From an uncultured Ectothiorhodospiraceae bacterium (GTDB lineage: Bacteria > Pseudomonadota > Gammaproteobacteria > Nevskiales > Oceanococcaceae): DNA of 64,000 nucleotides. This document shows positions 1-64,000 of the stretch, in pieces (position 1 is the first letter of the stretch; every line of letters starts with the position of its first letter). The DNA is taken from contig CAKZQS010000052.1 of the NCBI GenBank assembly GCA_937141935.1, positions 175,199 through 239,198 on the forward strand, in the 5' to 3' direction. A model generated the notes under the pieces. That model was not told where the DNA came from, searched no databases, and saw nothing but the letters and a program-made list of their open reading frames with translations. The translations under genes and the position numbers were made by a program.

Positions 1-320
1 CGGCCATCGAGGAGGCCGCGGCCATCCGCCTGCGGCCGGTGCTGATGACGACGGCGGCGCTGGTCATCGCGATGCTGCCGCTGTTGCTGGCCAGCGGGCC
101 GGGCGCGGCCTCGCGCTTCGCCATTGGCCTGGTCATCGCCACCGGCATGACCATCGGGACGGCCTTCACGCTCTTCGTGCTGCCGGCGGTCTACCTCTAC
201 CTCGGCCAGGACCTCAAGGGCCAGGCCGCGGATGACACGAACCCGGATGCGCCCACGGACCCCGATGCGGCCCGGGCCCTGCCGCCCGGCCACAGCCCCG
301 AGCCGCTGCCGGCGCGCTAG
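1..320 (+). CDS. RND efflux transporter permease, C-terminal fragment (5' end outside window)
   Basis: This is the last ~106 residues of an inner-membrane RND (AcrB/MexF-like) proton-driven export pump. Reading frame 3 is open from the window edge. It shows the loop typical before the last helices (EEAAAIRLRPVLMT), then two hydrophobic helices and a polar Pro/Asp-rich cytoplasmic tail ending at 320. Family knowledge: these proteins are ~1000 aa, so about 90% lies upstream of the window, and the membrane-fusion partner is probably there too. Substrate cannot be deduced. Its TAG stop lies inside a CTAG shared with the convergent tatD stop. Confidence 0.9.
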   Translation, partial: AIEEAAAIRLRPVLMTTAALVIAMLPLLLASGPGAASRFAIGLVIATGMTIGTAFTLFVLPAVYLYLGQDLKGQAADDTNPDAPTDPDAARALPPGHSPEPLPAR

Positions 321-1126
321 GCGGGCCGGGCCCGGGCCGCATCCAGGCGGAACAGGCGCGCCGCATTGGCGCTGGTCTGCGCGGCCAGCGCCTGCGGTGT
401 GACCCCGCGGGCCTGGGCGATGACGCGGGCGGTCTCGGCCAGGTGGGCGGGCTCGCAGCGGCGCGACTTGGGCCGGGGGCGCAGCGTGCGTGGCAGCAGG
501 TAGGGCGCGTCGGTCTCGATCAGCAGGCGCTCGTCGGGGATGTCGACCACCGCCTCCAGCAGGTGCGCGCCGCGGCGTTCGTCGCAGATCCAGCCGGTGA
601 TGCCCACGTACAGGTCGCGCTCGATGTAGTCGGCCAGCTCCTCGCGCAGGCCGGTGAAGCAGTGCACCACCACGCCCGGCAGGCGCGGCAGCCAGGGGTC
701 GAGCTGGGCCAGAAAATCCGCATGCGCGTCGCGCTGGTGCAGGAACATCGGCAGCGCGTGGGCGGCGGCGATCTCCATCTGCGCGGCAAAGCAGTCACGC
801 TGCGCCGCGCGCGGCGACAGGTCGCGGAAGTAATCCAGCCCGGCCTCGCCCACGGCCACGATGTTGCCCTGCGCGGCGTATTCGGCATAGCGGCGCGCGT
901 GTTCCTCGCCCCAGTCGGCGGCGTGGTGCGGGTGCAGGCCGGCGGTGGCGTACAGCTCCAGCCCCTCGCGCCGCCCCTGCTGGGCCACGGCGTGGGCGCT
1001 GCTGTCCAGGTCGCTGCCGGTCAGCAGAATCCGGCCAACGCCGGCCTGGGCCGCGCGCTGCAGCACTTCGGCGTAGTCGTGTTCAAAGCTCTCGTGCGCC
1101 AGATTGGCGCCGATGTCGGTCAGCAT
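317..1126 (-). CDS. tatD: TatD-family 3'-5' metal-dependent deoxyribonuclease
   Basis: A 269-aa protein that is recognisably TatD along its length. It opens with the TatD-type DIGANL motif (rather than the HxH of YcfH/YjjV), then GEAGLDY, LHQRDAH, HCFTG, GITGWICDERRG and ETDAPYL, which supply the two-metal amidohydrolase-type site. Family knowledge: TatD is a cytoplasmic Mg-dependent exonuclease acting in DNA repair and turnover, and is not part of the Tat export machinery. The ATG start at 1126 directly precedes the conserved N-terminal strand. It is convergent with the RND gene (stops overlap) and divergent from the antiporter. Confidence 0.93.
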   Translation of the reverse strand: MLTDIGANLAHESFEHDYAEVLQRAAQAGVGRILLTGSDLDSSAHAVAQQGRREGLELYATAGLHPHHAADWGEEHARRYAEYAAQGNIVAVGEAGLDYFRDLSPRAAQRDCFAAQMEIAAAHALPMFLHQRDAHADFLAQLDPWLPRLPGVVVHCFTGLREELADYIERDLYVGITGWICDERRGAHLLEAVVDIPDERLLIETDAPYLLPRTLRPRPKSRRCEPAHLAETARVIAQARGVTPQALAAQTSANAARLFRLDAARARPA

Positions 1127-1271
1127 GGGGGTGCGGAAGGCCAGGCGGGCTGCGCAGTCTAGCGAGGCCGCGCATTCCGGCGCAGGCCCGACTCGGCGCG
1201 GGCATCGGCGCTGGCATCGATGCAGCGGGGTGGACTGCTAGACTGCCGAACCGCCATGCCCGGAGCCGCGG

Positions 1272-3128
1272 GTGCACGACCACTTCACCGATATTGCCAA
1301 TGCCCTGGTGCTGATCCTAGCGCTCGGGGTGGCCGCGCAATGGGTGGCCTGGCGCCTGCGCATGCCCGCCATCGTGCTGTTCTGCGTGGCCGGCGTCGTC
1401 TTCGGCCCGGTGCTGGGCATGGTGACGCCCAGCGAGACCCTGGGTGACATCTTCCGGCCGGTCGTCTCCCTGTGCGTGGCGGTCATCCTCTTCGAGGGCG
1501 GGCTCAGCCTGCATTGGCACGAGCTGCGCACCGCGGCCGCCGGGGTCAAGCGGCTGGTGTCGGTGGGGGCCATCTTCAGCTTCGGCCTCGGCGCGCTGGC
1601 GGCCCACGGCATCGGCGGCCTGAACTGGCCCACGGCACTGGTCTTTGCCGCCATCACCATCGTTACCGGCCCGACGGTCATCATCCCGATGCTGCGCCAG
1701 GCCAAGCTGAACAAGCGCACGGCGGCCTACCTGAAGTGGGAAGGGATCATCAACGACCCCATCGGCGCGCTGGCGGCGGTACTGCTGTTCCAGTACTTCG
1801 TCTTCGCGGGCCAGGGCGAGGGCTCGGTGCTGGGCGGGCTGGGCCTGGCCCTGGCCGCGGCGGTCTTCGTCGGCGGCGGCGCGGCCTGGGTGCTGATCCG
1901 GGCCTTCCATACCGGCGGCGTGCCGGAGTTTTTGAAGGCGCCGGTGATGCTGGCCGCGGTGCTCGTGGTCTTCGTAATTTCCAACCGCTTCCAGCACGAG
2001 GCCGGCCTGCTGGCCGTGACCGTGATGGGGCTGGTGCTGGGCAATTCCGATTTGCCGAGCATGGACGAACTGCGCCGCTTCAAGGAATACGTGGTGCTGA
2101 TCCTGGTCTCCAGCGTCTTCGTGATGCTGACGGCCGACCTCGACCCGGCGCTGATCGGGCGCCTGGACTGGCAGATGGTGGCGCTGATCGCCGCCGTGAT
2201 GTTTGTCGTGCGCCCGCTGGCCATCGGCCTGGCCACCATCGGCACCGACCTGGGCTGGCAGGACCGGGTGCTGCTGGGCTGGATCGCGCCGCGCGGCATC
2301 GTGGCCGCCGCCGTGGCCGGCGTGTTCGGGCCCGAGATGCTGGCGGCCGGCTACCCCGATGCGGAGCTGCTGGCGCCGCTGGTCTTCGCGCTGGTGATCG
2401 CCACGGTCATCGCCCACGGTTTCACGATCCGGCCACTGGCGCGCAAGTTCGGCCTGCAGGTGCCGGCCAACACCGTGATGATGGTGGGGGCCTCGCCCTG
2501 GACCTCCGATCTGGCGCGCATGCTGCACAAGGAGCTGGAGCTGGCGGTGCTGCTGGTCGACAGCTCCTGGCACCGGCTGCGCGAGGCGCGCCTGGCCGGC
2601 GTGCCGGTGCTCTACGGCGAGGTGCTGAGCGAGGGCGTGCAGCGCTCGCTGGAGCTCTCCGGCATCAGCTGCGTGCTGGCCGCCACCAGCAACGATGCCT
2701 ACAACGCGCTGGCCTGCCGCCACTTCGCCGCGGATCTGGGCCACGAGCGGGTGTTCCAGCTGGCGCTGTACGGCAGCGACGAGCAGGACGACCGGGACAC
2801 CAAGCGCACCGTGGCGCGGCCGCTGACCGGCATCCCGGCCTTCGACGAGGATGCCCACTACGAGGACCTGTGGCGCAAGCAGGTGCAGGGCTGGACCTTC
2901 AGCAAGACGCGCATCACCGAGACCTACAGCTGGGAGAGCTACCTGGCCGACATCTCCGGCAAGGCCTTGCTGATCGGCGTGTTGCGCGGCCGCCAGCTGC
3001 TGCTGCATGCGCCCAAGGCGCCGGTGCGGCCCAAGCCGGGCGACACCGTCATCAGCTATGTGCCGCCCGAGGACACGCGCGCCGCGCAAAAACGCAGCAG
3101 CCCCAAGCTGGAGGCGGTGGATGCCTGA
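1272..3128 (+). CDS. CPA1-type cation:proton antiporter with C-terminal RCK/TrkA-N-like domain
   Basis: A 618-aa membrane protein. Residues ~1-395 contain about 12 hydrophobic helices with Na+/H+ exchanger features (FEGGL in an early helix, the TIVTGPTV region, and the APRGIVAAAVA region). Residues ~400-520 resemble a Rossmann-like TrkA-N domain (MMVGASPW start, AATSNDAYN), which in relatives binds nucleotide and gates transport. A further soluble tail reaches 618. The GTG start at 1272 (VHDHFTDIAN) is chosen because the first helix begins right after it. Likely role: Na+ or K+ exchange for protons at the inner membrane; the ion is not inferable. Its 3' end overlaps the following hydrolase by 8 nt, suggesting coupling. 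Confidence 0.88.
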   Translation: MHDHFTDIANALVLILALGVAAQWVAWRLRMPAIVLFCVAGVVFGPVLGMVTPSETLGDIFRPVVSLCVAVILFEGGLSLHWHELRTAAAGVKRLVSVGAIFSFGLGALAAHGIGGLNWPTALVFAAITIVTGPTVIIPMLRQAKLNKRTAAYLKWEGIINDPIGALAAVLLFQYFVFAGQGEGSVLGGLGLALAAAVFVGGGAAWVLIRAFHTGGVPEFLKAPVMLAAVLVVFVISNRFQHEAGLLAVTVMGLVLGNSDLPSMDELRRFKEYVVLILVSSVFVMLTADLDPALIGRLDWQMVALIAAVMFVVRPLAIGLATIGTDLGWQDRVLLGWIAPRGIVAAAVAGVFGPEMLAAGYPDAELLAPLVFALVIATVIAHGFTIRPLARKFGLQVPANTVMMVGASPWTSDLARMLHKELELAVLLVDSSWHRLREARLAGVPVLYGEVLSEGVQRSLELSGISCVLAATSNDAYNALACRHFAADLGHERVFQLALYGSDEQDDRDTKRTVARPLTGIPAFDEDAHYEDLWRKQVQGWTFSKTRITETYSWESYLADISGKALLIGVLRGRQLLLHAPKAPVRPKPGDTVISYVPPEDTRAAQKRSSPKLEAVDA

Positions 3129-3774
3129 GGCGCACAGCCTGGGCCAGCCCGGCCGGGGCCTGTATGCCGGACCGGCCGGCGCGATCGAGGTGGTCGAGGA
3201 GCATCCGCGACAGGGCGCCGCGCGGGCGCTGGCGCTGATCGCCCACCCGCACCCGCTGTACGGCGGCACGCTGGACAACAAGGTCGTCTACACGCTGGGC
3301 CGCGGGCTGATGGCCGCCGGCTGCGCCACGTTGCGCTTCAACTTTCGCGGCGTGGGCCATAGCGAAGGCACGCATGACGAAGGCCGCGGCGAGGGCGAGG
3401 ACCTGCTGGCCCTGGCGCAGGCGCTGCGCGTGGCCTACCCCGGCCTGCCGCTGCTGCTGGCCGGTTTCTCCTTTGGCTCCTTCGTGGCACTGGCGGGTTG
3501 CACGGCCGCGCAGGCCAGCGGCGTGCTGACGGTGGCGCCGCCGCTGTTCTACGCCGGCGATGCGCCCACGCCGGACCCGGGCGCGCCCTGGTGGCTGATC
3601 CACGGCGACGCCGACGAGGTCGTGGACTGCGCCGACACCCAGCGCCGCGCCGACGCCGCCCCGCGGCCACCGAGCCGGCGGGAGATCGTGCCCGGCGTGG
3701 GGCATTTCTTCCACGGCGAGCTGGGCCGCGTGCGCGACTTTGCCCGCGCCTTTGGCGAGGCCTTGCTGGGCTGA
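3121..3774 (+). CDS. small alpha/beta hydrolase
   Basis: A 217-aa cytoplasmic alpha/beta hydrolase. Visible motifs are HPHPLYGG near the first strand, RFNFRGVGHSEG, nucleophile elbow GFSFG (Ser ~117), acid in HGDADEVVD and His in VPGVGHFFH. This arrangement is characteristic of the short alpha/beta hydrolases often annotated only as hydrolase of the alpha/beta superfamily. The ATG at 3121 lies within the last codons of the antiporter gene, so the pair is probably translationally coupled. Substrate unknown; serine esterase or thioesterase activity is likely. Confidence 0.85.
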   Translation: MPEAHSLGQPGRGLYAGPAGAIEVVEEHPRQGAARALALIAHPHPLYGGTLDNKVVYTLGRGLMAAGCATLRFNFRGVGHSEGTHDEGRGEGEDLLALAQALRVAYPGLPLLLAGFSFGSFVALAGCTAAQASGVLTVAPPLFYAGDAPTPDPGAPWWLIHGDADEVVDCADTQRRADAAPRPPSRREIVPGVGHFFHGELGRVRDFARAFGEALLG

Positions 3775-3820
3775 GCCCGGCCGGCAGGGGGGCGAGGGTG
3801 GCGCTGTCACGCGACGCCCC

Positions 3821-3826
3821 TACAAT
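3821..3826 (+). promoter_or_regulatory. possible -10 element (TACAAT) of the barrel-like gene
   Basis: TACAAT stands 31 nt before the ATG at 3857 in an otherwise GC-rich spacer and matches TATAAT at 5 of 6 positions. No convincing -35 is seen at 17 bp, so this is a weak call. Confidence 0.3.
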
Positions 3827-3856
3827 GGCCGCTTTACCGTCAACGCGCCTAAGCTC

Positions 3857-4600
3857 ATGCTCCAGTTCCGCCGCCTGCTGACCGCCCTGCTGTTCGCCAC
3901 CGTCGCCCTGCCGGCGGCCGCCGATGACATCGACTTCCCGGCCGTGACGCCGGGCAGCCAGCAAGACTTCGAGCGGGCCATGACCGACCTGACCGCGGCC
4001 TTTTCCTTCAAGCCGCTGGCGCCGGCCGAGCCGCTGGGCACGCTGGGCTTTCATGTCGGCGTGATCGGCAGCTACACCGGCATCGAAAACGAGGATGCCT
4101 GGCGCAGCCTGACCGGCGAGGACTTTGAGGACCTCGGCGTGCTGGCGCTGGCCGCCGGCAAGGGCCTGCCCTTTGGCATCGACGTCGGCGCCTTCCTGGC
4201 CGATGTGCCCAACAGCAACGTCAGCCTGTACGGCGCCGAGCTGCGCTACGCCATCAGCGAGGGCGGCATCGCCACGCCGGCGATCGGCCTGCGCGCCGCC
4301 TACACCAAGCTCGAAGGCATCGACGAGCTGGACTTCGACACCAAGAGCCTGGACCTGTCGATCTCCAAGGGCTTTGTGATGCTCACGCCCTATGTCGGCA
4401 TCGGCCGCGTCTTCGGCACCGCCACGCCCAATGGCATCAACTCGCTGGCCGAGGGCGGCGACCTGGAAGAGGCTGATGTCAACGAAAACAAGTACTACGC
4501 CGGCGTGCGCTTCTCGCTGCTGCTGATCAAGTTCACCGCCGAGATCGACCAGACCGGCGACAACACCAGCTACGGGCTGCGCGCCTCCTTCGGCTTCTAG
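3857..4600 (+). CDS. putative outer-membrane beta-barrel protein, hypothetical
   Basis: A 247-aa protein with a clear signal peptide (residues 1-22, ending ALPAAA before DD). The mature part is Gly-rich with alternating hydrophobic strands and ends in a terminal Phe (ASFGF), the C-terminal signature of Bam-inserted outer-membrane barrels. The motif LGFHVGVIGSYTGIEN and a later VMLTPYVGIG strand fit a small 8-12 stranded barrel. The ATG at 3857 is chosen over an upstream in-frame start at 3740 because it directly begins the signal peptide. Function is unknown; no enzyme motif is seen. Confidence 0.75.
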   Translation: MLQFRRLLTALLFATVALPAAADDIDFPAVTPGSQQDFERAMTDLTAAFSFKPLAPAEPLGTLGFHVGVIGSYTGIENEDAWRSLTGEDFEDLGVLALAAGKGLPFGIDVGAFLADVPNSNVSLYGAELRYAISEGGIATPAIGLRAAYTKLEGIDELDFDTKSLDLSISKGFVMLTPYVGIGRVFGTATPNGINSLAEGGDLEEADVNENKYYAGVRFSLLLIKFTAEIDQTGDNTSYGLRASFGF

Positions 4601-4613
4601 CCCAGCCAGCCGG

Positions 4614-5768
4614 CTACAGCGCCAGCAGGCGCGCCGTCAGCCAATAGGCGCCCAGGCCGCAGACGGCGGCCTGGGTCCAGCGCGTGGCGTGGGGGCGCCG
4701 CTGGCGTCCCAGCCACCACCAGGCCGGCAGGATCAGCGCCAGCTGGCCCAGCTCGACGCCCAGGTTGAAGCCCAGCAGCAGCGGCCACAGCCGCGGCGCC
4801 TCGCCGGCCTGCTCCAGCACGGCGCCGGCAAAGCCAAAGCCGTGCAGCAGGCCAAAGCTGGCCGCCAGCAGCAGGCCCGCGGCGGCGGCGCCGGTGGGCG
4901 GGGCGGCCTCGTCGGCCAGGCGCCGGTGGGCCAGCGCCAGCAGCGCCAGACCCGTCCAGATCGCCCACTCCGCCGGCAGCAGCAGCACGCCGACCAGCGC
5001 AATCAGCGCGATGACGGCCACGGCCGCAGCGCGCTCGCGCCGGCTGGCGGCCGGCAGCCCGACATAGACGATGCTGGCGGCAATCGCGCCCTCGACGATG
5101 TTGGCCGGCGGCCGTAGCCCGCCCAGCACCGACAGCAGCAACGCCGCGCTGTGCCCCAGCGTGAAGCCGGTCACCAGCGCCACCAGCGCGCCCAGGCCGC
5201 GCGCCAGCAGCAGCAGGCCGAGCAGAAAGGCCAGGTGGTCCCAGCCGCCGGCGATATGCCACAGGCCCTCGAGCAGCGAATGGCCGAGCTGCGCGGCGGC
5301 CGAAGGCGGCGCCCCCACGGCGATCTGCCGGCGCTCGCGGCTCAGCGTTTGCGGCGCGCCGTCAACGCGCGCCAGGAGCACATGGCCGGGCATGGCCGGC
5401 AGCCAGTCCAGGCGCAATTCGCGCGGCGCGCCCGGGCAGGCGTAGTCCCAGCGCCAGAGCTGCTGCCCCTCGCCCAGCGGCTGCGTGTGCAGCGGTCCGG
5501 CGCGGCAGGGCCCATGGCGGCTGTGCAGCGCGCTGCGCTGTTGCAGCCACGCGCCCAGCGCCTGCGGGTCGGCGGCCTGCGGTAGGTGGCGAAAATCCTG
5601 TGGGCGGGCCTTGATCTGCCACTGGGCGCCGGCCTCGGCCAGCTCCAGCGTGGCGGCTGACAGCGTGCCGCCGGTGTGGGCCGTGGCCGGCGGGGCCAGC
5701 ACCGCCAGCAGCAAGGCCGACAGCAGCAGGGGCAACCGGGTCAGCCGGCGCGGCAGCGGCCCCCTCAC
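4614..5768 (-). CDS. HupE/UreJ-family membrane protein with N-terminal exported domain
   Basis: A 384-aa protein. The GTG start at 5768 overlaps the stop of the parvulin-like gene in GTGA. Residues ~8-30 form a signal peptide ending PATAHTGG. Residues ~30-165 form a soluble extracytoplasmic domain with two Cys. The C-terminal ~200 residues hold seven or so helices with HupE/UreJ_2 signatures (GGWDHLAFLLGLLLL, TGFTLGHSAALLL, GLLHGFGFAG). Family knowledge: HupE/UreJ proteins are linked to nickel or cobalt uptake, but this longer subgroup often occurs away from hydrogenase and urease genes, as here. Metal transport is therefore inference. Confidence 0.85.
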   Translation of the reverse strand: MRGPLPRRLTRLPLLLSALLLAVLAPPATAHTGGTLSAATLELAEAGAQWQIKARPQDFRHLPQAADPQALGAWLQQRSALHSRHGPCRAGPLHTQPLGEGQQLWRWDYACPGAPRELRLDWLPAMPGHVLLARVDGAPQTLSRERRQIAVGAPPSAAAQLGHSLLEGLWHIAGGWDHLAFLLGLLLLARGLGALVALVTGFTLGHSAALLLSVLGGLRPPANIVEGAIAASIVYVGLPAASRRERAAAVAVIALIALVGVLLLPAEWAIWTGLALLALAHRRLADEAAPPTGAAAAGLLLAASFGLLHGFGFAGAVLEQAGEAPRLWPLLLGFNLGVELGQLALILPAWWWLGRQRRPHATRWTQAAVCGLGAYWLTARLLAL

Positions 5769-6586
5769 GGCGCGGCGCGGCGCAGCAGGTCGGCCTGCTC
5801 CTTCAGCGCCGCCAGCGCCGTGTCCAGCTCGGCCTCGCGCGCGGCCTGCGCGGCCCGACGGGCCAGCAGCGCCTGGTCGATGTCGGCGTAGTCCGGCTGC
5901 GCGGCGGGCTCGATGGCCGTGATCTCCAGCCGGTACCAGCCTTCGCCGACCGCCTGCGGGGGGAGCGGCCCGGGGGCCGGGGCGGCGAAGACCGCCTGCG
6001 TCAGGCTGGCCCCCAGCCAGCGCTGCAGCTGCCGCGCATCCAGCGCCTCGGTGGGCAAGGTCACCGGCTCGCCCTGTTGCCCGGCGGCGGCCGCCTCGGC
6101 GCTGGCATGGCGCCATGCGCGCAGCTGGCGCCGCTCGGCCTGGCGGAACAGCTCCGGCTGCGCGGCGTAGAAGGCGCGCAGCGCGGCCTCGTCCTGTGGT
6201 GGCGGCTGCACCGGCGCCAGCGCCTGCATCGCCGCCTCCACCAGCCGGCCACGCACCCGCGGCAGCGTGTGTGCCAGGCCCAGGTCGCCGGCGAGCTGCA
6301 GCAGCAGCTCCTGCTCGATCAGCGTGTCCAGCACGGCCGCCTCGCCGGCGGCGTCCAGCGGCTCGCGGCGCGCGCTGTTGGCCGCGTCGATCGCACGCTG
6401 CCATTCGCGCATCGGGATGCTGCGCCCATTGATGCGCGCGGCCTCTTCGGCTTCCAGGCCGCGCTCGGGCGCATGCCGGGCGATGCCGGCCAGCGCCAGC
6501 AGCACACCGGCGCACAGCGCGATCCAGGGCAGGGCGGGCAGGTATGCTGGGGTCCCGGAGGAAGACCCACGGCGGGGGAGTCGCAT
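5765..6586 (-). CDS. parvulin/SurA-like peptidyl-prolyl isomerase family protein
   Basis: A 273-aa protein with one N-terminal membrane helix (residues ~14-34) followed by a SurA-N-like segment (EEAARINGRSIPMREWQ, then a helix-rich part with VLDTLIEQELLLQLA) and a C-terminal parvulin-like region (FYAAQPELFRQAERRQLRAW). Such proteins are membrane-anchored periplasmic folding factors; the isomerase domain looks degenerate, so catalysis is uncertain. The ATG at 6586 overlaps the ATG of the divergent gene in the four bases CATG, and no Shine-Dalgarno is visible for this strand. Its stop overlaps the HupE start, so the two are likely co-translated. Confidence 0.75.
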   Translation of the reverse strand: MRLPRRGSSSGTPAYLPALPWIALCAGVLLALAGIARHAPERGLEAEEAARINGRSIPMREWQRAIDAANSARREPLDAAGEAAVLDTLIEQELLLQLAGDLGLAHTLPRVRGRLVEAAMQALAPVQPPPQDEAALRAFYAAQPELFRQAERRQLRAWRHASAEAAAAGQQGEPVTLPTEALDARQLQRWLGASLTQAVFAAPAPGPLPPQAVGEGWYRLEITAIEPAAQPDYADIDQALLARRAAQAAREAELDTALAALKEQADLLRRAAP

Positions 6587-8855
6587 GCTGCGCACGCTGT
6601 TCAAGTACCTGGCGATTTTCGCATTCATCCTGGTGGCCGGTGCGCTGGTGCTGCTGTGGCACGCGCCGCAGGGGCGCCTGGAGCAACCGGGGCAGGTGTT
6701 GCCCCAGGCGCGGGCCCCGGAGCTGGTGGCCGCGCGGCAGGCGCGCGAGTTGGCCGATGCCGCCCAGCTTGGCGTCGAGGCTGGGGGCACGGTGCTCTTT
6801 GGCGACCTGCACGTGCACAGCACCTATTCGATGGATGCCTTCCTGTGGAGCCTGCCGATCATGCACGGCCGCGGGCTGCACCCGCCGGCGGATGCCTGCG
6901 ACTACGCACGCTATTGCTCGCAGCTGGATTTCTGGGCGTTGACCGACCACGCCGAGGCGCTGACGCCGCGGCACTGGTCCGACACGCAGCAAATGGTGCG
7001 CGACTGCAACGCGCAAACCGACCCCGCGCAGCCGGATCTGGTGACCTTCCTGGGCTGGGAATGGACCCAGGTCGGGCAGACGCCCGAGGACCACTACGGC
7101 CACCGCAACATCGTGTTGCGCGAAACGGCCGCCGACAAGGTGCCGCCCCGGCCCATCACCTCCGGCGGCCTGCCGCTGAAGCACATGCGCCGGCGCACGC
7201 TGTCGCCGCTGGAGGAGGCCGTGGCCCCCTTCCTGTACCCGGCGGAGGCGCGGCAGCAGCTGCGCGACCAGTTCGCCAAGCAGGCCGAGCTGCGCGCCGC
7301 GCCCTATTGCGCCGAGGGGCTGGATACCCGCGACCTGCCGCGCGATTGCGTGGAGTCGGCCGAAACCCCGGAGGCGCTGTGGGAGAAGTTTCGCCAGTGG
7401 GGCGGCGAGGTGCTGGCCATCCCCCATGGCACCGCCTGGGGCTTCTACACGCCGCCCGGCTCGCGCTATGACAAGCAGCTCAATGCCGCCCAGCACGACC
7501 CGCAATACCAGCGTCTGGTCGAGGTCTTCTCCGGGCATGGCAACTCGGAGGAATACCGCGACTGGCGCGCGGTGGAATACACGGACGCCGGCGTCGCCGT
7601 CTGCCCGGAGCCCAGCGCCGACTACCTGCCCTGCTGCCACCGCGCCGGTGAGCTGATTCGCGAGCGCTGCGCCGACCCCGGGTCGGCGGAATGCGGCGCG
7701 CGGGTCGAGCAGGCCGAGCGCGATTACCTTGCCGCCGGTGTCGCCGGCCACCTGGTGGTGCCGGGGGCCGAGCCCGAGGATTGGCTGGCCTGCGGCCAAT
7801 GCACCGATTGCTACCTGCCGGCGCTGAACTACCGCCCCGGCAACAGCGTGCAGGCGATGCTGAGCTTGTCGGACTTCGCCCAGCGCGAGCCCGACGGCGA
7901 CCCCGAGCGCTTCCACTTCGGCTTCATCGCCTCTTCGGACAACCACGCGGCGCAGCCCGGCACCGGCTTCAAGGAAACCGGCCGCCACTTCCAGACCGAG
8001 GTCTTTGGCCCGGCCGATGCGCAGACCCGCGAGCGCTTCTCCGATGTGGCCAAGCGCGAGGGCCAGCAGGCCGAATCGGTGCCCTTCGACCGGCGCAACA
8101 CCGAGTTCAACCTGTTCCAGTACGCCGAGGCCGAGCGCCTGGGCTCCTACTTCTACACCGGCGGGTTGGTGGCGGTGCACGCGCAGGATCGCAGCCGCGA
8201 CGGCATCTGGGAGGGCATGCAGCAACGCCACACCTACGCCACCTCCGGCGAGCGCATGCTGCTGTGGTTCGACCTGCTCAACGGCCCGCAGGGCGCGGTG
8301 CCGATGGGCGGCGAGGCGGCGCTGACCCAGGTGCCGCGCTTCCGCGTGCGCGCGCTGGGCGCCTTCGAGCAGCAGCCGGGCTGCCCGCAATCCAGCATCG
8401 ATGCGCTGGGTGCCGAGCGCATCGCCAGTCTCTGTGGCGGCGAATGCGACAACCCCGGCGATGTGCGCAAGCCCATCAGCCGCATCGAGGTCGTACGCAT
8501 CCGCCCGCGCGTGCTGCCCAACGAGCGCCAGGCGCCGCTGATTGAGGACCCGTGGAAGGTGATCGACTGCCCGGCCACGCCGACGGCGGCGGGGTGCACG
8601 GTGGAGTTCGAGGACCCCGACTACGCCCGCCACGGCCGCGACACGCTGTACTACGTGCGCGCCCTGCAGCCCGAGGAGCCCACCATCAACGGCGAGCAGC
8701 TGCGCTGCGAGGAGGGCCCGGAGGGCGAGTGCCAGGCCGTCGACATCTGCTATGGCGATGCGCGCACGGCGCTGGACGACGATTGCCTGGCGCCGGCCGC
8801 CGGGCGGGCCTGGTCCTCACCGATTTACCTGGATTTCCCGCAGCGGCGGGGCTGA
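6585..8855 (+). CDS. DUF3604 protein with PHP-like metal-binding motifs, membrane anchored
   Basis: A 756-aa protein. Residues ~8-25 are an uncleaved signal-anchor. GDLHVHSTYSMDA starts at residue ~73 and is followed by WALTDHAE, HYGHRNIV, IPHGTAWGF and SSDNHAAQPG. These His/Asp motifs resemble PHP phosphoesterases, and the whole length matches DUF3604 proteins. Many Cys in the middle (CCHRAG, CGQCTDC) suggest disulfides in the periplasm. The ATG at 6585 has GGGGGAG a few bases upstream. Family knowledge gives no established substrate. It is divergently paired with the parvulin-like and HupE genes. Confidence 0.88.
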   Translation: MLRTLFKYLAIFAFILVAGALVLLWHAPQGRLEQPGQVLPQARAPELVAARQARELADAAQLGVEAGGTVLFGDLHVHSTYSMDAFLWSLPIMHGRGLHPPADACDYARYCSQLDFWALTDHAEALTPRHWSDTQQMVRDCNAQTDPAQPDLVTFLGWEWTQVGQTPEDHYGHRNIVLRETAADKVPPRPITSGGLPLKHMRRRTLSPLEEAVAPFLYPAEARQQLRDQFAKQAELRAAPYCAEGLDTRDLPRDCVESAETPEALWEKFRQWGGEVLAIPHGTAWGFYTPPGSRYDKQLNAAQHDPQYQRLVEVFSGHGNSEEYRDWRAVEYTDAGVAVCPEPSADYLPCCHRAGELIRERCADPGSAECGARVEQAERDYLAAGVAGHLVVPGAEPEDWLACGQCTDCYLPALNYRPGNSVQAMLSLSDFAQREPDGDPERFHFGFIASSDNHAAQPGTGFKETGRHFQTEVFGPADAQTRERFSDVAKREGQQAESVPFDRRNTEFNLFQYAEAERLGSYFYTGGLVAVHAQDRSRDGIWEGMQQRHTYATSGERMLLWFDLLNGPQGAVPMGGEAALTQVPRFRVRALGAFEQQPGCPQSSIDALGAERIASLCGGECDNPGDVRKPISRIEVVRIRPRVLPNERQAPLIEDPWKVIDCPATPTAAGCTVEFEDPDYARHGRDTLYYVRALQPEEPTINGEQLRCEEGPEGECQAVDICYGDARTALDDDCLAPAAGRAWSSPIYLDFPQRRG

Positions 8856-8959
8856 GCCAGGGCTGCGGCCGGGCGGATCCGAGGCTGATCAGGGGCTGAC
8901 GCGGGGCCGATCAGGGGCGCGCGGCCGGCGGTCCCAGCCGCCCGCCGTGGCCCGCGTCC

Positions 8960-9601
8960 TCAGTCCTCCTTGGGCTCGCCCCAGAGCTGTTCCAGCCGGT
9001 CGTCACGGCCGCAGCGGCTGCGGTAGAAGCGATAGCGGATCGCGTGCTCGCGGTAATAGTCCTGGTGGTATTCCTCGGCGCGCCAGAAGTGCCCGGGCTC
9101 TTCGATGGACACGTGCACGGCGGGGAAGCGGCTGCTGTCCACCACCCGCTGCCGGCTGGCTTCGGCGATGCGCCGCTGCTCGGGGTTCAGCGGCATCAGC
9201 GCGGCGCGGTATTGGCTGCCGCTGTCACAGAACTGCCGATTGGGCGTGGTCGGGTCGACGTTCTTCCAGAAATGCGCCACCAGCGCGGCGTAGTCCACCA
9301 CCTCCGGGTCGTAGTGCACGCGCACCACTTCGGCGTGGCCGGTGCCACCGCCGGTGACCTGCTTGTAGCTGGGGTTGGCCAGCTCGCCGCCGGCATAGCC
9401 GCTGATGGCCTCCTTGACGCCGGCCAGCTTTTCGAAGTCGGCCTCCATGCACCAGAAGCAGCCGCCGGCGAAGATCGCGGTGCCGGGCTCGTCACCCACC
9501 TGGGGCGGCTCGCCGCCGGGCGTGGGCTGGGCGTACAGCGACGGGCCGGCCAGCCCGGCGCCGAGCAGCACCGCCGGCAGCCACCACAGTCTGCGGCGCA
9601 T
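8960..9601 (-). CDS. msrA: peptide-methionine (S)-S-oxide reductase MsrA, exported form
   Basis: A 213-aa protein. An N-terminal signal (MRRRLWWLPAVLLGAGLAG, cleavage near YAQ) precedes the MsrA catalytic core with GGCFWCMEADFEKL (catalytic Cys) and GYAGGELANPSYKQV, GTGHAEVV, FWRAEEYHQDYY. It reduces methionine-S-sulfoxide in oxidised proteins, here apparently in the periplasm. The start ATG at 9601 shares one base with the msrB stop (TGATG), so the two enzymes are translated together and cover both sulfoxide epimers. Confidence 0.95.
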   Translation of the reverse strand: MRRRLWWLPAVLLGAGLAGPSLYAQPTPGGEPPQVGDEPGTAIFAGGCFWCMEADFEKLAGVKEAISGYAGGELANPSYKQVTGGGTGHAEVVRVHYDPEVVDYAALVAHFWKNVDPTTPNRQFCDSGSQYRAALMPLNPEQRRIAEASRQRVVDSSRFPAVHVSIEEPGHFWRAEEYHQDYYREHAIRYRFYRSRCGRDDRLEQLWGEPKED

Positions 9602-10104
9602 CAGCCGCGCAGCTCCGGCAGCGCCTCGCCCTGAGGCACAAAGCGCAGCGCCACGCCGTTGTTGCAATAGCGCAGGCCGGTGGGCTCGGGGCCATCCTCG
9701 AATACGTGGCCCTGGTGGCCGCCGCAGCGCTTGCAGTGGTATTCGGTGCGCGGCAGCAGCAGCTTGAAGTCGGTCCGGGTGCCCAGGTGGCCCGGAATCG
9801 CGTCGTAAAAGCTGGGCCAGCCGGTGCCGGACTCATACTTCCAGCGCGACTCGAACAGCGGCAGGTAGCAGGCCCGACAGATGAACTGCCCCTCGCGCTT
9901 CTCGGCATTCAGCGGGCTGCTGCCGGCGCGCTCGGTGCCATCCTCAAACAGCACGCGAAAGGCCGCGGGGTCGTCGAGCAGCTCGCGCCACTGCGCCTTG
10001 CTGCGCTCCACGGTTTCGATCGGGCCGTGCTCGGCCTGGGCCACGCGGCTGTTACCTAGGCCCACGGCGGCGGCCAGGCCACCGAGTATCTGGCGTCGGG
10101 TCAT
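9601..10104 (-). CDS. msrB: peptide-methionine (R)-S-oxide reductase MsrB with Tat-type signal
   Basis: A 167-aa protein. The N-terminus MTRRQILGGLAAAVGLG has the twin-arginine pattern, indicating export after folding. The core has four zinc cysteines (CRAC and CKRC), SGTGWPSF and the catalytic cysteine in RYCNNGVALRF. It reduces methionine-R-sulfoxide. It lies upstream of msrA and overlaps it by one base. A Tat signal on MsrB and a Sec-like signal on MsrA point to a periplasmic repair pair distinct from MsrPQ. Confidence 0.95.
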   Translation of the reverse strand: MTRRQILGGLAAAVGLGNSRVAQAEHGPIETVERSKAQWRELLDDPAAFRVLFEDGTERAGSSPLNAEKREGQFICRACYLPLFESRWKYESGTGWPSFYDAIPGHLGTRTDFKLLLPRTEYHCKRCGGHQGHVFEDGPEPTGLRYCNNGVALRFVPQGEALPELRG

Positions 10105-10256
10105 CGGGCTGTCCTCTGGCGGTTGCGTACGCTCGGACCTTTATACGGCGCGCGACGTTCCCGCGGATGCCTGGGGGCTCGATGCGCAGCCGGGCGGGCG
10201 GCGCGACGCCGGTCGCAGGCTAGGTTCCAGGCCCGGGCGGGCTCGCCCCGGTCGGG

Positions 10257-11576
10257 CTAGCTCGGGTCGAGCTGCAGGGCCTCGCGCAGCAGCGGTTGCA
10301 CCTGCGGCGCCGACAGCAGCGCCAGGTGGCCGGTATCGGCCAGCACGCGGCGCTCGACGGCGGGGCCGTCCAGCGCGTGCCGGCCCTGGGCGCAGAGCCC
10401 GAGCGCGCTGGCCAGCGGCACCAGGTCATCGCCGCGTGCCGCCCAGGGGTCTGCCGGGGCCTGCGCATCGCGGGTGGCGCCGATCAGCCAATGGCGACCG
10501 CGGCGGCTCAGGCGTGTGACCTGGCGGCAGTCGGCGGTGTCGTCGGGGCACTGCCGGCCCTGCCAGTCGGCCTCGACGATGTTGCCGTGGCGCAGGTCCT
10601 GGATGCCCTGCGAGCGCAGGTTGCCCAGGCGCATGAAGGGCTTGGTGTAGGGCGACACGGCCAGCAGGCGGTTGGCGTGGTTGCCGATGCGCTCCAGCGC
10701 CGCGCCCTGATGCGGCGAGCCCAGGTACACGGCGGCGCGCAGCCGGCGGGTCCAGGCGGCGTTGCCGGCTTGGGCCAGCGCGCTGCGGATCAGCAGCCCA
10801 CCCATCGAATGACCCACGAGCCACAGCCCGCCCAGCCGCCCGGCGGCCTCCTCGGCCGCCAGCCATTGCGCCAGCGCGGCCCCGTTCTCGGAGATGTGGC
10901 GGCCGCTGTTGTAGCGCAGGTAGGCCACCTGGCGGCCGGCCGTGGTCAGCGCCTGCGCCAGTTCGTGGTGGGCGGGGTTGTCCCAGGCGCCCTCGGCCAT
11001 GCACAGGCCATGGGCGAAAAGCACCAGGTCCGGCGCCGTCGCCGGCTCGTTGCCGGCTTCGTCCGCCGGGCGGGGCAGCACCTGCAGCGGCATGGCCAGC
11101 GCGTTGCCCTGCGCCTGCAGGCGGTCGCCGAGCACGCCGTTCAGCGCGGCCTGCACGGCCAGCCATTGCGCCGGGGCCTGGGCCGGCAGTGGCCGGGTGG
11201 CCGTGGCGAAGGCGCGCTCGACGCCGGCAAAGCCGGTATCAATGCAGTCGTAGACCAGGCCCGAGATGCCGCCGAGCCGCCCTTCCGGGCGCTGTGCAAA
11301 GGGCAGCGGGGCCTGCTGGATGGTGCCATGCATGCCCCGCACCAGCGCCAGGATCTCGCGGGCCAGCGTGCTGCCGGCCTGGCCCACGGCGGCGCCGCGG
11401 TGGACCCAGGGCAGCGCTTCGCCGGCGCCGGCGGCGACCGTGGCGCTCCAGCGCTGCAAGCGGTCCAAGGCGTCGGCCGGGCGCTGCTGCTGCGATCCGG
11501 ACTCATCCCGGGGCGCATTCTTGCGCGCCGCCGCGTCTTGCGGAGCCGGGGCGCGGGCGTGGGGGGCTGTGACCAT
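10257..11576 (-). CDS. alpha/beta hydrolase, lipase/PGAP1-like
   Basis: A 439-aa protein without a clear signal peptide. The first ~170 residues are Ala/Gln-rich and lack a recognised domain. The hydrolase core starts with LVLFAHGLCMAEGAWD, has RYNSGRHISENG, the nucleophile elbow GHSMGG (Ser ~257) and LGSPHQGAALERIGN, a pattern common in triacylglycerol lipase-like hydrolases. The C-terminus contains GHLALLSAPQVQ, probably carrying the catalytic His. A good sigma70-like promoter with an overlapping dyad lies 30-58 nt upstream. Substrate is unknown; an ester of a hydrophobic acid is likely. Confidence 0.8.
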   Translation of the reverse strand: MVTAPHARAPAPQDAAARKNAPRDESGSQQQRPADALDRLQRWSATVAAGAGEALPWVHRGAAVGQAGSTLAREILALVRGMHGTIQQAPLPFAQRPEGRLGGISGLVYDCIDTGFAGVERAFATATRPLPAQAPAQWLAVQAALNGVLGDRLQAQGNALAMPLQVLPRPADEAGNEPATAPDLVLFAHGLCMAEGAWDNPAHHELAQALTTAGRQVAYLRYNSGRHISENGAALAQWLAAEEAAGRLGGLWLVGHSMGGLLIRSALAQAGNAAWTRRLRAAVYLGSPHQGAALERIGNHANRLLAVSPYTKPFMRLGNLRSQGIQDLRHGNIVEADWQGRQCPDDTADCRQVTRLSRRGRHWLIGATRDAQAPADPWAARGDDLVPLASALGLCAQGRHALDGPAVERRVLADTGHLALLSAPQVQPLLREALQLDPS

Positions 11577-11605
11577 GGCGGAAGCGGGGGCGGGGGGGCA
11601 GAGTT

Positions 11606-11634
11606 AAAGTAAACAAGTGTTCACAAACAGTCAA
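11606..11634 (-). promoter_or_regulatory. sigma70-type promoter of the lipase-like gene
   Basis: On the minus strand TTGACT (11634-11629) is separated by exactly 17 bp from TACTTT (11611-11606), in a locally AT-rich island, and points at the hydrolase starting at 11576. Confidence 0.6.
11609..11624. promoter_or_regulatory. 16-bp imperfect dyad overlapping the -10, possible TetR-type operator
   Basis: GTAAAC-N4-GTTCAC (11609-11624) is an inverted repeat with one mismatch between half-sites. It overlaps the -10 and spacer of the minus-strand promoter. Size and symmetry are typical of TetR-family operators, including PsrA/FadR-like fatty-acid regulators. No TetR gene lies in the window, so the regulator is unknown. 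Confidence 0.45.
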
Positions 11635-11750
11635 GCTTGTACAGGGTCGACCGGTGCCGGGGCACGCGTCGCGGGCCGCGTTGCGCCCCGCCAAGCCCGC
11701 TGACCCCCGGCCGACCCCCGGCCGCAGCGGACGCTGGGCACAATGGGCGG

Positions 11751-12659
11751 ATGGATAGTCCCGAGTGGGCCGTACAGGCCCTGCCCTGCGACGACGGTGC
11801 GCAGCTGCGCCTGTGGCGGCCCAACCTCGCCGAGCGGCCGGCGCGGCTGCACTTTGCCCATGCCACCGGCTTTCACGCCCATACCTATGCGCCGCTGTTC
11901 GCCGCCCTCGGTGCCGACCTGCCGCTGGCCGCCTGGGACATGCGCGGCCATGGCCATTCGGGTCCGGCCGGCGACCCCAAGCGCTTCGCCGGCTGGGCCC
12001 GCTATGCCGCCGACCTGGGCGGCTGGCTGCGCGCGCAACCGGAGCCGGTCTGGCTGGCCGGGCATTCGGTGGGGGCCACCGTCAGCGCGATGGCCGCGGC
12101 GGCGCAGCCGGAGCGCGTGGCCGGGCTGATCCTGATCGAGCCGGTGCTGGTACCGCCGCTGCCCGGCCTGCTGCTGCGCCTGGGGCAGCTACTCGACCGC
12201 CCCAATATCACGCCGCTGTCGGCGGGGGCGCGGCGGCGGCGCGACCGCTTTGTCGACCATGCGCAGGCGCTGGCGGCCTGGCGCGGCCGCGGCGCCTTTC
12301 GCAGCTGGCCGGAGGAATGGTTGCTGGCCTATGTGCGCCACGCGCTGGAGCCGGACCCGGGCGGCGCGGGCCTGCGGCTGCGCTGCCGGCCGGAGTTCGA
12401 GGGCCGCAGTTTCGACCGCACGCTGGCCTGGCCCTGGGGCCTGCTGCGCCGGTTGCCGCAGCCGCCGCTGGTGCTGCTGGGCGGCTGCGCGCAAAGCACG
12501 ACCGGTGAGGCCTCGCGGCGGGCGCTGCGCCGCGTGCAGCCGCGGGCGCGTTTGCGCGTCTGGCCCCAGGCCAGCCATTTCCTGCCGATGGAGCACACGG
12601 CCGAGGTGGCCGCGGCGATCCGCGCGGCGATGGCAGACGGGCGCGTCGCCGACGCCTGA
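11751..12659 (+). CDS. alpha/beta hydrolase
   Basis: A 302-aa cytoplasmic alpha/beta hydrolase. Motifs: HATGFHAHTY in place of the usual HGxP oxyanion loop, WDMRGHGHSG, nucleophile elbow GHSVGA (Ser ~106), and the C-terminal His in QASHFLPMEHT. A helical cap (residues ~150-215) is Arg-rich. The ATG at 11751 (MDSPEWAVQ) is preferred over upstream in-frame starts because the protein alignment-like core begins there. It is divergent from the lipase-like gene and convergent with the next minus-strand hydrolase. Substrate unknown. Confidence 0.82.
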   Translation: MDSPEWAVQALPCDDGAQLRLWRPNLAERPARLHFAHATGFHAHTYAPLFAALGADLPLAAWDMRGHGHSGPAGDPKRFAGWARYAADLGGWLRAQPEPVWLAGHSVGATVSAMAAAAQPERVAGLILIEPVLVPPLPGLLLRLGQLLDRPNITPLSAGARRRRDRFVDHAQALAAWRGRGAFRSWPEEWLLAYVRHALEPDPGGAGLRLRCRPEFEGRSFDRTLAWPWGLLRRLPQPPLVLLGGCAQSTTGEASRRALRRVQPRARLRVWPQASHFLPMEHTAEVAAAIRAAMADGRVADA

Positions 12660-12683
12660 GCGCGGCGGTGGTGGCGCGCGGCC

Positions 12684-13592
12684 TCAGGCCGCCTGGCGCT
12701 CCAGGCCGTCAACGAATTCGGCGATGGCGGTCGCCACCTCGGCGCTGGCCGACAGCGGTGCCCAATGGCCGGCCTCGATGTCGCGCGTGTGCAGCTGCGC
12801 CACCCAGGGCTGGACCGCCTCAAGCAGCGCCGCCGACACGAAGGGGTCGTGGCGTGGCCGTATCAGCTGCACCGGCAGTTGCGCCTGGCGCGCGCGCGGC
12901 CGGCGCAGGCAGGGCAGCACATTGGCCCGGTACAGCCGCACGCCGGTGGCGCCGTCCTGAGCCTGTGTTGGCGATGCGGGGATCGGGTGGCGCTCCATGC
13001 GTGTCAGCAGGCGCGGCCAGGCCCGCCCCAGGCCCACCCGCCAGCCCACGGGGGCGAGCAGCGGCAGGTGAAAGAGCGCGATGTACCAGGAGCGCCGGGC
13101 CTGCGCGACCACCGCGCCGCGCCCGCCCGGCCGGGCCCATTGCTGCGCCAGCCAGTGGCCCACGTGGTCCAGGCAGGGCCCGGAGATCGAGCTGAAGCTG
13201 GCCAGGCGCGCGGCCAGGGCCGGGTCGGTGGCCGCTTCCCAACTCTGGATCGAGCCCCAGTCGTGGCCCACGAGGTGAATCGGTGCGCCGTCCTCGAGCG
13301 CATCGAGCACGCAGGCCAGATCGGACATCAGCGCGCTGAGGCGGTAATCGGCGGTGCGCTGCGGGCGGGTGGAGGCGCCGGCGCCGCGCACGTCGTAGGC
13401 CGCCACGCGGAAGTGCTGCGCGAGGCGTGGCGCGACGGCGTCCCAGACGTGGCTGCAGTCGGGGTAGCCGTGCACCAGCAGGATCCAGGGCGCGCCGGCG
13501 GGGCCGTCCCAGCGCCGCAGGTGGATCTGCTGACGGCCGTTGCTCAGGCGCTCGCTGTGGCCGGCGACGGGGGTGGGGCGGGGCGTGCTCAT
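12684..13592 (-). CDS. alpha/beta hydrolase with Asp nucleophile (epoxide hydrolase/dehalogenase-like)
   Basis: A 302-aa protein. VHGYPDCSHVWD forms the oxyanion loop. The nucleophile elbow is GHDWGS, so the nucleophile is Asp rather than Ser, as in epoxide hydrolases and haloalkane dehalogenases. A cap segment contains SWYIALFHLP, placing a Tyr as expected for epoxide hydrolases, and the C-terminal His is in EAGHWAPLS. The ATG at 13592 follows the stop of the upstream gene by 8 bp, so both are one transcript running away from the reductase operon. Confidence 0.83.
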   Translation of the reverse strand: MSTPRPTPVAGHSERLSNGRQQIHLRRWDGPAGAPWILLVHGYPDCSHVWDAVAPRLAQHFRVAAYDVRGAGASTRPQRTADYRLSALMSDLACVLDALEDGAPIHLVGHDWGSIQSWEAATDPALAARLASFSSISGPCLDHVGHWLAQQWARPGGRGAVVAQARRSWYIALFHLPLLAPVGWRVGLGRAWPRLLTRMERHPIPASPTQAQDGATGVRLYRANVLPCLRRPRARQAQLPVQLIRPRHDPFVSAALLEAVQPWVAQLHTRDIEAGHWAPLSASAEVATAIAEFVDGLERQAA

Positions 13593-13600
13593 AGGCGTGT

Positions 13601-14497
13601 TCAGTGAATCGAGGCGGAGGAATCCGGGCGGGCTGGCGGGGCGTGCAGGGCCAGCCATTCGGTGACGGCCGCGGTGAAGACGGCCGGCTGCTCGCGGTGC
13701 ATGAAGTGGCCGGCGGCGTCCAGCGTGATCAGGTCCCAGGGGCCGCTGAAGGCGCGCTCGCCGTGGGCGAAGCCGGCCGCGCGCATGCAGCCGTCCTGCG
13801 CGCCCGCGACCATTCTCGTGGGCACGCGGGTGCGGGCGAACACCGTGCGCAGCGCGCCCGGCGGGGGCCGTAGCAGCGTGCGCGGCAGCGCGCGGTAATA
13901 GGCCAGCGCGGCCTCAGGCCCTTCGGCAGCCAGCGCCGCCTTGACCGGGGCGATGTCCGCAGGCGTAAAGCGCCAGCCCGGCGACCAGTCGCGCCAGAGC
14001 TGTTCCACCAGCGCCCAGTCACTCGCCGCCAGGCGCCGCTCCGCGTCCGGGAACTGGAAACGGGCCATGTACCAGGAGTTGCGCAGCTGGCGCGGGTGCG
14101 GCCGCAGCAGGCGCGGGTGGGGCACGGCCGCCGCCACCAGGGCGCGCAGGCGCGCGGGAGCGATGTTGGCCGCACAGTAGCCGGCCACCGCGCCCCAGTC
14201 GTGGCCGATGACGGCGGCGTCGTGCCGGCCCAGCGCATCCAACAGGCCCAGCACGTCGCGGCCCAGCCGCGGCACGCTGTAGTCGCCATCCGGCGCGGCT
14301 GCGCTGGGCGGGTAGCCGCGCAGCGCCGGCGCCAGTGCGTAATAGCCCTGCGCCGCCAGCTGCGGCAGCAGCGCCTGCCAGGTGTGCGCCGTGTCCGGAA
14401 AACCGTGCAGGCACAGCACCAGCGGGGCCTCGGGATCGCCGGCCTGCAGCGCCGCAAAGCGCAACCCGTCGACGTCCAGATGCAGCCAGTCCGACAT
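13601..14497 (-). CDS. epoxide-hydrolase-like alpha/beta hydrolase
   Basis: A 298-aa protein. LHGFPDTAHTW (the HGFP motif of epoxide hydrolases), PALRGYPPS, the Asp nucleophile in GHDWGAVAG, the cap motif SWYMARFQFPDAE, and the C-terminal LDAAGHFMHREQP together fit the epoxide hydrolase subfamily. Expected reaction: hydrolysis of an epoxide to a diol via a covalent Asp ester. The start ATG at 14497 has a purine-rich GGGGGTGGGA just upstream. It is divergent by 89 bp from the reductase/MerR/di-iron operon and probably shares its control region. Confidence 0.86.
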   Translation of the reverse strand: MSDWLHLDVDGLRFAALQAGDPEAPLVLCLHGFPDTAHTWQALLPQLAAQGYYALAPALRGYPPSAAAPDGDYSVPRLGRDVLGLLDALGRHDAAVIGHDWGAVAGYCAANIAPARLRALVAAAVPHPRLLRPHPRQLRNSWYMARFQFPDAERRLAASDWALVEQLWRDWSPGWRFTPADIAPVKAALAAEGPEAALAYYRALPRTLLRPPPGALRTVFARTRVPTRMVAGAQDGCMRAAGFAHGERAFSGPWDLITLDAAGHFMHREQPAVFTAAVTEWLALHAPPARPDSSASIH

Positions 14498-14527
14498 TCC
14501 CACCCCCAAAGCGGAACCGGGCGCAGT

Positions 14528-14556
14528 TTGACAGAGCGCGGCGACAGGCACAAAGT
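14528..14556 (+). promoter_or_regulatory. promoter of the reductase-MerR-di-iron operon
   Basis: A consensus -35 TTGACA (14528-14533) is followed 17 bp later by a poor -10 CAAAGT (14551-14556). A strong -35 with a weak -10 is typical of activator-dependent promoters, including those of MerR regulators. Two short dyads follow (GCAC-AAA-GTGC and GTAC-TAC-GTAC), possible operator parts. Confidence 0.4.
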
Positions 14557-14586
14557 GCGGAGCCGTACTACGTACAGGAGAGAGAC

Positions 14587-15726
14587 ATGGCCTGGCGCTC
14601 CTGGCCCTTCGCCCCCCGCAGCGAGCCGGTGTTGATTCGCGGCCAGGCCGTGCGCTCGCGCTTTCGGCCCCAGCGCCCCGCGGCCCTGGACGATGGCGCC
14701 CCGGCGCCGGAGGGCCCGCCGGCCTGGGAGCGGGTCAGCCGCCGCGCCACCGGCCGTTTGCGCCTGAAGGTCACCGCGCTGCGGGACGAGACCCCGCTGG
14801 CGCGCAGCATCGAATACGCCCGCGTCGACGGCCAGCCGCTGCGCTGGCAGGCCGGCCAGCACCTGACCCACTGCCTGCGCCTGGACGGGCGCGAATACCG
14901 CCGCCCCTATTCGCTGTGCCACGCCCCGGGCGGCACGGTGGCAGTGACGGTGAAGCGGCTCGACGAGGGCAAGGTCTCGGGCTACCTGACCCGCGAGCTG
15001 GCGGTGGGCGACGAGGTCGAGGTGCTGCCGCCGGCCGGCGATTTCCTGCTGCCGGCGCAGGCGCCGGCGCGGATGCTGCTTCTGGCGGGCGGCTCGGGCA
15101 TTACGCCGGTGCGCGCCCTGCTGGAGGCCGCGCTGGCCTTGCCGCAGCCGCCGGAGCTGTGGCTGCTGACGGTCAACCGCAGCGCGCAGGACACGATCTT
15201 TGCCGCCGATCTGGCGGAGCTGGCGCGCCGCCACCCCCGCCTGCACTGGCTGCGGCATGAGGACGAGCGCGACGCTGTGCTGGACGCACCGGCGCTCGCC
15301 GCCTTGCTGGGCGAGGTGCCGCCCGATGCGCCCGCCTGGCTCTGCGGTCCGGCCGGCCTGATGGCAATGGCGACGCAGGTGCTGCGCGAGCGCGGCGATG
15401 CGCCCATCTTCCGCGAAGAATTCACCGCCGCGCCCAGCCCGGCCGCGGACAGCGCGCAGCTGGCGCCGCAGCCGGTGGTGTTCACCCGCAGTGGCCGCGA
15501 GGTGCGCACCAAAACCGGCGAGTCGTTGCTGGAGGCCGGCCTGCGCGCCGGCGTGGCGCTGGACTATTCCTGCACGGTCGGCGGCTGCGGCCACTGTAAG
15601 GTGCAGCTGCGTCGCGGCGAGATGCAGATGGACGAGCCGCATTGCCTCAGCGCTGCCGAGCAGGCGCAGGGCTGGCGGTTGTTGTGCGTGGGCCGGGCGC
15701 TGGGCCCGCTGGAGCTGGAGGCATGA
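14587..15726 (+). CDS. ferredoxin-NADP reductase-type flavoprotein with C-terminal [2Fe-2S] domain
   Basis: A 379-aa electron-transfer protein. Order: N-terminal extension, FAD-binding barrel with RRPYSLCHA (~residues 100-115), NAD(P)-binding domain with LLAGGSGITPVRALL and WLCGPAGLM, then a plant-type ferredoxin domain from ~300 with the cluster cysteines in CTVGGCGHC and a fourth Cys near LLCVG. This is the layout of class IA/IB reductases that feed oxygenases and desaturases. GGAGAGAG precedes the ATG at 14587. Its stop overlaps the MerR start (ATGA). The natural partner is the di-iron protein two genes on. Confidence 0.92.
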   Translation: MAWRSWPFAPRSEPVLIRGQAVRSRFRPQRPAALDDGAPAPEGPPAWERVSRRATGRLRLKVTALRDETPLARSIEYARVDGQPLRWQAGQHLTHCLRLDGREYRRPYSLCHAPGGTVAVTVKRLDEGKVSGYLTRELAVGDEVEVLPPAGDFLLPAQAPARMLLLAGGSGITPVRALLEAALALPQPPELWLLTVNRSAQDTIFAADLAELARRHPRLHWLRHEDERDAVLDAPALAALLGEVPPDAPAWLCGPAGLMAMATQVLRERGDAPIFREEFTAAPSPAADSAQLAPQPVVFTRSGREVRTKTGESLLEAGLRAGVALDYSCTVGGCGHCKVQLRRGEMQMDEPHCLSAAEQAQGWRLLCVGRALGPLELEA

Positions 15727-16484
15727 GCGGCGCGGCGCCGCAGGCTCGCGAGGCACCCGCATTACGGCTGCGCATGCGCGAGCTGGAGGCCCGCAGTGGC
15801 CTGAGCCGCGAAACCATTCGCTATTACATCGCCGAAGGTTTGCTGCCCGAGGGCGAGAAGACGGCGCGCAACATGGCCTGGTACGGGGCCGAGCACTTGC
15901 GCCGGCTGACGCTGATCCAGCAATTGCAGGAGGAGCACTTCCTGCCGCTCAAGGCCATACGCACGATCCTGGCGCAGCAGCCGCAGCACCACTTCAGCGC
16001 GGCGCAGACGCGCGTGCTGGCGGCGGTGCGCCGGCAGCTGCACAGCGAGCAGGCCAAGCGCGCGCCGCAGGCCGAGTCCGTCGGCGCGCTGCGCGCCCGC
16101 CTGCCGATCAGCGAGGACGACTGGCGGGCCATCGTGGCCAGCGGCCACGTGGAACTGGACGCCGTCGAAGGCGAGGACTACGTGGGCCCGGAGGACGTCG
16201 AGCTGCTCGAGTCCTGGGCGCAGCTGCGGCAGGCCGGTTTGTCCGCCGAGCGCGGCTTCCACGCCGGCGATCTCGACGCGCTGCAAACCGTCGTCGAGCT
16301 GCTGCTGAACCAGGAGCTGGCGCTGTTCGAGGCCCGGCTGCAGGACCTGCGCGAGGAGGAGGGCCAGGCGGTCTTCGCCAGCATCATCCCCGCCATCAAT
16401 CGCATCTTTGGCGTGCTGCACGCACGGGCCGCCCGCCGTTTTGTCGAGACCCACTACGCCGCTGGCAATCAGGAGTCCGCATGA
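15723..16484 (+). CDS. MerR-family transcriptional regulator
   Basis: A 253-aa protein. Residues ~17-85 are a MerR winged helix (MRELEARSGLSRETIRYYI, then EGLLPEG, and HLRRLTLIQQLQEE), followed by a coiled coil and a ~150-residue C-terminal effector domain without the metal-binding Cys of metal sensors. It probably senses an organic compound and controls its own operon. ATGA overlaps join it to the reductase before it and to the di-iron protein after it, an unusual central position for a regulator. Confidence 0.88.
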   Translation: MSGAAPQAREAPALRLRMRELEARSGLSRETIRYYIAEGLLPEGEKTARNMAWYGAEHLRRLTLIQQLQEEHFLPLKAIRTILAQQPQHHFSAAQTRVLAAVRRQLHSEQAKRAPQAESVGALRARLPISEDDWRAIVASGHVELDAVEGEDYVGPEDVELLESWAQLRQAGLSAERGFHAGDLDALQTVVELLLNQELALFEARLQDLREEEGQAVFASIIPAINRIFGVLHARAARRFVETHYAAGNQESA

Positions 16485-17659
16485 GCAACCACCCCGCCTT
16501 CGTCGGCATGCCCATGAGCGCGCGCAACCGCGTGACCGAGGTGCTGGAAACCATCGACATGGTCGCGCAGATCAAGAACCCCGCGGTGGCGGTCAGCATG
16601 ACGCCCTCGGCGCTGCGCGGCCTGGTGCGCAAGGACGGCAAGCGCAAACCGCATGCGCAGATGCCGGCAAAGCACAGCACGCACTTCGACCTGCGCTACG
16701 AGCTGGGCTTCCCGGAAATGCTGGAGCTGTACCGGCGCGCCGTGGACAACCAGTGGGATGGCGACCGCGACCTGCCCTGGGACACCGACGTGGATCCGCT
16801 GCACCCGGACACGCCACTGATCGCGCCGGAATGGCAGCTGTATGGCGGGCTGGAACAGTTCGGCATCAAGCTGAACCAGCGCGAGGCGGCCGAGCTGGCC
16901 TACAGCCAGGCCACCTGGATGCTGTCGAACTTCATGCATGGCGAGCAGGGCGCGCTGTACGCCTCGGCGCAGGTCACCGAGTCGGTGCGCTGGCTGGACG
17001 GCAAGCTCTACGGGGCGACGCAGGTCATGGACGAGGCGCGGCACCTGGAGGTCTTCCACCGCTATCTCGATACCAAGCTGAACAAGATCTACAAGGTCAA
17101 CGACAACCTCTTCGTCATCATCGACGATCTGCTCACCGATTCGCGCTGGGACATCAAGTTCCTGGGGATGCAGATCATGGTCGAGGGCCTGGCGCTGGGC
17201 GCATTCGCCACGCTGCACAATTGGACCCGCGAGCCGCTGCTGCGGCAGCTGCTGAAGTACGTGATCCAGGACGAGGCGCGGCATGTGCACTACGGCGTGC
17301 TGGCCCTGCGCGACCACATCACCACGCAGCTCTCGCCGGCCGAGCGGCGCGAGCGGGAGGACTGGGCCTTCGAGGTCGCGGTGCTGATGCGCAACCGCTT
17401 CATGGCCCACGAGGTCTACGAGGAGTGGTTTGAGGGCACGATCACGCGCAAGCAGTGGAACGACTTCATGCTCAACGTGGAGTCGATGCGCTACTTCCGC
17501 CACACGATGTTCAAGCGGCTGGTGCCCAACCTGGAATACATCGGCCTGCTGTCGGATCGCATGCGCGCGCACTACGAGCAGGCGGGGATGCTGGAGTTCG
17601 TGGGGGGCAAGAACGCGACGCAGTTGTCGGGTGAGGAGATGGTGGCCGAACTCGAATAG
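16481..17659 (+). CDS. ferritin-like R2-type di-iron protein, putative oxygenase
   Basis: A 392-aa protein of the ferritin-like superfamily. The carboxylate-bridged di-iron ligands are visible twice: Glu in MHGEQGAL with E..H in MDEARHLEVF, then Glu in MVEGLALG with E..H in QDEARHVHYG. This 4 Glu/2 His set is that of ribonucleotide reductase R2, AurF-like N-oxygenases, R2-like ligand oxidases and bacterial multicomponent monooxygenases. The protein is longer than AurF and no Tyr radical claim is possible. Coupling to a flavin/[2Fe-2S] reductase suggests a two-component oxygenase. The substrate is unknown. Confidence 0.8.
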   Translation: MSNHPAFVGMPMSARNRVTEVLETIDMVAQIKNPAVAVSMTPSALRGLVRKDGKRKPHAQMPAKHSTHFDLRYELGFPEMLELYRRAVDNQWDGDRDLPWDTDVDPLHPDTPLIAPEWQLYGGLEQFGIKLNQREAAELAYSQATWMLSNFMHGEQGALYASAQVTESVRWLDGKLYGATQVMDEARHLEVFHRYLDTKLNKIYKVNDNLFVIIDDLLTDSRWDIKFLGMQIMVEGLALGAFATLHNWTREPLLRQLLKYVIQDEARHVHYGVLALRDHITTQLSPAERREREDWAFEVAVLMRNRFMAHEVYEEWFEGTITRKQWNDFMLNVESMRYFRHTMFKRLVPNLEYIGLLSDRMRAHYEQAGMLEFVGGKNATQLSGEEMVAELE

Positions 17660-17680
17660 GTTGGGCCTTCGCTGGCGCTG

Positions 17681-17710
17681 GCTATGGCTATGGCTATGGC
17701 TATGGCTATG
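17681..17710 (+). repeat. hexanucleotide tandem repeat (GCTATG)x5
   Basis: Five perfect copies of GCTATG lie 21 bp after the di-iron gene stop. They are non-coding as far as can be judged; such tracts are prone to slippage. Confidence 0.95.
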
Positions 17711-17719
17711 GCGCTTCGC

Positions 17720-17818
17720 GGTCTGGCCGCTCCGGCCGCCCAGGGACGTCTGGGGGCTCCTGCACTTCTCGGCGCCATCCATGGCGCCGAGACCCTGGTC
17801 GGCCGGAGCGGCCAGACC
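17720..17818. repeat. nested long inverted repeat element
   Basis: The outer arms 17720-17738 and 17800-17818 are perfect 19-bp inverted repeats; pairing continues to 17745/17793 after one mismatch (26 bp). The inner hairpin 17767-17778/17781-17792 has perfect 12-bp arms and a 2-nt loop. A 21-nt bulge (17746-17766) separates them. It sits in the 286-bp gap between two plus-strand genes and lacks a T-run, so it is more like a REP/MITE-type element than a plain terminator. Confidence 0.8.
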
Positions 17819-17945
17819 TGATAGGGAACAGCGGGGTTTTGGTCGCGTCGGCCTTGAGGTGGTGGTGTGGGGAGTGCTCGTGCGCCGGGGGCGCACATTG
17901 CGGGGCGACTTTGCGCTTTCATCCGGGCTGGGTAGCCTTGGCGCT

Positions 17946-18878
17946 ATGACGAATCACGCGACTCGCTGGACTTGCCGGTTCTTGCTGCCCGGGCTCTTGC
18001 TGGCGCTTGTGGCCTGCGGCGGCGGGGGGCGGCCGTTGCCGGCGGGGGCGGAGTTGTCGGTGTGCCCGGCGGAGCCGGGCGGGGGCGCTTTGCCGGCCAC
18101 GCCGCTGGCCGATTACGGCTGGGGGGCGGCCTTTGCCAGCGATGCGCTGGAGCATGGGCCGCTGCTGCCGCGCTGTACGGCAGGGGGCGGTGGCGTGCTG
18201 CGGGTGGCGACGCTGAACATCGCCGGGCTGCGTGACGCCAGCCTGGCGGACATGGCGCTGGCGCTGCGGGCGCTGGATGCCGATGTCATCGCGCTGCAGG
18301 AGGTCCGGGTCGGCGGTGACTACGGCCACCAGGCGGCGGACCTGGCGCGGGCGCTGGGCTATGCCTGGGTCTATGCGGCCGCGGCGGACTTGCCTTACAC
18401 CGGCGCCAGTCTGGGCAATGCGCTGCTGGCCCGTAATGGGCTGCTGGCGGTCGGGCGGATCGACCTGCGGGCCACGGGGCAGCTGGAGCCGCGGGTAGCC
18501 ACGCAGGCGCTGGCCTGCCTGGGAGGGCAGCCCGCGCGGCTGTTGAGCCTGCACCTGGACATCAACGAGGACAGCCCGCCGCAGCAGGCGCAGGCGCAGC
18601 AACTGGCGCAGGGCGTGGGCTGCGCCGTTGGCGAGGACCTGATGGTTCTGGGCGACTTCAATGCCGAAGTGGGCTCACAGACCCTCGCGCCGATCGAGGG
18701 GGTCGGCCTGCCCGATGTGGTGGCGCCCTACGACACGCAAAGCACCTACAGCACGGGCGACACGCGCATCGACCTGATCCTGGCCGATGCGCCGCTCGCC
18801 GCGCGGGTGCGCGGGGCGCGGGTCATCGAGACGGGGCTGAGCGACCACCGTGCGGTGCTGGTGGAACTGCAGCCCTGA
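17946..18878 (+). CDS. endonuclease/exonuclease/phosphatase-family lipoprotein
   Basis: A 310-aa protein with a lipoprotein signal (LLALVAC, Cys ~24) placing it in the envelope. The core from ~85 has the EEP fold landmarks: RVATLNIAGLRD, ALQEVRVGG (catalytic Glu), LLSLHLDIN, LGDFNAEVG, RIDLILA and the terminal SDHRAVLVEL. Family members cleave phosphodiesters or phosphomonoesters with Mg. Exported EEP proteins act on nucleic acids, sphingomyelin or phosphoinositides; which applies is unknown. Confidence 0.85.
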   Translation: MTNHATRWTCRFLLPGLLLALVACGGGGRPLPAGAELSVCPAEPGGGALPATPLADYGWGAAFASDALEHGPLLPRCTAGGGGVLRVATLNIAGLRDASLADMALALRALDADVIALQEVRVGGDYGHQAADLARALGYAWVYAAAADLPYTGASLGNALLARNGLLAVGRIDLRATGQLEPRVATQALACLGGQPARLLSLHLDINEDSPPQQAQAQQLAQGVGCAVGEDLMVLGDFNAEVGSQTLAPIEGVGLPDVVAPYDTQSTYSTGDTRIDLILADAPLAARVRGARVIETGLSDHRAVLVELQP

Positions 18879-18883
18879 GCCGG

Positions 18884-18922
18884 GCCTGAGACCGGCCTGA
18901 GACCGGCCTGAGACCGACCTGA
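18884..18922 (+). repeat. 11-bp tandem repeat (GCCTGAGACCG), about 3.5 copies
   Basis: Copies at 18884, 18895 and 18906 are identical, with a partial copy to 18922. They lie just after the EEP gene stop in the gap before the convergent pirin gene. Confidence 0.9.
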
Positions 18923-19018
18923 GGCGCGCCGTGCAGCGCCGCGCCGGGTGATTTCGCGCGCGGGGCTGGCGCCTTGCTGCCACCGCCCGGCCAGGCTTCG
19001 ACCCTAGGCCGGCCCCTG

Positions 19019-19933
19019 TCAGCCTGGCAGCGGGATGAACTCTTCGCTGTCGCCGGGCACGCGCGGGAAGCGGCCGCCGGCCCAGTCGCGCTTGGCCTGG
19101 GCAATGCGGTCGGGCCGTGAGGACACGAAGTTCCACTCGATGTAACGCCGGCCCACCGGCGCACCGCCGATGAGGGCAATGCGGGCCGCGGTGCGGGCGC
19201 GCAGCAGGGTGGCGGGCCCGGGGTGCAGCACGGCCAGCGCGTGCTCGGGCACGGCCTCGCCGTCGATCTGCGCGCTGCCGCGGGCCAGGTACACCGCGCG
19301 CTCGGGCGCCTCGGGCAGCACCAGGCTCTGGCCGGCGGCAAGCTCGGCCTCGACATAGAGCGTCGGCGCATAGGTGCGCACCGGCGAACGCAGGCCATAG
19401 GCCGTGCCCATCATCACCCGCAGCGGCACGCCGTTGACGCGGGTGCTGGGGATGTCGGCGGCGGGGTAGTGCAGGAACTCCGGCTCGGCCTCCTCGTCGT
19501 CGGCGGGCAGGGCCAGCCACAGTTGCAGGCCGTCGAGCCGGTGCGCTCGCGCGCGCTGCTGCGGCGTTTCGCGCTCGGAATGCACGATGCCGCGGCCGCA
19601 GACCATCAGGTTGATATCGCCGGGACGGATGGCCTGCTCGCTGCCCAGCGAGTCGCGATGCAGGATCTCGCCCTCGAAGAGGTAGGTCACCGTGGCCAGG
19701 CCGATGTGCGGGTGCGGCCGCACATCGATGCCCTGGCCCGCGGCGAAGTCGGCCGGGCCCATGTGGTCGAAAAAGATCCACGGGCCGACCATGCGTTGCT
19801 GCGCGGTGGGCAGCGCGCGGCGCACCGAAAAGCCGCCCAGCGGCTTCTCGCGCGGTTGCAACAGGCGGGCGATGGCGCCGCCGCTGGCGCCCTCGGGGCA
19901 GGCGCTGGTGGTGTCCGGGGCGAGGTTGCTCAT
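19019..19933 (-). CDS. pirin family protein
   Basis: A 304-aa bicupin. The N-terminal cupin holds the metal-binding pattern in FFDHMGPADF and RPHPHIGLATVTYLFEGE, with GRGIVHSE further on; the C-terminal cupin contains the short GNP-like turn and ends IEWNFVSSR. Pirins are Fe-dependent dioxygenase-fold proteins; some have quercetinase activity. The start ATG at 19933 matches the family start. It is divergent from the proline iminopeptidase gene. Confidence 0.92.
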   Translation of the reverse strand: MSNLAPDTTSACPEGASGGAIARLLQPREKPLGGFSVRRALPTAQQRMVGPWIFFDHMGPADFAAGQGIDVRPHPHIGLATVTYLFEGEILHRDSLGSEQAIRPGDINLMVCGRGIVHSERETPQQRARAHRLDGLQLWLALPADDEEAEPEFLHYPAADIPSTRVNGVPLRVMMGTAYGLRSPVRTYAPTLYVEAELAAGQSLVLPEAPERAVYLARGSAQIDGEAVPEHALAVLHPGPATLLRARTAARIALIGGAPVGRRYIEWNFVSSRPDRIAQAKRDWAGGRFPRVPGDSEEFIPLPG

Positions 19934-20046
19934 GGGCCGGCTCAGGCGATGGGCTTGCGCCCGTTGTAGCGGGCGCCCGCGGCGGGGGCAAGCCGGCCAC
20001 GCCCAGTTCTGCCACCATGCCCGCCACCCCCGTACAGGCCGCGCCG

Positions 20047-21006
20047 ATGTCCCAGACCGCGCTCTACCCCGAAATCGAACCCTATGCCACGCAGATGCTG
20101 GAGGTCGGCGACGGCCACACGCTCTACGTCGAGGAGTGCGGCAACCCGGAGGGCGAGCCGGTGGTGTTCCTGCATGGCGGTCCGGGCGGCGGCTGCACGC
20201 CGGAGGACCGGCGCTTTTTTGACCCGGCGCATTACCGCATCGTGCTCTTCGACCAGCGTGGCGCGGGGCGCTCGACGCCGCATGCGCACCTGGAGGCCAA
20301 CACCACCTGGCACCTGGTCGACGACATCGAGCGCATTCGCGGCGCGCTGGGCGTCGGCCGCTGGCTGGTCTTCGGCGGCTCCTGGGGCTCGACGCTGGCG
20401 CTGGCCTATGCGCAAAGCTACCCCAAGCAGGTGAGCGGGCTGATTCTGCGCGGCATCTTCACGCTGCGCCGGCGCGAGCTGGAGTGGTTCTACCAGGACG
20501 GCGCCTCGAGGCTCTTCCCGGACTTGTGGCAGGACTACCTGGCGCCGATCCCGCCGGCCGAGCGCGGCGACCTGATGGGCGCCTACTACCGGCGCCTGAC
20601 CGGCGACGATGCCCAGGCGCGGCAGCAGGCGGCGATCGCCTGGGCCGTGTGGGAGGGCAGTCTGAGCAAGCTGGCGCGCGACCCCAACCTGGTGCAGAAA
20701 TACGGCGGCGACAGCTTTGCGCTGGCCTTTGCCCGCATCGAGTGCCACTACTTCGTGCACGGCGGCTGGTTCGAACGCGACAACCAGCTGCTGCGCGAGG
20801 CGCGACGCCTGGCCGGCATTCCCGGCGTGATCGTGCAGGGGCGCTATGACGTGGTCTGCCCGGCCGAGACCGCCTGGCTGCTCAACCGCGCCTGGCCGGA
20901 GTCGCGCCTGGTGATGGTCGAGGACGCGGGCCACAACTCGCGCGAGGCCGGCATAGCCGCGGCGCTGGTGGAGGCGACCGACGCCTTTCGCCAGGGCGCC
21001 TATTAG
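20047..21006 (+). CDS. pip: proline iminopeptidase
   Basis: A 319-aa alpha/beta hydrolase of peptidase family S33. It shows LYPEIEPY at the N-terminus, the oxyanion loop HGGPGGG, FDQRGAGRSTPH, the nucleophile GGSWGS (Ser ~110), Asp in GRYDVVCP, and His in DAGHNSRE. It releases N-terminal proline from peptides in the cytoplasm. An in-frame ATG at 20017 would add ten residues; 20047 is preferred because the conserved N-terminus begins there. A strong bidirectional terminator follows. Confidence 0.94.
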   Translation: MSQTALYPEIEPYATQMLEVGDGHTLYVEECGNPEGEPVVFLHGGPGGGCTPEDRRFFDPAHYRIVLFDQRGAGRSTPHAHLEANTTWHLVDDIERIRGALGVGRWLVFGGSWGSTLALAYAQSYPKQVSGLILRGIFTLRRRELEWFYQDGASRLFPDLWQDYLAPIPPAERGDLMGAYYRRLTGDDAQARQQAAIAWAVWEGSLSKLARDPNLVQKYGGDSFALAFARIECHYFVHGGWFERDNQLLREARRLAGIPGVIVQGRYDVVCPAETAWLLNRAWPESRLVMVEDAGHNSREAGIAAALVEATDAFRQGAY

Positions 21007-21032
21007 TTCGGCGCGGCGCTCGCGGCAGGCAT

Positions 21033-21061
21033 AAAAAAACCCGGCCGAGGCCGGGTTTTTT
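21033..21061. terminator. bidirectional Rho-independent terminator
   Basis: A run of A, a CCCGGC/GCCGGG stem with a 4-nt loop, then a run of T. It serves both pip (+) and the convergent DUF1329 gene (-). Confidence 0.92.
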
Positions 21062-21074
21062 GTGGGCGGCGGCC

Positions 21075-22457
21075 TTAGCGGCGGCGGCCCTGGCGCGCGA
21101 TGCGCACCATGTTCTGCGTGCGGAAGTGGTTCTTGTCGAACTCGGCTTCCTCAAACAGCGGTTGCTCGTTGGACAGCTCCATGGCCAGGTAACGGCCGGA
21201 CTGCAGGTCGTACACGATGCCGCCGGCCGGGCCGATGCTCTTGAGCCAGGGCAGCATCACCGAGTGGTATTCCTGCACGCGCCAGAGCTGATCCCGCGCG
21301 TCGTAGATGTCCACCAGCGCGATGGTCCAGGAGTCCTCGTCCACGTAGAAGGTGCGGCGCTTGTAAATGTGGCTGGTGCCCTCGCGCAGGAAGGAATCCA
21401 CCACCCACACGCGGTGCAGTTCGTAGCGCAGGTTGTCCGGCACCATGTGCCGGGCCTGGGTCAGGTCGGCGTAGCTCTTGCGGTTGTCGACCAGCTCATA
21501 GGCGTTGTAGGGGATGTAGATCTCCTTCTTGCCCACCAGCTTCCAGTCATAACGGTCGGTGGCGCCGTTGAAGACATCGAGCTGGTCATTGGTGCGCAGG
21601 CCGTCCGAGCCGGTGCCCGGGTTGTCATAGGCGACGTTGGGGGCGCGGCGTACACGGCGCTGGCCGGGGTTGTACAGCCAGGCGCGGCGGGTATCCAGCA
21701 GCTGGTCCATCGTTTCGTGCACCAGCAGAATCTGCCCCGCGATGCGCGCCGGCGCCGTGGTCAGCTGCAGGAAGTAGGTCATCACGTTGTCCAGCTCTTC
21801 CGGCCGGGCATCCGGCAGGTTGTAGGTGAACAGCACGTCTTCCTGCAGGTGCAGCTCGGTGTAGTCGCCATTGGTCTGCACGGCGAGCTGCGTGTTGTAG
21901 CGCGTGATGGACTGGCCGCGGTAGCGCGTCTTGTGGTTCCAGATCACCTCCTGGCCACTGCCCGGGATCGGGAAGGGCACGCCGGTGATGGCGTTCACCA
22001 GCGACTCGCCGAAGTTTTCCAGGCGCGCGTCGGTGGCGTTCTTTTTGGTGGCCTCGTAGTAGAAGTCCGGCGCGTGGTAGCTGCGCACCGACTTGTACAC
22101 CGGCAGGCGGAAGGTGTCGTAGGTCTCGAGCATCGCGAGCTGGCCCACACTGAGCTTGTCGCGATATTCCTCGTAGTTGTTCTGGTCAATGACAAACAGC
22201 GGCCGCTGGTCGCCAATGCCGGGGTAGCTCTCCGGGTAACGGCGGCGCGCCTCGGGCACCGGCGTCCAGTCATAGCCCCCGTCCCACTCCGGAATCGCGA
22301 CGCTGGGGTCGGTCTTGCCGTTGCCCGCCTTTTCGGCGCCGGTGGGGGTGAGATCCTGGCCCAAGCGGGCGGCTTCTTCGGCGCTGACGGCCGCGTGCGC
22401 AGCCATGCCCGTGCACGCGAAAAACGCCACGGCGGCCTTGCAGACAAAATTGGTCAC
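21075..22457 (-). CDS. DUF1329 exported protein
   Basis: A 460-aa protein with a signal peptide (residues 1-22, ...GMAAHA). The mature protein fits DUF1329, a LolA/LolB-like fold, with WDGGYDWTPVP, many aromatic residues, and the typical YHAPDFYYEATKKNA and RRVWVVDSFLREGTSHIY-type strands. Family members sit in the periplasm and are usually encoded beside DUF1302 outer-membrane proteins and RND exporters, suggesting hydrophobic-molecule transfer. Here neither partner is adjacent. Translation starts at a GTG (22457) with GGAGA about 10 nt upstream. Confidence 0.9.
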   Translation of the reverse strand: MTNFVCKAAVAFFACTGMAAHAAVSAEEAARLGQDLTPTGAEKAGNGKTDPSVAIPEWDGGYDWTPVPEARRRYPESYPGIGDQRPLFVIDQNNYEEYRDKLSVGQLAMLETYDTFRLPVYKSVRSYHAPDFYYEATKKNATDARLENFGESLVNAITGVPFPIPGSGQEVIWNHKTRYRGQSITRYNTQLAVQTNGDYTELHLQEDVLFTYNLPDARPEELDNVMTYFLQLTTAPARIAGQILLVHETMDQLLDTRRAWLYNPGQRRVRRAPNVAYDNPGTGSDGLRTNDQLDVFNGATDRYDWKLVGKKEIYIPYNAYELVDNRKSYADLTQARHMVPDNLRYELHRVWVVDSFLREGTSHIYKRRTFYVDEDSWTIALVDIYDARDQLWRVQEYHSVMLPWLKSIGPAGGIVYDLQSGRYLAMELSNEQPLFEEAEFDKNHFRTQNMVRIARQGRRR

Positions 22458-22611
22458 GTTCCTGGTCTCCTCGTGGCCCTGCTATTGCTCTTCAAGGCAA
22501 CGCTTTGGGCCGATGCGTCGAACCCCTCGACGGCGCTACCTTAACACTGCCGTCAGGCCGGCGGAAGCCGCTGTGATCGCACGGCGGCAGGGCCCTTGCG
22601 GGGCCGGATGG

Positions 22612-22911
22612 CTAGTGCCCGAGCAGGTTGCGAACTTCGTTCCAGCCCTCGTCGTCATAGCCGCCGCCGTCGGTGTAGACGTGCAGATCCTCGTGGGCGA
22701 GATCCAGGGCGCCGTCGTAACCGCTGGGGCCGTTGGTAGGGCTGGCGCCTAGCTCCAGCCAGCCGTCGTGGTCCAGCTCGGCGACGCTGCCGTCGTAAAA
22801 CTGGATTTCGATCGTCTCGCTGGCAAAGTCCAGCGCGACCACCTCGAAGGGGTCGGATCCGACGCCTTGATACCAGGCGCCGACTTCGATGCCCTCGAAT
22901 ATGCCGATCAT
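22612..22911 (-). CDS. small acidic protein, DUF6763-like
   Basis: A 99-aa very acidic protein. The N-terminal part VGAWYQG..FEVVALD..ETIEIQFYDG..AELDHDGWLEL matches the pattern of the small gammaproteobacterial family DUF6763 as I remember it. No catalytic motif is seen and function is unknown. AGGAGGAG just upstream of the ATG at 22911 is a near-perfect ribosome binding site, and a good promoter lies 73 nt further up, so it is a real monocistronic gene. Confidence 0.75.
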   Translation of the reverse strand: MIGIFEGIEVGAWYQGVGSDPFEVVALDFASETIEIQFYDGSVAELDHDGWLELGASPTNGPSGYDGALDLAHEDLHVYTDGGGYDDEGWNEVRNLLGH

Positions 22912-22983
22912 GGGCCTGCTCCTCCTGACGGGGCCCGCCCGACACGGGGGCGTCGGGCAGGGGGTCTGTGGTGCTGCAATTCC

Positions 22984-23012
22984 GGTATACGCCGCGTGCA
23001 GCGCACATGCAA
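22984..23012 (-). promoter_or_regulatory. sigma70-like promoter of the DUF6763-like gene
   Basis: TTGCAT (23012-23007) and TATACC (22989-22984) are separated by exactly 17 bp on the minus strand, giving a leader of about 65 nt to the ATG at 22911. A GC hairpin with a T-rich loop lies just upstream (23035-23059). Confidence 0.55.
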
Positions 23013-23116
23013 GACCCCTGGCGGAAGCGCTTGAACCGCGGCGATTTTTCCGCCGCGGGTTGTGGTGCCGTCGTTGCTATCGCCGGCAACCAACTGATTA
23101 TGCGCGGCTTATGCGC

Positions 23117-24166
23117 TCAGGGCGCCGGGTTGGGCTGGCCCGCGTGAATGGTTTCGATCGCCTCCAGCAGGCTGGAATCCAGCGTCAGCGCGGCGCTGGC
23201 CAGGTTGGCCTCGAGCTGGTGCATCGTGGTGGCACCGATCAGGTTGCTGCGCAGGAAGGGGCGGCTGTTGATGTAGGCCAGCGCCATCTGCGCCGGGTCC
23301 AGATCCCGCTCGCGCGCCAGCGCGACATAGGCCCGGGTCGCGGCCTCGGCCTGGGCATTGGTGTAGCGGGCAAAACGGCTGAAGCGGGTCAGGCGGGCGC
23401 CCTCGGGGCGGGCGCCATCCAGGTACTTGCCGCTGAGCACACCGAAGGCGAGCGGCGAATAGGCCAGCAGGCCCACGTCCTCGCGGTGGGCGAACTCGGC
23501 CAGGCCGACCTCGTAGCTGCGGTTGAGCAGGCTGTAGGGGTTTTGCACAGACACGATGCGCGGCAGGCCCTGTTCGCGCGCCAGGCGCAGGTACTCGGCC
23601 ACGCCCCAGGGCGTTTCGTTGGACACGCCGATGTGGCGGATCTTGCCCTCCTGCTGCAGCGCGGCCAGCGCCTGCAGCGTTTCTTCGATGGGGATGCCGT
23701 CGTCACTGCCGGGGGTGTAACCGAGCTGGCCGAAGAAGTTGGTGCTGCGCTCCGGCCAGTGCACCTGGTAGAGGTCGATGCAGTCCAGGCGCAGGCGGCG
23801 CAGGCTGTCCTCGCAGGCTTGGCGGATCTGCGCGGCATCCAGCCGCGGGCCGCCGCGGATCCAGTCCATGTTGGTCGAGCGGCCGGTGACCTTGGTGGCG
23901 ATGACCAAGCCCTCGCTGCCGCCGCGGCGCGCCAACCAGTCGCCCAGAATCTCCTCGGTGCGGCCCTGGGTCTGCCCGCGGGGCGGCACCGGGTACATCT
24001 CGGCCGCATCGATCAGCGTCACGCCCGCCTCGGTGGCGCCGTCGAGCTGCACGAAGGCGTCCTCCGGCGTGTTCTGCTCCCCCCAGGTCATGGTTCCCAG
24101 GCCGATCAGGCTGACCTCGGGGCCAGCGGCTCCCAGGCGGCGGGTGGGCATCGACTGCGGGCTCAT
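23117..24166 (-). CDS. tas: NADP(H)-dependent aldo-keto reductase Tas
   Basis: A 349-aa TIM-barrel reductase closely following E. coli Tas: LGLGTMTWGEQNTPEDA, DAAEMYPVPPRG, ATKVTG, DLYQVHWPERSTNFFGQLGY, VSNETPWGV and QNPYSLLNRSYEVGLAE. The catalytic tetrad Asp/Tyr/Lys/His is present. Family knowledge: Tas was found as a suppressor of tyrosine auxotrophy under starvation; its physiological substrate is unsettled. ATGA overlap with the phosphoribulokinase stop places it last in the thiS operon. Confidence 0.93.
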   Translation of the reverse strand: MSPQSMPTRRLGAAGPEVSLIGLGTMTWGEQNTPEDAFVQLDGATEAGVTLIDAAEMYPVPPRGQTQGRTEEILGDWLARRGGSEGLVIATKVTGRSTNMDWIRGGPRLDAAQIRQACEDSLRRLRLDCIDLYQVHWPERSTNFFGQLGYTPGSDDGIPIEETLQALAALQQEGKIRHIGVSNETPWGVAEYLRLAREQGLPRIVSVQNPYSLLNRSYEVGLAEFAHREDVGLLAYSPLAFGVLSGKYLDGARPEGARLTRFSRFARYTNAQAEAATRAYVALARERDLDPAQMALAYINSRPFLRSNLIGATTMHQLEANLASAALTLDSSLLEAIETIHAGQPNPAP

Positions 24167-25116
24167 GCGGGAGGCTCCTGTGCGGGGGGGATGGGGGGCG
24201 CCGCGACCGCGGCCTCGGCCTCGGCCTCGGCCTCGGCGCGCAGCAGTGCGCGGCGACGGTCGAGCAGGCCGGCGACCACGGCGCGCAGCACCAGCTCCAT
24301 GGCCAGCGCACCGTTGGCACCGGGCACCACCAGGGTGTTGGGCCGCGAGGTCCAGGCGCCGCTGACCATCGACAGCACATAGGGCAGATCCACCGGCACG
24401 GCCGAGGGCCGGGCGACGCGGATCACCATCATGCTTTCCTCGGCGGTGGGGATGCCCTGCGCCGCGAAGGGGTTCGAGGTATCGACCAGCGGCACCCGCT
24501 GGAAGTTGATGTGGGTGCGCGAGAACTGCGGGATGATGTAATTCACATAGTCCGGCATGCGCCGCAGGATGGTGCGCGAGATGTCCTCGGCGCTGTGGCC
24601 GCGCTCTTCCATGTCGCGGCGGATCTTCTGCACCCACTCCAGGTTGATGGTCGGCGTCATGCCGATCAGCAGGTCCACATGCTGGGCGATGTTGTGGTTT
24701 TCGGTCACCACGCCGCCATGCAGGCCCTCATAGAGCAGCACGTCGGTCTGCGCCGGCAGCGGCGCCCAGGGCGTGAAGGTGCCCACCTCGCCGCCGTGCT
24801 CGGCGGCCTCTTCCACGCTGTGCAGGTAATGACGGCTGTGGCCGCTGCCCTGGCGGCCGTATTCCTCGAACAGCGCCTCCAGGCGGTCGAAATGGTTGGC
24901 GGCCGGGCCGAAGTGGCTGAAGTTCTCGCCGCGGATCTTGGCCCGCTGGATGCCGGCCTGCATCTGCGCCCGGTCATAGGCGTGGAAGGCATCGCCGTCG
25001 ACGTAGGCGGCCTTGGCGCCAAGCAGCGCGAAGAGCTGCTCAAAGACCTTGCGCGCCGTGCTCGTCCCCGCCCCCGAGGAGCCGGTCACCGCAATGATCG
25101 GGTGGCGCGTGGACAT
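24163..25116 (-). CDS. prkB: phosphoribulokinase (PrkB-like)
   Basis: A 317-aa P-loop kinase. Walker A is GSSGAGTS (residues ~11-18); GDAFHAYDRAQM and LLYEGLHGG follow, then VDTSNPFAAQGIPTAEES and WTSRPNTLVVPG, as in E. coli PrkB. It would phosphorylate ribulose-5-phosphate to RuBP, but no RuBisCO gene is in view and E. coli-type homologues exist in non-autotrophs. The C-terminal ~25 residues are an Ala/Glu/Pro tail encoded by GGCCTC repeats. It starts 2 bp after the trmB stop. Confidence 0.9.
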   Translation of the reverse strand: MSTRHPIIAVTGSSGAGTSTARKVFEQLFALLGAKAAYVDGDAFHAYDRAQMQAGIQRAKIRGENFSHFGPAANHFDRLEALFEEYGRQGSGHSRHYLHSVEEAAEHGGEVGTFTPWAPLPAQTDVLLYEGLHGGVVTENHNIAQHVDLLIGMTPTINLEWVQKIRRDMEERGHSAEDISRTILRRMPDYVNYIIPQFSRTHINFQRVPLVDTSNPFAAQGIPTAEESMMVIRVARPSAVPVDLPYVLSMVSGAWTSRPNTLVVPGANGALAMELVLRAVVAGLLDRRRALLRAEAEAEAEAAVAAPPIPPAQEPPA

Positions 25117-25118
25117 GC

Positions 25119-25832
25119 TTAGCGGCGGCGGTAGGCGTAGTCGGCGACGCTGTGGCCCAGGCGCAGGCCGCGGGCCTCGAAGCGGGTCAGGATGCGTTCG
25201 GCGCAACGCGGCGCCGTCTGGCCTGCGCCGTGGACATTCTCCAGCGCCGGGTGGGCCTCCAGGTGCTCGCGCATCCATTCGGCGTAGTCCGCCCAGTCGG
25301 TGGCCGCCAGCAGCTCGCCGCCGGGGCGCAGCACGCGCGCGAAGTGGTCCAGGTGGGCGCGCTGGATGATGCGCCGCTTGTGGTGGCGCTTCTTCGGCCA
25401 GGGGTCGGGGAACCAGACCTGGATGCGATCCACGCTGGCCTCGGGCAGGCGCTGCTGCAAAAACTCCAGCGCGTCCTGCGTGCACACGCGCAGATTGGTC
25501 AGCCCGGCCTGCGCGGCGCGATGCAGCAGCTGCCCGACGCCGGGGCGGTGGACCTCCAGGCCGATGAAGTTGCGCTCGGGTTGGGCCTGGGCCTGGGCCA
25601 GCAGGTTTTCGCCGGCGCCAAAGCCGATCTCCAGCACCGTGGGCGCCTCGCGGCCGAAGGCCTCCGCCGGCGCGGCGCAGCCCTGTGGCCAGGACCAGTG
25701 CGGCAGCAGCTCCTCCAGCGCGCGGGCCTGGGCCGCCGTGACCCGGCCCTCGCGGCGCACGAAGGTCTGCACGCGGCGCATGAACACGCCGCCGCCGGCT
25801 TGCGCCGGGCTGTGGTGCTGCGCGTCGCTCAA
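25119..25832 (-). CDS. trmB: tRNA (guanine-N7-)-methyltransferase
   Basis: A 237-aa SAM-dependent enzyme making m7G46 in tRNA. Key motifs: [12 protein letters not shown] (SAM loop), [15 protein letters not shown], and [16 protein letters not shown], the TrmB signature. The N-terminal [15 protein letters not shown] is also typical. It overlaps thiG by 4 bp and sits in the known thiS-thiG-trmB order. Confidence 0.96.
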
Positions 25833-26617
25833 GTCGGGCTCAGGCCGTCCAGTGGCGAGGAGGCGCTGGCGTAGCGGCGCCGCGGCATGCGGCCGGCGCG
25901 AAAGGCCAGCCGCCCGGCCTGGATCGCATCGCGCATCGCCTGCGCCATCAGCACCGGGTCGCGGGCCGCGGCGATGGCCGTGTTCATCAGCACGCCGTCG
26001 CAGCCCAGCTCCATCGCGATGGCCGCATCCGAGGCCGTGCCGACGCCGGCATCGACCAGCACCGGCACCTTGGCGTTCTCGACAATGGTCAGGATGTTGT
26101 AGCGGTTCTGGATGCCCAGCCCCGAGCCGATGGGCGCGGCCAGCGGCATCACCGCCACGCAGCCCGCCTCTTCCAGGCGCTTGGCGATAATCGGGTCGTC
26201 GCTGGTGTAGACCATGACCTCGAAACCGTCGGCCACCAGCGCGTCGGCGGCCTCGAGCGTGGCCGGGATGTCCGGGTACAGCGTTTTGGCATCGCCCAGC
26301 ACTTCGAGCTTGACCAGGTTGTGCCCGTCCAGCAGTTCCCGGGCCAGCTGGCAGGTGCGCACCGCGTCCTGCGCCGTGTAGCAGCCGGCCGTGTTGGGCA
26401 GGATCGTGTAGCGGTTGGGCGGCAGCACGTCGAGCAGGTTGGGCTCGTCCGGGTTCTGGCCGATGTTGGTGCGGCGGATCGCCACCGTAACGATTTCGGC
26501 GCCGCTGGCCGCCACCGCGGCCGCCGTTTGCGCCAGGTCCTTGTATTTGCCGGTGCCCACCAGCAGCCGCGAACGGAAGCTGCGGGCGCCGACCTTCAGC
26601 ACATCATCCATGCTCAT
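25829..26617 (-). CDS. thiG: thiazole synthase
   Basis: A 262-aa TIM-barrel protein that forms the thiazole phosphate of thiamine from DXP, ThiS-thiocarboxylate and dehydroglycine. Landmarks: [43 protein letters not shown] and [11 protein letters not shown] with the phosphate loop [11 protein letters not shown]. Length is normal. It overlaps thiS by 4 bp and trmB by 4 bp. Confidence 0.97.
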
Positions 26618-26814
26618 CCTCCGCCGATGGCGGTCACGATTTCGACGCGGTCCTCGCCGCGCAGCTCACGCTGGGCGTGCTGCGAGCGCGGGACAATCGC
26701 GCCGTTGATTTCGACGGCCAGCCGCTTGTCGGCCAGCCCCAGTTGTTCCAGCAGGCGGCGCAGGGTCGTGCCCTCGTCAAGCGCGCGCGCCTCGCCATTC
26801 AGCGTGATCTGCAC
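26614..26814 (-). CDS. thiS: sulfur carrier protein ThiS
   Basis: A 66-aa ubiquitin-like protein ending in the essential Gly-Gly (AIGGG). [15 protein letters not shown] is typical of ThiS. The start is GTG (26814) with GGAGG 8 nt upstream. It leads a five-gene overlapping operon. No TPP riboswitch is visible in the upstream ~150 bp. Confidence 0.95.
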
Positions 26815-26966
26815 TGTGGGTCCTCCAGCGGCCGGCGGGCAGGGTGCCCGGCGGCGTCAATCCGGCACCGGCGGGGCCGCGGCCGGGGCTCGGGGCCCGT
26901 CCGCGCCGGCGCGCCGTGACAGCGGCCGCTCCGTGCCCCCCGCGGCAAGCTTTCGCGCAAGGCGGC

Positions 26967-27046
26967 GGGAGCGGGTGACAGGCAGCCCAGAATCGGCAGC
27001 AAAGCCGATCTGCACGCGCGCAGCGCGCCCGCAGGGCGAGGGCCAT
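26967..27046. repeat. tRNA-Gly spacer repeat, copy A
   Basis: This segment repeats 27108-27187 at an offset of 141 bp. It starts with a degraded version of the tRNA-Gly 3' end (GGGAGCGGGTGACAGG) and then carries the same block (AATCGGCAGCAAAGCCGAT hairpin, GC-rich block, GGGCGAGGGCCATGG). Confidence 0.8.
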
Positions 27047-27107
27047 GGAGGGCCCGAGTGCACCCACGTCGCCACCATCGGTAAAAGCTCTCGACATCGA
27101 TTGCCCG
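27043..27107 (-). pseudogene. decayed tRNA-Gly copy
   Basis: It contains a 13-bp block (ACCCACGTCGCCA, 27062-27074) identical to the T-arm/variable region of tRNA-Gly (27209-27221), then diverged equivalents of the anticodon, D-arm and acceptor (AGCTCT, CCCG) in the same order. The anticodon stem cannot form, so it is not functional. The call rests on alignment by eye. Confidence 0.5.
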
Positions 27108-27187
27108 TGGAGCGGGTGATGGGAATCGCCGAATCGGCAGGAAAGCCGATTCGCACGCGCGCATCGCGCCCGCAGGGCGAGGGCCAT
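27108..27187. repeat. tRNA-Gly spacer repeat, copy B
   Basis: Positions 27108-27128 are a perfect 21-bp copy of the 3' end of tRNA-Gly (27187-27207), including the CCA-encoding triplet and acceptor strand. The rest is the spacer block shared with copy A, including an imperfect hairpin (GAATCGGC...GCCGATTC). Confidence 0.9.
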
Positions 27188-27260
27188 GGAGCGGGTGATG
27201 GGAATCGAACCCACGTCGCCAGGATGGGAACCTGGAGCTCTACCATTGAGCTACACCCGC
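27187..27260 (-). tRNA. tRNA-Gly (anticodon CCC)
   Basis: On the minus strand the gene runs from 27260 (GCGGGTG acceptor) through a D-arm (AGCTCAATGGTAGAGCT) and an anticodon stem CCAGG/CCTGG enclosing TTCCCAT, to the T-arm (GGGTTCGATTCCC), CACCCGC, discriminator T and an encoded CCA. The anticodon CCC reads GGG. Its 5' end is 13 bp from the stop of the upstream DUF6580 gene. Confidence 0.97.
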
Positions 27261-27272
27261 GCGAGCGGGCTC

Positions 27273-27301
27273 ATTATGCCGTGGCGCCCAGCGGCTGTCG
27301 C
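27273..27301 (-). promoter_or_regulatory. promoter of tRNA-Gly
   Basis: GCGACA (27301-27296), a 17-bp spacer and CATAAT (27278-27273) lie on the minus strand, 12 bp upstream of the mature tRNA 5' end. The element overlaps the last codons and stop of the DUF6580 gene. Confidence 0.5.
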
Positions 27302-27828
27302 GCCGGGGCGGGCGCCAGCCGGCGCGCGGCCGCGAACAGCAGCAGGCCATAGAGTGCGGTGCCGGCCAGCGTGTTGCCAAAGAAGGGCAGGGCCATCAGA
27401 TAACAGGCCCACAAGCCCTCCAGGCTGTGCGCGTACATGCCGGAAAACGCCCACACCGCGAGGTTGCTGAGCACAAAAAACACCAGGGCGCCGGCCAGGC
27501 CGTGGCCAGCGATGCGCAGTGCCGGCGACTGCACGGCGATGCGGTGGCCGAGCAGCGCGACGACGGCCAGCGCGGCGTACACGGCCAGCAGGCTCTCGTG
27601 CCAACCCAGCCACAGGTCGGTCAGCAGCATCACGGCCAGCGTGACGCCGATGGCCAGCATTCGGCTCGACAGCGCGGCGCCACAAAACAGCGCCAGCGCA
27701 ATCACCGGGGTCAGGTTGGGCGGGTGCGGCAGCAGGCGCGCGGCGGCGACCACGGCGACCAGGCCGAGCAGCAGCGCCAGCGGCAGGCCGGGGCGGCGGG
27801 CGGCGGGTGCGGCAGGAATTTCGGACAT
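27274..27828 (-). CDS. DUF6580-like integral membrane protein
   Basis: A 184-aa protein with about five hydrophobic helices. The pattern LLPHPPNLTPVIALALFCGA near the N-terminus, LTDLWLGWHESLLAVYAALA and LSNLAVWAFSGMYAHSLEG in the middle matches DUF6580, a family resembling ECF-type substrate-binding membrane proteins. Transport of a small nutrient is inference. The ATG at 27828 precedes the first helix. The tRNA-Gly gene follows on the same strand. Confidence 0.78.
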   Translation of the reverse strand: MSEIPAAPAARRPGLPLALLLGLVAVVAAARLLPHPPNLTPVIALALFCGAALSSRMLAIGVTLAVMLLTDLWLGWHESLLAVYAALAVVALLGHRIAVQSPALRIAGHGLAGALVFFVLSNLAVWAFSGMYAHSLEGLWACYLMALPFFGNTLAGTALYGLLLFAAARRLAPAPARQPLGATA

Positions 27829-27927
27829 CGGTGGGGATCGGTGCGCAAAGCGCTGATGGTACTGCAACCGGGCCTGCCGACCGGGGGACTAGAATGCGTG
27901 GCATTGCCAGGAGACGGGGACCGCTTG

Positions 27928-30198
27928 ATGTCGCGCATAGTTGTACCGCCGCCCGCGAGCCCGGCCCGGCGCGGCCTGGGCCGGGCGCTGCTGGGGGGAT
28001 TGCTGGCGCTGCTGGCGGCCTGCGAGGGCGGGCGCGAGCTGGCGCCGGTGGCCGTGCAGGCGCGCGCCGGCGCGGTGCCAGCCCCGGGCCCGGCGCTGCT
28101 ATATGCCGCCCCGCCCCCGGCGCCGCAGCTGGAGAACACCGGTCCCTGGAGGGCGGCGCCGCTGCTGATTTCCGGCGCCTCGGCCTATGTCGACGGCGAG
28201 TTCCTGTATCAGGACTGGCTCTTTGACGACCACGGCGCCGATGGCGGGCTGCCGGACCCGAATGCGCCGGCCGGCGGCCTGGCCAATGGCACGCTGGCCG
28301 ACAATGTGTTCTCGCGTTATGCCGGCAGCTATACCTACCCCAGCGACCCGGCCTACGCGCACAACGCGGCCGACCTGGTCGAGTTTCGCGTGCGCAGCGT
28401 GGCCGAGGGCGTGGCCTTCCGGCTGACGCTGAACACCTTGCTGGACCCGAACCTGGTGGCCGCCACGCTGGCGCTGGGCACCACCGGCGAGCCGCGGCCG
28501 CTGCCCGGCGGCGCCAACCTCAGCCTGGATCACGCCTTCAGCTTCACGCTGGCCGAGCGCCGCGTGGTGCTACGCAACGCGGGGGGCGACACGCTGGCCA
28601 CGCTGCCCCTCGCGGTGGACCTGCGCCGCCGCCAGCTCAGCTTTACGCTGCCGCGCGGCGTGCTGAACATCGGCGACTCGGTGCAGTCGCTCTGGCTCGG
28701 CGTGGGGCTGTGGGACGCCGAGGCCGACCAGTTCCGCATCCCCGGTTTCACGCACGATGCCGAGACGCCGGGCGGCGCCGGCACGCTGGCGCAGCCGCCC
28801 GCCTACTTCAACCTGGCCTTTCGCTTTGCAGAGCCGCAGCCGGATATCGCCGGCGGGGCGGGCGTGGTGGCGGTGATCCAGCCGCGCTGGTGGCGCGACG
28901 CCGCGCAGGCGGCGGCGCTGGCCGCCGGCGATGCCGAGGCCTTTCGCGTGCGGGTGGACTTCGGCAAGCTGCGCCGCGGCGTGACCGACATGCAGTTCGA
29001 CGAGCCCGGCGGGGTGCCCACCCATGGCGCGATCAACCGCATCTACGCCAGTCGCTTCGCGGCGGGGCAGGGCATCGACTACGGCGCCGCCTGCGGTGGC
29101 GCCGATGGCTGCTTTGGCATCCTGCAGGGCCAGCTGCTGCCCTATGCGCTGTATCTGCCGGACCGGCCGCAGCCGCCCGGCGGCTGGGGCCTGACCCTGC
29201 TGCTGCATTCGCTGGCCGGCAACTACAACCAGTACGCGGCCAGCGCCAACCAGGCGCAGCTGGGCGAGCGCGGGCGCGGCTCGCTGGTGCTGACCCCCAC
29301 CGGCCGCGGGCCGGACGGCTGGTATGTGGAATATTCCGGCGCCGATGTCTTCGAGGCCTGGGCCGACGCGGCCCGCCACTACCGCATCGACGCCGACTAC
29401 ACGGCGATCAGCGGTTATTCGATGGGCGGCCACGGCACCTTCCGCCTGGCCACGCAGTTCCCCGACCTCTTCGCCCGTGCGCAGACGGTGGTGGGTCCGC
29501 CGGCGGTGGGCATCTGGCTGCCGCCGCTGGACAACCCCGGGCCGCAGGCCAACACCTTCCACAACCTGGCCTCGCTGTACCACGTGCCGATCCAGAGCTG
29601 GGTGGCCAGCGCCGACCAGCTGGTGCCCTACCCCGGGCCACGGCAGCAGGCCGACCGGCTGTTCGAGCTGGGTTACCGCGCCGAGTTCTGGACCTTCGCG
29701 CCGGCCGAGCACCTGACGCTGGCCGCCCACGACCAGTACGCCCCGGCGGCCGAGTTCCTGGGCGATGCCCGCGTCGTGCGCAAGCCGCGCCATGTGGTCT
29801 ATGTGCGTAACCCGCAGATGGATTTCCCCGCCGCGGGCATCGTCGCCGACCATGCCTACTGGCTGTCCGATATCCGCGTCGCCGACCCCGATGCGGGGGT
29901 GGGCGTGGTGCGCGCCGAAAGCCTGGCGCTGCCGCCGGCCCCCGAACCGCGCTCGGCCGAGCGGGCTACCACGCCCGGCCTGCTGACGCCCGGGACCTAC
30001 GGGGCCCTGGGCTATGTGGCCGAGACGCAGACCTGGGGCGCGGCGGTCACGGGCTGGGCACCGCTGGATGGCCTGCGGCTGAACGCCAACAACATCGCCC
30101 ACGTGGCGGTGGACATGGCCGCGGCTGGCTTGAGCTGCCGCGCCGCGATCGAGGTCAACAGCGAGCGCGCCGTCGCCGTGACCCGCCTCGGCTGCTAA
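27928..30198 (+). CDS. large lipoprotein esterase with DOMON-like N-terminal module
   Basis: A 756-aa protein. The lipobox LLALLAAC (Cys ~32) predicts a lipid-anchored envelope protein. Residues ~70-310 form a beta-rich module resembling the glucodextranase C-terminal/DOMON-like domain (DGEFLYQDWLFDDHGADGG, FRVRSVAEGVAFRLTLNT). Residues ~380-640 form an alpha/beta hydrolase: LLLHSLAGNYNQY, nucleophile GYSMGGHGTF (Ser ~496), ADQLVPYPG and AEHLTLAAHDQYA. It probably hydrolyses an extracellular ester or peptide; the substrate is unknown. It stands alone between divergent neighbours. Confidence 0.78.
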   Translation: MSRIVVPPPASPARRGLGRALLGGLLALLAACEGGRELAPVAVQARAGAVPAPGPALLYAAPPPAPQLENTGPWRAAPLLISGASAYVDGEFLYQDWLFDDHGADGGLPDPNAPAGGLANGTLADNVFSRYAGSYTYPSDPAYAHNAADLVEFRVRSVAEGVAFRLTLNTLLDPNLVAATLALGTTGEPRPLPGGANLSLDHAFSFTLAERRVVLRNAGGDTLATLPLAVDLRRRQLSFTLPRGVLNIGDSVQSLWLGVGLWDAEADQFRIPGFTHDAETPGGAGTLAQPPAYFNLAFRFAEPQPDIAGGAGVVAVIQPRWWRDAAQAAALAAGDAEAFRVRVDFGKLRRGVTDMQFDEPGGVPTHGAINRIYASRFAAGQGIDYGAACGGADGCFGILQGQLLPYALYLPDRPQPPGGWGLTLLLHSLAGNYNQYAASANQAQLGERGRGSLVLTPTGRGPDGWYVEYSGADVFEAWADAARHYRIDADYTAISGYSMGGHGTFRLATQFPDLFARAQTVVGPPAVGIWLPPLDNPGPQANTFHNLASLYHVPIQSWVASADQLVPYPGPRQQADRLFELGYRAEFWTFAPAEHLTLAAHDQYAPAAEFLGDARVVRKPRHVVYVRNPQMDFPAAGIVADHAYWLSDIRVADPDAGVGVVRAESLALPPAPEPRSAERATTPGLLTPGTYGALGYVAETQTWGAAVTGWAPLDGLRLNANNIAHVAVDMAAAGLSCRAAIEVNSERAVAVTRLGC

Positions 30199-30234
30199 GG
30201 GCGGTTTGCTGGCTGCGAGCCGGGCGCTTGGCGG

Positions 30235-31170
30235 CTACAGCCAGCCGCGCAGGCGGGCCAGCCACAGCGTGCCAACACCGGCGGCCAGGGCCAGCGGCAG
30301 CAGTGCCGCGGCCCGCCATTGCAGGCTGCGCCGCAGTTCCGATTCCCTGCGGCCGGAAAGCACATAGTCGCGGCCGTCGGGCGGCCGCTCCAGCACATGC
30401 ACGCCGGGTGCCAGGCTGCGCTCCAGCAGCACGCGGTCGACCTCGGCAATGGCCTGCTGGCGGGCCGCTTCCCATTCTTCAGCGTCGATATGGCCGTCGC
30501 GGTTGGCGTCGTACTCGCGCAGCAGCCGGCGCTGGTCGGCCTTCAGCGCGCGCAGCCACTCGGCCACCTCGGCCCGGCGGTCGAAGTCCTGGGCCTCGGC
30601 CGTCTCGCTGCGCAGCCAGCCCAGCGCATAAAGGTCGGAGCCCAGCGTCAGGCAGCGCTCGGTGTAGCGGTAGCGGCCGCTGGTCTGGCCCAGGCCGCCC
30701 TGCGGCAGGCCGCGTGGCGGGCGCGGAGAGGGGCCGCGCCAGCAATGGCGCCGGTTGGGGTAGATTTTGGCGCCGCAGGGATCCACGACGACCTCGCCGG
30801 TTGCGTCCTGCAGCGCGAACAGCTCCTGGCTGCGCGCGCTGGCGATGGTGCTCCAGGCGGTGCGCGAGCTGGAGTGGCCATGCTGCTGCCGGAGCTCTTC
30901 GATGCGATATTCCCACCACACGCAGCGGGTCTGTGTCAGCGGCGCCAGGATGCGGTCTTCCGGCAGCCAGTGGCCATTGCCCTTGAGCTCCACATAGCCC
31001 TGTGCCGCCGAGCGGATTTTCGAGGTGGGGGTGCCGGCCATCAGCCGGACGCGGCCCAGTTTGCGCCACCACAGCCAGGCGCAGCCCAGGCACATGGCCA
31101 GCCCCAGCAGGGCGAAGAGCAGCGCCTCGTCGGGGCTCAACTCCGCCGCGGCCTGCGCCGCCGCGCTCAC
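30235..31170 (-). CDS. GIDE-domain membrane protein with EF-hand
   Basis: A 311-aa protein. It has a TM helix near residues 17-35, then a GIDE-type domain (PTSKIRSAAQGYVELKG, LTQTRCVWWEYRIEE, YRYTERCLTLGSDLYALG), a canonical EF-hand DANRDGHIDAEEW (residues ~220-233), and a C-terminal TM helix. GIDE domains are shared with the mitochondrial E3 ligase MULAN, but no RING finger is present, so ubiquitin ligase naming does not fit. It follows lemA on the same strand; the GIDE-LemA association recurs in bacteria. Function unknown, possibly Ca-responsive envelope stress. Confidence 0.82.
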   Translation of the reverse strand: MSAAAQAAAELSPDEALLFALLGLAMCLGCAWLWWRKLGRVRLMAGTPTSKIRSAAQGYVELKGNGHWLPEDRILAPLTQTRCVWWEYRIEELRQQHGHSSSRTAWSTIASARSQELFALQDATGEVVVDPCGAKIYPNRRHCWRGPSPRPPRGLPQGGLGQTSGRYRYTERCLTLGSDLYALGWLRSETAEAQDFDRRAEVAEWLRALKADQRRLLREYDANRDGHIDAEEWEAARQQAIAEVDRVLLERSLAPGVHVLERPPDGRDYVLSGRRESELRRSLQWRAAALLPLALAAGVGTLWLARLRGWL

Positions 31171-31181
31171 GGCCCCGCGTC

Positions 31182-31772
31182 CTAGGCGAAGAGGCTCTTG
31201 ATGTCCGGGTCCTCGAGCTCGGTGGCCGAAAACTCCAGCAGATCCGCCGCGCCGAAATTGAAGCCACGGGCGATCAGCACGTCCGGAAACTGCTCGATGC
31301 GCACGTTGTTGATGTTGACCGCCTCGTTATAGAACTCGCGGCGGTCGGCGATGGCGTTCTCCAGGCCCGAGATGCGGGCCTGCAGCTGCTGGAAGGACTG
31401 GTTGGCCTTCAGCTCGGGGTAGTTCTCGGCCACCGCGAAGAGCTGGCCCAGCCCGAGGCGCATCTGGCTTTCGGCCGCGCCCACGCCCTTGACGTCGCCG
31501 CGGTCGCGCGCGGTCTGCGCTGCCGCCCGCGCCAGCATCACCTTCTCCAGCGTCTCCTGCTCGAAGTTCATGTACTGCTTGCAGGTCTCGACGAGCTTGG
31601 GCAGCTCCTCGTGGCGCTGCTTGAGCAGCACGTCGATGTTCGACCAGGACTTGGTGACCTGATGCTTGAGGGTGACCAGGTTGTTGTAGATCAACACCGC
31701 ATAGAGCAGGCCTGCGATGACCACCCCCCAGAACACCCATGTGCCGATGTCGGCCTGCGCCGCCTCGTTCAT
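31182..31772 (-). CDS. lemA: LemA family protein
   Basis: A 196-aa protein with one N-terminal helix (residues ~10-30) and a four-helix bundle. Signature stretches are LIYNNLVTLKHQVTKSWSNIDVLLKQRHEELPKLVETC, seen in short parts, with AENYPELKANQSFQQLQ, and ARISGLENAIADRREFYNEAVNINNVRIEQFPD further on. LemA proteins sit in the envelope with a periplasmic or outward bundle; function is poorly known. The ATG at 31772 has GAGGGGTGGG upstream. The GIDE gene starts 11 bp after its stop. Confidence 0.93.
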   Translation of the reverse strand: MNEAAQADIGTWVFWGVVIAGLLYAVLIYNNLVTLKHQVTKSWSNIDVLLKQRHEELPKLVETCKQYMNFEQETLEKVMLARAAAQTARDRGDVKGVGAAESQMRLGLGQLFAVAENYPELKANQSFQQLQARISGLENAIADRREFYNEAVNINNVRIEQFPDVLIARGFNFGAADLLEFSATELEDPDIKSLFA

Positions 31773-31827
31773 GGGACCCACCCCTCGTGTGCTATACCAA
31801 AACCCGAGTTTAGCGAAAGGAGAGGGC

Positions 31828-33171
31828 ATGGCGCGCGACATCGATTGGCTGGTCATCGGCGGCGGCAGCGGGGGCATCGCGTCGGCGCGGCGCGCCGCGC
31901 AGCATGGCGCGAGCACGGTGCTGGTGGATCCCGGCCCGCTGGGCGGGACCTGCGTCAATCGCGGCTGTGTGCCGAAGAAGGTGATGTGGCACGCCGCGCA
32001 GCTGGCCGAGATGCTGGCCGATGCCCGCGGCTACGGCTTTGCCGTGGACAGCGGCGGCCTGGACTGGGCGGCGCTGGTGCGTAAGCGGCGCGACTTCATC
32101 ACCCGGCTCAATGGCATCTACGACAGCAATCTGTCCGCCCATGGCGTGCACTGGCGCCAGGGGCACGCGCGCTTCGTCGACCCGCAGACCGTCGAGGTCG
32201 GCGGCGAGCGCCTGCGCGCCAAGCGCATCCTGATCGCCACCGGGTCGCGGCCCAGCTGGCCCGACATCCCTGGCGCCGAGCACGGGGTGGATTCGGATGG
32301 CTTCTTCGACTGGGAGGCGCAGCCCGACCATGTCACCGTCGTCGGGGGCGGCTATATCGCCGTGGAGCTGGCCGGCGTGCTGCGCGGCCTGGGCAGCCAG
32401 GTCACGCTGCTGGTGCGCGGCGAGCGGCTGCTGCGCGGCTTCGACCACGACCTGGCGGCGATGCTGGAAGAAACGATGCGCAAGGACGGCATCGGCCTGC
32501 GCCTGGGCACCACCGTCGAGGCGGTCGAGCGCGAGGGCGACACCCGCGTGCTGCGCCTGGGCGACGGCAGCCAGCACCGCTGCGATGCGCTGCTGTGGGC
32601 CACCGGCCGCCAGCCGGAGGTCGAGGGCCTGGGGCTCGACGCCGCCGGGTTGGACCTGGAGCAGGGGCGCATCTGCGTCGACGAGCAGCAGCGCACGCAG
32701 CAGCCGCACATCTACGCGCTGGGCGATGTCACCGGCGGCATCGCGCTGACCCCGGTCGCGATCGCCACCGGGCGCCGCCTGGCGGATTGCCTCTTCGCCG
32801 ACCAGCCGCAGCCGACCATCGACCCGACGCTGGTGCCGACGGTGGTCTTTGCCCACCCGCCCATCGGCACCGTGGGCCTGAGCGAGGAGGCCGCGATCGA
32901 GCTCTATGGCGAGGCGCAGCTGCGCTGCTACCGCTCACGCTTCAATGCGCTGTACTTCGGCGTGCTCGAGCACAAGGTGCCCAGCCTGGTGAAGCTGATC
33001 TGCGTGGGCGATGAGGAGCGCGTGGTCGGCCTGCACACGATGGGCGTGGGCTCGGACGAGCTGCTGCAGGGCTTTGCTGTGGCGATGCAGTGCGGCGCCA
33101 CCAAGGCCGACTTCGACCGCACGGTGGCGATCCACCCGACCGCGGCCGAGGAGCTGGTGACGCTGCGCTAG
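31828..33171 (+). CDS. gor: glutathione-disulfide reductase
   Basis: A 447-aa FAD enzyme that reduces GSSG with NADPH in the cytoplasm. FAD loop VIGGGSGGIASARRAA, redox-active disulfide in GGTCVNRGCVPKK, NADPH loop VVGGGYIAVELAGVL, second FAD motif YALGDV and the C-terminal HPTAAEELVTLR carrying the catalytic His/Glu. AAAGGAGAGGG precedes the ATG at 31828. It is divergent from lemA across 55 bp. Confidence 0.95.
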   Translation: MARDIDWLVIGGGSGGIASARRAAQHGASTVLVDPGPLGGTCVNRGCVPKKVMWHAAQLAEMLADARGYGFAVDSGGLDWAALVRKRRDFITRLNGIYDSNLSAHGVHWRQGHARFVDPQTVEVGGERLRAKRILIATGSRPSWPDIPGAEHGVDSDGFFDWEAQPDHVTVVGGGYIAVELAGVLRGLGSQVTLLVRGERLLRGFDHDLAAMLEETMRKDGIGLRLGTTVEAVEREGDTRVLRLGDGSQHRCDALLWATGRQPEVEGLGLDAAGLDLEQGRICVDEQQRTQQPHIYALGDVTGGIALTPVAIATGRRLADCLFADQPQPTIDPTLVPTVVFAHPPIGTVGLSEEAAIELYGEAQLRCYRSRFNALYFGVLEHKVPSLVKLICVGDEERVVGLHTMGVGSDELLQGFAVAMQCGATKADFDRTVAIHPTAAEELVTLR

Positions 33172-33181
33172 GCCGCACAGG

Positions 33182-33210
33182 CACGCAAGACCGGCACGCA
33201 AGACCGGCAC
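33182..33210 (+). repeat. 13-bp tandem repeat downstream of gor
   Basis: CGCAAGACCGGCA occurs twice in tandem with a partial third copy; it lies in the 123-bp gap between convergent gor and purD. Confidence 0.85.
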
Positions 33211-33224
33211 GGGAGGCCGGCGCA

Positions 33225-33294
33225 GGTCGCCCCGCGCCCGGAGCGGCGCGCGCCTGGGGCTGCTTGCCGGCAGCCGACGCGCGGTGGGGCGACC
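33225..33294. terminator. possible terminator-like nested hairpin between gor and purD
   Basis: GGTCGCCCC (33225-33233) pairs with GGGGCGACC (33286-33294), enclosing a second hairpin GGCTGC/GCAGCC (33258-33275). There is no T-run, so termination is inference from position between convergent genes. Confidence 0.35.
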
Positions 33295-34590
33295 CTAGTC
33301 GCGGTTCAGGCCGCGGCTGCCGATGTCGCGGCGGCAGTGCATGCCGCGAAAGCTGATGGCATCGGCGGCCACATAGGCGCGCTCCTGCGCCTGCGCCAGC
33401 GTATCGCCCAGGCCGCAGGCGCAGAGCACGCGCCCGCCGGCGGTCAGCACGGTGTCGCCGTCGGCGCGGGTGCCGGCGTGAAACACCTTGGTTTGCGGGC
33501 CCAGGTCGGTTTCCAGGCCGCTGATCACATCGCCCTTGGCCGGGCTGGCCGGGTAATGCTCGGCCGCCAGCACCACGCCCACGCAGCTCTGTTCCGTCCA
33601 GCGCAGGGTCTGCGCCTCCAGCTCGCCATCCACCGCGGCCTCGAGCAGGCTCAGCAGGTCGGACTCCAGGCGCATCAGGATCGGCTGGGTTTCCGGGTCG
33701 CCCAGGCGCACGTTGAACTCGACCACCTTGGGCGTGCCGTCCGGCGCAATCATCAGCCCGCAGTACAGAAAGCCGCGAAAGCGCCGGCCCTCGGCCGCCA
33801 GGCCGCGCACGACCGGGCGCATGATCTCGTCCATCACGCGGGCCTGCAGGGCGTCATCGAGCACCGGCGCCGGCGAATAGGCGCCCATGCCGCCGGTGTT
33901 GGGGCCGCTGTCGCCGTCGCCGACGCGCTTGTGGTCCTGCGAGGAGGCCAGCGGCAGCAGGGTTTCGCCATCCACCACCGCGATAAAGCTGGCTTCCTCG
34001 CCGGGCAGGAACTCCTCGATGACCACCCGGGCGCCGGCGGCGCCAAAGCGATTGCCCGAGAGCATGTCGCGCACCGCGGCCTCGGCCTCGGCGTAGTCCT
34101 CGGTGACCACCACGCCCTTGCCCGCAGCCAGGCCGTCGGCCTTGATGACGTAGGGCGGGGCCATATTGGTCAGGAACTGCAGCGCGGTGGCGGCGTCGTC
34201 AAAGTTGCCATAGGCCGCGGTGGGCACCTGGTGCCGGGCCAGGAAATCCTTGGTGAAGGCCTTGGAGGCCTCCAGCTCGGCCGCAGCCTGGCGCGGGCCG
34301 AACACGCGCACGCCGGCCTCCTCGAGGCGGTCGACCAGCCCGGCCGCCAGCGGGGCCTCCGGGCCCACGACGACCAGATCCACGGCCTCGTCGGCGCAGA
34401 GCCGGACCAGGCCCGGCAGGTCCTCGGCGCCCACGTCGACATTGCGCACGCCCGCTTCGGTGGCCGTGCCGGCGTTGCCGGGCGCCACCAGCACGCTGCC
34501 CGCACGGGGGCTTTGCGCCAGTTTCCAGGCCAGGGCATGCTCGCGGCCGCCGCCGCCCACCACCAGGATGGTCTGTTTGTCAGTGCTCAT
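33295..34590 (-). CDS. purD: phosphoribosylamine-glycine ligase
   Basis: A 431-aa ATP-grasp enzyme forming GAR in purine synthesis. GGGGREHALAWKLAQSP at the N-terminus, VVVGPEAPLAAGLVD, SKAFTKDFLARHQVPTA, the ATP-grasp core YVIKADGLAAGKGVVV, SQDHKRVGDGDSGPNTGGMGAYSPAP and EFNVRLGDPETQ. Length is normal. The ATG at 34590 is chosen over an upstream TTG. It is divergent from the metallophosphoesterase gene. Confidence 0.97.
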   Translation of the reverse strand: MSTDKQTILVVGGGGREHALAWKLAQSPRAGSVLVAPGNAGTATEAGVRNVDVGAEDLPGLVRLCADEAVDLVVVGPEAPLAAGLVDRLEEAGVRVFGPRQAAAELEASKAFTKDFLARHQVPTAAYGNFDDAATALQFLTNMAPPYVIKADGLAAGKGVVVTEDYAEAEAAVRDMLSGNRFGAAGARVVIEEFLPGEEASFIAVVDGETLLPLASSQDHKRVGDGDSGPNTGGMGAYSPAPVLDDALQARVMDEIMRPVVRGLAAEGRRFRGFLYCGLMIAPDGTPKVVEFNVRLGDPETQPILMRLESDLLSLLEAAVDGELEAQTLRWTEQSCVGVVLAAEHYPASPAKGDVISGLETDLGPQTKVFHAGTRADGDTVLTAGGRVLCACGLGDTLAQAQERAYVAADAISFRGMHCRRDIGSRGLNRD

Positions 34591-34626
34591 GGCGCGCAAT
34601 GGTACCGGCAGCGGCGCGCCGCGGGC

Positions 34627-34655
34627 GTCATGGAATCGTCATGGTTTGGTCATGG
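34627..34655 (+). promoter_or_regulatory. Pho-box-like array: three GTCATGG repeats at 11-bp spacing
   Basis: GTCATGG occurs at 34627, 34638 and 34649, exactly 11 bp apart. PhoB binds direct repeats of TGTCA-like heptamers with 11-bp periodicity. The array ends 33 nt before the ATG of the downstream metallophosphoesterase. The core GTCAT matches the consensus, though the preceding base is C/G rather than T. Confidence 0.5.
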
Positions 34656-34688
34656 GGGCTTCACGGCGGGGGCCTAGCGTGTCCAGGC

Positions 34689-35558
34689 ATGAACAGTGAA
34701 AGCGACAAGCGCAAGGCCAAGACCCGGGTTCGCACGATCTGGATTTCGGATGTGCACCTGGGCACCCCCGGCTGTCAGGCCGCGGCACTGGCCGACTTTT
34801 TGGGCCGCCACGAGTGCGAGCAGCTCTACCTGGTCGGCGACATCATCGACGGCTGGCGGCTCAAGCAAAGCTTTTACTGGCCGCAGGAGCACACCAACGT
34901 CGTCCGCAAGGTGCTGACCCGCGCCAAGCGCGGCACGCAGGTGTACTACATCACCGGCAACCACGACGAGTTCCTGCGCAAGTTCGTCGACTACAAGCTG
35001 GACATCGGCAACATCCGGCTGGTGAACGAGGCGATCCACGAGACCGCCGACGGGCGCAAGCTGCTGGTGATGCACGGCGACATGTTCGATGTCATCACCC
35101 GCTACCACCGCTGGGTGGCGATGGCCGGCGACACGGCCTACAACGCCATGATGTACGCCAACCGGCACTTCAATAACCTGCGCCGCCGGGTGGGCCTGCC
35201 TTATTTCTCGCTGTCGGCCTATGCCAAGCAGAAGGTCAAGGCGGCGGTGAACATCGTGACCGAGTTCGAGGATTCGGTGTCCCGCGAGTGCGAGCGCCGC
35301 GGCACCGACGGCATCGTCTGCGGCCATATCCACCACGCGCAGATCCGCCGCATCGGTGACATCGAGTACCTCAACTGCGGGGACTGGGTGGAGAGCTGCA
35401 CGGCGCTGGTCGAGGACTTCGACGGCCGCATCTCGGTCGTGGAATGGCCTAACGAGGCCATTGGCCGCAAGGCGCCGGGCGCCGCTGCCGACAAGCGTGG
35501 CGGCCGCAAGACCGCGGGCGCCACCAAGGTTGTTCCGCTGCCCGAACGGGCGGCCTGA
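34689..35558 (+). CDS. calcineurin-like metallophosphoesterase, PlcP/LpxH type
   Basis: A 289-aa dinuclear metallophosphoesterase: ISDVHLGTPGCQ, VGDIIDGWRLKQSFYWPQ, ITGNHDEFLR, MHGDMFD and CGHIHHAQIR supply the metal ligands. Automatic annotation would call it UDP-2,3-diacylglucosamine diphosphatase, but the GWRLK..YWPQ, GLPYFSLSAYAKQKVKAAVN and NCGDWVESCTALVE segments resemble PlcP, the phosphate-starvation phospholipase C of lipid remodelling. The Pho-box-like repeats upstream support that. The C-terminal 30 residues are basic. The partner glycosyltransferase often next to plcP is not adjacent here. Confidence 0.82.
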   Translation: MNSESDKRKAKTRVRTIWISDVHLGTPGCQAAALADFLGRHECEQLYLVGDIIDGWRLKQSFYWPQEHTNVVRKVLTRAKRGTQVYYITGNHDEFLRKFVDYKLDIGNIRLVNEAIHETADGRKLLVMHGDMFDVITRYHRWVAMAGDTAYNAMMYANRHFNNLRRRVGLPYFSLSAYAKQKVKAAVNIVTEFEDSVSRECERRGTDGIVCGHIHHAQIRRIGDIEYLNCGDWVESCTALVEDFDGRISVVEWPNEAIGRKAPGAAADKRGGRKTAGATKVVPLPERAA

Positions 35559-35579
35559 GCCCCGTCAAGGAGACGCACG

Positions 35580-35711
35580 ATGCGCACCCTGCAATCGACC
35601 CTGGCCGTGATGCTGCTGAGCCTGGTGTTTTCGCTGCTGGAGTTCGTGCTGCAGCAGGCGCGTCGCCGCCGCGGCACCGAGCCCGGCGAGCAGGCCTACG
35701 CCATTCACTGA
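35580..35711 (+). CDS. 43-aa single-span membrane peptide
   Basis: The ATG at 35580 is preceded by AAGGAG 9 nt upstream, 21 bp after the metallophosphoesterase stop. The peptide has a hydrophobic segment (LAVMLLSLVFSLLEFVL, residues ~8-24), then QQARRRRG and an acidic-polar tail ending YAIH. Topology: basic stretch after the helix, so the C-terminus is probably cytoplasmic. No family is recognised. Its position makes it likely co-transcribed with the phosphoesterase. Confidence 0.6.
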   Translation: MRTLQSTLAVMLLSLVFSLLEFVLQQARRRRGTEPGEQAYAIH

Positions 35712-35780
35712 GCGCCCGCAGGGGCCACTGCGCGGCCGCGCAGGCCGCGACTTGGCGCCCGCCCGGGCGCCACTGGCGGT

Positions 35781-36203
35781 TTAGCTGCTGCGCGCCAGGT
35801 TGCGGGCGCAGAAGTTCACGATATGGCGCACGGCCTCTTCGGCCACGATGATGCGCTTGTCGTCCTTGCCCGGCTCGCGCACCCACACCGCCTCGGTGCC
35901 GGGGTACTTGCCATCGGGGTGGTGCCGCGCCATCACCAGCACCTCGCCACGCCCGCCGCCTTCCGCCTGCGCATGAAAGCTGACCGTGATGCTCAGCTCA
36001 TCGCGTGCGATCGTGAAGTAGCGCAGCCGCTGGTGGCCGGTAATCGACTCACGCAGTTCCTTGGCCGCTTCCAGCACCGCCGCCCAGGCGGCATTAGCCT
36101 GGCGCCGGGTGGCGTTGAAGGCATCCGCCGCGGTTTCGCGGTGCGTCTGGATGGACTGGATGGTGTCCTCGAGCTGATTCAAGATGGAGCGTTTTTCGAT
36201 CAT
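35781..36203 (-). CDS. hypothetical protein, 140 aa
   Basis: A soluble 140-aa protein. Residues ~1-58 are helical and probably coiled coil (IEKRSILNQLEDTIQSIQ, then ANAAWAAVLEAAKELRES); residues ~60-110 look like beta strands (RYFTIARDELSITVSFH, EVLVMARHHPDGKYPGTEAVW), and the last part is helical with a single Cys. I do not recognise a family. It stands alone between the 43-aa peptide (convergent side) and the NUDIX gene (divergent side). Confidence 0.7.
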   Translation of the reverse strand: MIEKRSILNQLEDTIQSIQTHRETAADAFNATRRQANAAWAAVLEAAKELRESITGHQRLRYFTIARDELSITVSFHAQAEGGGRGEVLVMARHHPDGKYPGTEAVWVREPGKDDKRIIVAEEAVRHIVNFCARNLARSS

Positions 36204-36267
36204 GGTGGGCGTCCGTCGCGGGCAGGGCCGCGTGGGAGGGGCATCCAGGCTGGGTCTCCGGCGCCGG

Positions 36268-36296
36268 TTGCGGCAGCACTTACACTGCCATATTTG
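36268..36296 (+). promoter_or_regulatory. possible promoter of the NUDIX gene
   Basis: TTGCGG (36268-36273), 17-bp spacer, TATTTG (36291-36296), 20 nt before the ATG at 36317, in a locally AT-richer stretch. Confidence 0.4.
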
Positions 36297-36316
36297 GTCC
36301 GCCAGATGACAGCCTG

Positions 36317-38817
<2,501 letters not shown>

Positions 38818-38932
38818 AGACGCCACCCGCCGGCCGCCTCGCCATCCCGCAAGGCCGCCTCGCCTTTTCGGGCGATGCGGCCGCGCCCCTTGCCTGCCCA
38901 CACTGGCGCTGACTTGGGCGCGAGGCGGTGGC

Positions 38933-41900
38933 ATGCGGGCAGGACAACGCAATCAACACGGCGGCGGCACGTCGCGGCTGGCCATGGGGCTGGCTCTGGG
39001 CGCCGCGCTTGCGCTGGGCGCCTGCAGCGAAGGCGGTGGGCCGGGCGCGTCCGAGATGGCGATGCCTGTGCTGCCCAGCCCCTCGTCAACGCTGGCGCCA
39101 GACCCCGCCACGACGCCGACCCCCGCTCCGGACGCAAGCCCCTCACCAGCGCCCGGCCGTGGTGACGGCGGCGGCGCGGCGCGCACCATCGAGGGCGTGC
39201 TGACCAAGGGCGTGACCGAGGGCGCCACGATCGAACTCCGCGCGATGGGCCCCGACGGACGCCCGGCCGGCCCCGTCCTCGCGCAAGCCCAGACCGACGC
39301 CGAAGGCCGGTTCGTCTTCGTGGGCCTGCCCGAACAGGCCCTTTATCACGTGCAGTCCTGGGGTGGCCGCTACGTGGACGAGGCCACGAACCGGGGAGGC
39401 AACCGGGGAGGCAGCGGGGGCGGCAATAGCGGTGGCGAAACCCGCATGTTCGGCGAGCGCGAGGGCTTCGAGAGCGTCGTGCTGCCAGGCCAGACCCGCG
39501 TCCCGGTCAATCTGATCACGCAGAGCATGCTGGTTCGCGCGCGGGCGGAGTCGGAGACGCAGTCTCTCGCGGCCGCGGGCTTCCTCCGTTCAGCCGCGGC
39601 CTTATTCCGGGACATGCTCGGCGTTCACCCGCTGGATGTGCTCCCGGCCGATCCGGCACGGCCTGCGGGCACACCGGACGAGTTGCGCTACGCCAACGTC
39701 CTGGGGGGTATCGCGAACATGCTGGCCAAGCTGGAGTCGCATCTGGGGCTGCAGGCACCCGGTGCACTGCTCCCGCGGGTCGCCGAAGACCTCTCGGATG
39801 GCAAGGTCGACGGTGCGTTTTTCGGCGCGCCGATCGTCGTCTTCGATGACGGTGAGCAGTCGCGAATTTTGCCGGCCTCTGCGATCAACCAGGACATTCT
39901 GGCCTTCTACCTGAGCAACCCGGGCGGTTTTGGCAACGCGCCACCGCCGGGTTTTGTCTTCGACGGTGACGTCGCGGCGGGCCTCCCCTTCCAACAGCCC
40001 GACAGCCTGCTGACGAATCAGAGCCCGCAGGCGACGGACGACAACTACGTGCGCAGTGCCGCGCAGGGCGGCACGCTCAGCGTCCCGGCGGAGGAGGGCC
40101 TGCTCGCCAATGATCAGGATGCCGATGGTGCGCCCCTGACTGCCGTTCTGGAATCCCCACCGGCCGCGGGCGATCTCAGCCTGAACGCGGACGGGTCCTT
40201 CACCTTTGAGCGACCGCCGGGCGCGGAGGCGTTCACGACCAGTTTCCGCTACCGCGCCTATGACGGCGAGGCCTATTCCGCACCCGCCGAAGTCTCGGTA
40301 CTGATGGGCGCGCAGGCGCGGCTGCTGCTGGGTAATGTCACGACCCCCGGCAGCGGCACGTTGGGCAGCCGCGTTGCCGAAGGCGACGATGGCGCGATCA
40401 CCCCCTTCGTCCTGCCCGTGGCGCTCTCGGCCCCCCTGGACTTCGACCTGGACGTGCGCCTGCGAGTCTCCAATTCCCGGGCAAGTCTGTCGACGGATGG
40501 GCCCAAATCTGCGAGCGCGAGCTCCGTTCAGCTCTCGGATCTTGGCGAGGGGTTTACGCCGGACCGGGTCATCGCCACGGGTGCCGACGGGGTCGAGTTT
40601 GCCTACCCGAGCTTCGAAAAAGACATCGCGCTCTTCTTCCCGGCGGGTTCGACGGCGCCCCTTGTGCCGGTGGTCGTTCCCATCGCCGGGGATGCGCAAA
40701 GAGAGCCCAACGAGTTCTTTTACGTCGCGTGTGCCAAGCCTCCGCATTGCACGGACCCCGTCATTCCGGTGCGTGGTCATATCAACGGAGGCTCGGTGTC
40801 CGAGGGCGGCGTGGTCGTCTCGGAAAGCTTCAGCTACGCAATCGTCAACGTCGTCAACGACGACTTCGACCAGCCCCCCTCCGCGAAGGATGATGTTGTC
40901 GAGGTCGTGTTTCTCGGGGAGCCACTGGCCATCGATGTCCTAGCGAACGACTCCGACCCCGAATCCGACCCGCTGCAGATTGCGTCCGTCAGCCCGGCCG
41001 AGAACGGCGGTAGCGCGACCGTTGCGGAGGGGCGCATCCACTATCTTCCGCCAGAGCCCCTGCCGGACTTCGATCGCTTCACCTACACCGTGTCCGATGG
41101 CGCGTCCGCGGCCGTTGCCACGGTGAGAATCAACCTGCTGCCCCCGCCCCCAGCCGACCCGGACGCAGATGGGCTCGACACTGCGGTGGAGGTGGAACTG
41201 GGCACGGACCCCAACGATGCCGACAGCGACAACGATGGGCGGAGCGATGGTGACGAGGTCAACGGCGACCCGGCGACCGACCCCCTCGATGCGGACAGCG
41301 ACGATGACGGGCTCAACGATGGCGAGGAAATCGGCCTTGGAACGAACCCCAATGCGCACGATACCGACGGCGATTTGCTCACGGACGGCGATGAAGTCCA
41401 GGCCGGTACAGACCCCACCGACCCCGACAGCGACGACGACGGGGTGCGCGATGACGAGGAGCTCGTCAACGGCACCAACCCCCTGCTGGCGGATACCGAC
41501 TTCGACGGGTTGAGCGACAGCGAGGAGGGCGCGCTGGGTACCGACCCCACGAACAGCGACAGCGACGGGGATGGCCTGACGGACGGCCAGGAACACAACC
41601 TGTTCAACACGAACCCGCGCAATCCGGATAGCGACTTCGACGGCGTGCCCGATGGCTTGGAAAATCAGATTGGCAGCAACCCGCGGCGGCAGGATACCGA
41701 CAGCGATGGCCTGATCGATTCCGAGGAAATCAGTCGGGACGGCGACCCCAGCAACTACGACCCGGGCGCCGGCGATACCAATCCCAGCCTTGCCGACAGC
41801 GACGCAGACGGCTTGAACGACTCGGCCGAGGTGTCGCTGGGCACCAACCCCAATGCCGCCGACAGCGACGGCGACGGGCTGACCGACACCGAGGAACTCG

Positions 41901-44900
41901 GTCGCGACGGCCAACCCTTCACCTATTTCCCCGCGGGCGGCGATACCGACCCGAACGTCGCCGATACCGACGGCGACGGCCTCAACGACGGCGCGGAGCA
42001 CGCCGTCGGCACCGATCCGCACCTGGTCGACAGCGACGGTGACGGCCTGCGCGATGGCGAGGAGGTCCACACGCACGGCACCGACCCGCTCAACCCGGAT
42101 ACCGATGGGGACCAGCTCAGGGACGGGCGGGAGGTCCAGCTGGGCAGCAACCCCCTGGATACGGATTCCGACGACGATGGGCTGAATGATTCAGCCGAAT
42201 TCGCGGCGGGCACCAACCCCAACGACCCTGACTCGGACGGCGACACCGTCAGTGATGGTGATGAAGCCGCCCAAGGCACGGACCCCCTGGATGCGGACAG
42301 CGACGACGATGGCCTGGACGACGGGGCCGAGCGCGGCGCCAACAGCAACCCGCTGCTCGCGGACACCGACGGTGATGGGCTGGACGATGGGGTGGAGGTC
42401 CTCACACTGCAGACCGACCCCACCAAGGCGGACAGCGACGCGGACAGCCTGAGCGATTTCCAGGAGGTCAATCGCGATAGCAACCCCGGCAACTATGACC
42501 CGGCAGCGGGGGATACCAACCCCAATGCCGCGGACAGCGATGGGGATGGCCTGGATGACCCCGCAGAGTTGGCAGCGGGCAGCGACCCGCAGAAGGAAGA
42601 TACCGACGGCGACGGATTGAACGACGCGCGGGAGGTCGACATCCTGCTTACCGATCCAACCCTGGCCGACAGTGATGCCGATGGTCTGACGGACTTTGCC
42701 GAGGTCAATCGCGATGGAAATCCCAATGACTACGACGCCGGCGCTGGCGACACCAACCCGAACGCCGCCGACTCGGATGGCGATGGCCTCAATGACGGCT
42801 TGGAGCTCAACACGCTGCAAACCGACCCGCTCAGCGTCGACAGCGACGGCGACGGCCTGAGCGATTTCGAGGAGGTCAATCGGGACGGCGACCCCGGCAA
42901 CTACGACGCGGCCGCGGGCGATTCCAACCCCAATGCCGGCGACAGCGACGGCGACGGCCTGAACGATGGTCTCGAGGTGAACACGCTCGGAACAAACCCG
43001 ATGGCCGGCGACAGCGATGCGGACGGCTTCTCCGATTTCGAGGAGGTCAGCCAGGACGGCGTGCCTGAGGACTACAACGCGGCGGCCGGCGACAGCGACC
43101 CGAACGACCCGGCCAGCATTCCGCAACGGCCGCCCACCGTCAGCGGTGACCTGACCCTGAACATCCCGGCCGGGGGTGTGGCCACCGTGTTGCCTGCGGA
43201 TCTCAGGGTGACCGACCCTGAGCAGGCTGCCGCGGATATCAGCATCACGTTGAACGGCGGCCTGGGGTGTGGGGAGCTCAGGCGGGATGGCGTGTCCACC
43301 GCAACCTTTACCGCGGCAGAACTGGCCGCCGGCCGGGTGGACGTCAGCAGCCAGGCCGCAACCAACTGTACCGCTGGCACCAACCTGAATCTGGCGCTGA
43401 CGGCCGATGATGGCGTGGGTGGCCTGACCACATTCAACTTGGACCTGCTGATCTACGAGTTCAGCGTGAGTGCGACGACGCCGGCGTCCAACAGCGTCGG
43501 TGTCGCGGCCACGATCGCGCCCGCGGTCGTGTTCAGCGACTTGCTCGATGCCGCGTCGGCGAACAGCAGCATCGCGTTGCGATCCCAGTCACGCGGTGCA
43601 CTGGCTGTGGCGGCATTCAGCGCGAATCCCGCGGGCGACGGGGTCACCGTCAGCCCTGCCATGCCCTTCCTCGCGGGGGAAACGATCGAGCTGGGCCTGA
43701 CGTCCTCGGTGCTGTCGGTGACGGGCGGCGCGCTGTTCCCTGCGCATCTCCTGCAATTCCGGGTGGCCTCGGGTGGCGATGGCGACGGGGTGTTCGCCTC
43801 CTTCAACACGCCAGTCAATATCGAACACCGGTATCTGGCGATGGGGGACCTGGATGGAGACGGGCTGGAGGACCTGGTTCTTGACCGCCGCTATGCCCTG
43901 TCCAACGGGGACGGAAGTTTTGCAGCCGCCGTCGAGTTCAACGCCGTATTTGCCGGCTCGAACGGTGTCGGCGTCGTCAAGACAGCGGACATCGATAACG
44001 ACGGCGACATGGACCTGATCAACGGGCACGACGGACGATTCCAGGTCGGAATCAACGACGGAAGCACCAACTTCACGGCTGGCCCCGTCCTGAACCTCTC
44101 AGCGGAGTTCGGCCATGTCGTGGATGTACAGCCGGGGGATATGGACGGGGATGGCGATCTCGACCTGGTGACCTTCGTCAACTTTCCGGCCAGCAGCAAC
44201 ATGACAGCGCTGGTGCTGCTCAACGATGGCTCCGGCACCCTGAGCAAGCACCCGAATCAGGAGCGCTTCTTCCCGACGAGGAACACGGACCTGGGCGGCA
44301 TGGCCCTGGCGGATGTGGATAACGACGGCGATCTTGATGTGGTCACCGGCAGTACCTCCACAAGCTTTACCTCGGACGTGTTCGTCAATGACGGCGCCGC
44401 GACCTTGTCTCGGGGGGCGCCCTTCGGAGCCACCGTCAGCTTTGGGCGTCGGGAATATGTGGTTGTCGGGGACCTCAACGGTGACAGCTATGTCGACGCG
44501 GTTCGCCTCTTGGGCGAACGCCGTACGGGCTCGGGGTCCTATGTCGGGGATGCCCCCGCCCAGGTGTGGCTGAACAATCAGGACGGTACCTTCAGCGCCC
44601 ACCCCACGGCTCCGAGCTTTGGGTCGTTCAACGGATATTCCGCGGCCCTTGGCGATCTGGATGCCGACGGCGACCTGGACATCGTTGTGGGTGTTGCGGA
44701 CGCCGGGAACGGGGTGCCGGCCCAGGATGATGAAGTCTGGCTCAACGACGGAGGCGGGACCTTCACGCAGGCCGGCGTCGTGCCACGTGGCGGGAACGCG
44801 TCCACCTATGTCTTTATGACCGACCTCGACGGCGATCAGGATCTAGACGTGTTGACCAACTTCACCGTCAGCAACGGCTTTGGCAGCGTCACCAGCTTCG

Positions 44901-44923
44901 AAAACCAAGCCGGCACGCCCTAA
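38933..44923 (+). CDS. giant surface lipoprotein with TSP3-like Ca-binding repeats and FG-GAP/VCBS repeats
   Basis: A 1996-aa protein. The signal has a lipobox (ALALGAC, Cys ~31). Order: Ser/Pro/Thr linker; a carboxypeptidase-regulatory/SpaA-like domain (~80-150); Gly/Asn-rich linker; two cadherin/Big_9-like domains (PQATDDNYV at ~363; PPSAKDDVV at ~645); about 25 thrombospondin type-3-like repeats (D-x-D-x-DG-x2-D motifs, ~741-1396); an Ig-like domain (~1400-1500); a Big_5-like domain (~1507-1612); then FG-GAP repeats (GDLDGDGLEDLVL, DIDNDGDMDL, DVDNDGDLDVV, DADGDLDIV) to the end. Such proteins are calcium-stiffened adhesins or stalks. Base composition is visibly less GC-rich than neighbours. 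No export partner genes adjoin. Confidence 0.88.
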   Translation: MRAGQRNQHGGGTSRLAMGLALGAALALGACSEGGGPGASEMAMPVLPSPSSTLAPDPATTPTPAPDASPSPAPGRGDGGGAARTIEGVLTKGVTEGATIELRAMGPDGRPAGPVLAQAQTDAEGRFVFVGLPEQALYHVQSWGGRYVDEATNRGGNRGGSGGGNSGGETRMFGEREGFESVVLPGQTRVPVNLITQSMLVRARAESETQSLAAAGFLRSAAALFRDMLGVHPLDVLPADPARPAGTPDELRYANVLGGIANMLAKLESHLGLQAPGALLPRVAEDLSDGKVDGAFFGAPIVVFDDGEQSRILPASAINQDILAFYLSNPGGFGNAPPPGFVFDGDVAAGLPFQQPDSLLTNQSPQATDDNYVRSAAQGGTLSVPAEEGLLANDQDADGAPLTAVLESPPAAGDLSLNADGSFTFERPPGAEAFTTSFRYRAYDGEAYSAPAEVSVLMGAQARLLLGNVTTPGSGTLGSRVAEGDDGAITPFVLPVALSAPLDFDLDVRLRVSNSRASLSTDGPKSASASSVQLSDLGEGFTPDRVIATGADGVEFAYPSFEKDIALFFPAGSTAPLVPVVVPIAGDAQREPNEFFYVACAKPPHCTDPVIPVRGHINGGSVSEGGVVVSESFSYAIVNVVNDDFDQPPSAKDDVVEVVFLGEPLAIDVLANDSDPESDPLQIASVSPAENGGSATVAEGRIHYLPPEPLPDFDRFTYTVSDGASAAVATVRINLLPPPPADPDADGLDTAVEVELGTDPNDADSDNDGRSDGDEVNGDPATDPLDADSDDDGLNDGEEIGLGTNPNAHDTDGDLLTDGDEVQAGTDPTDPDSDDDGVRDDEELVNGTNPLLADTDFDGLSDSEEGALGTDPTNSDSDGDGLTDGQEHNLFNTNPRNPDSDFDGVPDGLENQIGSNPRRQDTDSDGLIDSEEISRDGDPSNYDPGAGDTNPSLADSDADGLNDSAEVSLGTNPNAADSDGDGLTDTEELGRDGQPFTYFPAGGDTDPNVADTDGDGLNDGAEHAVGTDPHLVDSDGDGLRDGEEVHTHGTDPLNPDTDGDQLRDGREVQLGSNPLDTDSDDDGLNDSAEFAAGTNPNDPDSDGDTVSDGDEAAQGTDPLDADSDDDGLDDGAERGANSNPLLADTDGDGLDDGVEVLTLQTDPTKADSDADSLSDFQEVNRDSNPGNYDPAAGDTNPNAADSDGDGLDDPAELAAGSDPQKEDTDGDGLNDAREVDILLTDPTLADSDADGLTDFAEVNRDGNPNDYDAGAGDTNPNAADSDGDGLNDGLELNTLQTDPLSVDSDGDGLSDFEEVNRDGDPGNYDAAAGDSNPNAGDSDGDGLNDGLEVNTLGTNPMAGDSDADGFSDFEEVSQDGVPEDYNAAAGDSDPNDPASIPQRPPTVSGDLTLNIPAGGVATVLPADLRVTDPEQAAADISITLNGGLGCGELRRDGVSTATFTAAELAAGRVDVSSQAATNCTAGTNLNLALTADDGVGGLTTFNLDLLIYEFSVSATTPASNSVGVAATIAPAVVFSDLLDAASANSSIALRSQSRGALAVAAFSANPAGDGVTVSPAMPFLAGETIELGLTSSVLSVTGGALFPAHLLQFRVASGGDGDGVFASFNTPVNIEHRYLAMGDLDGDGLEDLVLDRRYALSNGDGSFAAAVEFNAVFAGSNGVGVVKTADIDNDGDMDLINGHDGRFQVGINDGSTNFTAGPVLNLSAEFGHVVDVQPGDMDGDGDLDLVTFVNFPASSNMTALVLLNDGSGTLSKHPNQERFFPTRNTDLGGMALADVDNDGDLDVVTGSTSTSFTSDVFVNDGAATLSRGAPFGATVSFGRREYVVVGDLNGDSYVDAVRLLGERRTGSGSYVGDAPAQVWLNNQDGTFSAHPTAPSFGSFNGYSAALGDLDADGDLDIVVGVADAGNGVPAQDDEVWLNDGGGTFTQAGVVPRGGNASTYVFMTDLDGDQDLDVLTNFTVSNGFGSVTSFENQAGTP

Positions 44924-45074
44924 GGAAACGCTGATTTATCAGCGTTGCCGTGCGGGCCATGGATGGCCCGCCGCGGAGCGGTGCGCAAGCCATTGATTCG
45001 CGTGAGGCGAGTGCGGGGTGTGCCGCACTCGACGTAGCGCAGACAAGTCCTGGACGGACTTGTTCAGCGCTTCC
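44924..45074. mobile_element. MITE-like inverted-repeat element (151 bp)
   Basis: The ends GGAAACGCTGA (44924-44934) and TCAGCGCTTCC (45064-45074) are 11-bp inverted repeats with one mismatch. Inside are hairpins: AACGCTGA/TCAGCGTT, GCGGGCCAT/ATGGCCCGC with a 2-nt loop (44952-44971), GTGCGG/CCGCAC and ACAAGTCC/GGACTTGT. No ORF is present. The terminal sequences resemble those of some IS5-type elements, but this is from memory. The left end directly abuts the TAA stop of the giant lipoprotein gene. Confidence 0.55.
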
Positions 45075-45095
45075 CTAACAGGGTCTGCCGCGGCG

Positions 45096-46925
45096 TCAGC
45101 CCCCCGTCGGCACCTCGAGCACCACAGCCACGCCCGGCTGCGCCGGCTGCACCACCAGCTCGGCGCCAATCTGCACGGCCCGGTGGCGCATATTGCTCAG
45201 GCCGCGGCCGCTGGGTGCGGGTGGCGCATCCGGCGGCAGGCCGCGGCCATCGTCGCGGACTTCCACCCGGATTCCGCCCGGCCGCCGCGTGCAGCTCAGC
45301 GCGATGTGCGTGGCCCCCGAGTGCTTCACGGCATTGGTGATGGCCTCCTGCACGATGCGCATGACTTGCAACGTATGCGCCGGGCCCAGGGTGACGCTTT
45401 CCACCGCGTCGTCCACGTTCCACTGCAGCTGAATGCCGGCCTTCGCGAGCTGCGGCGTCAGTCGGGCGCGCATGTTGGCCAGCGCCAGCGGCAGCTCACC
45501 CTCGGGGGACTCCATCGAGTCGATCATCAGGCGCAAATCGTCCAGTGCCTGCTTCAGCGCCAGGCGCACCTCCTCGGCCGAATACTGCCCGCGCTGCACC
45601 AGGTACAGCGTCGACACCAGGTGCCCGCCCACGCCGTCGTGCATGTCGCGCATGATGCGTTCGCGCTCCGAGCGCAGCGCGCTCTCCCGCTCCACGGCGC
45701 TGAGCCGGTCATAGGCGCGCCGCGCCTCGTCCACCTTTTCGGCCACCCGCTGCTCCAGCTCGCGGTTGAGCACCTCGGAGGCATGCAGCGCGCGCACGAA
45801 GCGGCGCACCAGCATCCAGGTGAAGACCATCACGGTGACCGGTGGCGCGTAAATCAGATAGTGGCCGTGCTCGCGCGAGATCAGCCCGCTGTTCAGCAGG
45901 ATGTCGTGCACGCCAAGCACGAGGATGGCGAGCCCCGAGTAGGTCAGCCAGATGATTTCCTGATCGCTGCGGCCCCACACCGCGCGGGTCATCTTGATGG
46001 CCGGGTCCAGCCCCAGCAGCCACACGAGCGGGGTAAAGGCGCGCAGGCCCCAGTGCGAGGCGGTGGCGAAGTCCGGCAGCAGCAGGGCGGCGGGCAGCAG
46101 CGTGTACACCACGGCCAGGGTCCGCTCGTAGCGCGGCTGCGGGGCGCCCAGAAAGCGGTTGATGAAGATCACGATGCCCAGCACGAACCAGCCCAGGGCG
46201 GCAAAGCGCACCAGCACGACCCAGGCCTGGGCATCGAAGGGCGGGGCGACCACCTGGTAGTTCAGCAGGTACAGCAGCCACAGGCCCGCGGTGATGCTGA
46301 ACCACAGGTACATCGTCTCTTCGCGGCGGAAGTACCACAGCGTCAGCATCACGCCGCACAGCGCCAGCGTGGCGATGGTGATTACGTTCATCGCGCCCAC
46401 CCGCAGCCAGTAGCGCTGGGCGTAGTGCGGCTCCAGCGCCGCCATCGGCCCGACCACCGGGGCGGGCAGAAAGCCGCTGCCGGGCGGGTCGCTGTGCACG
46501 TCGATCCGCAGGCGGTTCTCGCCGGGGCGTAGCAGGTGCTCCGGCAGGCCAATGAGCTGCGGCCGGTTGTGATTGCGCGCCATCGGCGGCCCAAGGCTGC
46601 CGGTATCCGCGACGCGCTCGCCGTTGAGCCAGAGCACCAGGGTGTGGTGCACGCTGGACAGGTACAGCCCGGTGGGCCCCTTGCTGGCCGCAGCATGGTC
46701 AAAGCCCAGTTCGTAGCGCACCTGCGCGGGCCGGTCGGCCAGCTTGCGCCAGTCGTGCGGCAACGCCACCGCACCATAGGCGCCGGTGTCGGCGGTGGCC
46801 AGCGCCTGCGTGCCCGGCGGCGGCGGCCGGTGGTGCAGGGCCACAATCAGGCAGGTGTAGGCGGTGAGCGCGGCCGCCAGCAGCAGCGTGCTGTGCAGAA
46901 CGCGCCGCGCACGTGCCGCAATCAT
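45096..46925 (-). CDS. NarL-type sensor histidine kinase with 7TM-DISM-like sensor
   Basis: A 609-aa protein. TM1 (~12-32), an extracytoplasmic domain (~35-165, with jelly-roll-like LYLSSVHHTLVLWLNGERV), seven helices (~178-395), a coiled coil (~400-435), HisKA_3 dimerisation with phospho-His in MRDMHDGVGGHLV (~428), and an HATPase_c domain with EAITNAVKHSGAT (N box) and VRDDGRGLPP (G1). It would sense an envelope signal and phosphorylate the regulator encoded just upstream, with which it overlaps by 4 bp (ATGA). Confidence 0.92.
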   Translation of the reverse strand: MIAARARRVLHSTLLLAAALTAYTCLIVALHHRPPPPGTQALATADTGAYGAVALPHDWRKLADRPAQVRYELGFDHAAASKGPTGLYLSSVHHTLVLWLNGERVADTGSLGPPMARNHNRPQLIGLPEHLLRPGENRLRIDVHSDPPGSGFLPAPVVGPMAALEPHYAQRYWLRVGAMNVITIATLALCGVMLTLWYFRREETMYLWFSITAGLWLLYLLNYQVVAPPFDAQAWVVLVRFAALGWFVLGIVIFINRFLGAPQPRYERTLAVVYTLLPAALLLPDFATASHWGLRAFTPLVWLLGLDPAIKMTRAVWGRSDQEIIWLTYSGLAILVLGVHDILLNSGLISREHGHYLIYAPPVTVMVFTWMLVRRFVRALHASEVLNRELEQRVAEKVDEARRAYDRLSAVERESALRSERERIMRDMHDGVGGHLVSTLYLVQRGQYSAEEVRLALKQALDDLRLMIDSMESPEGELPLALANMRARLTPQLAKAGIQLQWNVDDAVESVTLGPAHTLQVMRIVQEAITNAVKHSGATHIALSCTRRPGGIRVEVRDDGRGLPPDAPPAPSGRGLSNMRHRAVQIGAELVVQPAQPGVAVVLEVPTGG

Positions 46926-47638
46926 GGCTGTCGCGGCGGCGACAGCAGGCCGAGCTGCATGGCTTCGTACACGGCTTCGCCGCGCGTGCGCACGGACAGC
47001 TTGCGGTAGATCTGGCGGATGTGGGTGCGCGCCGTGTGTACCGAAATCGCCAGGCCCTCGGCGATTTCCGCATAGCTGTAGCCCTTGGCCACCAGCTGTA
47101 GCACCTCCGACTCACGCGGCGTCAGCAGGCTTTCGGCATGCGGCTCCGGGGCGAAGCGGCGCAGCAGGTGGCGGGCGATCGCCGGGCTGATCGGGCTCTG
47201 GCCCTGCACCAGCTTGTGTATGGCCGCGGCGATGTCCTCGAAGTCGGCATCCTTGATCAGATAGCCGGTGGCGCCCGCCTCGATGGCACGCATCACGTGC
47301 GCCTCATCCCCAAACACAGTGATGACCATGGCCTGCAGCCCGCCTTCCGGCTGGCAATAGCGGCGGATCAGCTCGCTGCCGTCGCCATCCGGCAGGCCCA
47401 GGTCCACCAGCAGCACATCCGGCGGGTCGGCGGCCAGCCGCGCCTGGGCCTCGGCCAGGTTGCCCACGGCCGCGCACAACTCCAGGCCGGCATCCGAGCG
47501 CACCGCATCGGCCAGCCCGGCGCGCGTGCTGTCGTCGTCCTCCACCAGCAGCACGCGGATACGTCGTGTGGCTTTGTTCTCCACGCCTGCAACCCCCGCG
47601 GCGCCTTGTTCCCCGCGTGCAGCATAGCTCAGCGCCAC
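46922..47638 (-). CDS. NarL/LuxR-type response regulator
   Basis: A 238-aa protein. The receiver domain (~27-145) has VLLVEDDDSTRAG acidic pocket, phospho-acceptor Asp in LLVDLGLPDGDGSE (~79) and GYLIKDA (Lys). A GerE-type HTH follows (LTPRESEVLQLVAKG, SVHTARTHIRQIYRKL, ~170-215). It is the partner of the kinase gene downstream. The start may be the ATG at 47638 or an internal GTG nearer the receiver domain (VENKATRR). Confidence 0.92.
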   Translation of the reverse strand: MALSYAARGEQGAAGVAGVENKATRRIRVLLVEDDDSTRAGLADAVRSDAGLELCAAVGNLAEAQARLAADPPDVLLVDLGLPDGDGSELIRRYCQPEGGLQAMVITVFGDEAHVMRAIEAGATGYLIKDADFEDIAAAIHKLVQGQSPISPAIARHLLRRFAPEPHAESLLTPRESEVLQLVAKGYSYAEIAEGLAISVHTARTHIRQIYRKLSVRTRGEAVYEAMQLGLLSPPRQP

Positions 47639-47769
47639 GGCGCCGCCGCTGGCGGCCGCGGCGGCGCGCCGCGCCAGCGCCGCCTAAGATGGGCCGGTCG
47701 CGCAGCCCCCGTGGCCGCGTTGCCCGCGGCGCGCGACAGTGAGCAAACCCGAGCCCAGTACGCGCCCCC

Positions 47770-48051
47770 ATGAGCGAAGCAATCAACTGCGTGGTGTACC
47801 GCTGCCGGCGACAGCCGGAGATGTACCTGTACCTGCGTGCCGACCTGGACCCGGAGGGCGACACGCTGCCGGCGGGCCTGCGCGAGCGCACCGGCCGGCT
47901 GGAGGAGGTGATGCGCCTGGAACTGCACCCGCAGCGGCGCCTGGCGCGGGTGGATGTGGCGCGCGTGCTCGCCGCACTGGCCGACAGCGGCTGGTTTTTG
48001 CAGTTGCCGCCGCCGGAACTGATGGCCAACCGCCTGCACTTCGGCGACTGA
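47770..48051 (+). CDS. YcgL domain-containing protein
   Basis: A 93-aa protein of the gammaproteobacterial YcgL family: CVVYRCRRQPEMYLYL at the N-terminus, LPAGLRERTGRLEEVMRLEL in the middle and LADSGWFLQLPPPE near the end. Function is not established. It is followed by the TM2 gene after 49 bp. Confidence 0.9.
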   Translation: MSEAINCVVYRCRRQPEMYLYLRADLDPEGDTLPAGLRERTGRLEEVMRLELHPQRRLARVDVARVLAALADSGWFLQLPPPELMANRLHFGD

Positions 48052-48100
48052 GGCCGCACACGGCATAATCGCCGGCAGCACACAACAGGGGGATTGCGCG

Positions 48101-48514
48101 ATGGACGCACGCACGGGCGGCAACAGCCACAGCATCATCATCGGTTATCTGCTGTGGATCTTCGGCTTCATGGGCGCGCACCGCTTCTATTACGGGCGCA
48201 CGCTGACCGGCATCCTGTGGTTCTTCACGCTGGGCCTGCTGTTCATCGGCTGGATCATCGATCTGTTCCTGATCCCCTCGATGGACCGCGCCGCCGACCG
48301 CCGCTACCTGGACGGCGACATCAACTACAACCTGGCCTGGGTGTTGCTGACCTTTCTGGGCGTGTTCGGCATCCACCGCTTTTACATGGGCAAGTGGATC
48401 ACCGGCCTGATCTACCTGCTGACGCTGGGTCTGGTGGGGCTGGGCGTGCTGTACGACTGGTGCACGCTGAACGACCAGATCGACGATCTGCACCGCGAGG
48501 AGGCGATGGGCTGA
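48101..48514 (+). CDS. protein with two TM2 domains
   Basis: A 137-aa membrane protein with two TM2 units, each GxxGAHRFYxGR/K followed by two helices (FMGAHRFYYGRTLTGILWFF and VFGIHRFYMGKWITGLIYLL) and DLFLIP/DWCTL ends. TM2 proteins are small inner-membrane proteins of unknown role. GGGGG lies ~9 nt before the ATG at 48101. Confidence 0.92.
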   Translation: MDARTGGNSHSIIIGYLLWIFGFMGAHRFYYGRTLTGILWFFTLGLLFIGWIIDLFLIPSMDRAADRRYLDGDINYNLAWVLLTFLGVFGIHRFYMGKWITGLIYLLTLGLVGLGVLYDWCTLNDQIDDLHREEAMG

Positions 48515-48627
48515 GTTCGCGGTGGGCGGGGCCGGCCATTGGGAGCCAGCGGCCCGGCGGCCAGCCCCAGCGGCTACCATAGGGCCAGCGCGCCAAGCAC
48601 AGAGCGCGCAGGACCTTGGAGTACACA

Positions 48628-50028
48628 ATGAACCATCGCATTGCCTGGGTGCTGGCTGGCGCCCTGGGTCTGGCCGCGCCGGCACAGGCGCTCGAACACT
48701 ACACCCTGCCCGCCGTGGACCCCGCCGCCGTGCTGGCGCAGGACGCCGCCGCCGGCAAGAACGACCGCTGGCGTTATGCCGTGCCGGTGCCGGTGCAAAT
48801 CCGCACGGCCACGCATGGTCTGTGGTCGACCCGCGACGACGGCAGCCGCGAGTGGGCGCTGCGCGTGCAGGCGCCGGGCGCCACCTCGCTGAGCTTTCAC
48901 CTCAGCACGCTGCGGCTGCCTGCGGGCGGCGAGCTGGAGCTGCGCAGCGCGCAGGATGTGCAGCGCTTGGGGCCCGCGCAGCGTGGCGCCACCTGGACGC
49001 CGGTGCTGCGCGGCGACACGGTGGACCTGCGCCTGACGCTGCCGGCCAATGCCTCGCACGCGCTGACCATCGCCACGGCCTTCCATGGCTTCCGGGGCTT
49101 TGGCGCCAAGGACACGGTGACCAAGTCCGGCGAGTGCAACATCGACGTGGTTTGTCCCGAGGGCGACGCCTGGGGCGATGAGATCCGCTCGGTGGCGCGC
49201 TACAGCATTGCCGGCGCCTTCTTGTGCAGCGGGCAGATGGTCAATAACACGGCCGGCGACTTCCGGCCGTTGTTCTTGACCGCCAACCACTGCGTGCAGA
49301 CGCCGGCCGAGGGGCCGACGCTGACCTTCTACTGGAACTACGAGACCTCGACCTGCGGCGGCACGCCTGACGGCAGCCTGGACCAGACCACCAGCGGTGG
49401 CGAGGTGCTGGCCGGCTCCTTCCTGGCCACCGACTACGGCCCGGACTTCACGCTGATCGAGCTCGGCGAAACCCCGCCGGCCGAATACGGCGTGTACTGG
49501 GCTGGCTGGGACAACCGCGACTACGCGCCGGTGGGCGTCAGCACGATCCACCACCCGGCGGGCGACGAAAAGCGCATCAGCTTCTATTTCGGCCAGACCG
49601 AAATCACCGCCTACCTGGAAGAGGAAGGCCAGGCGGATTTGCTGGGCCAGGTCGACACCCACCTGCGCATCGAGGACTGGGACCTGGGCACCACCGAGGG
49701 CGGCTCCTCCGGCTCGGGCCTGTGGACGCTGGACGGCCGCCACATCGTGGGCCAGCTCTCCGGTGGCTTCGCCTCCTGCACCTCGCCGACGGCGGACTGG
49801 TACGGGCGCATGCACACCAACTGGTTCGGCTTCCCGGGCGAGCTGACCAGCCTGGCCACGCACCTCGACCCCACGGGCTCGGGCGTGGAGGTGCTGGATG
49901 GCGCGGACCCGGCCGCCCCCGCGGCGCCCGAGGCGGAGGCGCGCGCGCAAGCTGCCGGCCGCAGCGGTGCGCTGGGTGGGCTGGCCCTGCTGACGCTGCT
50001 GCTGCTCGGCGCACGCCGGCGGGCTTAG
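48628..50028 (+). CDS. secreted trypsin-like serine protease with GlyGly-CTERM tail
   Basis: A 466-aa exoprotease. Signal peptide 1-20 (GLAAPAQA), propeptide-like beta region to ~165, then an S1 domain related to lysyl endopeptidases: His in LTANHC (~220), Asp in TDYGPDFTLIEL (~270), Ser in GGSSGSGL (~361), plus paired Cys (CNIDVVC, STCGG). The C-terminus has an Ala/Glu linker, GALGG, a hydrophobic helix LALLTLLLLG and ARRRA, the GlyGly-CTERM signal cut by rhombosortase for type II-secreted proteins. GGAG 6 nt before ATG 48628 supports this start. Confidence 0.9.
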   Translation: MNHRIAWVLAGALGLAAPAQALEHYTLPAVDPAAVLAQDAAAGKNDRWRYAVPVPVQIRTATHGLWSTRDDGSREWALRVQAPGATSLSFHLSTLRLPAGGELELRSAQDVQRLGPAQRGATWTPVLRGDTVDLRLTLPANASHALTIATAFHGFRGFGAKDTVTKSGECNIDVVCPEGDAWGDEIRSVARYSIAGAFLCSGQMVNNTAGDFRPLFLTANHCVQTPAEGPTLTFYWNYETSTCGGTPDGSLDQTTSGGEVLAGSFLATDYGPDFTLIELGETPPAEYGVYWAGWDNRDYAPVGVSTIHHPAGDEKRISFYFGQTEITAYLEEEGQADLLGQVDTHLRIEDWDLGTTEGGSSGSGLWTLDGRHIVGQLSGGFASCTSPTADWYGRMHTNWFGFPGELTSLATHLDPTGSGVEVLDGADPAAPAAPEAEARAQAAGRSGALGGLALLTLLLLGARRRA

Positions 50029-50065
50029 CGCCCGCCGGGCCGGGGTGCAGCCGGCCAACCGTGGG

Positions 50066-51052
50066 CTAGAGTGCGCGCCGCGCCTGCGCCGGCGGCTGGC
50101 CGGCCCAGGCGCGGTAGGCGCGGCTGAAGGCGCTTTGCTCGGAATAGCCGCAGAGGTGGGCGATCTCGGCCAGCTGCAGCCGCGGGTCGCGCAGGTAGCG
50201 CTGGGCCAGCTCCATGCGCGTGCGCGTCAGCAGTTCGCGCCAGCCCTGGCCGCTGCGCGCCAGCGCGCGGTGCAGGCTGCGGGTTGATAGCCCCAGCGCC
50301 TGCGCCACCGCGGCCTGGGTGGGTGGGCCATCGGGTAGTTGTCGCGCCAGCTCGGCGGCCACGCGCTGCACGATGGCTTCGCGAGGCGGCAGCGCTTCGA
50401 GCATCTGCCGCGCCTGGCCCTCCAGCACCGCCCGCAGGCTGGGGTCGGGGTGCGCCAGCGGCGCGGCCAGCAGCGCCTGCGGCAGGCGGACCCGCGTATC
50501 GCGGGCGGCGAAGTGCACCGGCGCGCCCAGCGCCTGGACATAGGGCGCCACGTCGGCCGGCCAGGGGTTGACGAACTGCACGGCCAGCGGCGGCTGCGGC
50601 GCCGCGGCGATCTGCCGCATCAGCGTCAGCAGCGCGCTGATCGCGCATTCGTCGACCAGTGGGCCGGGCCGGCCATATTGCGTGGTCCAGACCAGCTCCA
50701 CGCTCTGCGGGCCGGCCTCGACCCGCAGCGGGTTGAAGTCGTAGACCAGCCGCTGGTACTGCTCCAGCCGGCGCAACGCGCCGCCCAGCGTGCCGCAGGC
50801 GTGGAACAGATAGCCCAGCACGCCAAAGTGCGCCGGCCGTATGCGCTGGCCCAGGCGCAGGCCCAGCAGCGGGTCCTGCAACTGCGCGGCGGCGGCCTGC
50901 AGCCGCCCGCGCCATTGCTGCATGGGCAGCCGCGCCGGCGGTGGCTCGGCGCCCGCGTCCGAGGCCAGGCCCTGCTCGCGCAAATACTCGTCCAGCAGCC
51001 GGGCATAGGCGCCGGGTACAAAGCCGGGCAGGGCGGGGGCGGCGTCGGACAT
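50066..51052 (-). CDS. AraC-family transcriptional regulator
   Basis: A 328-aa protein. The N-terminal ~200 residues match the Arabinose_bd-type sensory domain seen in OruR-like regulators (LRLGQRIRPAHFGVLGYLFHACGTLGGAL). The C-terminal HTH_18 domain (~235-325) has LGLSTRSLHRALA, AQRYLRDPRLQLAEIAHLCGYSEQSAFSRAYRAWAG pattern. The start is uncertain: 51052 is used; ATGs at 51076 and 51091 are in frame. It is divergent from the desaturase-family gene and likely controls it. Confidence 0.88.
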   Translation of the reverse strand: MSDAAPALPGFVPGAYARLLDEYLREQGLASDAGAEPPPARLPMQQWRGRLQAAAAQLQDPLLGLRLGQRIRPAHFGVLGYLFHACGTLGGALRRLEQYQRLVYDFNPLRVEAGPQSVELVWTTQYGRPGPLVDECAISALLTLMRQIAAAPQPPLAVQFVNPWPADVAPYVQALGAPVHFAARDTRVRLPQALLAAPLAHPDPSLRAVLEGQARQMLEALPPREAIVQRVAAELARQLPDGPPTQAAVAQALGLSTRSLHRALARSGQGWRELLTRTRMELAQRYLRDPRLQLAEIAHLCGYSEQSAFSRAYRAWAGQPPAQARRAL

Positions 51053-51170
51053 GCGGGCGGGCGGCGGCCGGGGCATGGCCGAAAATGTCAAAAACTGTCG
51101 GTCGCGGTCAAGACAGCCGGCGGTCGGGCGCGCAAAATGCGGGCAGGTATGACAGATCCGGGGTGTGGCG

Positions 51171-52106
51171 ATGACGCTGGACGCCTTGCACGCACTGATT
51201 CAATCCGCCTTCGGCCCGCACATCGACTGGAAGGCCGTGGTGCTGACCTTCATGACGCCGATATTCCTGATCGCCTTCGCAATCGAATGGCGGGTCATGA
51301 AGCGGCGCGGCGAAATGCGCCAGTTCCAGCTGCGCGACGTGCTGACCAACATGGGCCTGGGCGCCAGCTACAGCGTGTTCGAGTTGATCGCCCACACGCT
51401 GGTCACCGCCTTCGCCGTCGCCTGGTTCTGGGAGCATCGCTTTTTCACGATCCCGGTCAACGTGTGGACGGTGCTGCCGATCTTTTTCGCGGTGGAGTTC
51501 TGCTACTACTGGTTCCACCGCGGCAGCCATCGCATCCGCTGGTTCTGGTCGGCGCACGTCGTGCACCACACCGGCGAAACGATGAACATGTCCACGGCCA
51601 TGCGCCAGAGCCTGCTGTATTCGATTACCGGCTGGTGGCTGTTCTTCATGCCCTTGGTGCTGCTGGGCGTGCACCCGGCGGTGGTCTTCTTCATGTACGG
51701 CGTGGACCTGGCCTACCAGTTCTTTATCCACACCGACAGCGTGGGCAAGCTGCACCCCTGGCTGGAGTACTGGTTCGACACGCCCTCCAACCACCGCGCC
51801 CACCACGGCCGCAACCCGCAATACATCGACCGCAACTACGGCGGCGTGCTGATCTGCTTCGACCGCTGGTTTGGCACCTACGTCGAGGAAGACGAGCCGG
51901 TGGATTACGGCATCCCGCTGCACCGCCAGCCGCGCAGCGGCAATGTCTTCGTGCTGAACTTCCACGAATTTGGCGACATGTGGCGCGATGTGCGCCGCCC
52001 GGGGCGGCTGCGTGACCGGCTGGCCCACCTGTGGCGACCGCCGGAATGGGAGCGCAGGCCGCTCGCCAACGACAAGGCCGGAGGCGCTGTCGCACCCCCG
52101 GCCTGA
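51171..52106 (+). CDS. sterol desaturase/fatty acid hydroxylase family protein
   Basis: A 311-aa inner-membrane di-iron enzyme. Three or four helices enclose the eight-His motif: HRGSHRIRWFWSAHVVHHT (HxxxH and HxxHH) and NHRAHHGRNP (HxxHH). It would hydroxylate or desaturate a lipid using O2 and reductant. TGTC-type short direct repeats (51085-51110) in the divergent spacer may bind the AraC regulator. A GTG two codons upstream (51165) is an alternative start. Two GC hairpins fill the 87-bp gap to the convergent ComEA-like gene. Confidence 0.9.
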   Translation: MTLDALHALIQSAFGPHIDWKAVVLTFMTPIFLIAFAIEWRVMKRRGEMRQFQLRDVLTNMGLGASYSVFELIAHTLVTAFAVAWFWEHRFFTIPVNVWTVLPIFFAVEFCYYWFHRGSHRIRWFWSAHVVHHTGETMNMSTAMRQSLLYSITGWWLFFMPLVLLGVHPAVVFFMYGVDLAYQFFIHTDSVGKLHPWLEYWFDTPSNHRAHHGRNPQYIDRNYGGVLICFDRWFGTYVEEDEPVDYGIPLHRQPRSGNVFVLNFHEFGDMWRDVRRPGRLRDRLAHLWRPPEWERRPLANDKAGGAVAPPA

Positions 52107-52193
52107 GTCTTCGCCAACGGCGGCCGCGGCTGCGGCCGCGCGACGACGGCGTGCGGGTGGGGCGCCGGCAGGCCGGCACCCCGCCGCCTGCGC

Positions 52194-52448
52194 CTACTTC
52201 AGCAGGATGAACTCGGCGTTCTTTTCCAGCGTCTTGCTGCCCACACCGCGCACCTGGGTGAGCTGCGTCGGCTCGCTGTAGGGGCCGTTCGCCTCGCGGT
52301 GGGCGACGATGCGCTGGGCGATGACGGGGCCCACGCCGTTGAGTTCGGCGGCAAGCGTTTGCGCATCGGCGGTGTTGACGTTGACCGGGCCGGCGGCGGC
52401 GGCGGTGGAGAGCAGGGCGGCGGCGGACAGAATCAGAGCTTTGAACAT
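52194..52448 (-). CDS. ComEA-like helix-hairpin-helix protein
   Basis: An 84-aa exported protein. Signal peptide 1-19, then PVNVNTADAQTLAAELNGVGPVIAQRIVAHRE and FTQVRGVGSKTLE-like second hairpin: two HhH motifs that bind dsDNA backbone. Family knowledge: such small ComEA proteins reside in the periplasm and help pull DNA in during natural transformation, though many copies in Gammaproteobacteria are not proven competence factors. GGAGA precedes the ATG. No other com gene is in the window. Confidence 0.93.
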   Translation of the reverse strand: MFKALILSAAALLSTAAAAGPVNVNTADAQTLAAELNGVGPVIAQRIVAHREANGPYSEPTQLTQVRGVGSKTLEKNAEFILLK

Positions 52449-52625
52449 CAGAAATCTCCTCGCGTAACAGCGACTTGGGCTTGGTGTCGCGGGCCTGTAT
52501 GGCCGGCGTGAGCAGAAGTACGCGAGGGGCAGGGCAAAGCGGACACGCGCAGGGCCGCCCGGCGACTGGCACCCGGAGTGGCGCGCGCCCGCCCTTAGGC
52601 CGCGGGCGGGGCGTCGGCGCGGGCC

Positions 52626-54077
52626 CTAGCAGTGATGCCGCGCGTGGTGGTTGCGCTCGCGGGTGTGGCGCTCGATGGCCTCGAAGTTGGCCAGCAGGGT
52701 CTCCGGGCCCCGCGGGGGCCGGGCGAACTGGCGGGCGAGCTCGGGGCCGCGGGCGCGGAACTCGAAGCTGTCGACCACGCGAAAATCGCCGCCCAGGCTT
52801 TGCCGCCCTTCGTCGCTCAAATCCACCGGCGGCGCGCCGAGGTATTCGCCACGGATCACGCGGCCCTCGACCCGGTAGCGCGCATAGCCCACGCCGATGA
52901 ACTGCCGCGCCGACCAGCTTTGCGGGCCGTCCTCGTCGAACAGGCGGATCGAGGCCCCGCCGGTGCCGACCATCATCTGCACATAGCCCAGCGGGTTGGC
53001 CAGGCCCAGGCCCATCGGCACGCTGCGCTGGTACACATGGTCGTGGCCCACCAGCAGCAGGTCCACGCCGTAGCGCAGCAGGATGTTCTCCTCCAGCGCC
53101 ACCAGCGAGGGGTTGGCGGGGCTGCGACCGATCTGGTCCGTCCAGATCGTGAAGTGCTGCATCACCACGATGAAATCCAGCTGCCCGGCGGCGCGGCGCG
53201 CGGCGGCCAGCGCCAGGTCCGTCTCGATGGCCAGGATCTCCTCGGGCAGCGTGGCGTCGTTGATCAGCGCGCCGGCCGTGGTCACCAGAAAGTGCACCCG
53301 GTTGTAATCGAAGGAATAAAAGGTGCTGCCCGGGTTGCCGCCGAAAATCTGGCTGCTCATCGGGTTGGGGTGGGTGAAGCGGTTCTTGAAGGTGCGGCCG
53401 GCGTCGTCCTCCTCCTCGTGGTTGCCCGGCGCCGCCATCATCACGCGCTGCGCGAACAGCGGCTCGTTCTGCGCGAACCAGGTATCCCAAATCGGCTGGT
53501 CGCCGTTGGCATAGCTCAGGTCGCCGGCGAGCAGCAGCAGGTCGCTGTCGTCGGCCAGCACCTGCCGGCTCAGCGCCTGCGCGCGCGCCGAAATGCCGTG
53601 GTCGCCGAAGTGGGTGAAGCGAAAGTCGCCGCTGGGCGTCGGGGCGACCACCTGCACCGGCGACCAGCCGGTGGCCTGCGAGCCCACGCGGTAACGCAGC
53701 GGCCGCTCCGGGTCGATGTTTTCGGCGGTGGCGCGCAGCGTCCAGGCCTCAACGCCGGGCGTGGGGTCCGCCTGCGCCGGCACCCGCAGGTTCATCGGCG
53801 TGGTCTGAATTTGGGCGGCATCCATGCCGGGCAGCACGGCGTCGAACTCCAGCACCGCGCCGGCGGGCGGCTCGGTGCCGTCGTGGAACCAGGTCACGCT
53901 GCGCGTGCTGGCCGCGTCATTGCCCAGGCTCACATGCAGGCCGCGGGGTGCGCCGGCCGCCGCCCCCCGGGGTGACAGGCCCGCAGGCGCCATGCCGCGG
54001 CCGCCTTCCAGGCAGCCGCTCATGGCCAGCGTGGCGCCGCCGGCGCCCAGGGTCTTGATCAGGTCGCGACGGTTCAT
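52626..54077 (-). CDS. exported purple-acid-phosphatase-like metallophosphoesterase
   Basis: A 483-aa protein. The N-terminus MNRRDLIKTLGAGGATLAMSGC is a twin-arginine signal with a lipobox-like Cys. Residues ~45-145 form a fibronectin-like N-domain. The metallophosphoesterase core shows GDHG (~156), GDLSYANG (~187), GNHEEE (~217), VMQHF and GHDHVYQR (~344), the purple acid phosphatase motif set. It would hydrolyse phosphate esters in the periplasm with a bimetal centre. AAGGAGCG precedes the ATG at 54077. The far C-terminus is His/Arg-rich (RNHHARHHC). Confidence 0.88.
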   Translation of the reverse strand: MNRRDLIKTLGAGGATLAMSGCLEGGRGMAPAGLSPRGAAAGAPRGLHVSLGNDAASTRSVTWFHDGTEPPAGAVLEFDAVLPGMDAAQIQTTPMNLRVPAQADPTPGVEAWTLRATAENIDPERPLRYRVGSQATGWSPVQVVAPTPSGDFRFTHFGDHGISARAQALSRQVLADDSDLLLLAGDLSYANGDQPIWDTWFAQNEPLFAQRVMMAAPGNHEEEDDAGRTFKNRFTHPNPMSSQIFGGNPGSTFYSFDYNRVHFLVTTAGALINDATLPEEILAIETDLALAAARRAAGQLDFIVVMQHFTIWTDQIGRSPANPSLVALEENILLRYGVDLLLVGHDHVYQRSVPMGLGLANPLGYVQMMVGTGGASIRLFDEDGPQSWSARQFIGVGYARYRVEGRVIRGEYLGAPPVDLSDEGRQSLGGDFRVVDSFEFRARGPELARQFARPPRGPETLLANFEAIERHTRERNHHARHHC

Positions 54078-54200
54078 CGGGCGCTCCTTGCCACAGTTCA
54101 AGCAACCACCCAGCATGCGTCGCGGCCATTGCAGGCCGATGACAGCCCGCCGATCGGGGCCGGCTGCCCCCTGCGGCGGGGGGCGCCGTAAACTGCAGCG

Positions 54201-56678
54201 ATGGGTCGGGTCATCAGCAAGGGATGGGGGGGGCTGGCAGCGGCGGTGGTCGCGCTGCTGGCGGCCGCTGTCTGGGCGCCTGCCGCCAGCGCCGCAGCGC
54301 CGGAGCTGCGCGCCGCGCGGGCGCTGCTGGACCCCAGCCGCGAACTGGGTCTGGCGCAGGTGCGCGCCGCCGATGCGGCCGGCAACTTCGCCCCGGCCGC
54401 CGAGGTGCTGGCGCACAGCGGCCCCAGCCGCGCCGCGCACTGGCTGGCGCTGGAGCTGGCGCCGCCGGCGCAGCCCGAGCCCTGGGTGCTGCTGGTGCCC
54501 GGCCATGCCGAGCTGGCCCGCATCTGCGTGTACTGGCCACGCCGCGGGGGGCGCGACAGCCGCGACTGCGGCGGGCTGGACGCCTGGCCGGACAGCGCCT
54601 GGGATGGCGGCTACCGCTTCGCGGCGCCGGGCGACATCGACTGGCAGCGCCCGGTGTACCTGCAGGCCTGGAGCGAGAGCTGGATGCGCCTGCCGGTGGC
54701 GCTGCATGCGCGCGACGCGCTGGACCGCCGGCAACGCGCGCAATCCTTCGCCTGGGGTGCCTATTACGGCGGCATGGCCATCCTGGGGCTCAGCGCGCTG
54801 CTGGCCTGGATTTACCTGCGCCTGGCGGTGTTCGCGCTGTTCGCGCTGCACCTGGGTACCGCCACGCTGGCCTTTTTGTGCTGGCAGGGCTGGCCGCTCA
54901 GCCAGCAGTGGTGGCAGGCGCCTTGGTGGGCGACGCATGCGCCGCCGCTGTTGCTGAGCCTGTTCGTGGCCAGCGGCGTGCTGTTCTACGGGCGCTACCT
55001 GCGCCTGCAGGCCAGCCTGCCGCGGCTGCATCGGGCCTACACGCTGCTCGGCCTGCTCGCGCTGGCCAACGCGGTGCTGGCGCTGCTGCTGCCCGGCTGG
55101 GCCTACCAAACGCTAGGGTTGCTGGCGCCGCTGTTCTGCAGCCTGACGTTGCTCTTTGCCATCGTCGGCAGCCTGCGCGGCGACGCTGCCGCCTTGCAGG
55201 TGGTGGCCGCGATGGGCCTGCTGCTGGCCGGCGCGGCGCTCAAGGGCCTGGAGGCCTTTGGCCTGACCCCCTTGCAGCCCAGCCGGGTCAGCGATTTGCT
55301 GCGCCTGGGCGTGGCCCTGGGCGGTGTGGCAATGGCCTTCGGCCTGGGCCAGCATGCGCGCGGCCTGCGCGCCGAGCGTGACGAGGCCCGCGAAATGGCC
55401 GAGGCCAGCCAGGCGCTGGCCCGCCGCCTGGCCGACCGCGACGAGCTCAGCGGGCTGCTGGTGCGGCGCGCCTTTCTGGAGCAGGTGGACCGCCACGATC
55501 CGCCGCTGGATCTGGTCGTGGTGCTGCACCTGGGCGGCACCTACGACTACGAGCGGCTCTACGGCGCCACCGCGCTGGGGCTGCTGTTCAAGCATTACGC
55601 CGAGCGGCTGGTCGAATGGGTCGAGGAGCCGGCCGTGCTCGGCCGCGCGGGGCCGCTGAGCTTCACGCTGGCGGTGCCGGCCGGGCGCATGTCCGAGCGC
55701 GCGCTGGAGGATCTGCGCCAGCGCAGCGAGCGCGTGCTCTACGCCAACAGCAGCGAGCTGTCGCTGCGTATCGGCGTGGCCCGGCTGGCGCGCGCCGGCG
55801 GCAGCGCCGCGTTGCGCCAGGCCGAGAAGGCCGTCTGGCGGGATGTGGGCGACCGCCCGCCGCGGCTGGAACCGGGCACGCCAGTGGTGGGCGAGCAGGC
55901 CGCCGAATGGGTGGTGGACAACCCCGATCTGTGCCTGCACTACCAGCCCATCGTGCCGATGCAGCTGGGCGCGCCGATGAACTGCGAGGTGCTGCTGCGC
56001 CTGCAGCGCCGCGGCGAGCTGCTGTACCCCGGGCAGTTCATGTACCAGCTGACCGACCCGCAGCGCATGCGCACGATGACCGACCAGCTGCTTGACGGCG
56101 TGTGCCGGCAGTTCTCGGCCTGGCGCAAGCAGGGCCTGCCGCTGGGCCGCGTGGCCGTGAACCTGTTTTCGGCCGACCTGGATGACGCGCAGCTGGTGCC
56201 GCGCCTGCTGGACCCCCTGCGCCGCTACGGCCTGAAGCCCGCGCAGATTTCGCTGGAGGTGCCGGAGACGACGCTGGTGCGACACCTGGCCATCGCCCAG
56301 AGCACCTTCGACGCGCTGCGCGCCGAGGGCTTTCGCATCGCCGTGGACGACTTCGGCGCCGGCTACACCTCGGTGGCCTGGCTGCGCCAGTTGCCGGTGG
56401 ATGTGGTGAAGCTGGACAAATCGCTGATCGATGACCTGCCGCGCTCGCCCGAGGCCTGCGCCGTGGTCGATACCTTGCTCGGGCTGGCCGGCAAGCTGCG
56501 CATCGCCGCCACCGCCGAGGGCGTGGAAACGCCGGCGCAGCTCAAGTACCTGCGCGAGCAGGGCTGCCACTACGTGCAGGGCTACCTGATGAGCCGCCCG
56601 CTGGACGCCGAGGCCTTCGCCGCCTGGGTGCGCGACAAACACCGCCAGATCCGACCCGCCGGCCCTGCGCCGCGCTGA
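54201..56678 (+). CDS. 7TM membrane protein with degenerate GGDEF and EAL domain
   Basis: An 825-aa protein. Signal peptide (~1-32), 7TMR-DISMED2-like extracytoplasmic domain (~33-170), seven helices (~175-395), a GGDEF-shaped domain lacking the GGDEF active loop (~405-560, RAGPLSF at its place), and an EAL domain (~570-815) with CEVLLRL for EAL, AVNLFSADL, LEVPETTL, VDDFGAGYTS, KLDKSLID and AEGVET. Most phosphodiesterase residues look present, so c-di-GMP hydrolysis is possible; the altered EVL and EVPET positions leave doubt. Confidence 0.88.
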   Translation: MGRVISKGWGGLAAAVVALLAAAVWAPAASAAAPELRAARALLDPSRELGLAQVRAADAAGNFAPAAEVLAHSGPSRAAHWLALELAPPAQPEPWVLLVPGHAELARICVYWPRRGGRDSRDCGGLDAWPDSAWDGGYRFAAPGDIDWQRPVYLQAWSESWMRLPVALHARDALDRRQRAQSFAWGAYYGGMAILGLSALLAWIYLRLAVFALFALHLGTATLAFLCWQGWPLSQQWWQAPWWATHAPPLLLSLFVASGVLFYGRYLRLQASLPRLHRAYTLLGLLALANAVLALLLPGWAYQTLGLLAPLFCSLTLLFAIVGSLRGDAAALQVVAAMGLLLAGAALKGLEAFGLTPLQPSRVSDLLRLGVALGGVAMAFGLGQHARGLRAERDEAREMAEASQALARRLADRDELSGLLVRRAFLEQVDRHDPPLDLVVVLHLGGTYDYERLYGATALGLLFKHYAERLVEWVEEPAVLGRAGPLSFTLAVPAGRMSERALEDLRQRSERVLYANSSELSLRIGVARLARAGGSAALRQAEKAVWRDVGDRPPRLEPGTPVVGEQAAEWVVDNPDLCLHYQPIVPMQLGAPMNCEVLLRLQRRGELLYPGQFMYQLTDPQRMRTMTDQLLDGVCRQFSAWRKQGLPLGRVAVNLFSADLDDAQLVPRLLDPLRRYGLKPAQISLEVPETTLVRHLAIAQSTFDALRAEGFRIAVDDFGAGYTSVAWLRQLPVDVVKLDKSLIDDLPRSPEACAVVDTLLGLAGKLRIAATAEGVETPAQLKYLREQGCHYVQGYLMSRPLDAEAFAAWVRDKHRQIRPAGPAPR

Positions 56679-56703
56679 CCCCGACCCGACCAAGGAGACC
56701 TTG

Positions 56704-57666
56704 ATGAAGAAGATCCTGCTCGCCCTGCTGCTGCTCGTGCTCGCCGCGCTGGGCTATGCCCTGCTGCAGCCCGAGACCGCCGCCCAGCGGCTGGTTGCGC
56801 TGGAGCGCGCCAGCAACGGGCTGGAGGAGCGCCGCGTGCAGGCCGCCGGCATGGAATGGCCCTATCTCGTGGGTGGGCCCGAGGGCGCCCCGGTGATCCT
56901 GATGATCCACGGCTTCTCGGCCGACAAGGACAACTGGACCCGCTTTGCCGGCCACTTCACGCAGGACTATCGCGTTGTCGCCCCCGACCTGCCGGGCTTT
57001 GGTGAGCAGGTGCGGCGCGAGGGCGGCAACTACCGCCTGGGTCGGCAGATCGAGCGGCTGCACGCCTTCACCCAGGCGCTGGGGCTGCAGCAGTTCCACC
57101 TGGTGGGCAACTCGATGGGCGGGCACATCACCGCGCTCTACGCGCTGGCGCACCCGCGCCAGGTGCTGAGCGCCGGGCTGTTCAACAACGCCGGCATCGT
57201 CTCGCCCGAGCCCAGCGACATGCAGGGCCAGCTGGAGCAGGGGCGCAACCCGCTGCTGGTGGACTCGGTGGAGGACTTCGACCGCGTGCTGGCCTACACG
57301 ATGGAGCAGCCGCCCTTCATCCCCTGGCCGGTCAAGCCCGTGATCGCCCAACGCGCCGTCGATGCGCGTGCCTTCAACGCCTACATCTACGAGCAGATCA
57401 AGAGCGACCGCGCCAGCGGCCTGAGCGGCCGGCTGGGGCGGATCGAGGCGCCGGTGCTGATTTTGTGGGGCCGCCAGGACCGCCTGCTGGATGTCAGCAG
57501 CGTCGCGGCGATGCAGGCCGAGCTGCCCAGCGCGCGCAGCGTGATCCTCGAGGACACCGGCCACCTGCCGATGATCGAGCGCCCGGAGGAGACGGCGACC
57601 TACTACCGCGCCTTCATCGAAGGCCAGGCGCCGGCCGCCGCCGCCAACCGCGACCCGCGCGACTAG
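56704..57666 (+). CDS. membrane-anchored alpha/beta hydrolase
   Basis: A 320-aa protein with an N-terminal helix (KKILLALLLLVLAALGYALL) as signal or anchor. MIHGFSADKDNWTRF, DLPGFGEQVR, the nucleophile GNSMGGHITALYA, LWGRQDRLLD and EDTGHLPMIERPEE give a complete Ser/Asp/His set. It resembles lipases of the MhpC/BphD-like or monoacylglycerol lipase group. AAGGAG lies 7 nt before the ATG at 56704. It follows the EAL gene by 25 bp. Its TAG stop shares CTAG with the convergent DUF5666 gene. Confidence 0.87.
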   Translation: MKKILLALLLLVLAALGYALLQPETAAQRLVALERASNGLEERRVQAAGMEWPYLVGGPEGAPVILMIHGFSADKDNWTRFAGHFTQDYRVVAPDLPGFGEQVRREGGNYRLGRQIERLHAFTQALGLQQFHLVGNSMGGHITALYALAHPRQVLSAGLFNNAGIVSPEPSDMQGQLEQGRNPLLVDSVEDFDRVLAYTMEQPPFIPWPVKPVIAQRAVDARAFNAYIYEQIKSDRASGLSGRLGRIEAPVLILWGRQDRLLDVSSVAAMQAELPSARSVILEDTGHLPMIERPEETATYYRAFIEGQAPAAAANRDPRD

Positions 57667-59309
57667 CCCGCATCGCCCTCCGCGGAGTCGGTGTCGCCCT
57701 CCGCGGGGTCGGTGTCGCCCTCGGTCGAGTCCGCGTCGCCGGCTGCGGAGCCGGCGTCGCCGTCGCGCTCGCGCGGCCCGTCCTCGTCCTCGGCCTCGTC
57801 CACCCGGCGGCCCTCGCCGCGGCTGAGCCGCGCGGCCTGCAGCACCGCGCCGTCGTAGCGGCCCAGGGCCAGCACGGCGGCGCCGGTTTGCAGCCCGGCG
57901 TAAAACTCGCTGCGTTGCAGGCGCTGCTCGCCGTCGTCATAGCGGGTCTGGGCGTTGTCCTGCACCGCCAGGCCCAGGATCTGCAGTCGGCCCGCGGCGG
58001 CGTCGACCGCCTCCAGCGCGCCGCCCGCGGCCAGCGCCGGGCCGGCGTCGACGGGCTCCAGCAGCAGGGCGCGGATGCGTCGCGCGGCGGCGTCGTACCG
58101 GCCGACGATGCTGACCACCTCGCCGCTGCGCAGCTGCGCGCAGCCCGGGCTGTCCTCGTCGGCATCGTCGCCGTCCAGGCGCGTGTCCGCGCCAACGGCG
58201 ACCAGCAGCCCGTCGGCGAAGCGCAGGGTGCAGGCGCCGGCGCTGTTGCCCGCCTCGATGCCTTCGATGGGCGCGCGCAGCAGCGCATCGGGTGTGGCGG
58301 GCAGCGTGACCAGCCGCGCACGCAGGCGGCTGGCCGCGTCGCCATTAGCCGGCTGTGCCTCGACCTCCACGCGCAGGCGCTGGCCCAGGGCGAGGTCCGC
58401 GCAGCCACCGCCGCTGTAGCGGGTTTGCGCGTCCAGGGCGATGCTCAGGTCGCGCAGTTGCAGGCGCCGCTGCGGGCAGCTGCCGCCGAGCGTTTGCACC
58501 GTGCCTTCGAGCGTACGCGGCGCCGGCGGCTCGCCGTCGTCGTCCTCGTCCAGCGCCTCCAGCTCGCGCAGCGCATCCGCGCGCAGCACGCCGTCCGCGA
58601 AGCGACCGCGCACGGCGACGCGGTCGCCGTTTTGCAGCCCCTCGTCGAGGTCGATGCTGGCCGCGGCGGAATAGTCCACCGGGGTGCCGCGCAGCGCGAA
58701 GCGCAGCGAGCCCGTGTCCACCTGCGTGGCCACGCCGCTCAGCACGGCCTCGGCCTGCGCCGGGCGCCGCTGCAGCAGCGTGGCCAGGATCTCGCCATTC
58801 GCCTGGCGATAGCCGCTGACGCGCAGCCGGTCGCCCACCTGCAGTGCCGTCAGCGCCAGGCGCGCGCCCTGCGCGTCGCGGACCCGGGTCAGGTCGTCCA
58901 CGCGCACGACCTGGCCGAGCAGGCGCAGGCGGTCGCCGTCGACGGATTCCAGCGGCGCCTCCAGCAGGCTGTCGAAGGCCACCGCCTCGACGGTGGCGCC
59001 GTCCACGCCGAGCAGCGCGGCCGGCAGCCGCAGCTCGACCACCATGCCCACGGCCAGCGCGTCCAGCGGGGCGGGTGCGCCATCGAGCGTGATCGTGGTG
59101 CTGGCGTCGGTGGTGTAGCGGGTGCCCGCCACGCGCAGGCTGCCAAAGGCCTCGACCTCGCCGCTGACGACGGCCGACTTGGGCGAGCCGGTGCCGCTGA
59201 TATCGGCCGAGCTGCCCTTGCAGGCGGCCAGGCCGGGGAGCAGGGCCGCCAGCAGGCAGGCCCGCAGCCAGGTCGGGAGGCGGGGGGAGGGGGAGTTAGT
59301 CATCAGCAT
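57663..59309 (-). CDS. DUF5666 repeat lipoprotein
   Basis: A 548-aa envelope lipoprotein (lipobox GLAAC, Cys ~30). The body consists of repeated ~70-residue DUF5666 small beta-barrel units recognisable by GxVxAVD...LxLLG..V..D..T and phrases such as LQVGDRLRVSGYR, LQNGDRVAVRGRF, LALGQRLRVEVE. The last ~45 residues are an acidic tail of near-repeats (GDxDSxEGD). GGAGG is 8 nt from the ATG at 59309. It overlaps the DUF6502 gene by 14 bp, so the two are one operon. Molecular function is unknown. Confidence 0.83.
   Translation of the reverse strand: MLMTNSPSPRLPTWLRACLLAALLPGLAACKGSSADISGTGSPKSAVVSGEVEAFGSLRVAGTRYTTDASTTITLDGAPAPLDALAVGMVVELRLPAALLGVDGATVEAVAFDSLLEAPLESVDGDRLRLLGQVVRVDDLTRVRDAQGARLALTALQVGDRLRVSGYRQANGEILATLLQRRPAQAEAVLSGVATQVDTGSLRFALRGTPVDYSAAASIDLDEGLQNGDRVAVRGRFADGVLRADALRELEALDEDDDGEPPAPRTLEGTVQTLGGSCPQRRLQLRDLSIALDAQTRYSGGGCADLALGQRLRVEVEAQPANGDAASRLRARLVTLPATPDALLRAPIEGIEAGNSAGACTLRFADGLLVAVGADTRLDGDDADEDSPGCAQLRSGEVVSIVGRYDAAARRIRALLLEPVDAGPALAAGGALEAVDAAAGRLQILGLAVQDNAQTRYDDGEQRLQRSEFYAGLQTGAAVLALGRYDGAVLQAARLSRGEGRRVDEAEDEDGPRERDGDAGSAAGDADSTEGDTDPAEGDTDSAEGDAG
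57666..57760 (-). repeat. coding 24-bp tandem repeats in the acidic tail
   Basis: Units of about 24 bp (GCCCTCCGCGGAGTCGGTGT-like on the plus strand) repeat three to four times with substitutions, encoding the GDTDxAEGD pattern. Confidence 0.7.
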
Positions 59310-60102
59310 GGTCGGAGCCTCCGGGCGGCGGCTGGTCAAAGACATACAGGCCCGCGCCGGCAAAGCGGCCGCCTTCGGCGCGGTCCTCGGGGGCCAGCTC
59401 GCGGTCGAGCGCCAGCAGCCAGTCCTGGCCGCGCTCGGCCACGAAGGCCTGCAACTTGTGCACCCCGGCCGGCGACAGGTGATCGAAGCTGACCTTGCGC
59501 TGGAAGCGCGGCGCTTGGGGCCGGGCGAGGTTGTGGTCGATGGTGTCGATCAGGGCGGCGACGTCGGTGCCCAGCAGGCCGAGCTTGGCGGCCGCGCCGG
59601 CGCGGGGGATGTAACCCTCGGCCAGCAGTTCCAGGCGCCCGTCGGCGCGCTCGGCGACCAGATCCAGGTGGCGCAGCTCGCGCAGCACCGGCATCGGCGG
59701 GATGTCATTGGCATAGGCGCGCACCAGCGCCTCGAAGCTGGGGGCCGGGCCCTCCAGCGGCAGCAGCGAGGGGCGGCCGTCGCTGGTGCGAAAGGCCGGC
59801 TCGCGCACCCAGGCCGCGACCACCCGGGCGCAGGGGTTGCTGGCCTGGACATCGAGCGCCGCCGGCTGGGCCAGCACGCGGGCCACCTCGCGCCGGTTCA
59901 GCCCGGTCAGCAGCGCGATGCGCGACTTGCTGGCCGGCCGCGGGCTCAGGCTGAACTCGGCCTGCGCGACCTCCACGTAGCACTGCTTGGCCAGCGCGGC
60001 GAAGTCCTCGTAACTGACGCCATGGCGCAGCAGCAGCCGCGCCAGGGCCCGCAGGATGCGCCGCAGGGCACCATGGGTGGAACGCTGGGTCGTTTCGTCC
60101 AT
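59296..60102 (-). CDS. DUF6502 family protein
   Basis: A 268-aa cytoplasmic protein. LLRHGVSYEDFAALAKQCYVEVAQ, then SKSRIALLTGLNRREVARVL (a helix-turn-helix-like segment, ~58-78), AWVREPAF and LVRAYANDIPPMPVLREL match DUF6502. The HTH-like part makes it a candidate DNA-binding regulator of this locus, which is inference. It is divergent from the second DUF5666 gene and co-directional, overlapping, with the first. Confidence 0.82.
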   Translation of the reverse strand: MDETTQRSTHGALRRILRALARLLLRHGVSYEDFAALAKQCYVEVAQAEFSLSPRPASKSRIALLTGLNRREVARVLAQPAALDVQASNPCARVVAAWVREPAFRTSDGRPSLLPLEGPAPSFEALVRAYANDIPPMPVLRELRHLDLVAERADGRLELLAEGYIPRAGAAAKLGLLGTDVAALIDTIDHNLARPQAPRFQRKVSFDHLSPAGVHKLQAFVAERGQDWLLALDRELAPEDRAEGGRFAGAGLYVFDQPPPGGSDHADD

Positions 60103-60113
60103 ATTTGCGAGTC

Positions 60114-60199
60114 TACGCCCAAATAGTTTCCGCTGTCACGGGTTCAAACTCCGAATTAGGAATTTGTCCGGGGCTTTGCAAAATCAATATTTGGGCGTA
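60114..60199. promoter_or_regulatory. paired operator candidate: 11-bp perfect inverted repeat across the divergent promoter
   Basis: TACGCCCAAAT (60114-60124) and ATTTGGGCGTA (60189-60199) are exact inverted copies, 64 bp apart, within an unusually AT-rich 140-bp spacer. Each half overlaps the presumed -10 region of one of the two outward promoters. Confidence 0.6.
60120..60147 (-). promoter_or_regulatory. possible promoter of DUF6502-DUF5666 operon
   Basis: On the minus strand TTGAAC (60147-60142), 16 bp, TATTTG (60125-60120). The -10 overlaps the left inverted-repeat arm. The leader to the ATG at 60102 would be very short. Confidence 0.35.
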
Positions 60200-60203
60200 A
60201 TGT
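60176..60203 (+). promoter_or_regulatory. possible promoter of the second DUF5666 gene
   Basis: TTGCAA (60176-60181), 16 bp, TAATGT (60198-60203); the right inverted-repeat arm lies in the spacer and touches the -10. Confidence 0.4.
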
Positions 60204-60242
60204 GCCAATTGTGCACTGACGCACGTCACTCAGGATCTCCCC

Positions 60243-62006
60243 ATGACGCCTGTAAGCCCCCCACTCTCCAAGCCCTTACTGGCTGCGCTGGCGGCCGCCG
60301 CGCTGGCCGCCTGCTCCGGCGGCTCCGGCGACGGCGCCGGCCTTGGCGCCGAGTCGCCTGCCAACCCCGACCCCGGCGCGGGCGGCAAGGCCGCGCTGGT
60401 GGCCAGCGGACCCATTGCCGGCTTTGGCAGCGTGTATGTCGGCGGCACCCGCTTTCGCAGCGCCAATGCCGACATCCGCCTGAACGACCAGCCCGCCCGC
60501 GAGGCCGACCTGCAGCCCGGCATGGTCGTGGCCGTCTTCGGCGACCTCGACGACGACGACCCCAGCCAGGGCGAGGCGCGACGCATCGAAATGCGCGACC
60601 TGCTGCGCGGGCCGGTCAGCGCAATCGATGTCGCGGCGCAGCAGCTCGAGCTGCTGGGCACGCCGGTGCAGATCGACGAGCGCACCGTGCTGCGCGGCTT
60701 CGCGCTCGACAGTCTGGCGCTGGGCACCGTGCTGGCGGTCTCCGGCGAGCGCCGCGACGACGGCAGCGTGCTCGCCCGCTTTATCGGCACGCGGCCGCAG
60801 GCGGCGTCCGAGGCGCTGCTGCGTGGGCCCGTGGCCGCGCACGACCCGGACCGGCTGCAATTTGATCTGGGTCGCGTGCGCGTGGACTACAGCGGTGCCA
60901 GCGTGCTCGAACTGATCGATGGCCTCAGCGATGGCGACCTGGTTCTCGTGCACGGCCGCATGGACGGCGCGGCGTCCTCGGATACGCCGCCGACCGACGC
61001 CGCGCCCGACCGGCAGCCGGTGTTTCTGGCCGAGCGCCTGCGCGAACTGGAGCGCGACGAACCGCCGGCCGACCGACCCCTGCGGCTGCATGGCCGCATC
61101 CACGCCGTCGAAGGCGGCGGGGTCTACCGCGTGCGCGAGCGGCGCTTTGCCGTGGATGACGCCACCCTCTTCCGCTTTGGCGGCGTCGAGGACCTGGTGC
61201 GCGGCGCCGAGGTCATCGTGCTGGGCCGCGCCGACCCCGAGCGCCGGTTGCTGCTGGCCGACCAGGTCGCCGTGCTGCCGCGCGTGAACGCCGCGGTCGA
61301 GGCGCAGGTCGAGCGCATCGATCGCGAGGCCCGCACGCTGACCGTGCTCGGTGGCCTGGAAATCTTCGTGCCGGAGTTCGCCGGCCATGGCCGCACCGAT
61401 GATGCGGCGACGGAGGCCGCGCGGCGCAAGGACAACGACGATGACGACGAGTCCGGCGACGACGAGTTTGGTGACGACGGGCGGGCGGACGAAGACGACG
61501 ACGCGCGCAACGACCGCCGCTTCCGCCTGGCCGACATCGAGCCGGCGCTGGCCGTGCGCGTCGTCGGCCACTACGCCGATGGCCGCCTGGTGGCGCACCA
61601 CATCCACCGCTCGCGCCTGCGGCCGGGCCGCGCCTTCGTCGGCGGCGAGCTGCAGCGCATCGAACCGGACACCCAGCGTTTTGCGCTGCTGGGCCTGGCG
61701 GTGCAAAGCGACGAGCGCACCCGCTTTGGCGAAGGCGGCGCCGCCGCCTTCTACCGCAATGCGGCCAGCGGCGACCGGGTCGCCGTATACGCGGCCTGGG
61801 ACGGCAGCACCTTGCTGGCCCGCCGGGTGCGCCATGGCGCCGCCGACACGGAGGGCGACGACGAGGACGACACGCCGCCGCGGCTGGACCGGGTTGACCC
61901 GGAGCGCGACAACGAGGAGGTCGACGACGAAGACGCCGCGGATGACGCGGCCGGCGACGGCGATGCCGCCCCCGCGCAGCCCAGCCCCAGCAACGGCGCC
62001 GGTTAA
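60243..62006 (+). CDS. DUF5666 repeat lipoprotein, second copy
   Basis: A 587-aa envelope lipoprotein (lipobox LAAC, Cys ~24). Its opening SGPIAGFGSVYVGGTRF parallels VSGEVEAFGSLRVAGTRY of the minus-strand DUF5666 protein, so the two are distant paralogues. At least five beta-barrel-like repeats follow (LQPGMVVAVFGDL, LALGTVLAVSGER, LSDGDLVLVHGRM, LVRGAEVIVLGRA), a very acidic insertion (NDDDDESGDDEFGDD, ~400) and an acidic C-terminal tail. Asp runs may bind divalent cations. Terminated by a strong hairpin. Function unknown. Confidence 0.85.
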   Translation: MTPVSPPLSKPLLAALAAAALAACSGGSGDGAGLGAESPANPDPGAGGKAALVASGPIAGFGSVYVGGTRFRSANADIRLNDQPAREADLQPGMVVAVFGDLDDDDPSQGEARRIEMRDLLRGPVSAIDVAAQQLELLGTPVQIDERTVLRGFALDSLALGTVLAVSGERRDDGSVLARFIGTRPQAASEALLRGPVAAHDPDRLQFDLGRVRVDYSGASVLELIDGLSDGDLVLVHGRMDGAASSDTPPTDAAPDRQPVFLAERLRELERDEPPADRPLRLHGRIHAVEGGGVYRVRERRFAVDDATLFRFGGVEDLVRGAEVIVLGRADPERRLLLADQVAVLPRVNAAVEAQVERIDREARTLTVLGGLEIFVPEFAGHGRTDDAATEAARRKDNDDDDESGDDEFGDDGRADEDDDARNDRRFRLADIEPALAVRVVGHYADGRLVAHHIHRSRLRPGRAFVGGELQRIEPDTQRFALLGLAVQSDERTRFGEGGAAAFYRNAASGDRVAVYAAWDGSTLLARRVRHGAADTEGDDEDDTPPRLDRVDPERDNEEVDDEDAADDAAGDGDAAPAQPSPSNGAG

Positions 62007-62026
62007 ACCCGGCCCGGCAGGATCAG

Positions 62027-62051
62027 GGCCCCGCCTCTGCGGGGCCTTTTT
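62027..62051 (+). terminator. Rho-independent terminator
   Basis: Perfect 8-bp stem GGCCCCGC/GCGGGGCC with a CTCT loop followed by TTTTT, 20 bp after the DUF5666 stop. It lies at the end of the convergent helicase gene. Confidence 0.92.
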
Positions 62052-62063
62052 GTTGCTGCGGCC

Positions 62064-64000
62064 TCAGTCGCCGGCGGGGCCGCGAGCCTTGCCGGCGGGC
62101 TTGGCCGGCCGCGGCCCGGCCTTCTTGCCGGCGAATTTCCCCGGCTTGGGCCCCGGGCCCCTGCCGAACTTGCCCGGCGCGCCGGGCTTCTTGCCCTTGC
62201 CCTTGCCCGGGCCCTTTCCGGGGCCCTTACCGAAGCCTTTCCCGCCGCCCGGCCCCTTGGCGAAGCCGGGTTTGCCGGCACGCTGCGGCCCGGGGCGGGG
62301 CCCCTGCGGCGCATCGCTTTCGTCCTCGGGCGCGCCGTCGTCGCTGCCATCCAGCCGGCGGATGCGCAGCTGCTGGCCGGAGACCCAGGTCTTTTTCAGC
62401 GTGCGCAGGATCTCCTTGGGCATGCCCTCGGGCAGCTCGATGTGGCTGTGGTCCTCGCGGATGTCGATGCGGCCGATGTACTGCGGGTCCAGGCCGGCCT
62501 CGTTGGCGATGGCGCCGACGATGTTGCGCGGCTCCACGCGGTCGCGGTGCCCCACACCCAGCCAATAAAGCTCCAGCGGCGGCTGGTTGGGGTCGCGCGG
62601 CGCGCGCTCGGGGCGCGGGCCGCGGTCCGGCCGCGGGCCACGCTCGGGCCGGGGCCCCTGCTCGGCACGTTCGCGCTGCGGGGGCGGCGGGTCCAGCAGC
62701 AGGGGCTGGCCGTCGCGCAGCAGCACGGCCAGCGCGGCGGCGATCTCGGCCATACCGTGCGGACCGTCGGCCTCCAGCTCGGCAATCAGCCGCCGGTACA
62801 GCGGCAGCTGCGGGCTCTCGTCTTCCGCCTCCAGCACGCCGGCGATGCTCTGCTTGAACTCGAGCATGCGGCGGTCGTTGATTTGCTCGACGCTGGGCAG
62901 CGTCATGCGTTCGATGCGCTGGCCCACCGTGCGCTCGATGGCAAACAGCATGCGCCGCTCGCGCGGCGCCACGAACAGCACCGCCTCGCCCTTGCGCCCG
63001 GCGCGGCCGGTGCGGCCGATGCGGTGCACATAGGACTGCGTGTCGTGCGGGATGTCGTAGTTGATGACGTGGCTGACGCGGTCGACGTCGATGCCGCGGG
63101 CCACGACGTCGGTGGCCACCAGCACGTCCAGGCGGCCGGCGCGGAAGTGCTCGATGGCCTGCTCGCGCTGGCGTTGGTCCATGTCGCCGTTGATGGCCAC
63201 GGCCTCGTGGCCGCGCGCCGCCAGCCGCTCGGCCAGCTCCACGGTGGCCAGCTTGGTGCGCACGAAGACGATGACGCCGTCGATCTCCTCGCCTTCCAGG
63301 ATGCGGGTCAGCGCGTCCAGCTTGTGCATGCCGGACACCGGCCACATGCGTTGCCGGATCTTCGGCGTGGCCGTGGGTTCGGGTGTGATGGTGATGCGCG
63401 CCGGGTCGTTGAGCTGGGTCTCGGCGATGCGCTGGATTTCGCGCGGCATCGTGGCCGAGAACAGCGCCACGCGGCGCTGCGGCGGCGTGCGCGACATGAT
63501 CTCCTCGACGTCGTCGACAAAGCCCATGCGCAGCATCTCGTCGGCCTCGTCGAGCACCAGCGTGTTCAGCCCGCTGAGCTTCAGCGTGCCGCGGCCCAGG
63601 TGGTCGATGACCCGGCCGGGCGTGCCCACGACGACGTGCACGCCGCGCGCCAGCGCGCGCAGCTGGCCGGTGTAGGACTGGCCGCCATAGATCGGCAGCA
63701 CGTGAAAGCCGGGCAGCTGGGCGGCATAGCGCTGCAGCGCCTCGGCCACCTGGATGGCCAGCTCGCGCGTGGGCACCAGGATCAGCGCCTGGGGCTCGCG
63801 CCGTTCCAGCTCGAGCTGGCTCAGCAGCGGCAGCGCGAAGGCGGCGGTTTTGCCGGTGCCGGTCTGGGCCTGGCCCAGCACGTCGCGGCCCGCCAGCATC
63901 TCGGGGATGACGGCGGCCTGAATGGGGGAAGGTTGCTCGTAGCCAACGGCGTCGAGCGCAGCGCGGACCTCGGGGCGTAGGCCGAGGTCGGCAAAGGCGG
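62064..64000 (-). CDS. DEAD-box RNA helicase, DeaD/CsdA-like (5' end outside window)
   Basis: At least 645 aa in frame to the window edge; translation continues past 64000 (AFADLGLRPEVRAAL, Q-motif in GYEQPSPIQ), so the start is missing. Motifs: AQTGTGKT, PTRELAIQ, GTPGRVIDHL, DEAD, SAT, VFVRTK, ATDVVARGID, HRIGRTGRAG. The C-terminal half has the dimerisation-like region and a DbpA-type RRM (LYWLGVGHRDRVEPRNIVGAIANEAG pattern), then a Gly/Lys/Pro/Arg tail (GKGPGKGPGKGKGKKPG). Role: RNA unwinding in ribosome assembly or mRNA decay, often cold induced. Confidence 0.93.
   Translation of the reverse strand, partial: AFADLGLRPEVRAALDAVGYEQPSPIQAAVIPEMLAGRDVLGQAQTGTGKTAAFALPLLSQLELERREPQALILVPTRELAIQVAEALQRYAAQLPGFHVLPIYGGQSYTGQLRALARGVHVVVGTPGRVIDHLGRGTLKLSGLNTLVLDEADEMLRMGFVDDVEEIMSRTPPQRRVALFSATMPREIQRIAETQLNDPARITITPEPTATPKIRQRMWPVSGMHKLDALTRILEGEEIDGVIVFVRTKLATVELAERLAARGHEAVAINGDMDQRQREQAIEHFRAGRLDVLVATDVVARGIDVDRVSHVINYDIPHDTQSYVHRIGRTGRAGRKGEAVLFVAPRERRMLFAIERTVGQRIERMTLPSVEQINDRRMLEFKQSIAGVLEAEDESPQLPLYRRLIAELEADGPHGMAEIAAALAVLLRDGQPLLLDPPPPQRERAEQGPRPERGPRPDRGPRPERAPRDPNQPPLELYWLGVGHRDRVEPRNIVGAIANEAGLDPQYIGRIDIREDHSHIELPEGMPKEILRTLKKTWVSGQQLRIRRLDGSDDGAPEDESDAPQGPRPGPQRAGKPGFAKGPGGGKGFGKGPGKGPGKGKGKKPGAPGKFGRGPGPKPGKFAGKKAGPRPAKPAGKARGPAGD

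Follow-up and report, generated by a model that had tools for sequence, protein, structure and literature searches.

A reductase, MerR regulator and R2-like di-metal protein operon as a candidate hydrocarbon-induced monooxygenase in an uncultured Ectothiorhodospiraceae bacterium

Background

The R2-like ligand-binding oxidase GkR2loxI (GK2771) of Geobacillus kaustophilus has been reported to be an alkane monooxygenase, and a loss of C10-C22 alkanes was reported with the crude enzyme (PMC10867098, excerpted text). The isobutylene monooxygenase is a soluble di-iron monooxygenase (SDIMO) that occurs with an epoxide hydrolase, IbcK (PMC13188929, excerpt), and the known or presumed regulators of alkane genes include MerR, TetR and AraC proteins (PMC3664771, Table 1 as excerpted). 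In the ferritin-like di-iron superfamily, a third histidine forms part of the motif HxxDExxH, and CylC carries QExxH (PMC12101540, excerpt).

The locus described here lies in a stretch of 64,000 nucleotides, referred to as the window, from an uncultured Ectothiorhodospiraceae bacterium (GCA_937141935.1, contig CAKZQS010000052.1, positions 175,199 to 239,198). It comprises genes for a reductase (RED), a MerR-family regulator and a di-metal protein (DIIRON), next to two epoxide-hydrolase-like genes, EH1 and EH2 (Table 1). Searches of an open-access library for the DIIRON family or its regulator listed no paper with the family named in the title or at the beginning of the abstract, and the excerpts of PMC12915131 (BioE), PMC11854999 and PMC10654063 contain nothing decisive.

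Results and discussion

Organization of the locus

As the initial annotation had described, RED, the MerR gene and DIIRON are joined by an ATGA overlap at both joints, and the hydrolase genes are divergent from them across the 89-bp spacer between EH2 and RED (14498-14586). A 21-bp inverted repeat upstream of the RED-MerR-DIIRON operon (14555-14575) is newly reported here. No sigma-70 promoter match was obtained in a scan of positions 12600-17900. The GC3 of the operon genes (0.90-0.94) resembles that of their neighbours (0.81-0.92), and there is therefore no sign of a recent import of the operon.

Table 1. Features of the locus (window coordinates)
Feature	Position	Strand	Description
RED	14587-15726	+	FAD/NAD(P)H/[2Fe-2S] oxidoreductase; predicted to supply DIIRON with electrons
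MerR-family regulator	15723-16484	+	C-terminal half resembles a second winged helix
DIIRON	16481-17659	+	predicted di-metal oxygenase with an R2 fold; ligands E155, E185xxH188, E235, E265xxH268
EH2	13601-14497	-	ATG start; epoxide-hydrolase-like alpha/beta hydrolase; module membership unsupported
EH1	12684-13658	-	epoxide-hydrolase-like alpha/beta hydrolase; like the PRK05855 hydrolase half without the SDR half; neighbour
alpha/beta hydrolase	11742-12659	+	relatives (48% identity) within the RED-MerR-DIIRON string of L092-L094
operator-like 21-bp dyad GTGCGGAG-CCGTA-CTACGTAC	14555-14575	n/a	putative operator
TTGACA, -35-like	14528-14533	+	21 nt upstream of the dyad; same spacing in L064

A hydrolase gene like that at 11742-12659, followed by membrane-fusion and RND genes, was also seen in a genome of the same genus (G001) and in locus L092. 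A joint hydrolase and RND efflux unit is not proposed, because the RND pumps of the two are related only distantly (295.9 vs 2118 bits with one profile).

DIIRON is a predicted R2-like protein outside the known classes compared

The predicted structure of DIIRON is R2/R2lox-like (pLDDT 89) and has the R2-type fold expected of an R2lox protein. Ribonucleotide reductase (RNR) R2 chains tie on fold among its structural matches and R2lox structures rank high; storage ferritins are not among the matches listed, which says little by itself. The sole Pfam match is to PF00268 (ribonucleotide reductase R2), at 20.8 bits under a gathering cut-off of 33.6, and the score with the NCBIfam R2lox model NF006200 (29.5 bits) is well under the cut-off of 194.

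R2lox proteins have a two-His/four-Glu metal set and a Tyr-Val crosslink near the metals, and RNR R2 proteins a radical tyrosine four residues after the histidine of the first ExxH, which some R2 classes lack. The two-His/four-Glu set is complete in DIIRON and invariant in all 120 homologues listed. Mapped by offset from the ligands and not by structure, the crosslink Tyr and Val are replaced by A158 and M230 and the radical-tyrosine position is Phe192, again in 120/120 listed homologues. Position 261, which we take to be that of the third histidine of AurF, is occupied by V in 117 of them and by I in the other 3, and D184 is found in all 120, giving DExxH in place of the QExxH of CylC. DIIRON belongs to a genuine family: of 8000 candidates that were scored, at least 6788 are relatives at E <= 0.001. 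Some relatives bear a precomputed PF11583 label, and the names among the 120 listed are 'ferritin-like domain-containing protein', hypothetical or, in one case, p-aminobenzoate N-oxygenase-like.

RED accompanies DIIRON in many relatives

RED contains FAD_binding_6 (PF00970), NAD_binding_1 (PF00175) and C-terminal Fer2 (PF00111) domains, all above the Pfam cut-offs, and thus has the FAD, NAD and C-terminal 2Fe-2S domains of a flavin/[2Fe-2S] reductase; with the PaaE model it scores 164 bits, below the cut-off of 420.8. RED or its [2Fe-2S] end adjoins DIIRON on the upstream side in 38 of 65 relative loci, and the loci without it (27/65) include the DIIRON relatives below about 54% identity. Besides RED, itself not universal, no neighbour is common to all DIIRON relatives. 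The local regulators vary and belong to the MerR, TetR and AraC families; the window's MerR is missing from 54 of the 65 loci, AlkB is present in one and AmoC in none. Distant kin adjoin carrier proteins and a thioesterase, or cobaltochelatase-like genes, and the functions within the DIIRON family therefore vary. SDIMO beta and gamma subunits and the coupling protein were absent from the eight neighbouring proteins scanned.

In the tree, which leaves out L005, L042, L043 and L037, the DIIRON proteins of L091, L092 and L004 are close kin; alignment A1 omits ten loci (L049-L054, L057-L059 and L061). Six records of the plasmid collection contain DIIRON relatives, each below 60% identity. Cultured bacteria that carry DIIRON include Mangrovitalea sediminis (L001) and Zavarzinia marina (L004).

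The MerR regulator, its dyad and the neighbouring AmoCAB and AlkB genes

The regulator has the N-terminal winged helix of the MerR family, matching MerR_1 (PF13411) at 65 bits (cut-off 21.6), and its AlphaFold model has a pLDDT of 88.2 and a pTM of 0.64. The 21-bp inverted repeat was found upstream of the operon in all eight testable MerR loci, which belong to the window's order, Zavarzinia and a Sericytochromatia MAG; this count excludes L093 and L094, which duplicate L092, L005, which duplicates L004, and L002, which lacks upstream sequence. Because L063 is nearly identical to L064, the eight loci represent at most seven independent cases. None of 54 other relative loci had an equally good inverted repeat. 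The dyad of the window is weak (14 of 16, 6 of 8 symmetric). A pattern fitted to this dyad, with one mismatch allowed, matches nowhere else in the 3.57-Mb genome. A genome-wide scan for the dyad gave 18 sites, against 21 for the reversed pattern, and so no excess; 9 of the 18 sites have no such MerR gene within about 5 kb. The dyad is the kind of element that regulators bind, and MerR is predicted to bind it.

Five of the 16 AmoC-type copper monooxygenase genes in the window's order adjoin a MerR relative (0.05 expected), and the dyad lies upstream of three of these AmoC genes. AlkB genes lie within 6 kb of a MerR relative in four cases against 0.17 expected, AlkB copies being counted solely in genomes with a strong MerR; in L155, a MerR-family gene and the dyad are upstream of alkB. 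AlkB is, however, common in the order (73/85 genomes), and its nearness to MerR therefore weighs little, so that the hydrocarbon case depends mostly on AmoCAB and the dyad. Of the four proteins labelled AlkB, two owe the label to PF00487 and three to matches with solved alkane 1-monooxygenases; none of the four matches an NCBIfam family.

In L156, AmoB scores 546 bits with the bacterial ammonia-monooxygenase model, above the cut-off of 336, and AmoC and AmoA score slightly under their own cut-offs. On such matches, the AmoCAB proteins beside MerR relatives need not be hydrocarbon oxidisers. The 28 best of 50 MerR matches (E <= 1e-34) were examined, the 22 weaker ones being excluded; the 27 other than the window's are 33-44% identical to it and may sense different things. 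The search for their neighbours used 13 query proteins, and genes of other kinds would have escaped it.

Proposed function

We consider it somewhat probable (about 0.55) that the conserved operon encodes a di-metal monooxygenase that depends on NADH and is induced by hydrocarbons. The operon would be switched on when a hydrocarbon, or an early product of its oxidation, acts on MerR at the dyad. Electrons from NADH would reach the metal pair of DIIRON by way of the FAD and [2Fe-2S] of RED, and DIIRON would activate O2 and hydroxylate a long hydrophobic chain, or epoxidise it at a double bond. We infer the direction of control, the inducer, the identity of the metals, the substrate, the product and the pairing of RED with DIIRON; DIIRON itself is linked to hydrocarbons only by association through the regulator.

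The initial annotation had proposed a MerR-controlled oxygenase and epoxide-opening pathway for an unknown organic compound. Its reductase-fed di-metal module under MerR is supported by the conservation of RED, the dyad before the operon and the R2/R2lox-like fold, and the compound can be narrowed, through the MerR family, to a likely hydrocarbon. The epoxide-opening half of that pathway is not supported by conservation: in the survey of DIIRON homologues, RED was often nearby, but the hydrolases do not travel along.

More tentatively, and with rather less confidence than in the operon itself, DIIRON may represent a family of soluble two-component alkane hydroxylases that have an R2 scaffold but differ from R2lox, AlkB, CYP153, LadA/AlmA and SDIMO, extending from Gammaproteobacteria to Mycobacteriales and Myxococcota, with a MerR-operator switch common to the AlkB and copper membrane monooxygenases of the order. 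If DIIRON oxidises hydrocarbons, surveys of oil-degradation genes that count known markers such as AlkB overlook one type of oxidiser, and the dyad operator would offer a direct reporter test for inducers.

Alternative explanations

EH1 and EH2 match Abhydrolase_1/6 in Pfam, and both appear to carry epoxide-hydrolase motifs. EH2 aligns over its full length with the solved epoxide hydrolase 5ng7, matching GHDWG, SWY, YYR, Asp and His, and so has the Asp nucleophile, two cap tyrosines and Asp-His relay of such enzymes. EH1 aligns in two pieces, of which only the first, with the nucleophile, is significant; the second, which holds one Tyr, the Asp and the His, falls far short of it, and the cap stretch is unaligned. 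In NCBIfam, EH1 scores best with the hydrolase half of PRK05855, at 337.7 bits against a cut-off of 455. These motifs, the divergent layout with the dyad in the spacer and the precedent of the isobutylene ibc cluster (PMC13188929, excerpt) would suit a single pathway in which the oxygenase makes an epoxide, EH1 and EH2 open it and MerR controls all from the common spacer. However, in G001, the one same-genus genome compared, the EH2-EH1 pair is kept at the syntenic place without RED-MerR-DIIRON, and neither DIIRON (at E <= 0.001) nor MerR (at E <= 1e-10) has a match in that genome. Among 45 loci, an EH1-like gene (37%) lies about 1 kb behind DIIRON only in L007; L035 and L045 have partial, weaker matches at a distance of about 6 kb. 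Elsewhere in the order, the EH1 and EH2 relatives listed for genomes with DIIRON are at least 70 kb from it or on other contigs. The G001 synteny led us to abandon the single pathway as the leading interpretation, and it now appears improbable. EH1 and EH2 are probably mere neighbours of the operon, and EH2 could be co-regulated in the window genome through the common spacer.

A stronger competitor, still unlikely, is that DIIRON is a lipid-induced oxygenase acting as hydroxylase, desaturase or epoxidase on acyl-CoA, acyl-carrier or membrane-lipid substrates. A 4HBT thioesterase within the L092 gene string, a phytanoyl-CoA dioxygenase upstream of RED in L086, WS/DGAT or CFA synthase genes close to MerR relatives (L156, L161, L194, L195 and L205), carrier proteins adjoining a 34% DIIRON relative on a Streptomyces plasmid and a weak sequence match of DIIRON to aldehyde-deformylating oxygenase (E 0.0018) all point this way, but each such partner recurs in few loci at most, and the occurrence of AmoCAB and AlkB next to members of this MerR family indicates a step upstream of the acyl level. 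That DIIRON is instead a radical-generating or non-catalytic protein, such as RNR R2 or a storage ferritin, mistaken for an oxygenase is very improbable: the tie with R2 chains and the weak PF00268 match are offset by a score under the Pfam cut-off and by the invariant Phe, by offset, where the radical Tyr is usual, and a dedicated reductase and own regulator would seem ill-suited to storage.

Comparison with known systems

The candidate hydrocarbon monooxygenase shares with GkR2loxI an R2-type fold and a two-His/four-Glu set, as we take that of R2lox to be, but it falls under the R2lox model cut-off, lacks the crosslink Tyr and Val and is adjoined by a reductase and a regulator. MerR, AraC and TetR regulators occur beside DIIRON, as they do with AlkB operons in the excerpted source; AlkB, by contrast, belongs to the FA_desaturase family (PF00487) and is a membrane enzyme, not R2-like. 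The AmoCAB/PmoCAB copper monooxygenases have the same MerR family beside them in the window's order, but are membrane enzymes unrelated to DIIRON, with ammonia, methane or a longer hydrocarbon as candidate substrates. Like the SDIMO system, as far as the excerpt describes it, the window combines a predicted di-iron-type oxygenase, a reductase and a nearby epoxide hydrolase gene; it has a single oxygenase gene in place of the alpha, beta, gamma and coupling subunits. The N-oxygenase AurF and the halogenases CylC and NocO belong, like DIIRON, to the ferritin-like di-iron superfamily (PMC12101540, excerpt); DIIRON differs from these enzymes in having V or I in place of the third histidine and DExxH in place of the CylC motif.

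Gene cluster and protein families

The window sequence confirmed the five genes of the initial annotation, the ATGA overlaps at both junctions and the spacer of 89 bp. FAD, NAD and [2Fe-2S] domains are all present in the reductase (RED), for which PaaE is the nearest curated model, with a score well under the cut-off. No curated family matched the R2-type di-metal protein (DIIRON) above cut-off; 6788 of the 8000 candidates scored are relatives at E <= 0.001, and the names among the 120 matches listed are 'ferritin-like domain-containing protein', hypothetical protein and, once, p-aminobenzoate N-oxygenase. A perfect TGGCTA array lies shortly after the DIIRON stop codon.

Table. Features of the window and arrangement of related loci
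Feature	Position	Strand	Remark
MsrA/MsrB genes	8960-10104		called by eye
Hydrolase	10257
Hydrolase	11637
EH1	12684-13658	-	epoxide-hydrolase-like
EH2	13601-14497	-	epoxide-hydrolase-like
Dyad	14555-14575		21-bp inverted repeat
RED	14587-15726	+
MerR	15723-16484	+
DIIRON	16481-17659	+
TGGCTA array	17679-17712		5.7 hexanucleotide copies
Peptidase-like gene	20017
DUF1329 gene	21075-22457
Aldo/keto reductase gene	23117-24637		adjoins DUF1329 gene
L155			[15 protein letters not shown]1302-DUF1329-MMPL
L156			MerR-dyad-AmoC-AmoA-AmoB
L161			MerR-(one gene)-dyad-AmoCAB
L159	G002:C2 8000-18000		perfect dyad between divergent DUF1329 and MMPL genes

Epoxide-hydrolase-like pair

Relatives of EH1 (E <= 1e-40) and EH2 (E <= 1e-30) occur in 59 and 55, respectively, of the 85 compared genomes of the host's order. 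The sole other genome of the host's genus in the comparison (G001) keeps the order from the MsrA/MsrB genes through the two hydrolases, EH1 and EH2 to the peptidase-like gene, with an efflux pair inserted ahead of EH1; this stretch is devoid of RED, MerR, DIIRON and the two genes behind them, and the whole G001 genome gave no DIIRON or MerR match at the thresholds applied. The EH1-EH2 pair thus predates its link to the oxygenase or has an origin independent of it, which argues against the earlier proposal that hydrolases and oxygenase form one pathway.

Neighbours and descent of DIIRON

Gene neighbourhoods were read in 65 loci of DIIRON relatives (sets of 45, 8 and 12), leaving out P0002-P0004, which are 82-83% identical. 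A RED match lies immediately upstream of DIIRON in 38 loci, among them L002, which a contig edge truncates; profile search (1e-10) gave none in the other 27, of which L042 begins at a contig end. The RED match is confined to the final ~100 residues in L016, L017 and L019, where it may be a separate ferredoxin. A MerR homologue occurs in 11/65 loci, ten times between RED and DIIRON and once divergently (L095). Among loci scanned for other regulators, TetR was found in L006, L007, L014, L025 and L028 and AraC in L001 and L013, as assigned from single representatives.

DIIRON relatives ~38-41% identical lie near CobS/CobT-like (AAA + VWA) genes in L066 (called by Pfam), L067 and L069 (by common BLAST clusters). 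On a Streptomyces plasmid (L154), the gene cluster around a 34% relative comprises carrier proteins, AMP-binding enzymes, an acyl-CoA dehydrogenase and a PaaI thioesterase, a hint that substrates are carrier-bound in this distant branch.

The tree joins the window to Mangrovitalea, Veronia and two unclassified Gammaproteobacteria (98) and places the two genomes of its own family elsewhere. RED+MerR requires four changes on this tree, hence a patchy history of the cassette. DIIRON is present in 12/85 genomes of the order, one by a weak 34% match. In L029, whose record bears the title Klebsiella pneumoniae MAG, the relative forms a pair with the one of a Myxococcota MAG (support 84); this record is perhaps a mislabelled or mixed bin.

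MerR family and putative operator

The predicted MerR structure contains a helix-helix-strand-strand-helix at 18-72 and again at 120-170, which gives the effector half the look of a degenerate second winged helix. The closest solved structure (Foldseek) is SCO5550 (2dg6).

An inverted repeat, GTGYRTAG-N5-CTAYRCAC, precedes RED in MerR loci. Seven loci served to derive this consensus, so their own scores are partly circular; L017, a Sericytochromatia MAG outside this set, scores 16/16. In all 8 testable MerR loci no other position of the locus matches as well as the dyad, whereas 54 relative loci without this MerR score at most 13, and a pattern fitted to the window's dyad with one mismatch permitted matches the host genome once, at this site. 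When one mismatch was allowed, the consensus had 18 sites in the 85 genomes and its reversed control 21, so there is no overall excess. When the surroundings of all 18 were examined, nine had a MerR of this family within ~1.2 kb: six precede RED, and at three (L155, L156, L161) the MerR relative accompanies other oxygenases; the other nine have no such MerR within ~5 kb, three being near DUF1329 or MMPL genes. The L159 dyad is ~5 kb away from an AmoCAB-associated MerR relative.

MerR comparisons were mostly made within one order. Of 50 MerR matches, the 28 at E <= 1e-34 (window included) were examined: eight neighbour DIIRON, five AmoCAB and three AlkB, seven lack these oxygenases but lie within ~5 kb of DUF1302, DUF1329 or MMPL genes, and five are near none of these. 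Such a MerR lies within 6 kb of AmoC (16 copies in 13/85 genomes) five times against 0.05 expected, and of AlkB (73/85 genomes) four times against 0.17, the Poisson expectations taking genomes as independent although they are related. Three of these four AlkBs match solved alkane 1-monooxygenases (409-630 bits). Dyad-like sites of at least 14/16 occur in 8/20 non-DIIRON MerR loci versus 0/54 others, and in 5/17 without three pattern-found loci (Fisher P 0.0005), two of these five (L194, L201) not being at a recognised promoter. The window's DUF1329 gene and adjoining aldo/keto reductase gene lie at least 3.4 kb behind the module; at other loci, too, genes for DUF1329 proteins occur together with this MerR family.

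Candidate substrates of DIIRON

That the same kind of switch precedes AlkB, AmoCAB-type monooxygenases and DIIRON suggests that the last is a further hydrocarbon oxidiser. The iron alcohol dehydrogenase gene downstream of DIIRON in L002, a locus cut by a contig edge, and the AlkB near DIIRON in L091 fit this reading. AmoCAB is its weak point, because the family includes ammonia monooxygenases and the AmoB of L156 passes that model. The main rival, that DIIRON acts on acyl substrates, draws on thioesterase, PhyH, WS/DGAT and CFA-synthase neighbours. The host genome encodes one AlkB elsewhere, and a search of it found no AmoC; as a hydrocarbon oxidiser, DIIRON would therefore supplement, not replace, an alkane hydroxylase.

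An R2lox has been reported as an alkane monooxygenase in crude lysate (PMC10867098), and a MerR-like candidate regulator has been described with an alkene monooxygenase on one side and an epoxide carboxylase cluster on the other (PMC8784404). MerR, AraC and TetR, the regulator families found beside DIIRON, are listed in PMC3664771 among the families known or presumed to regulate alkane pathways.
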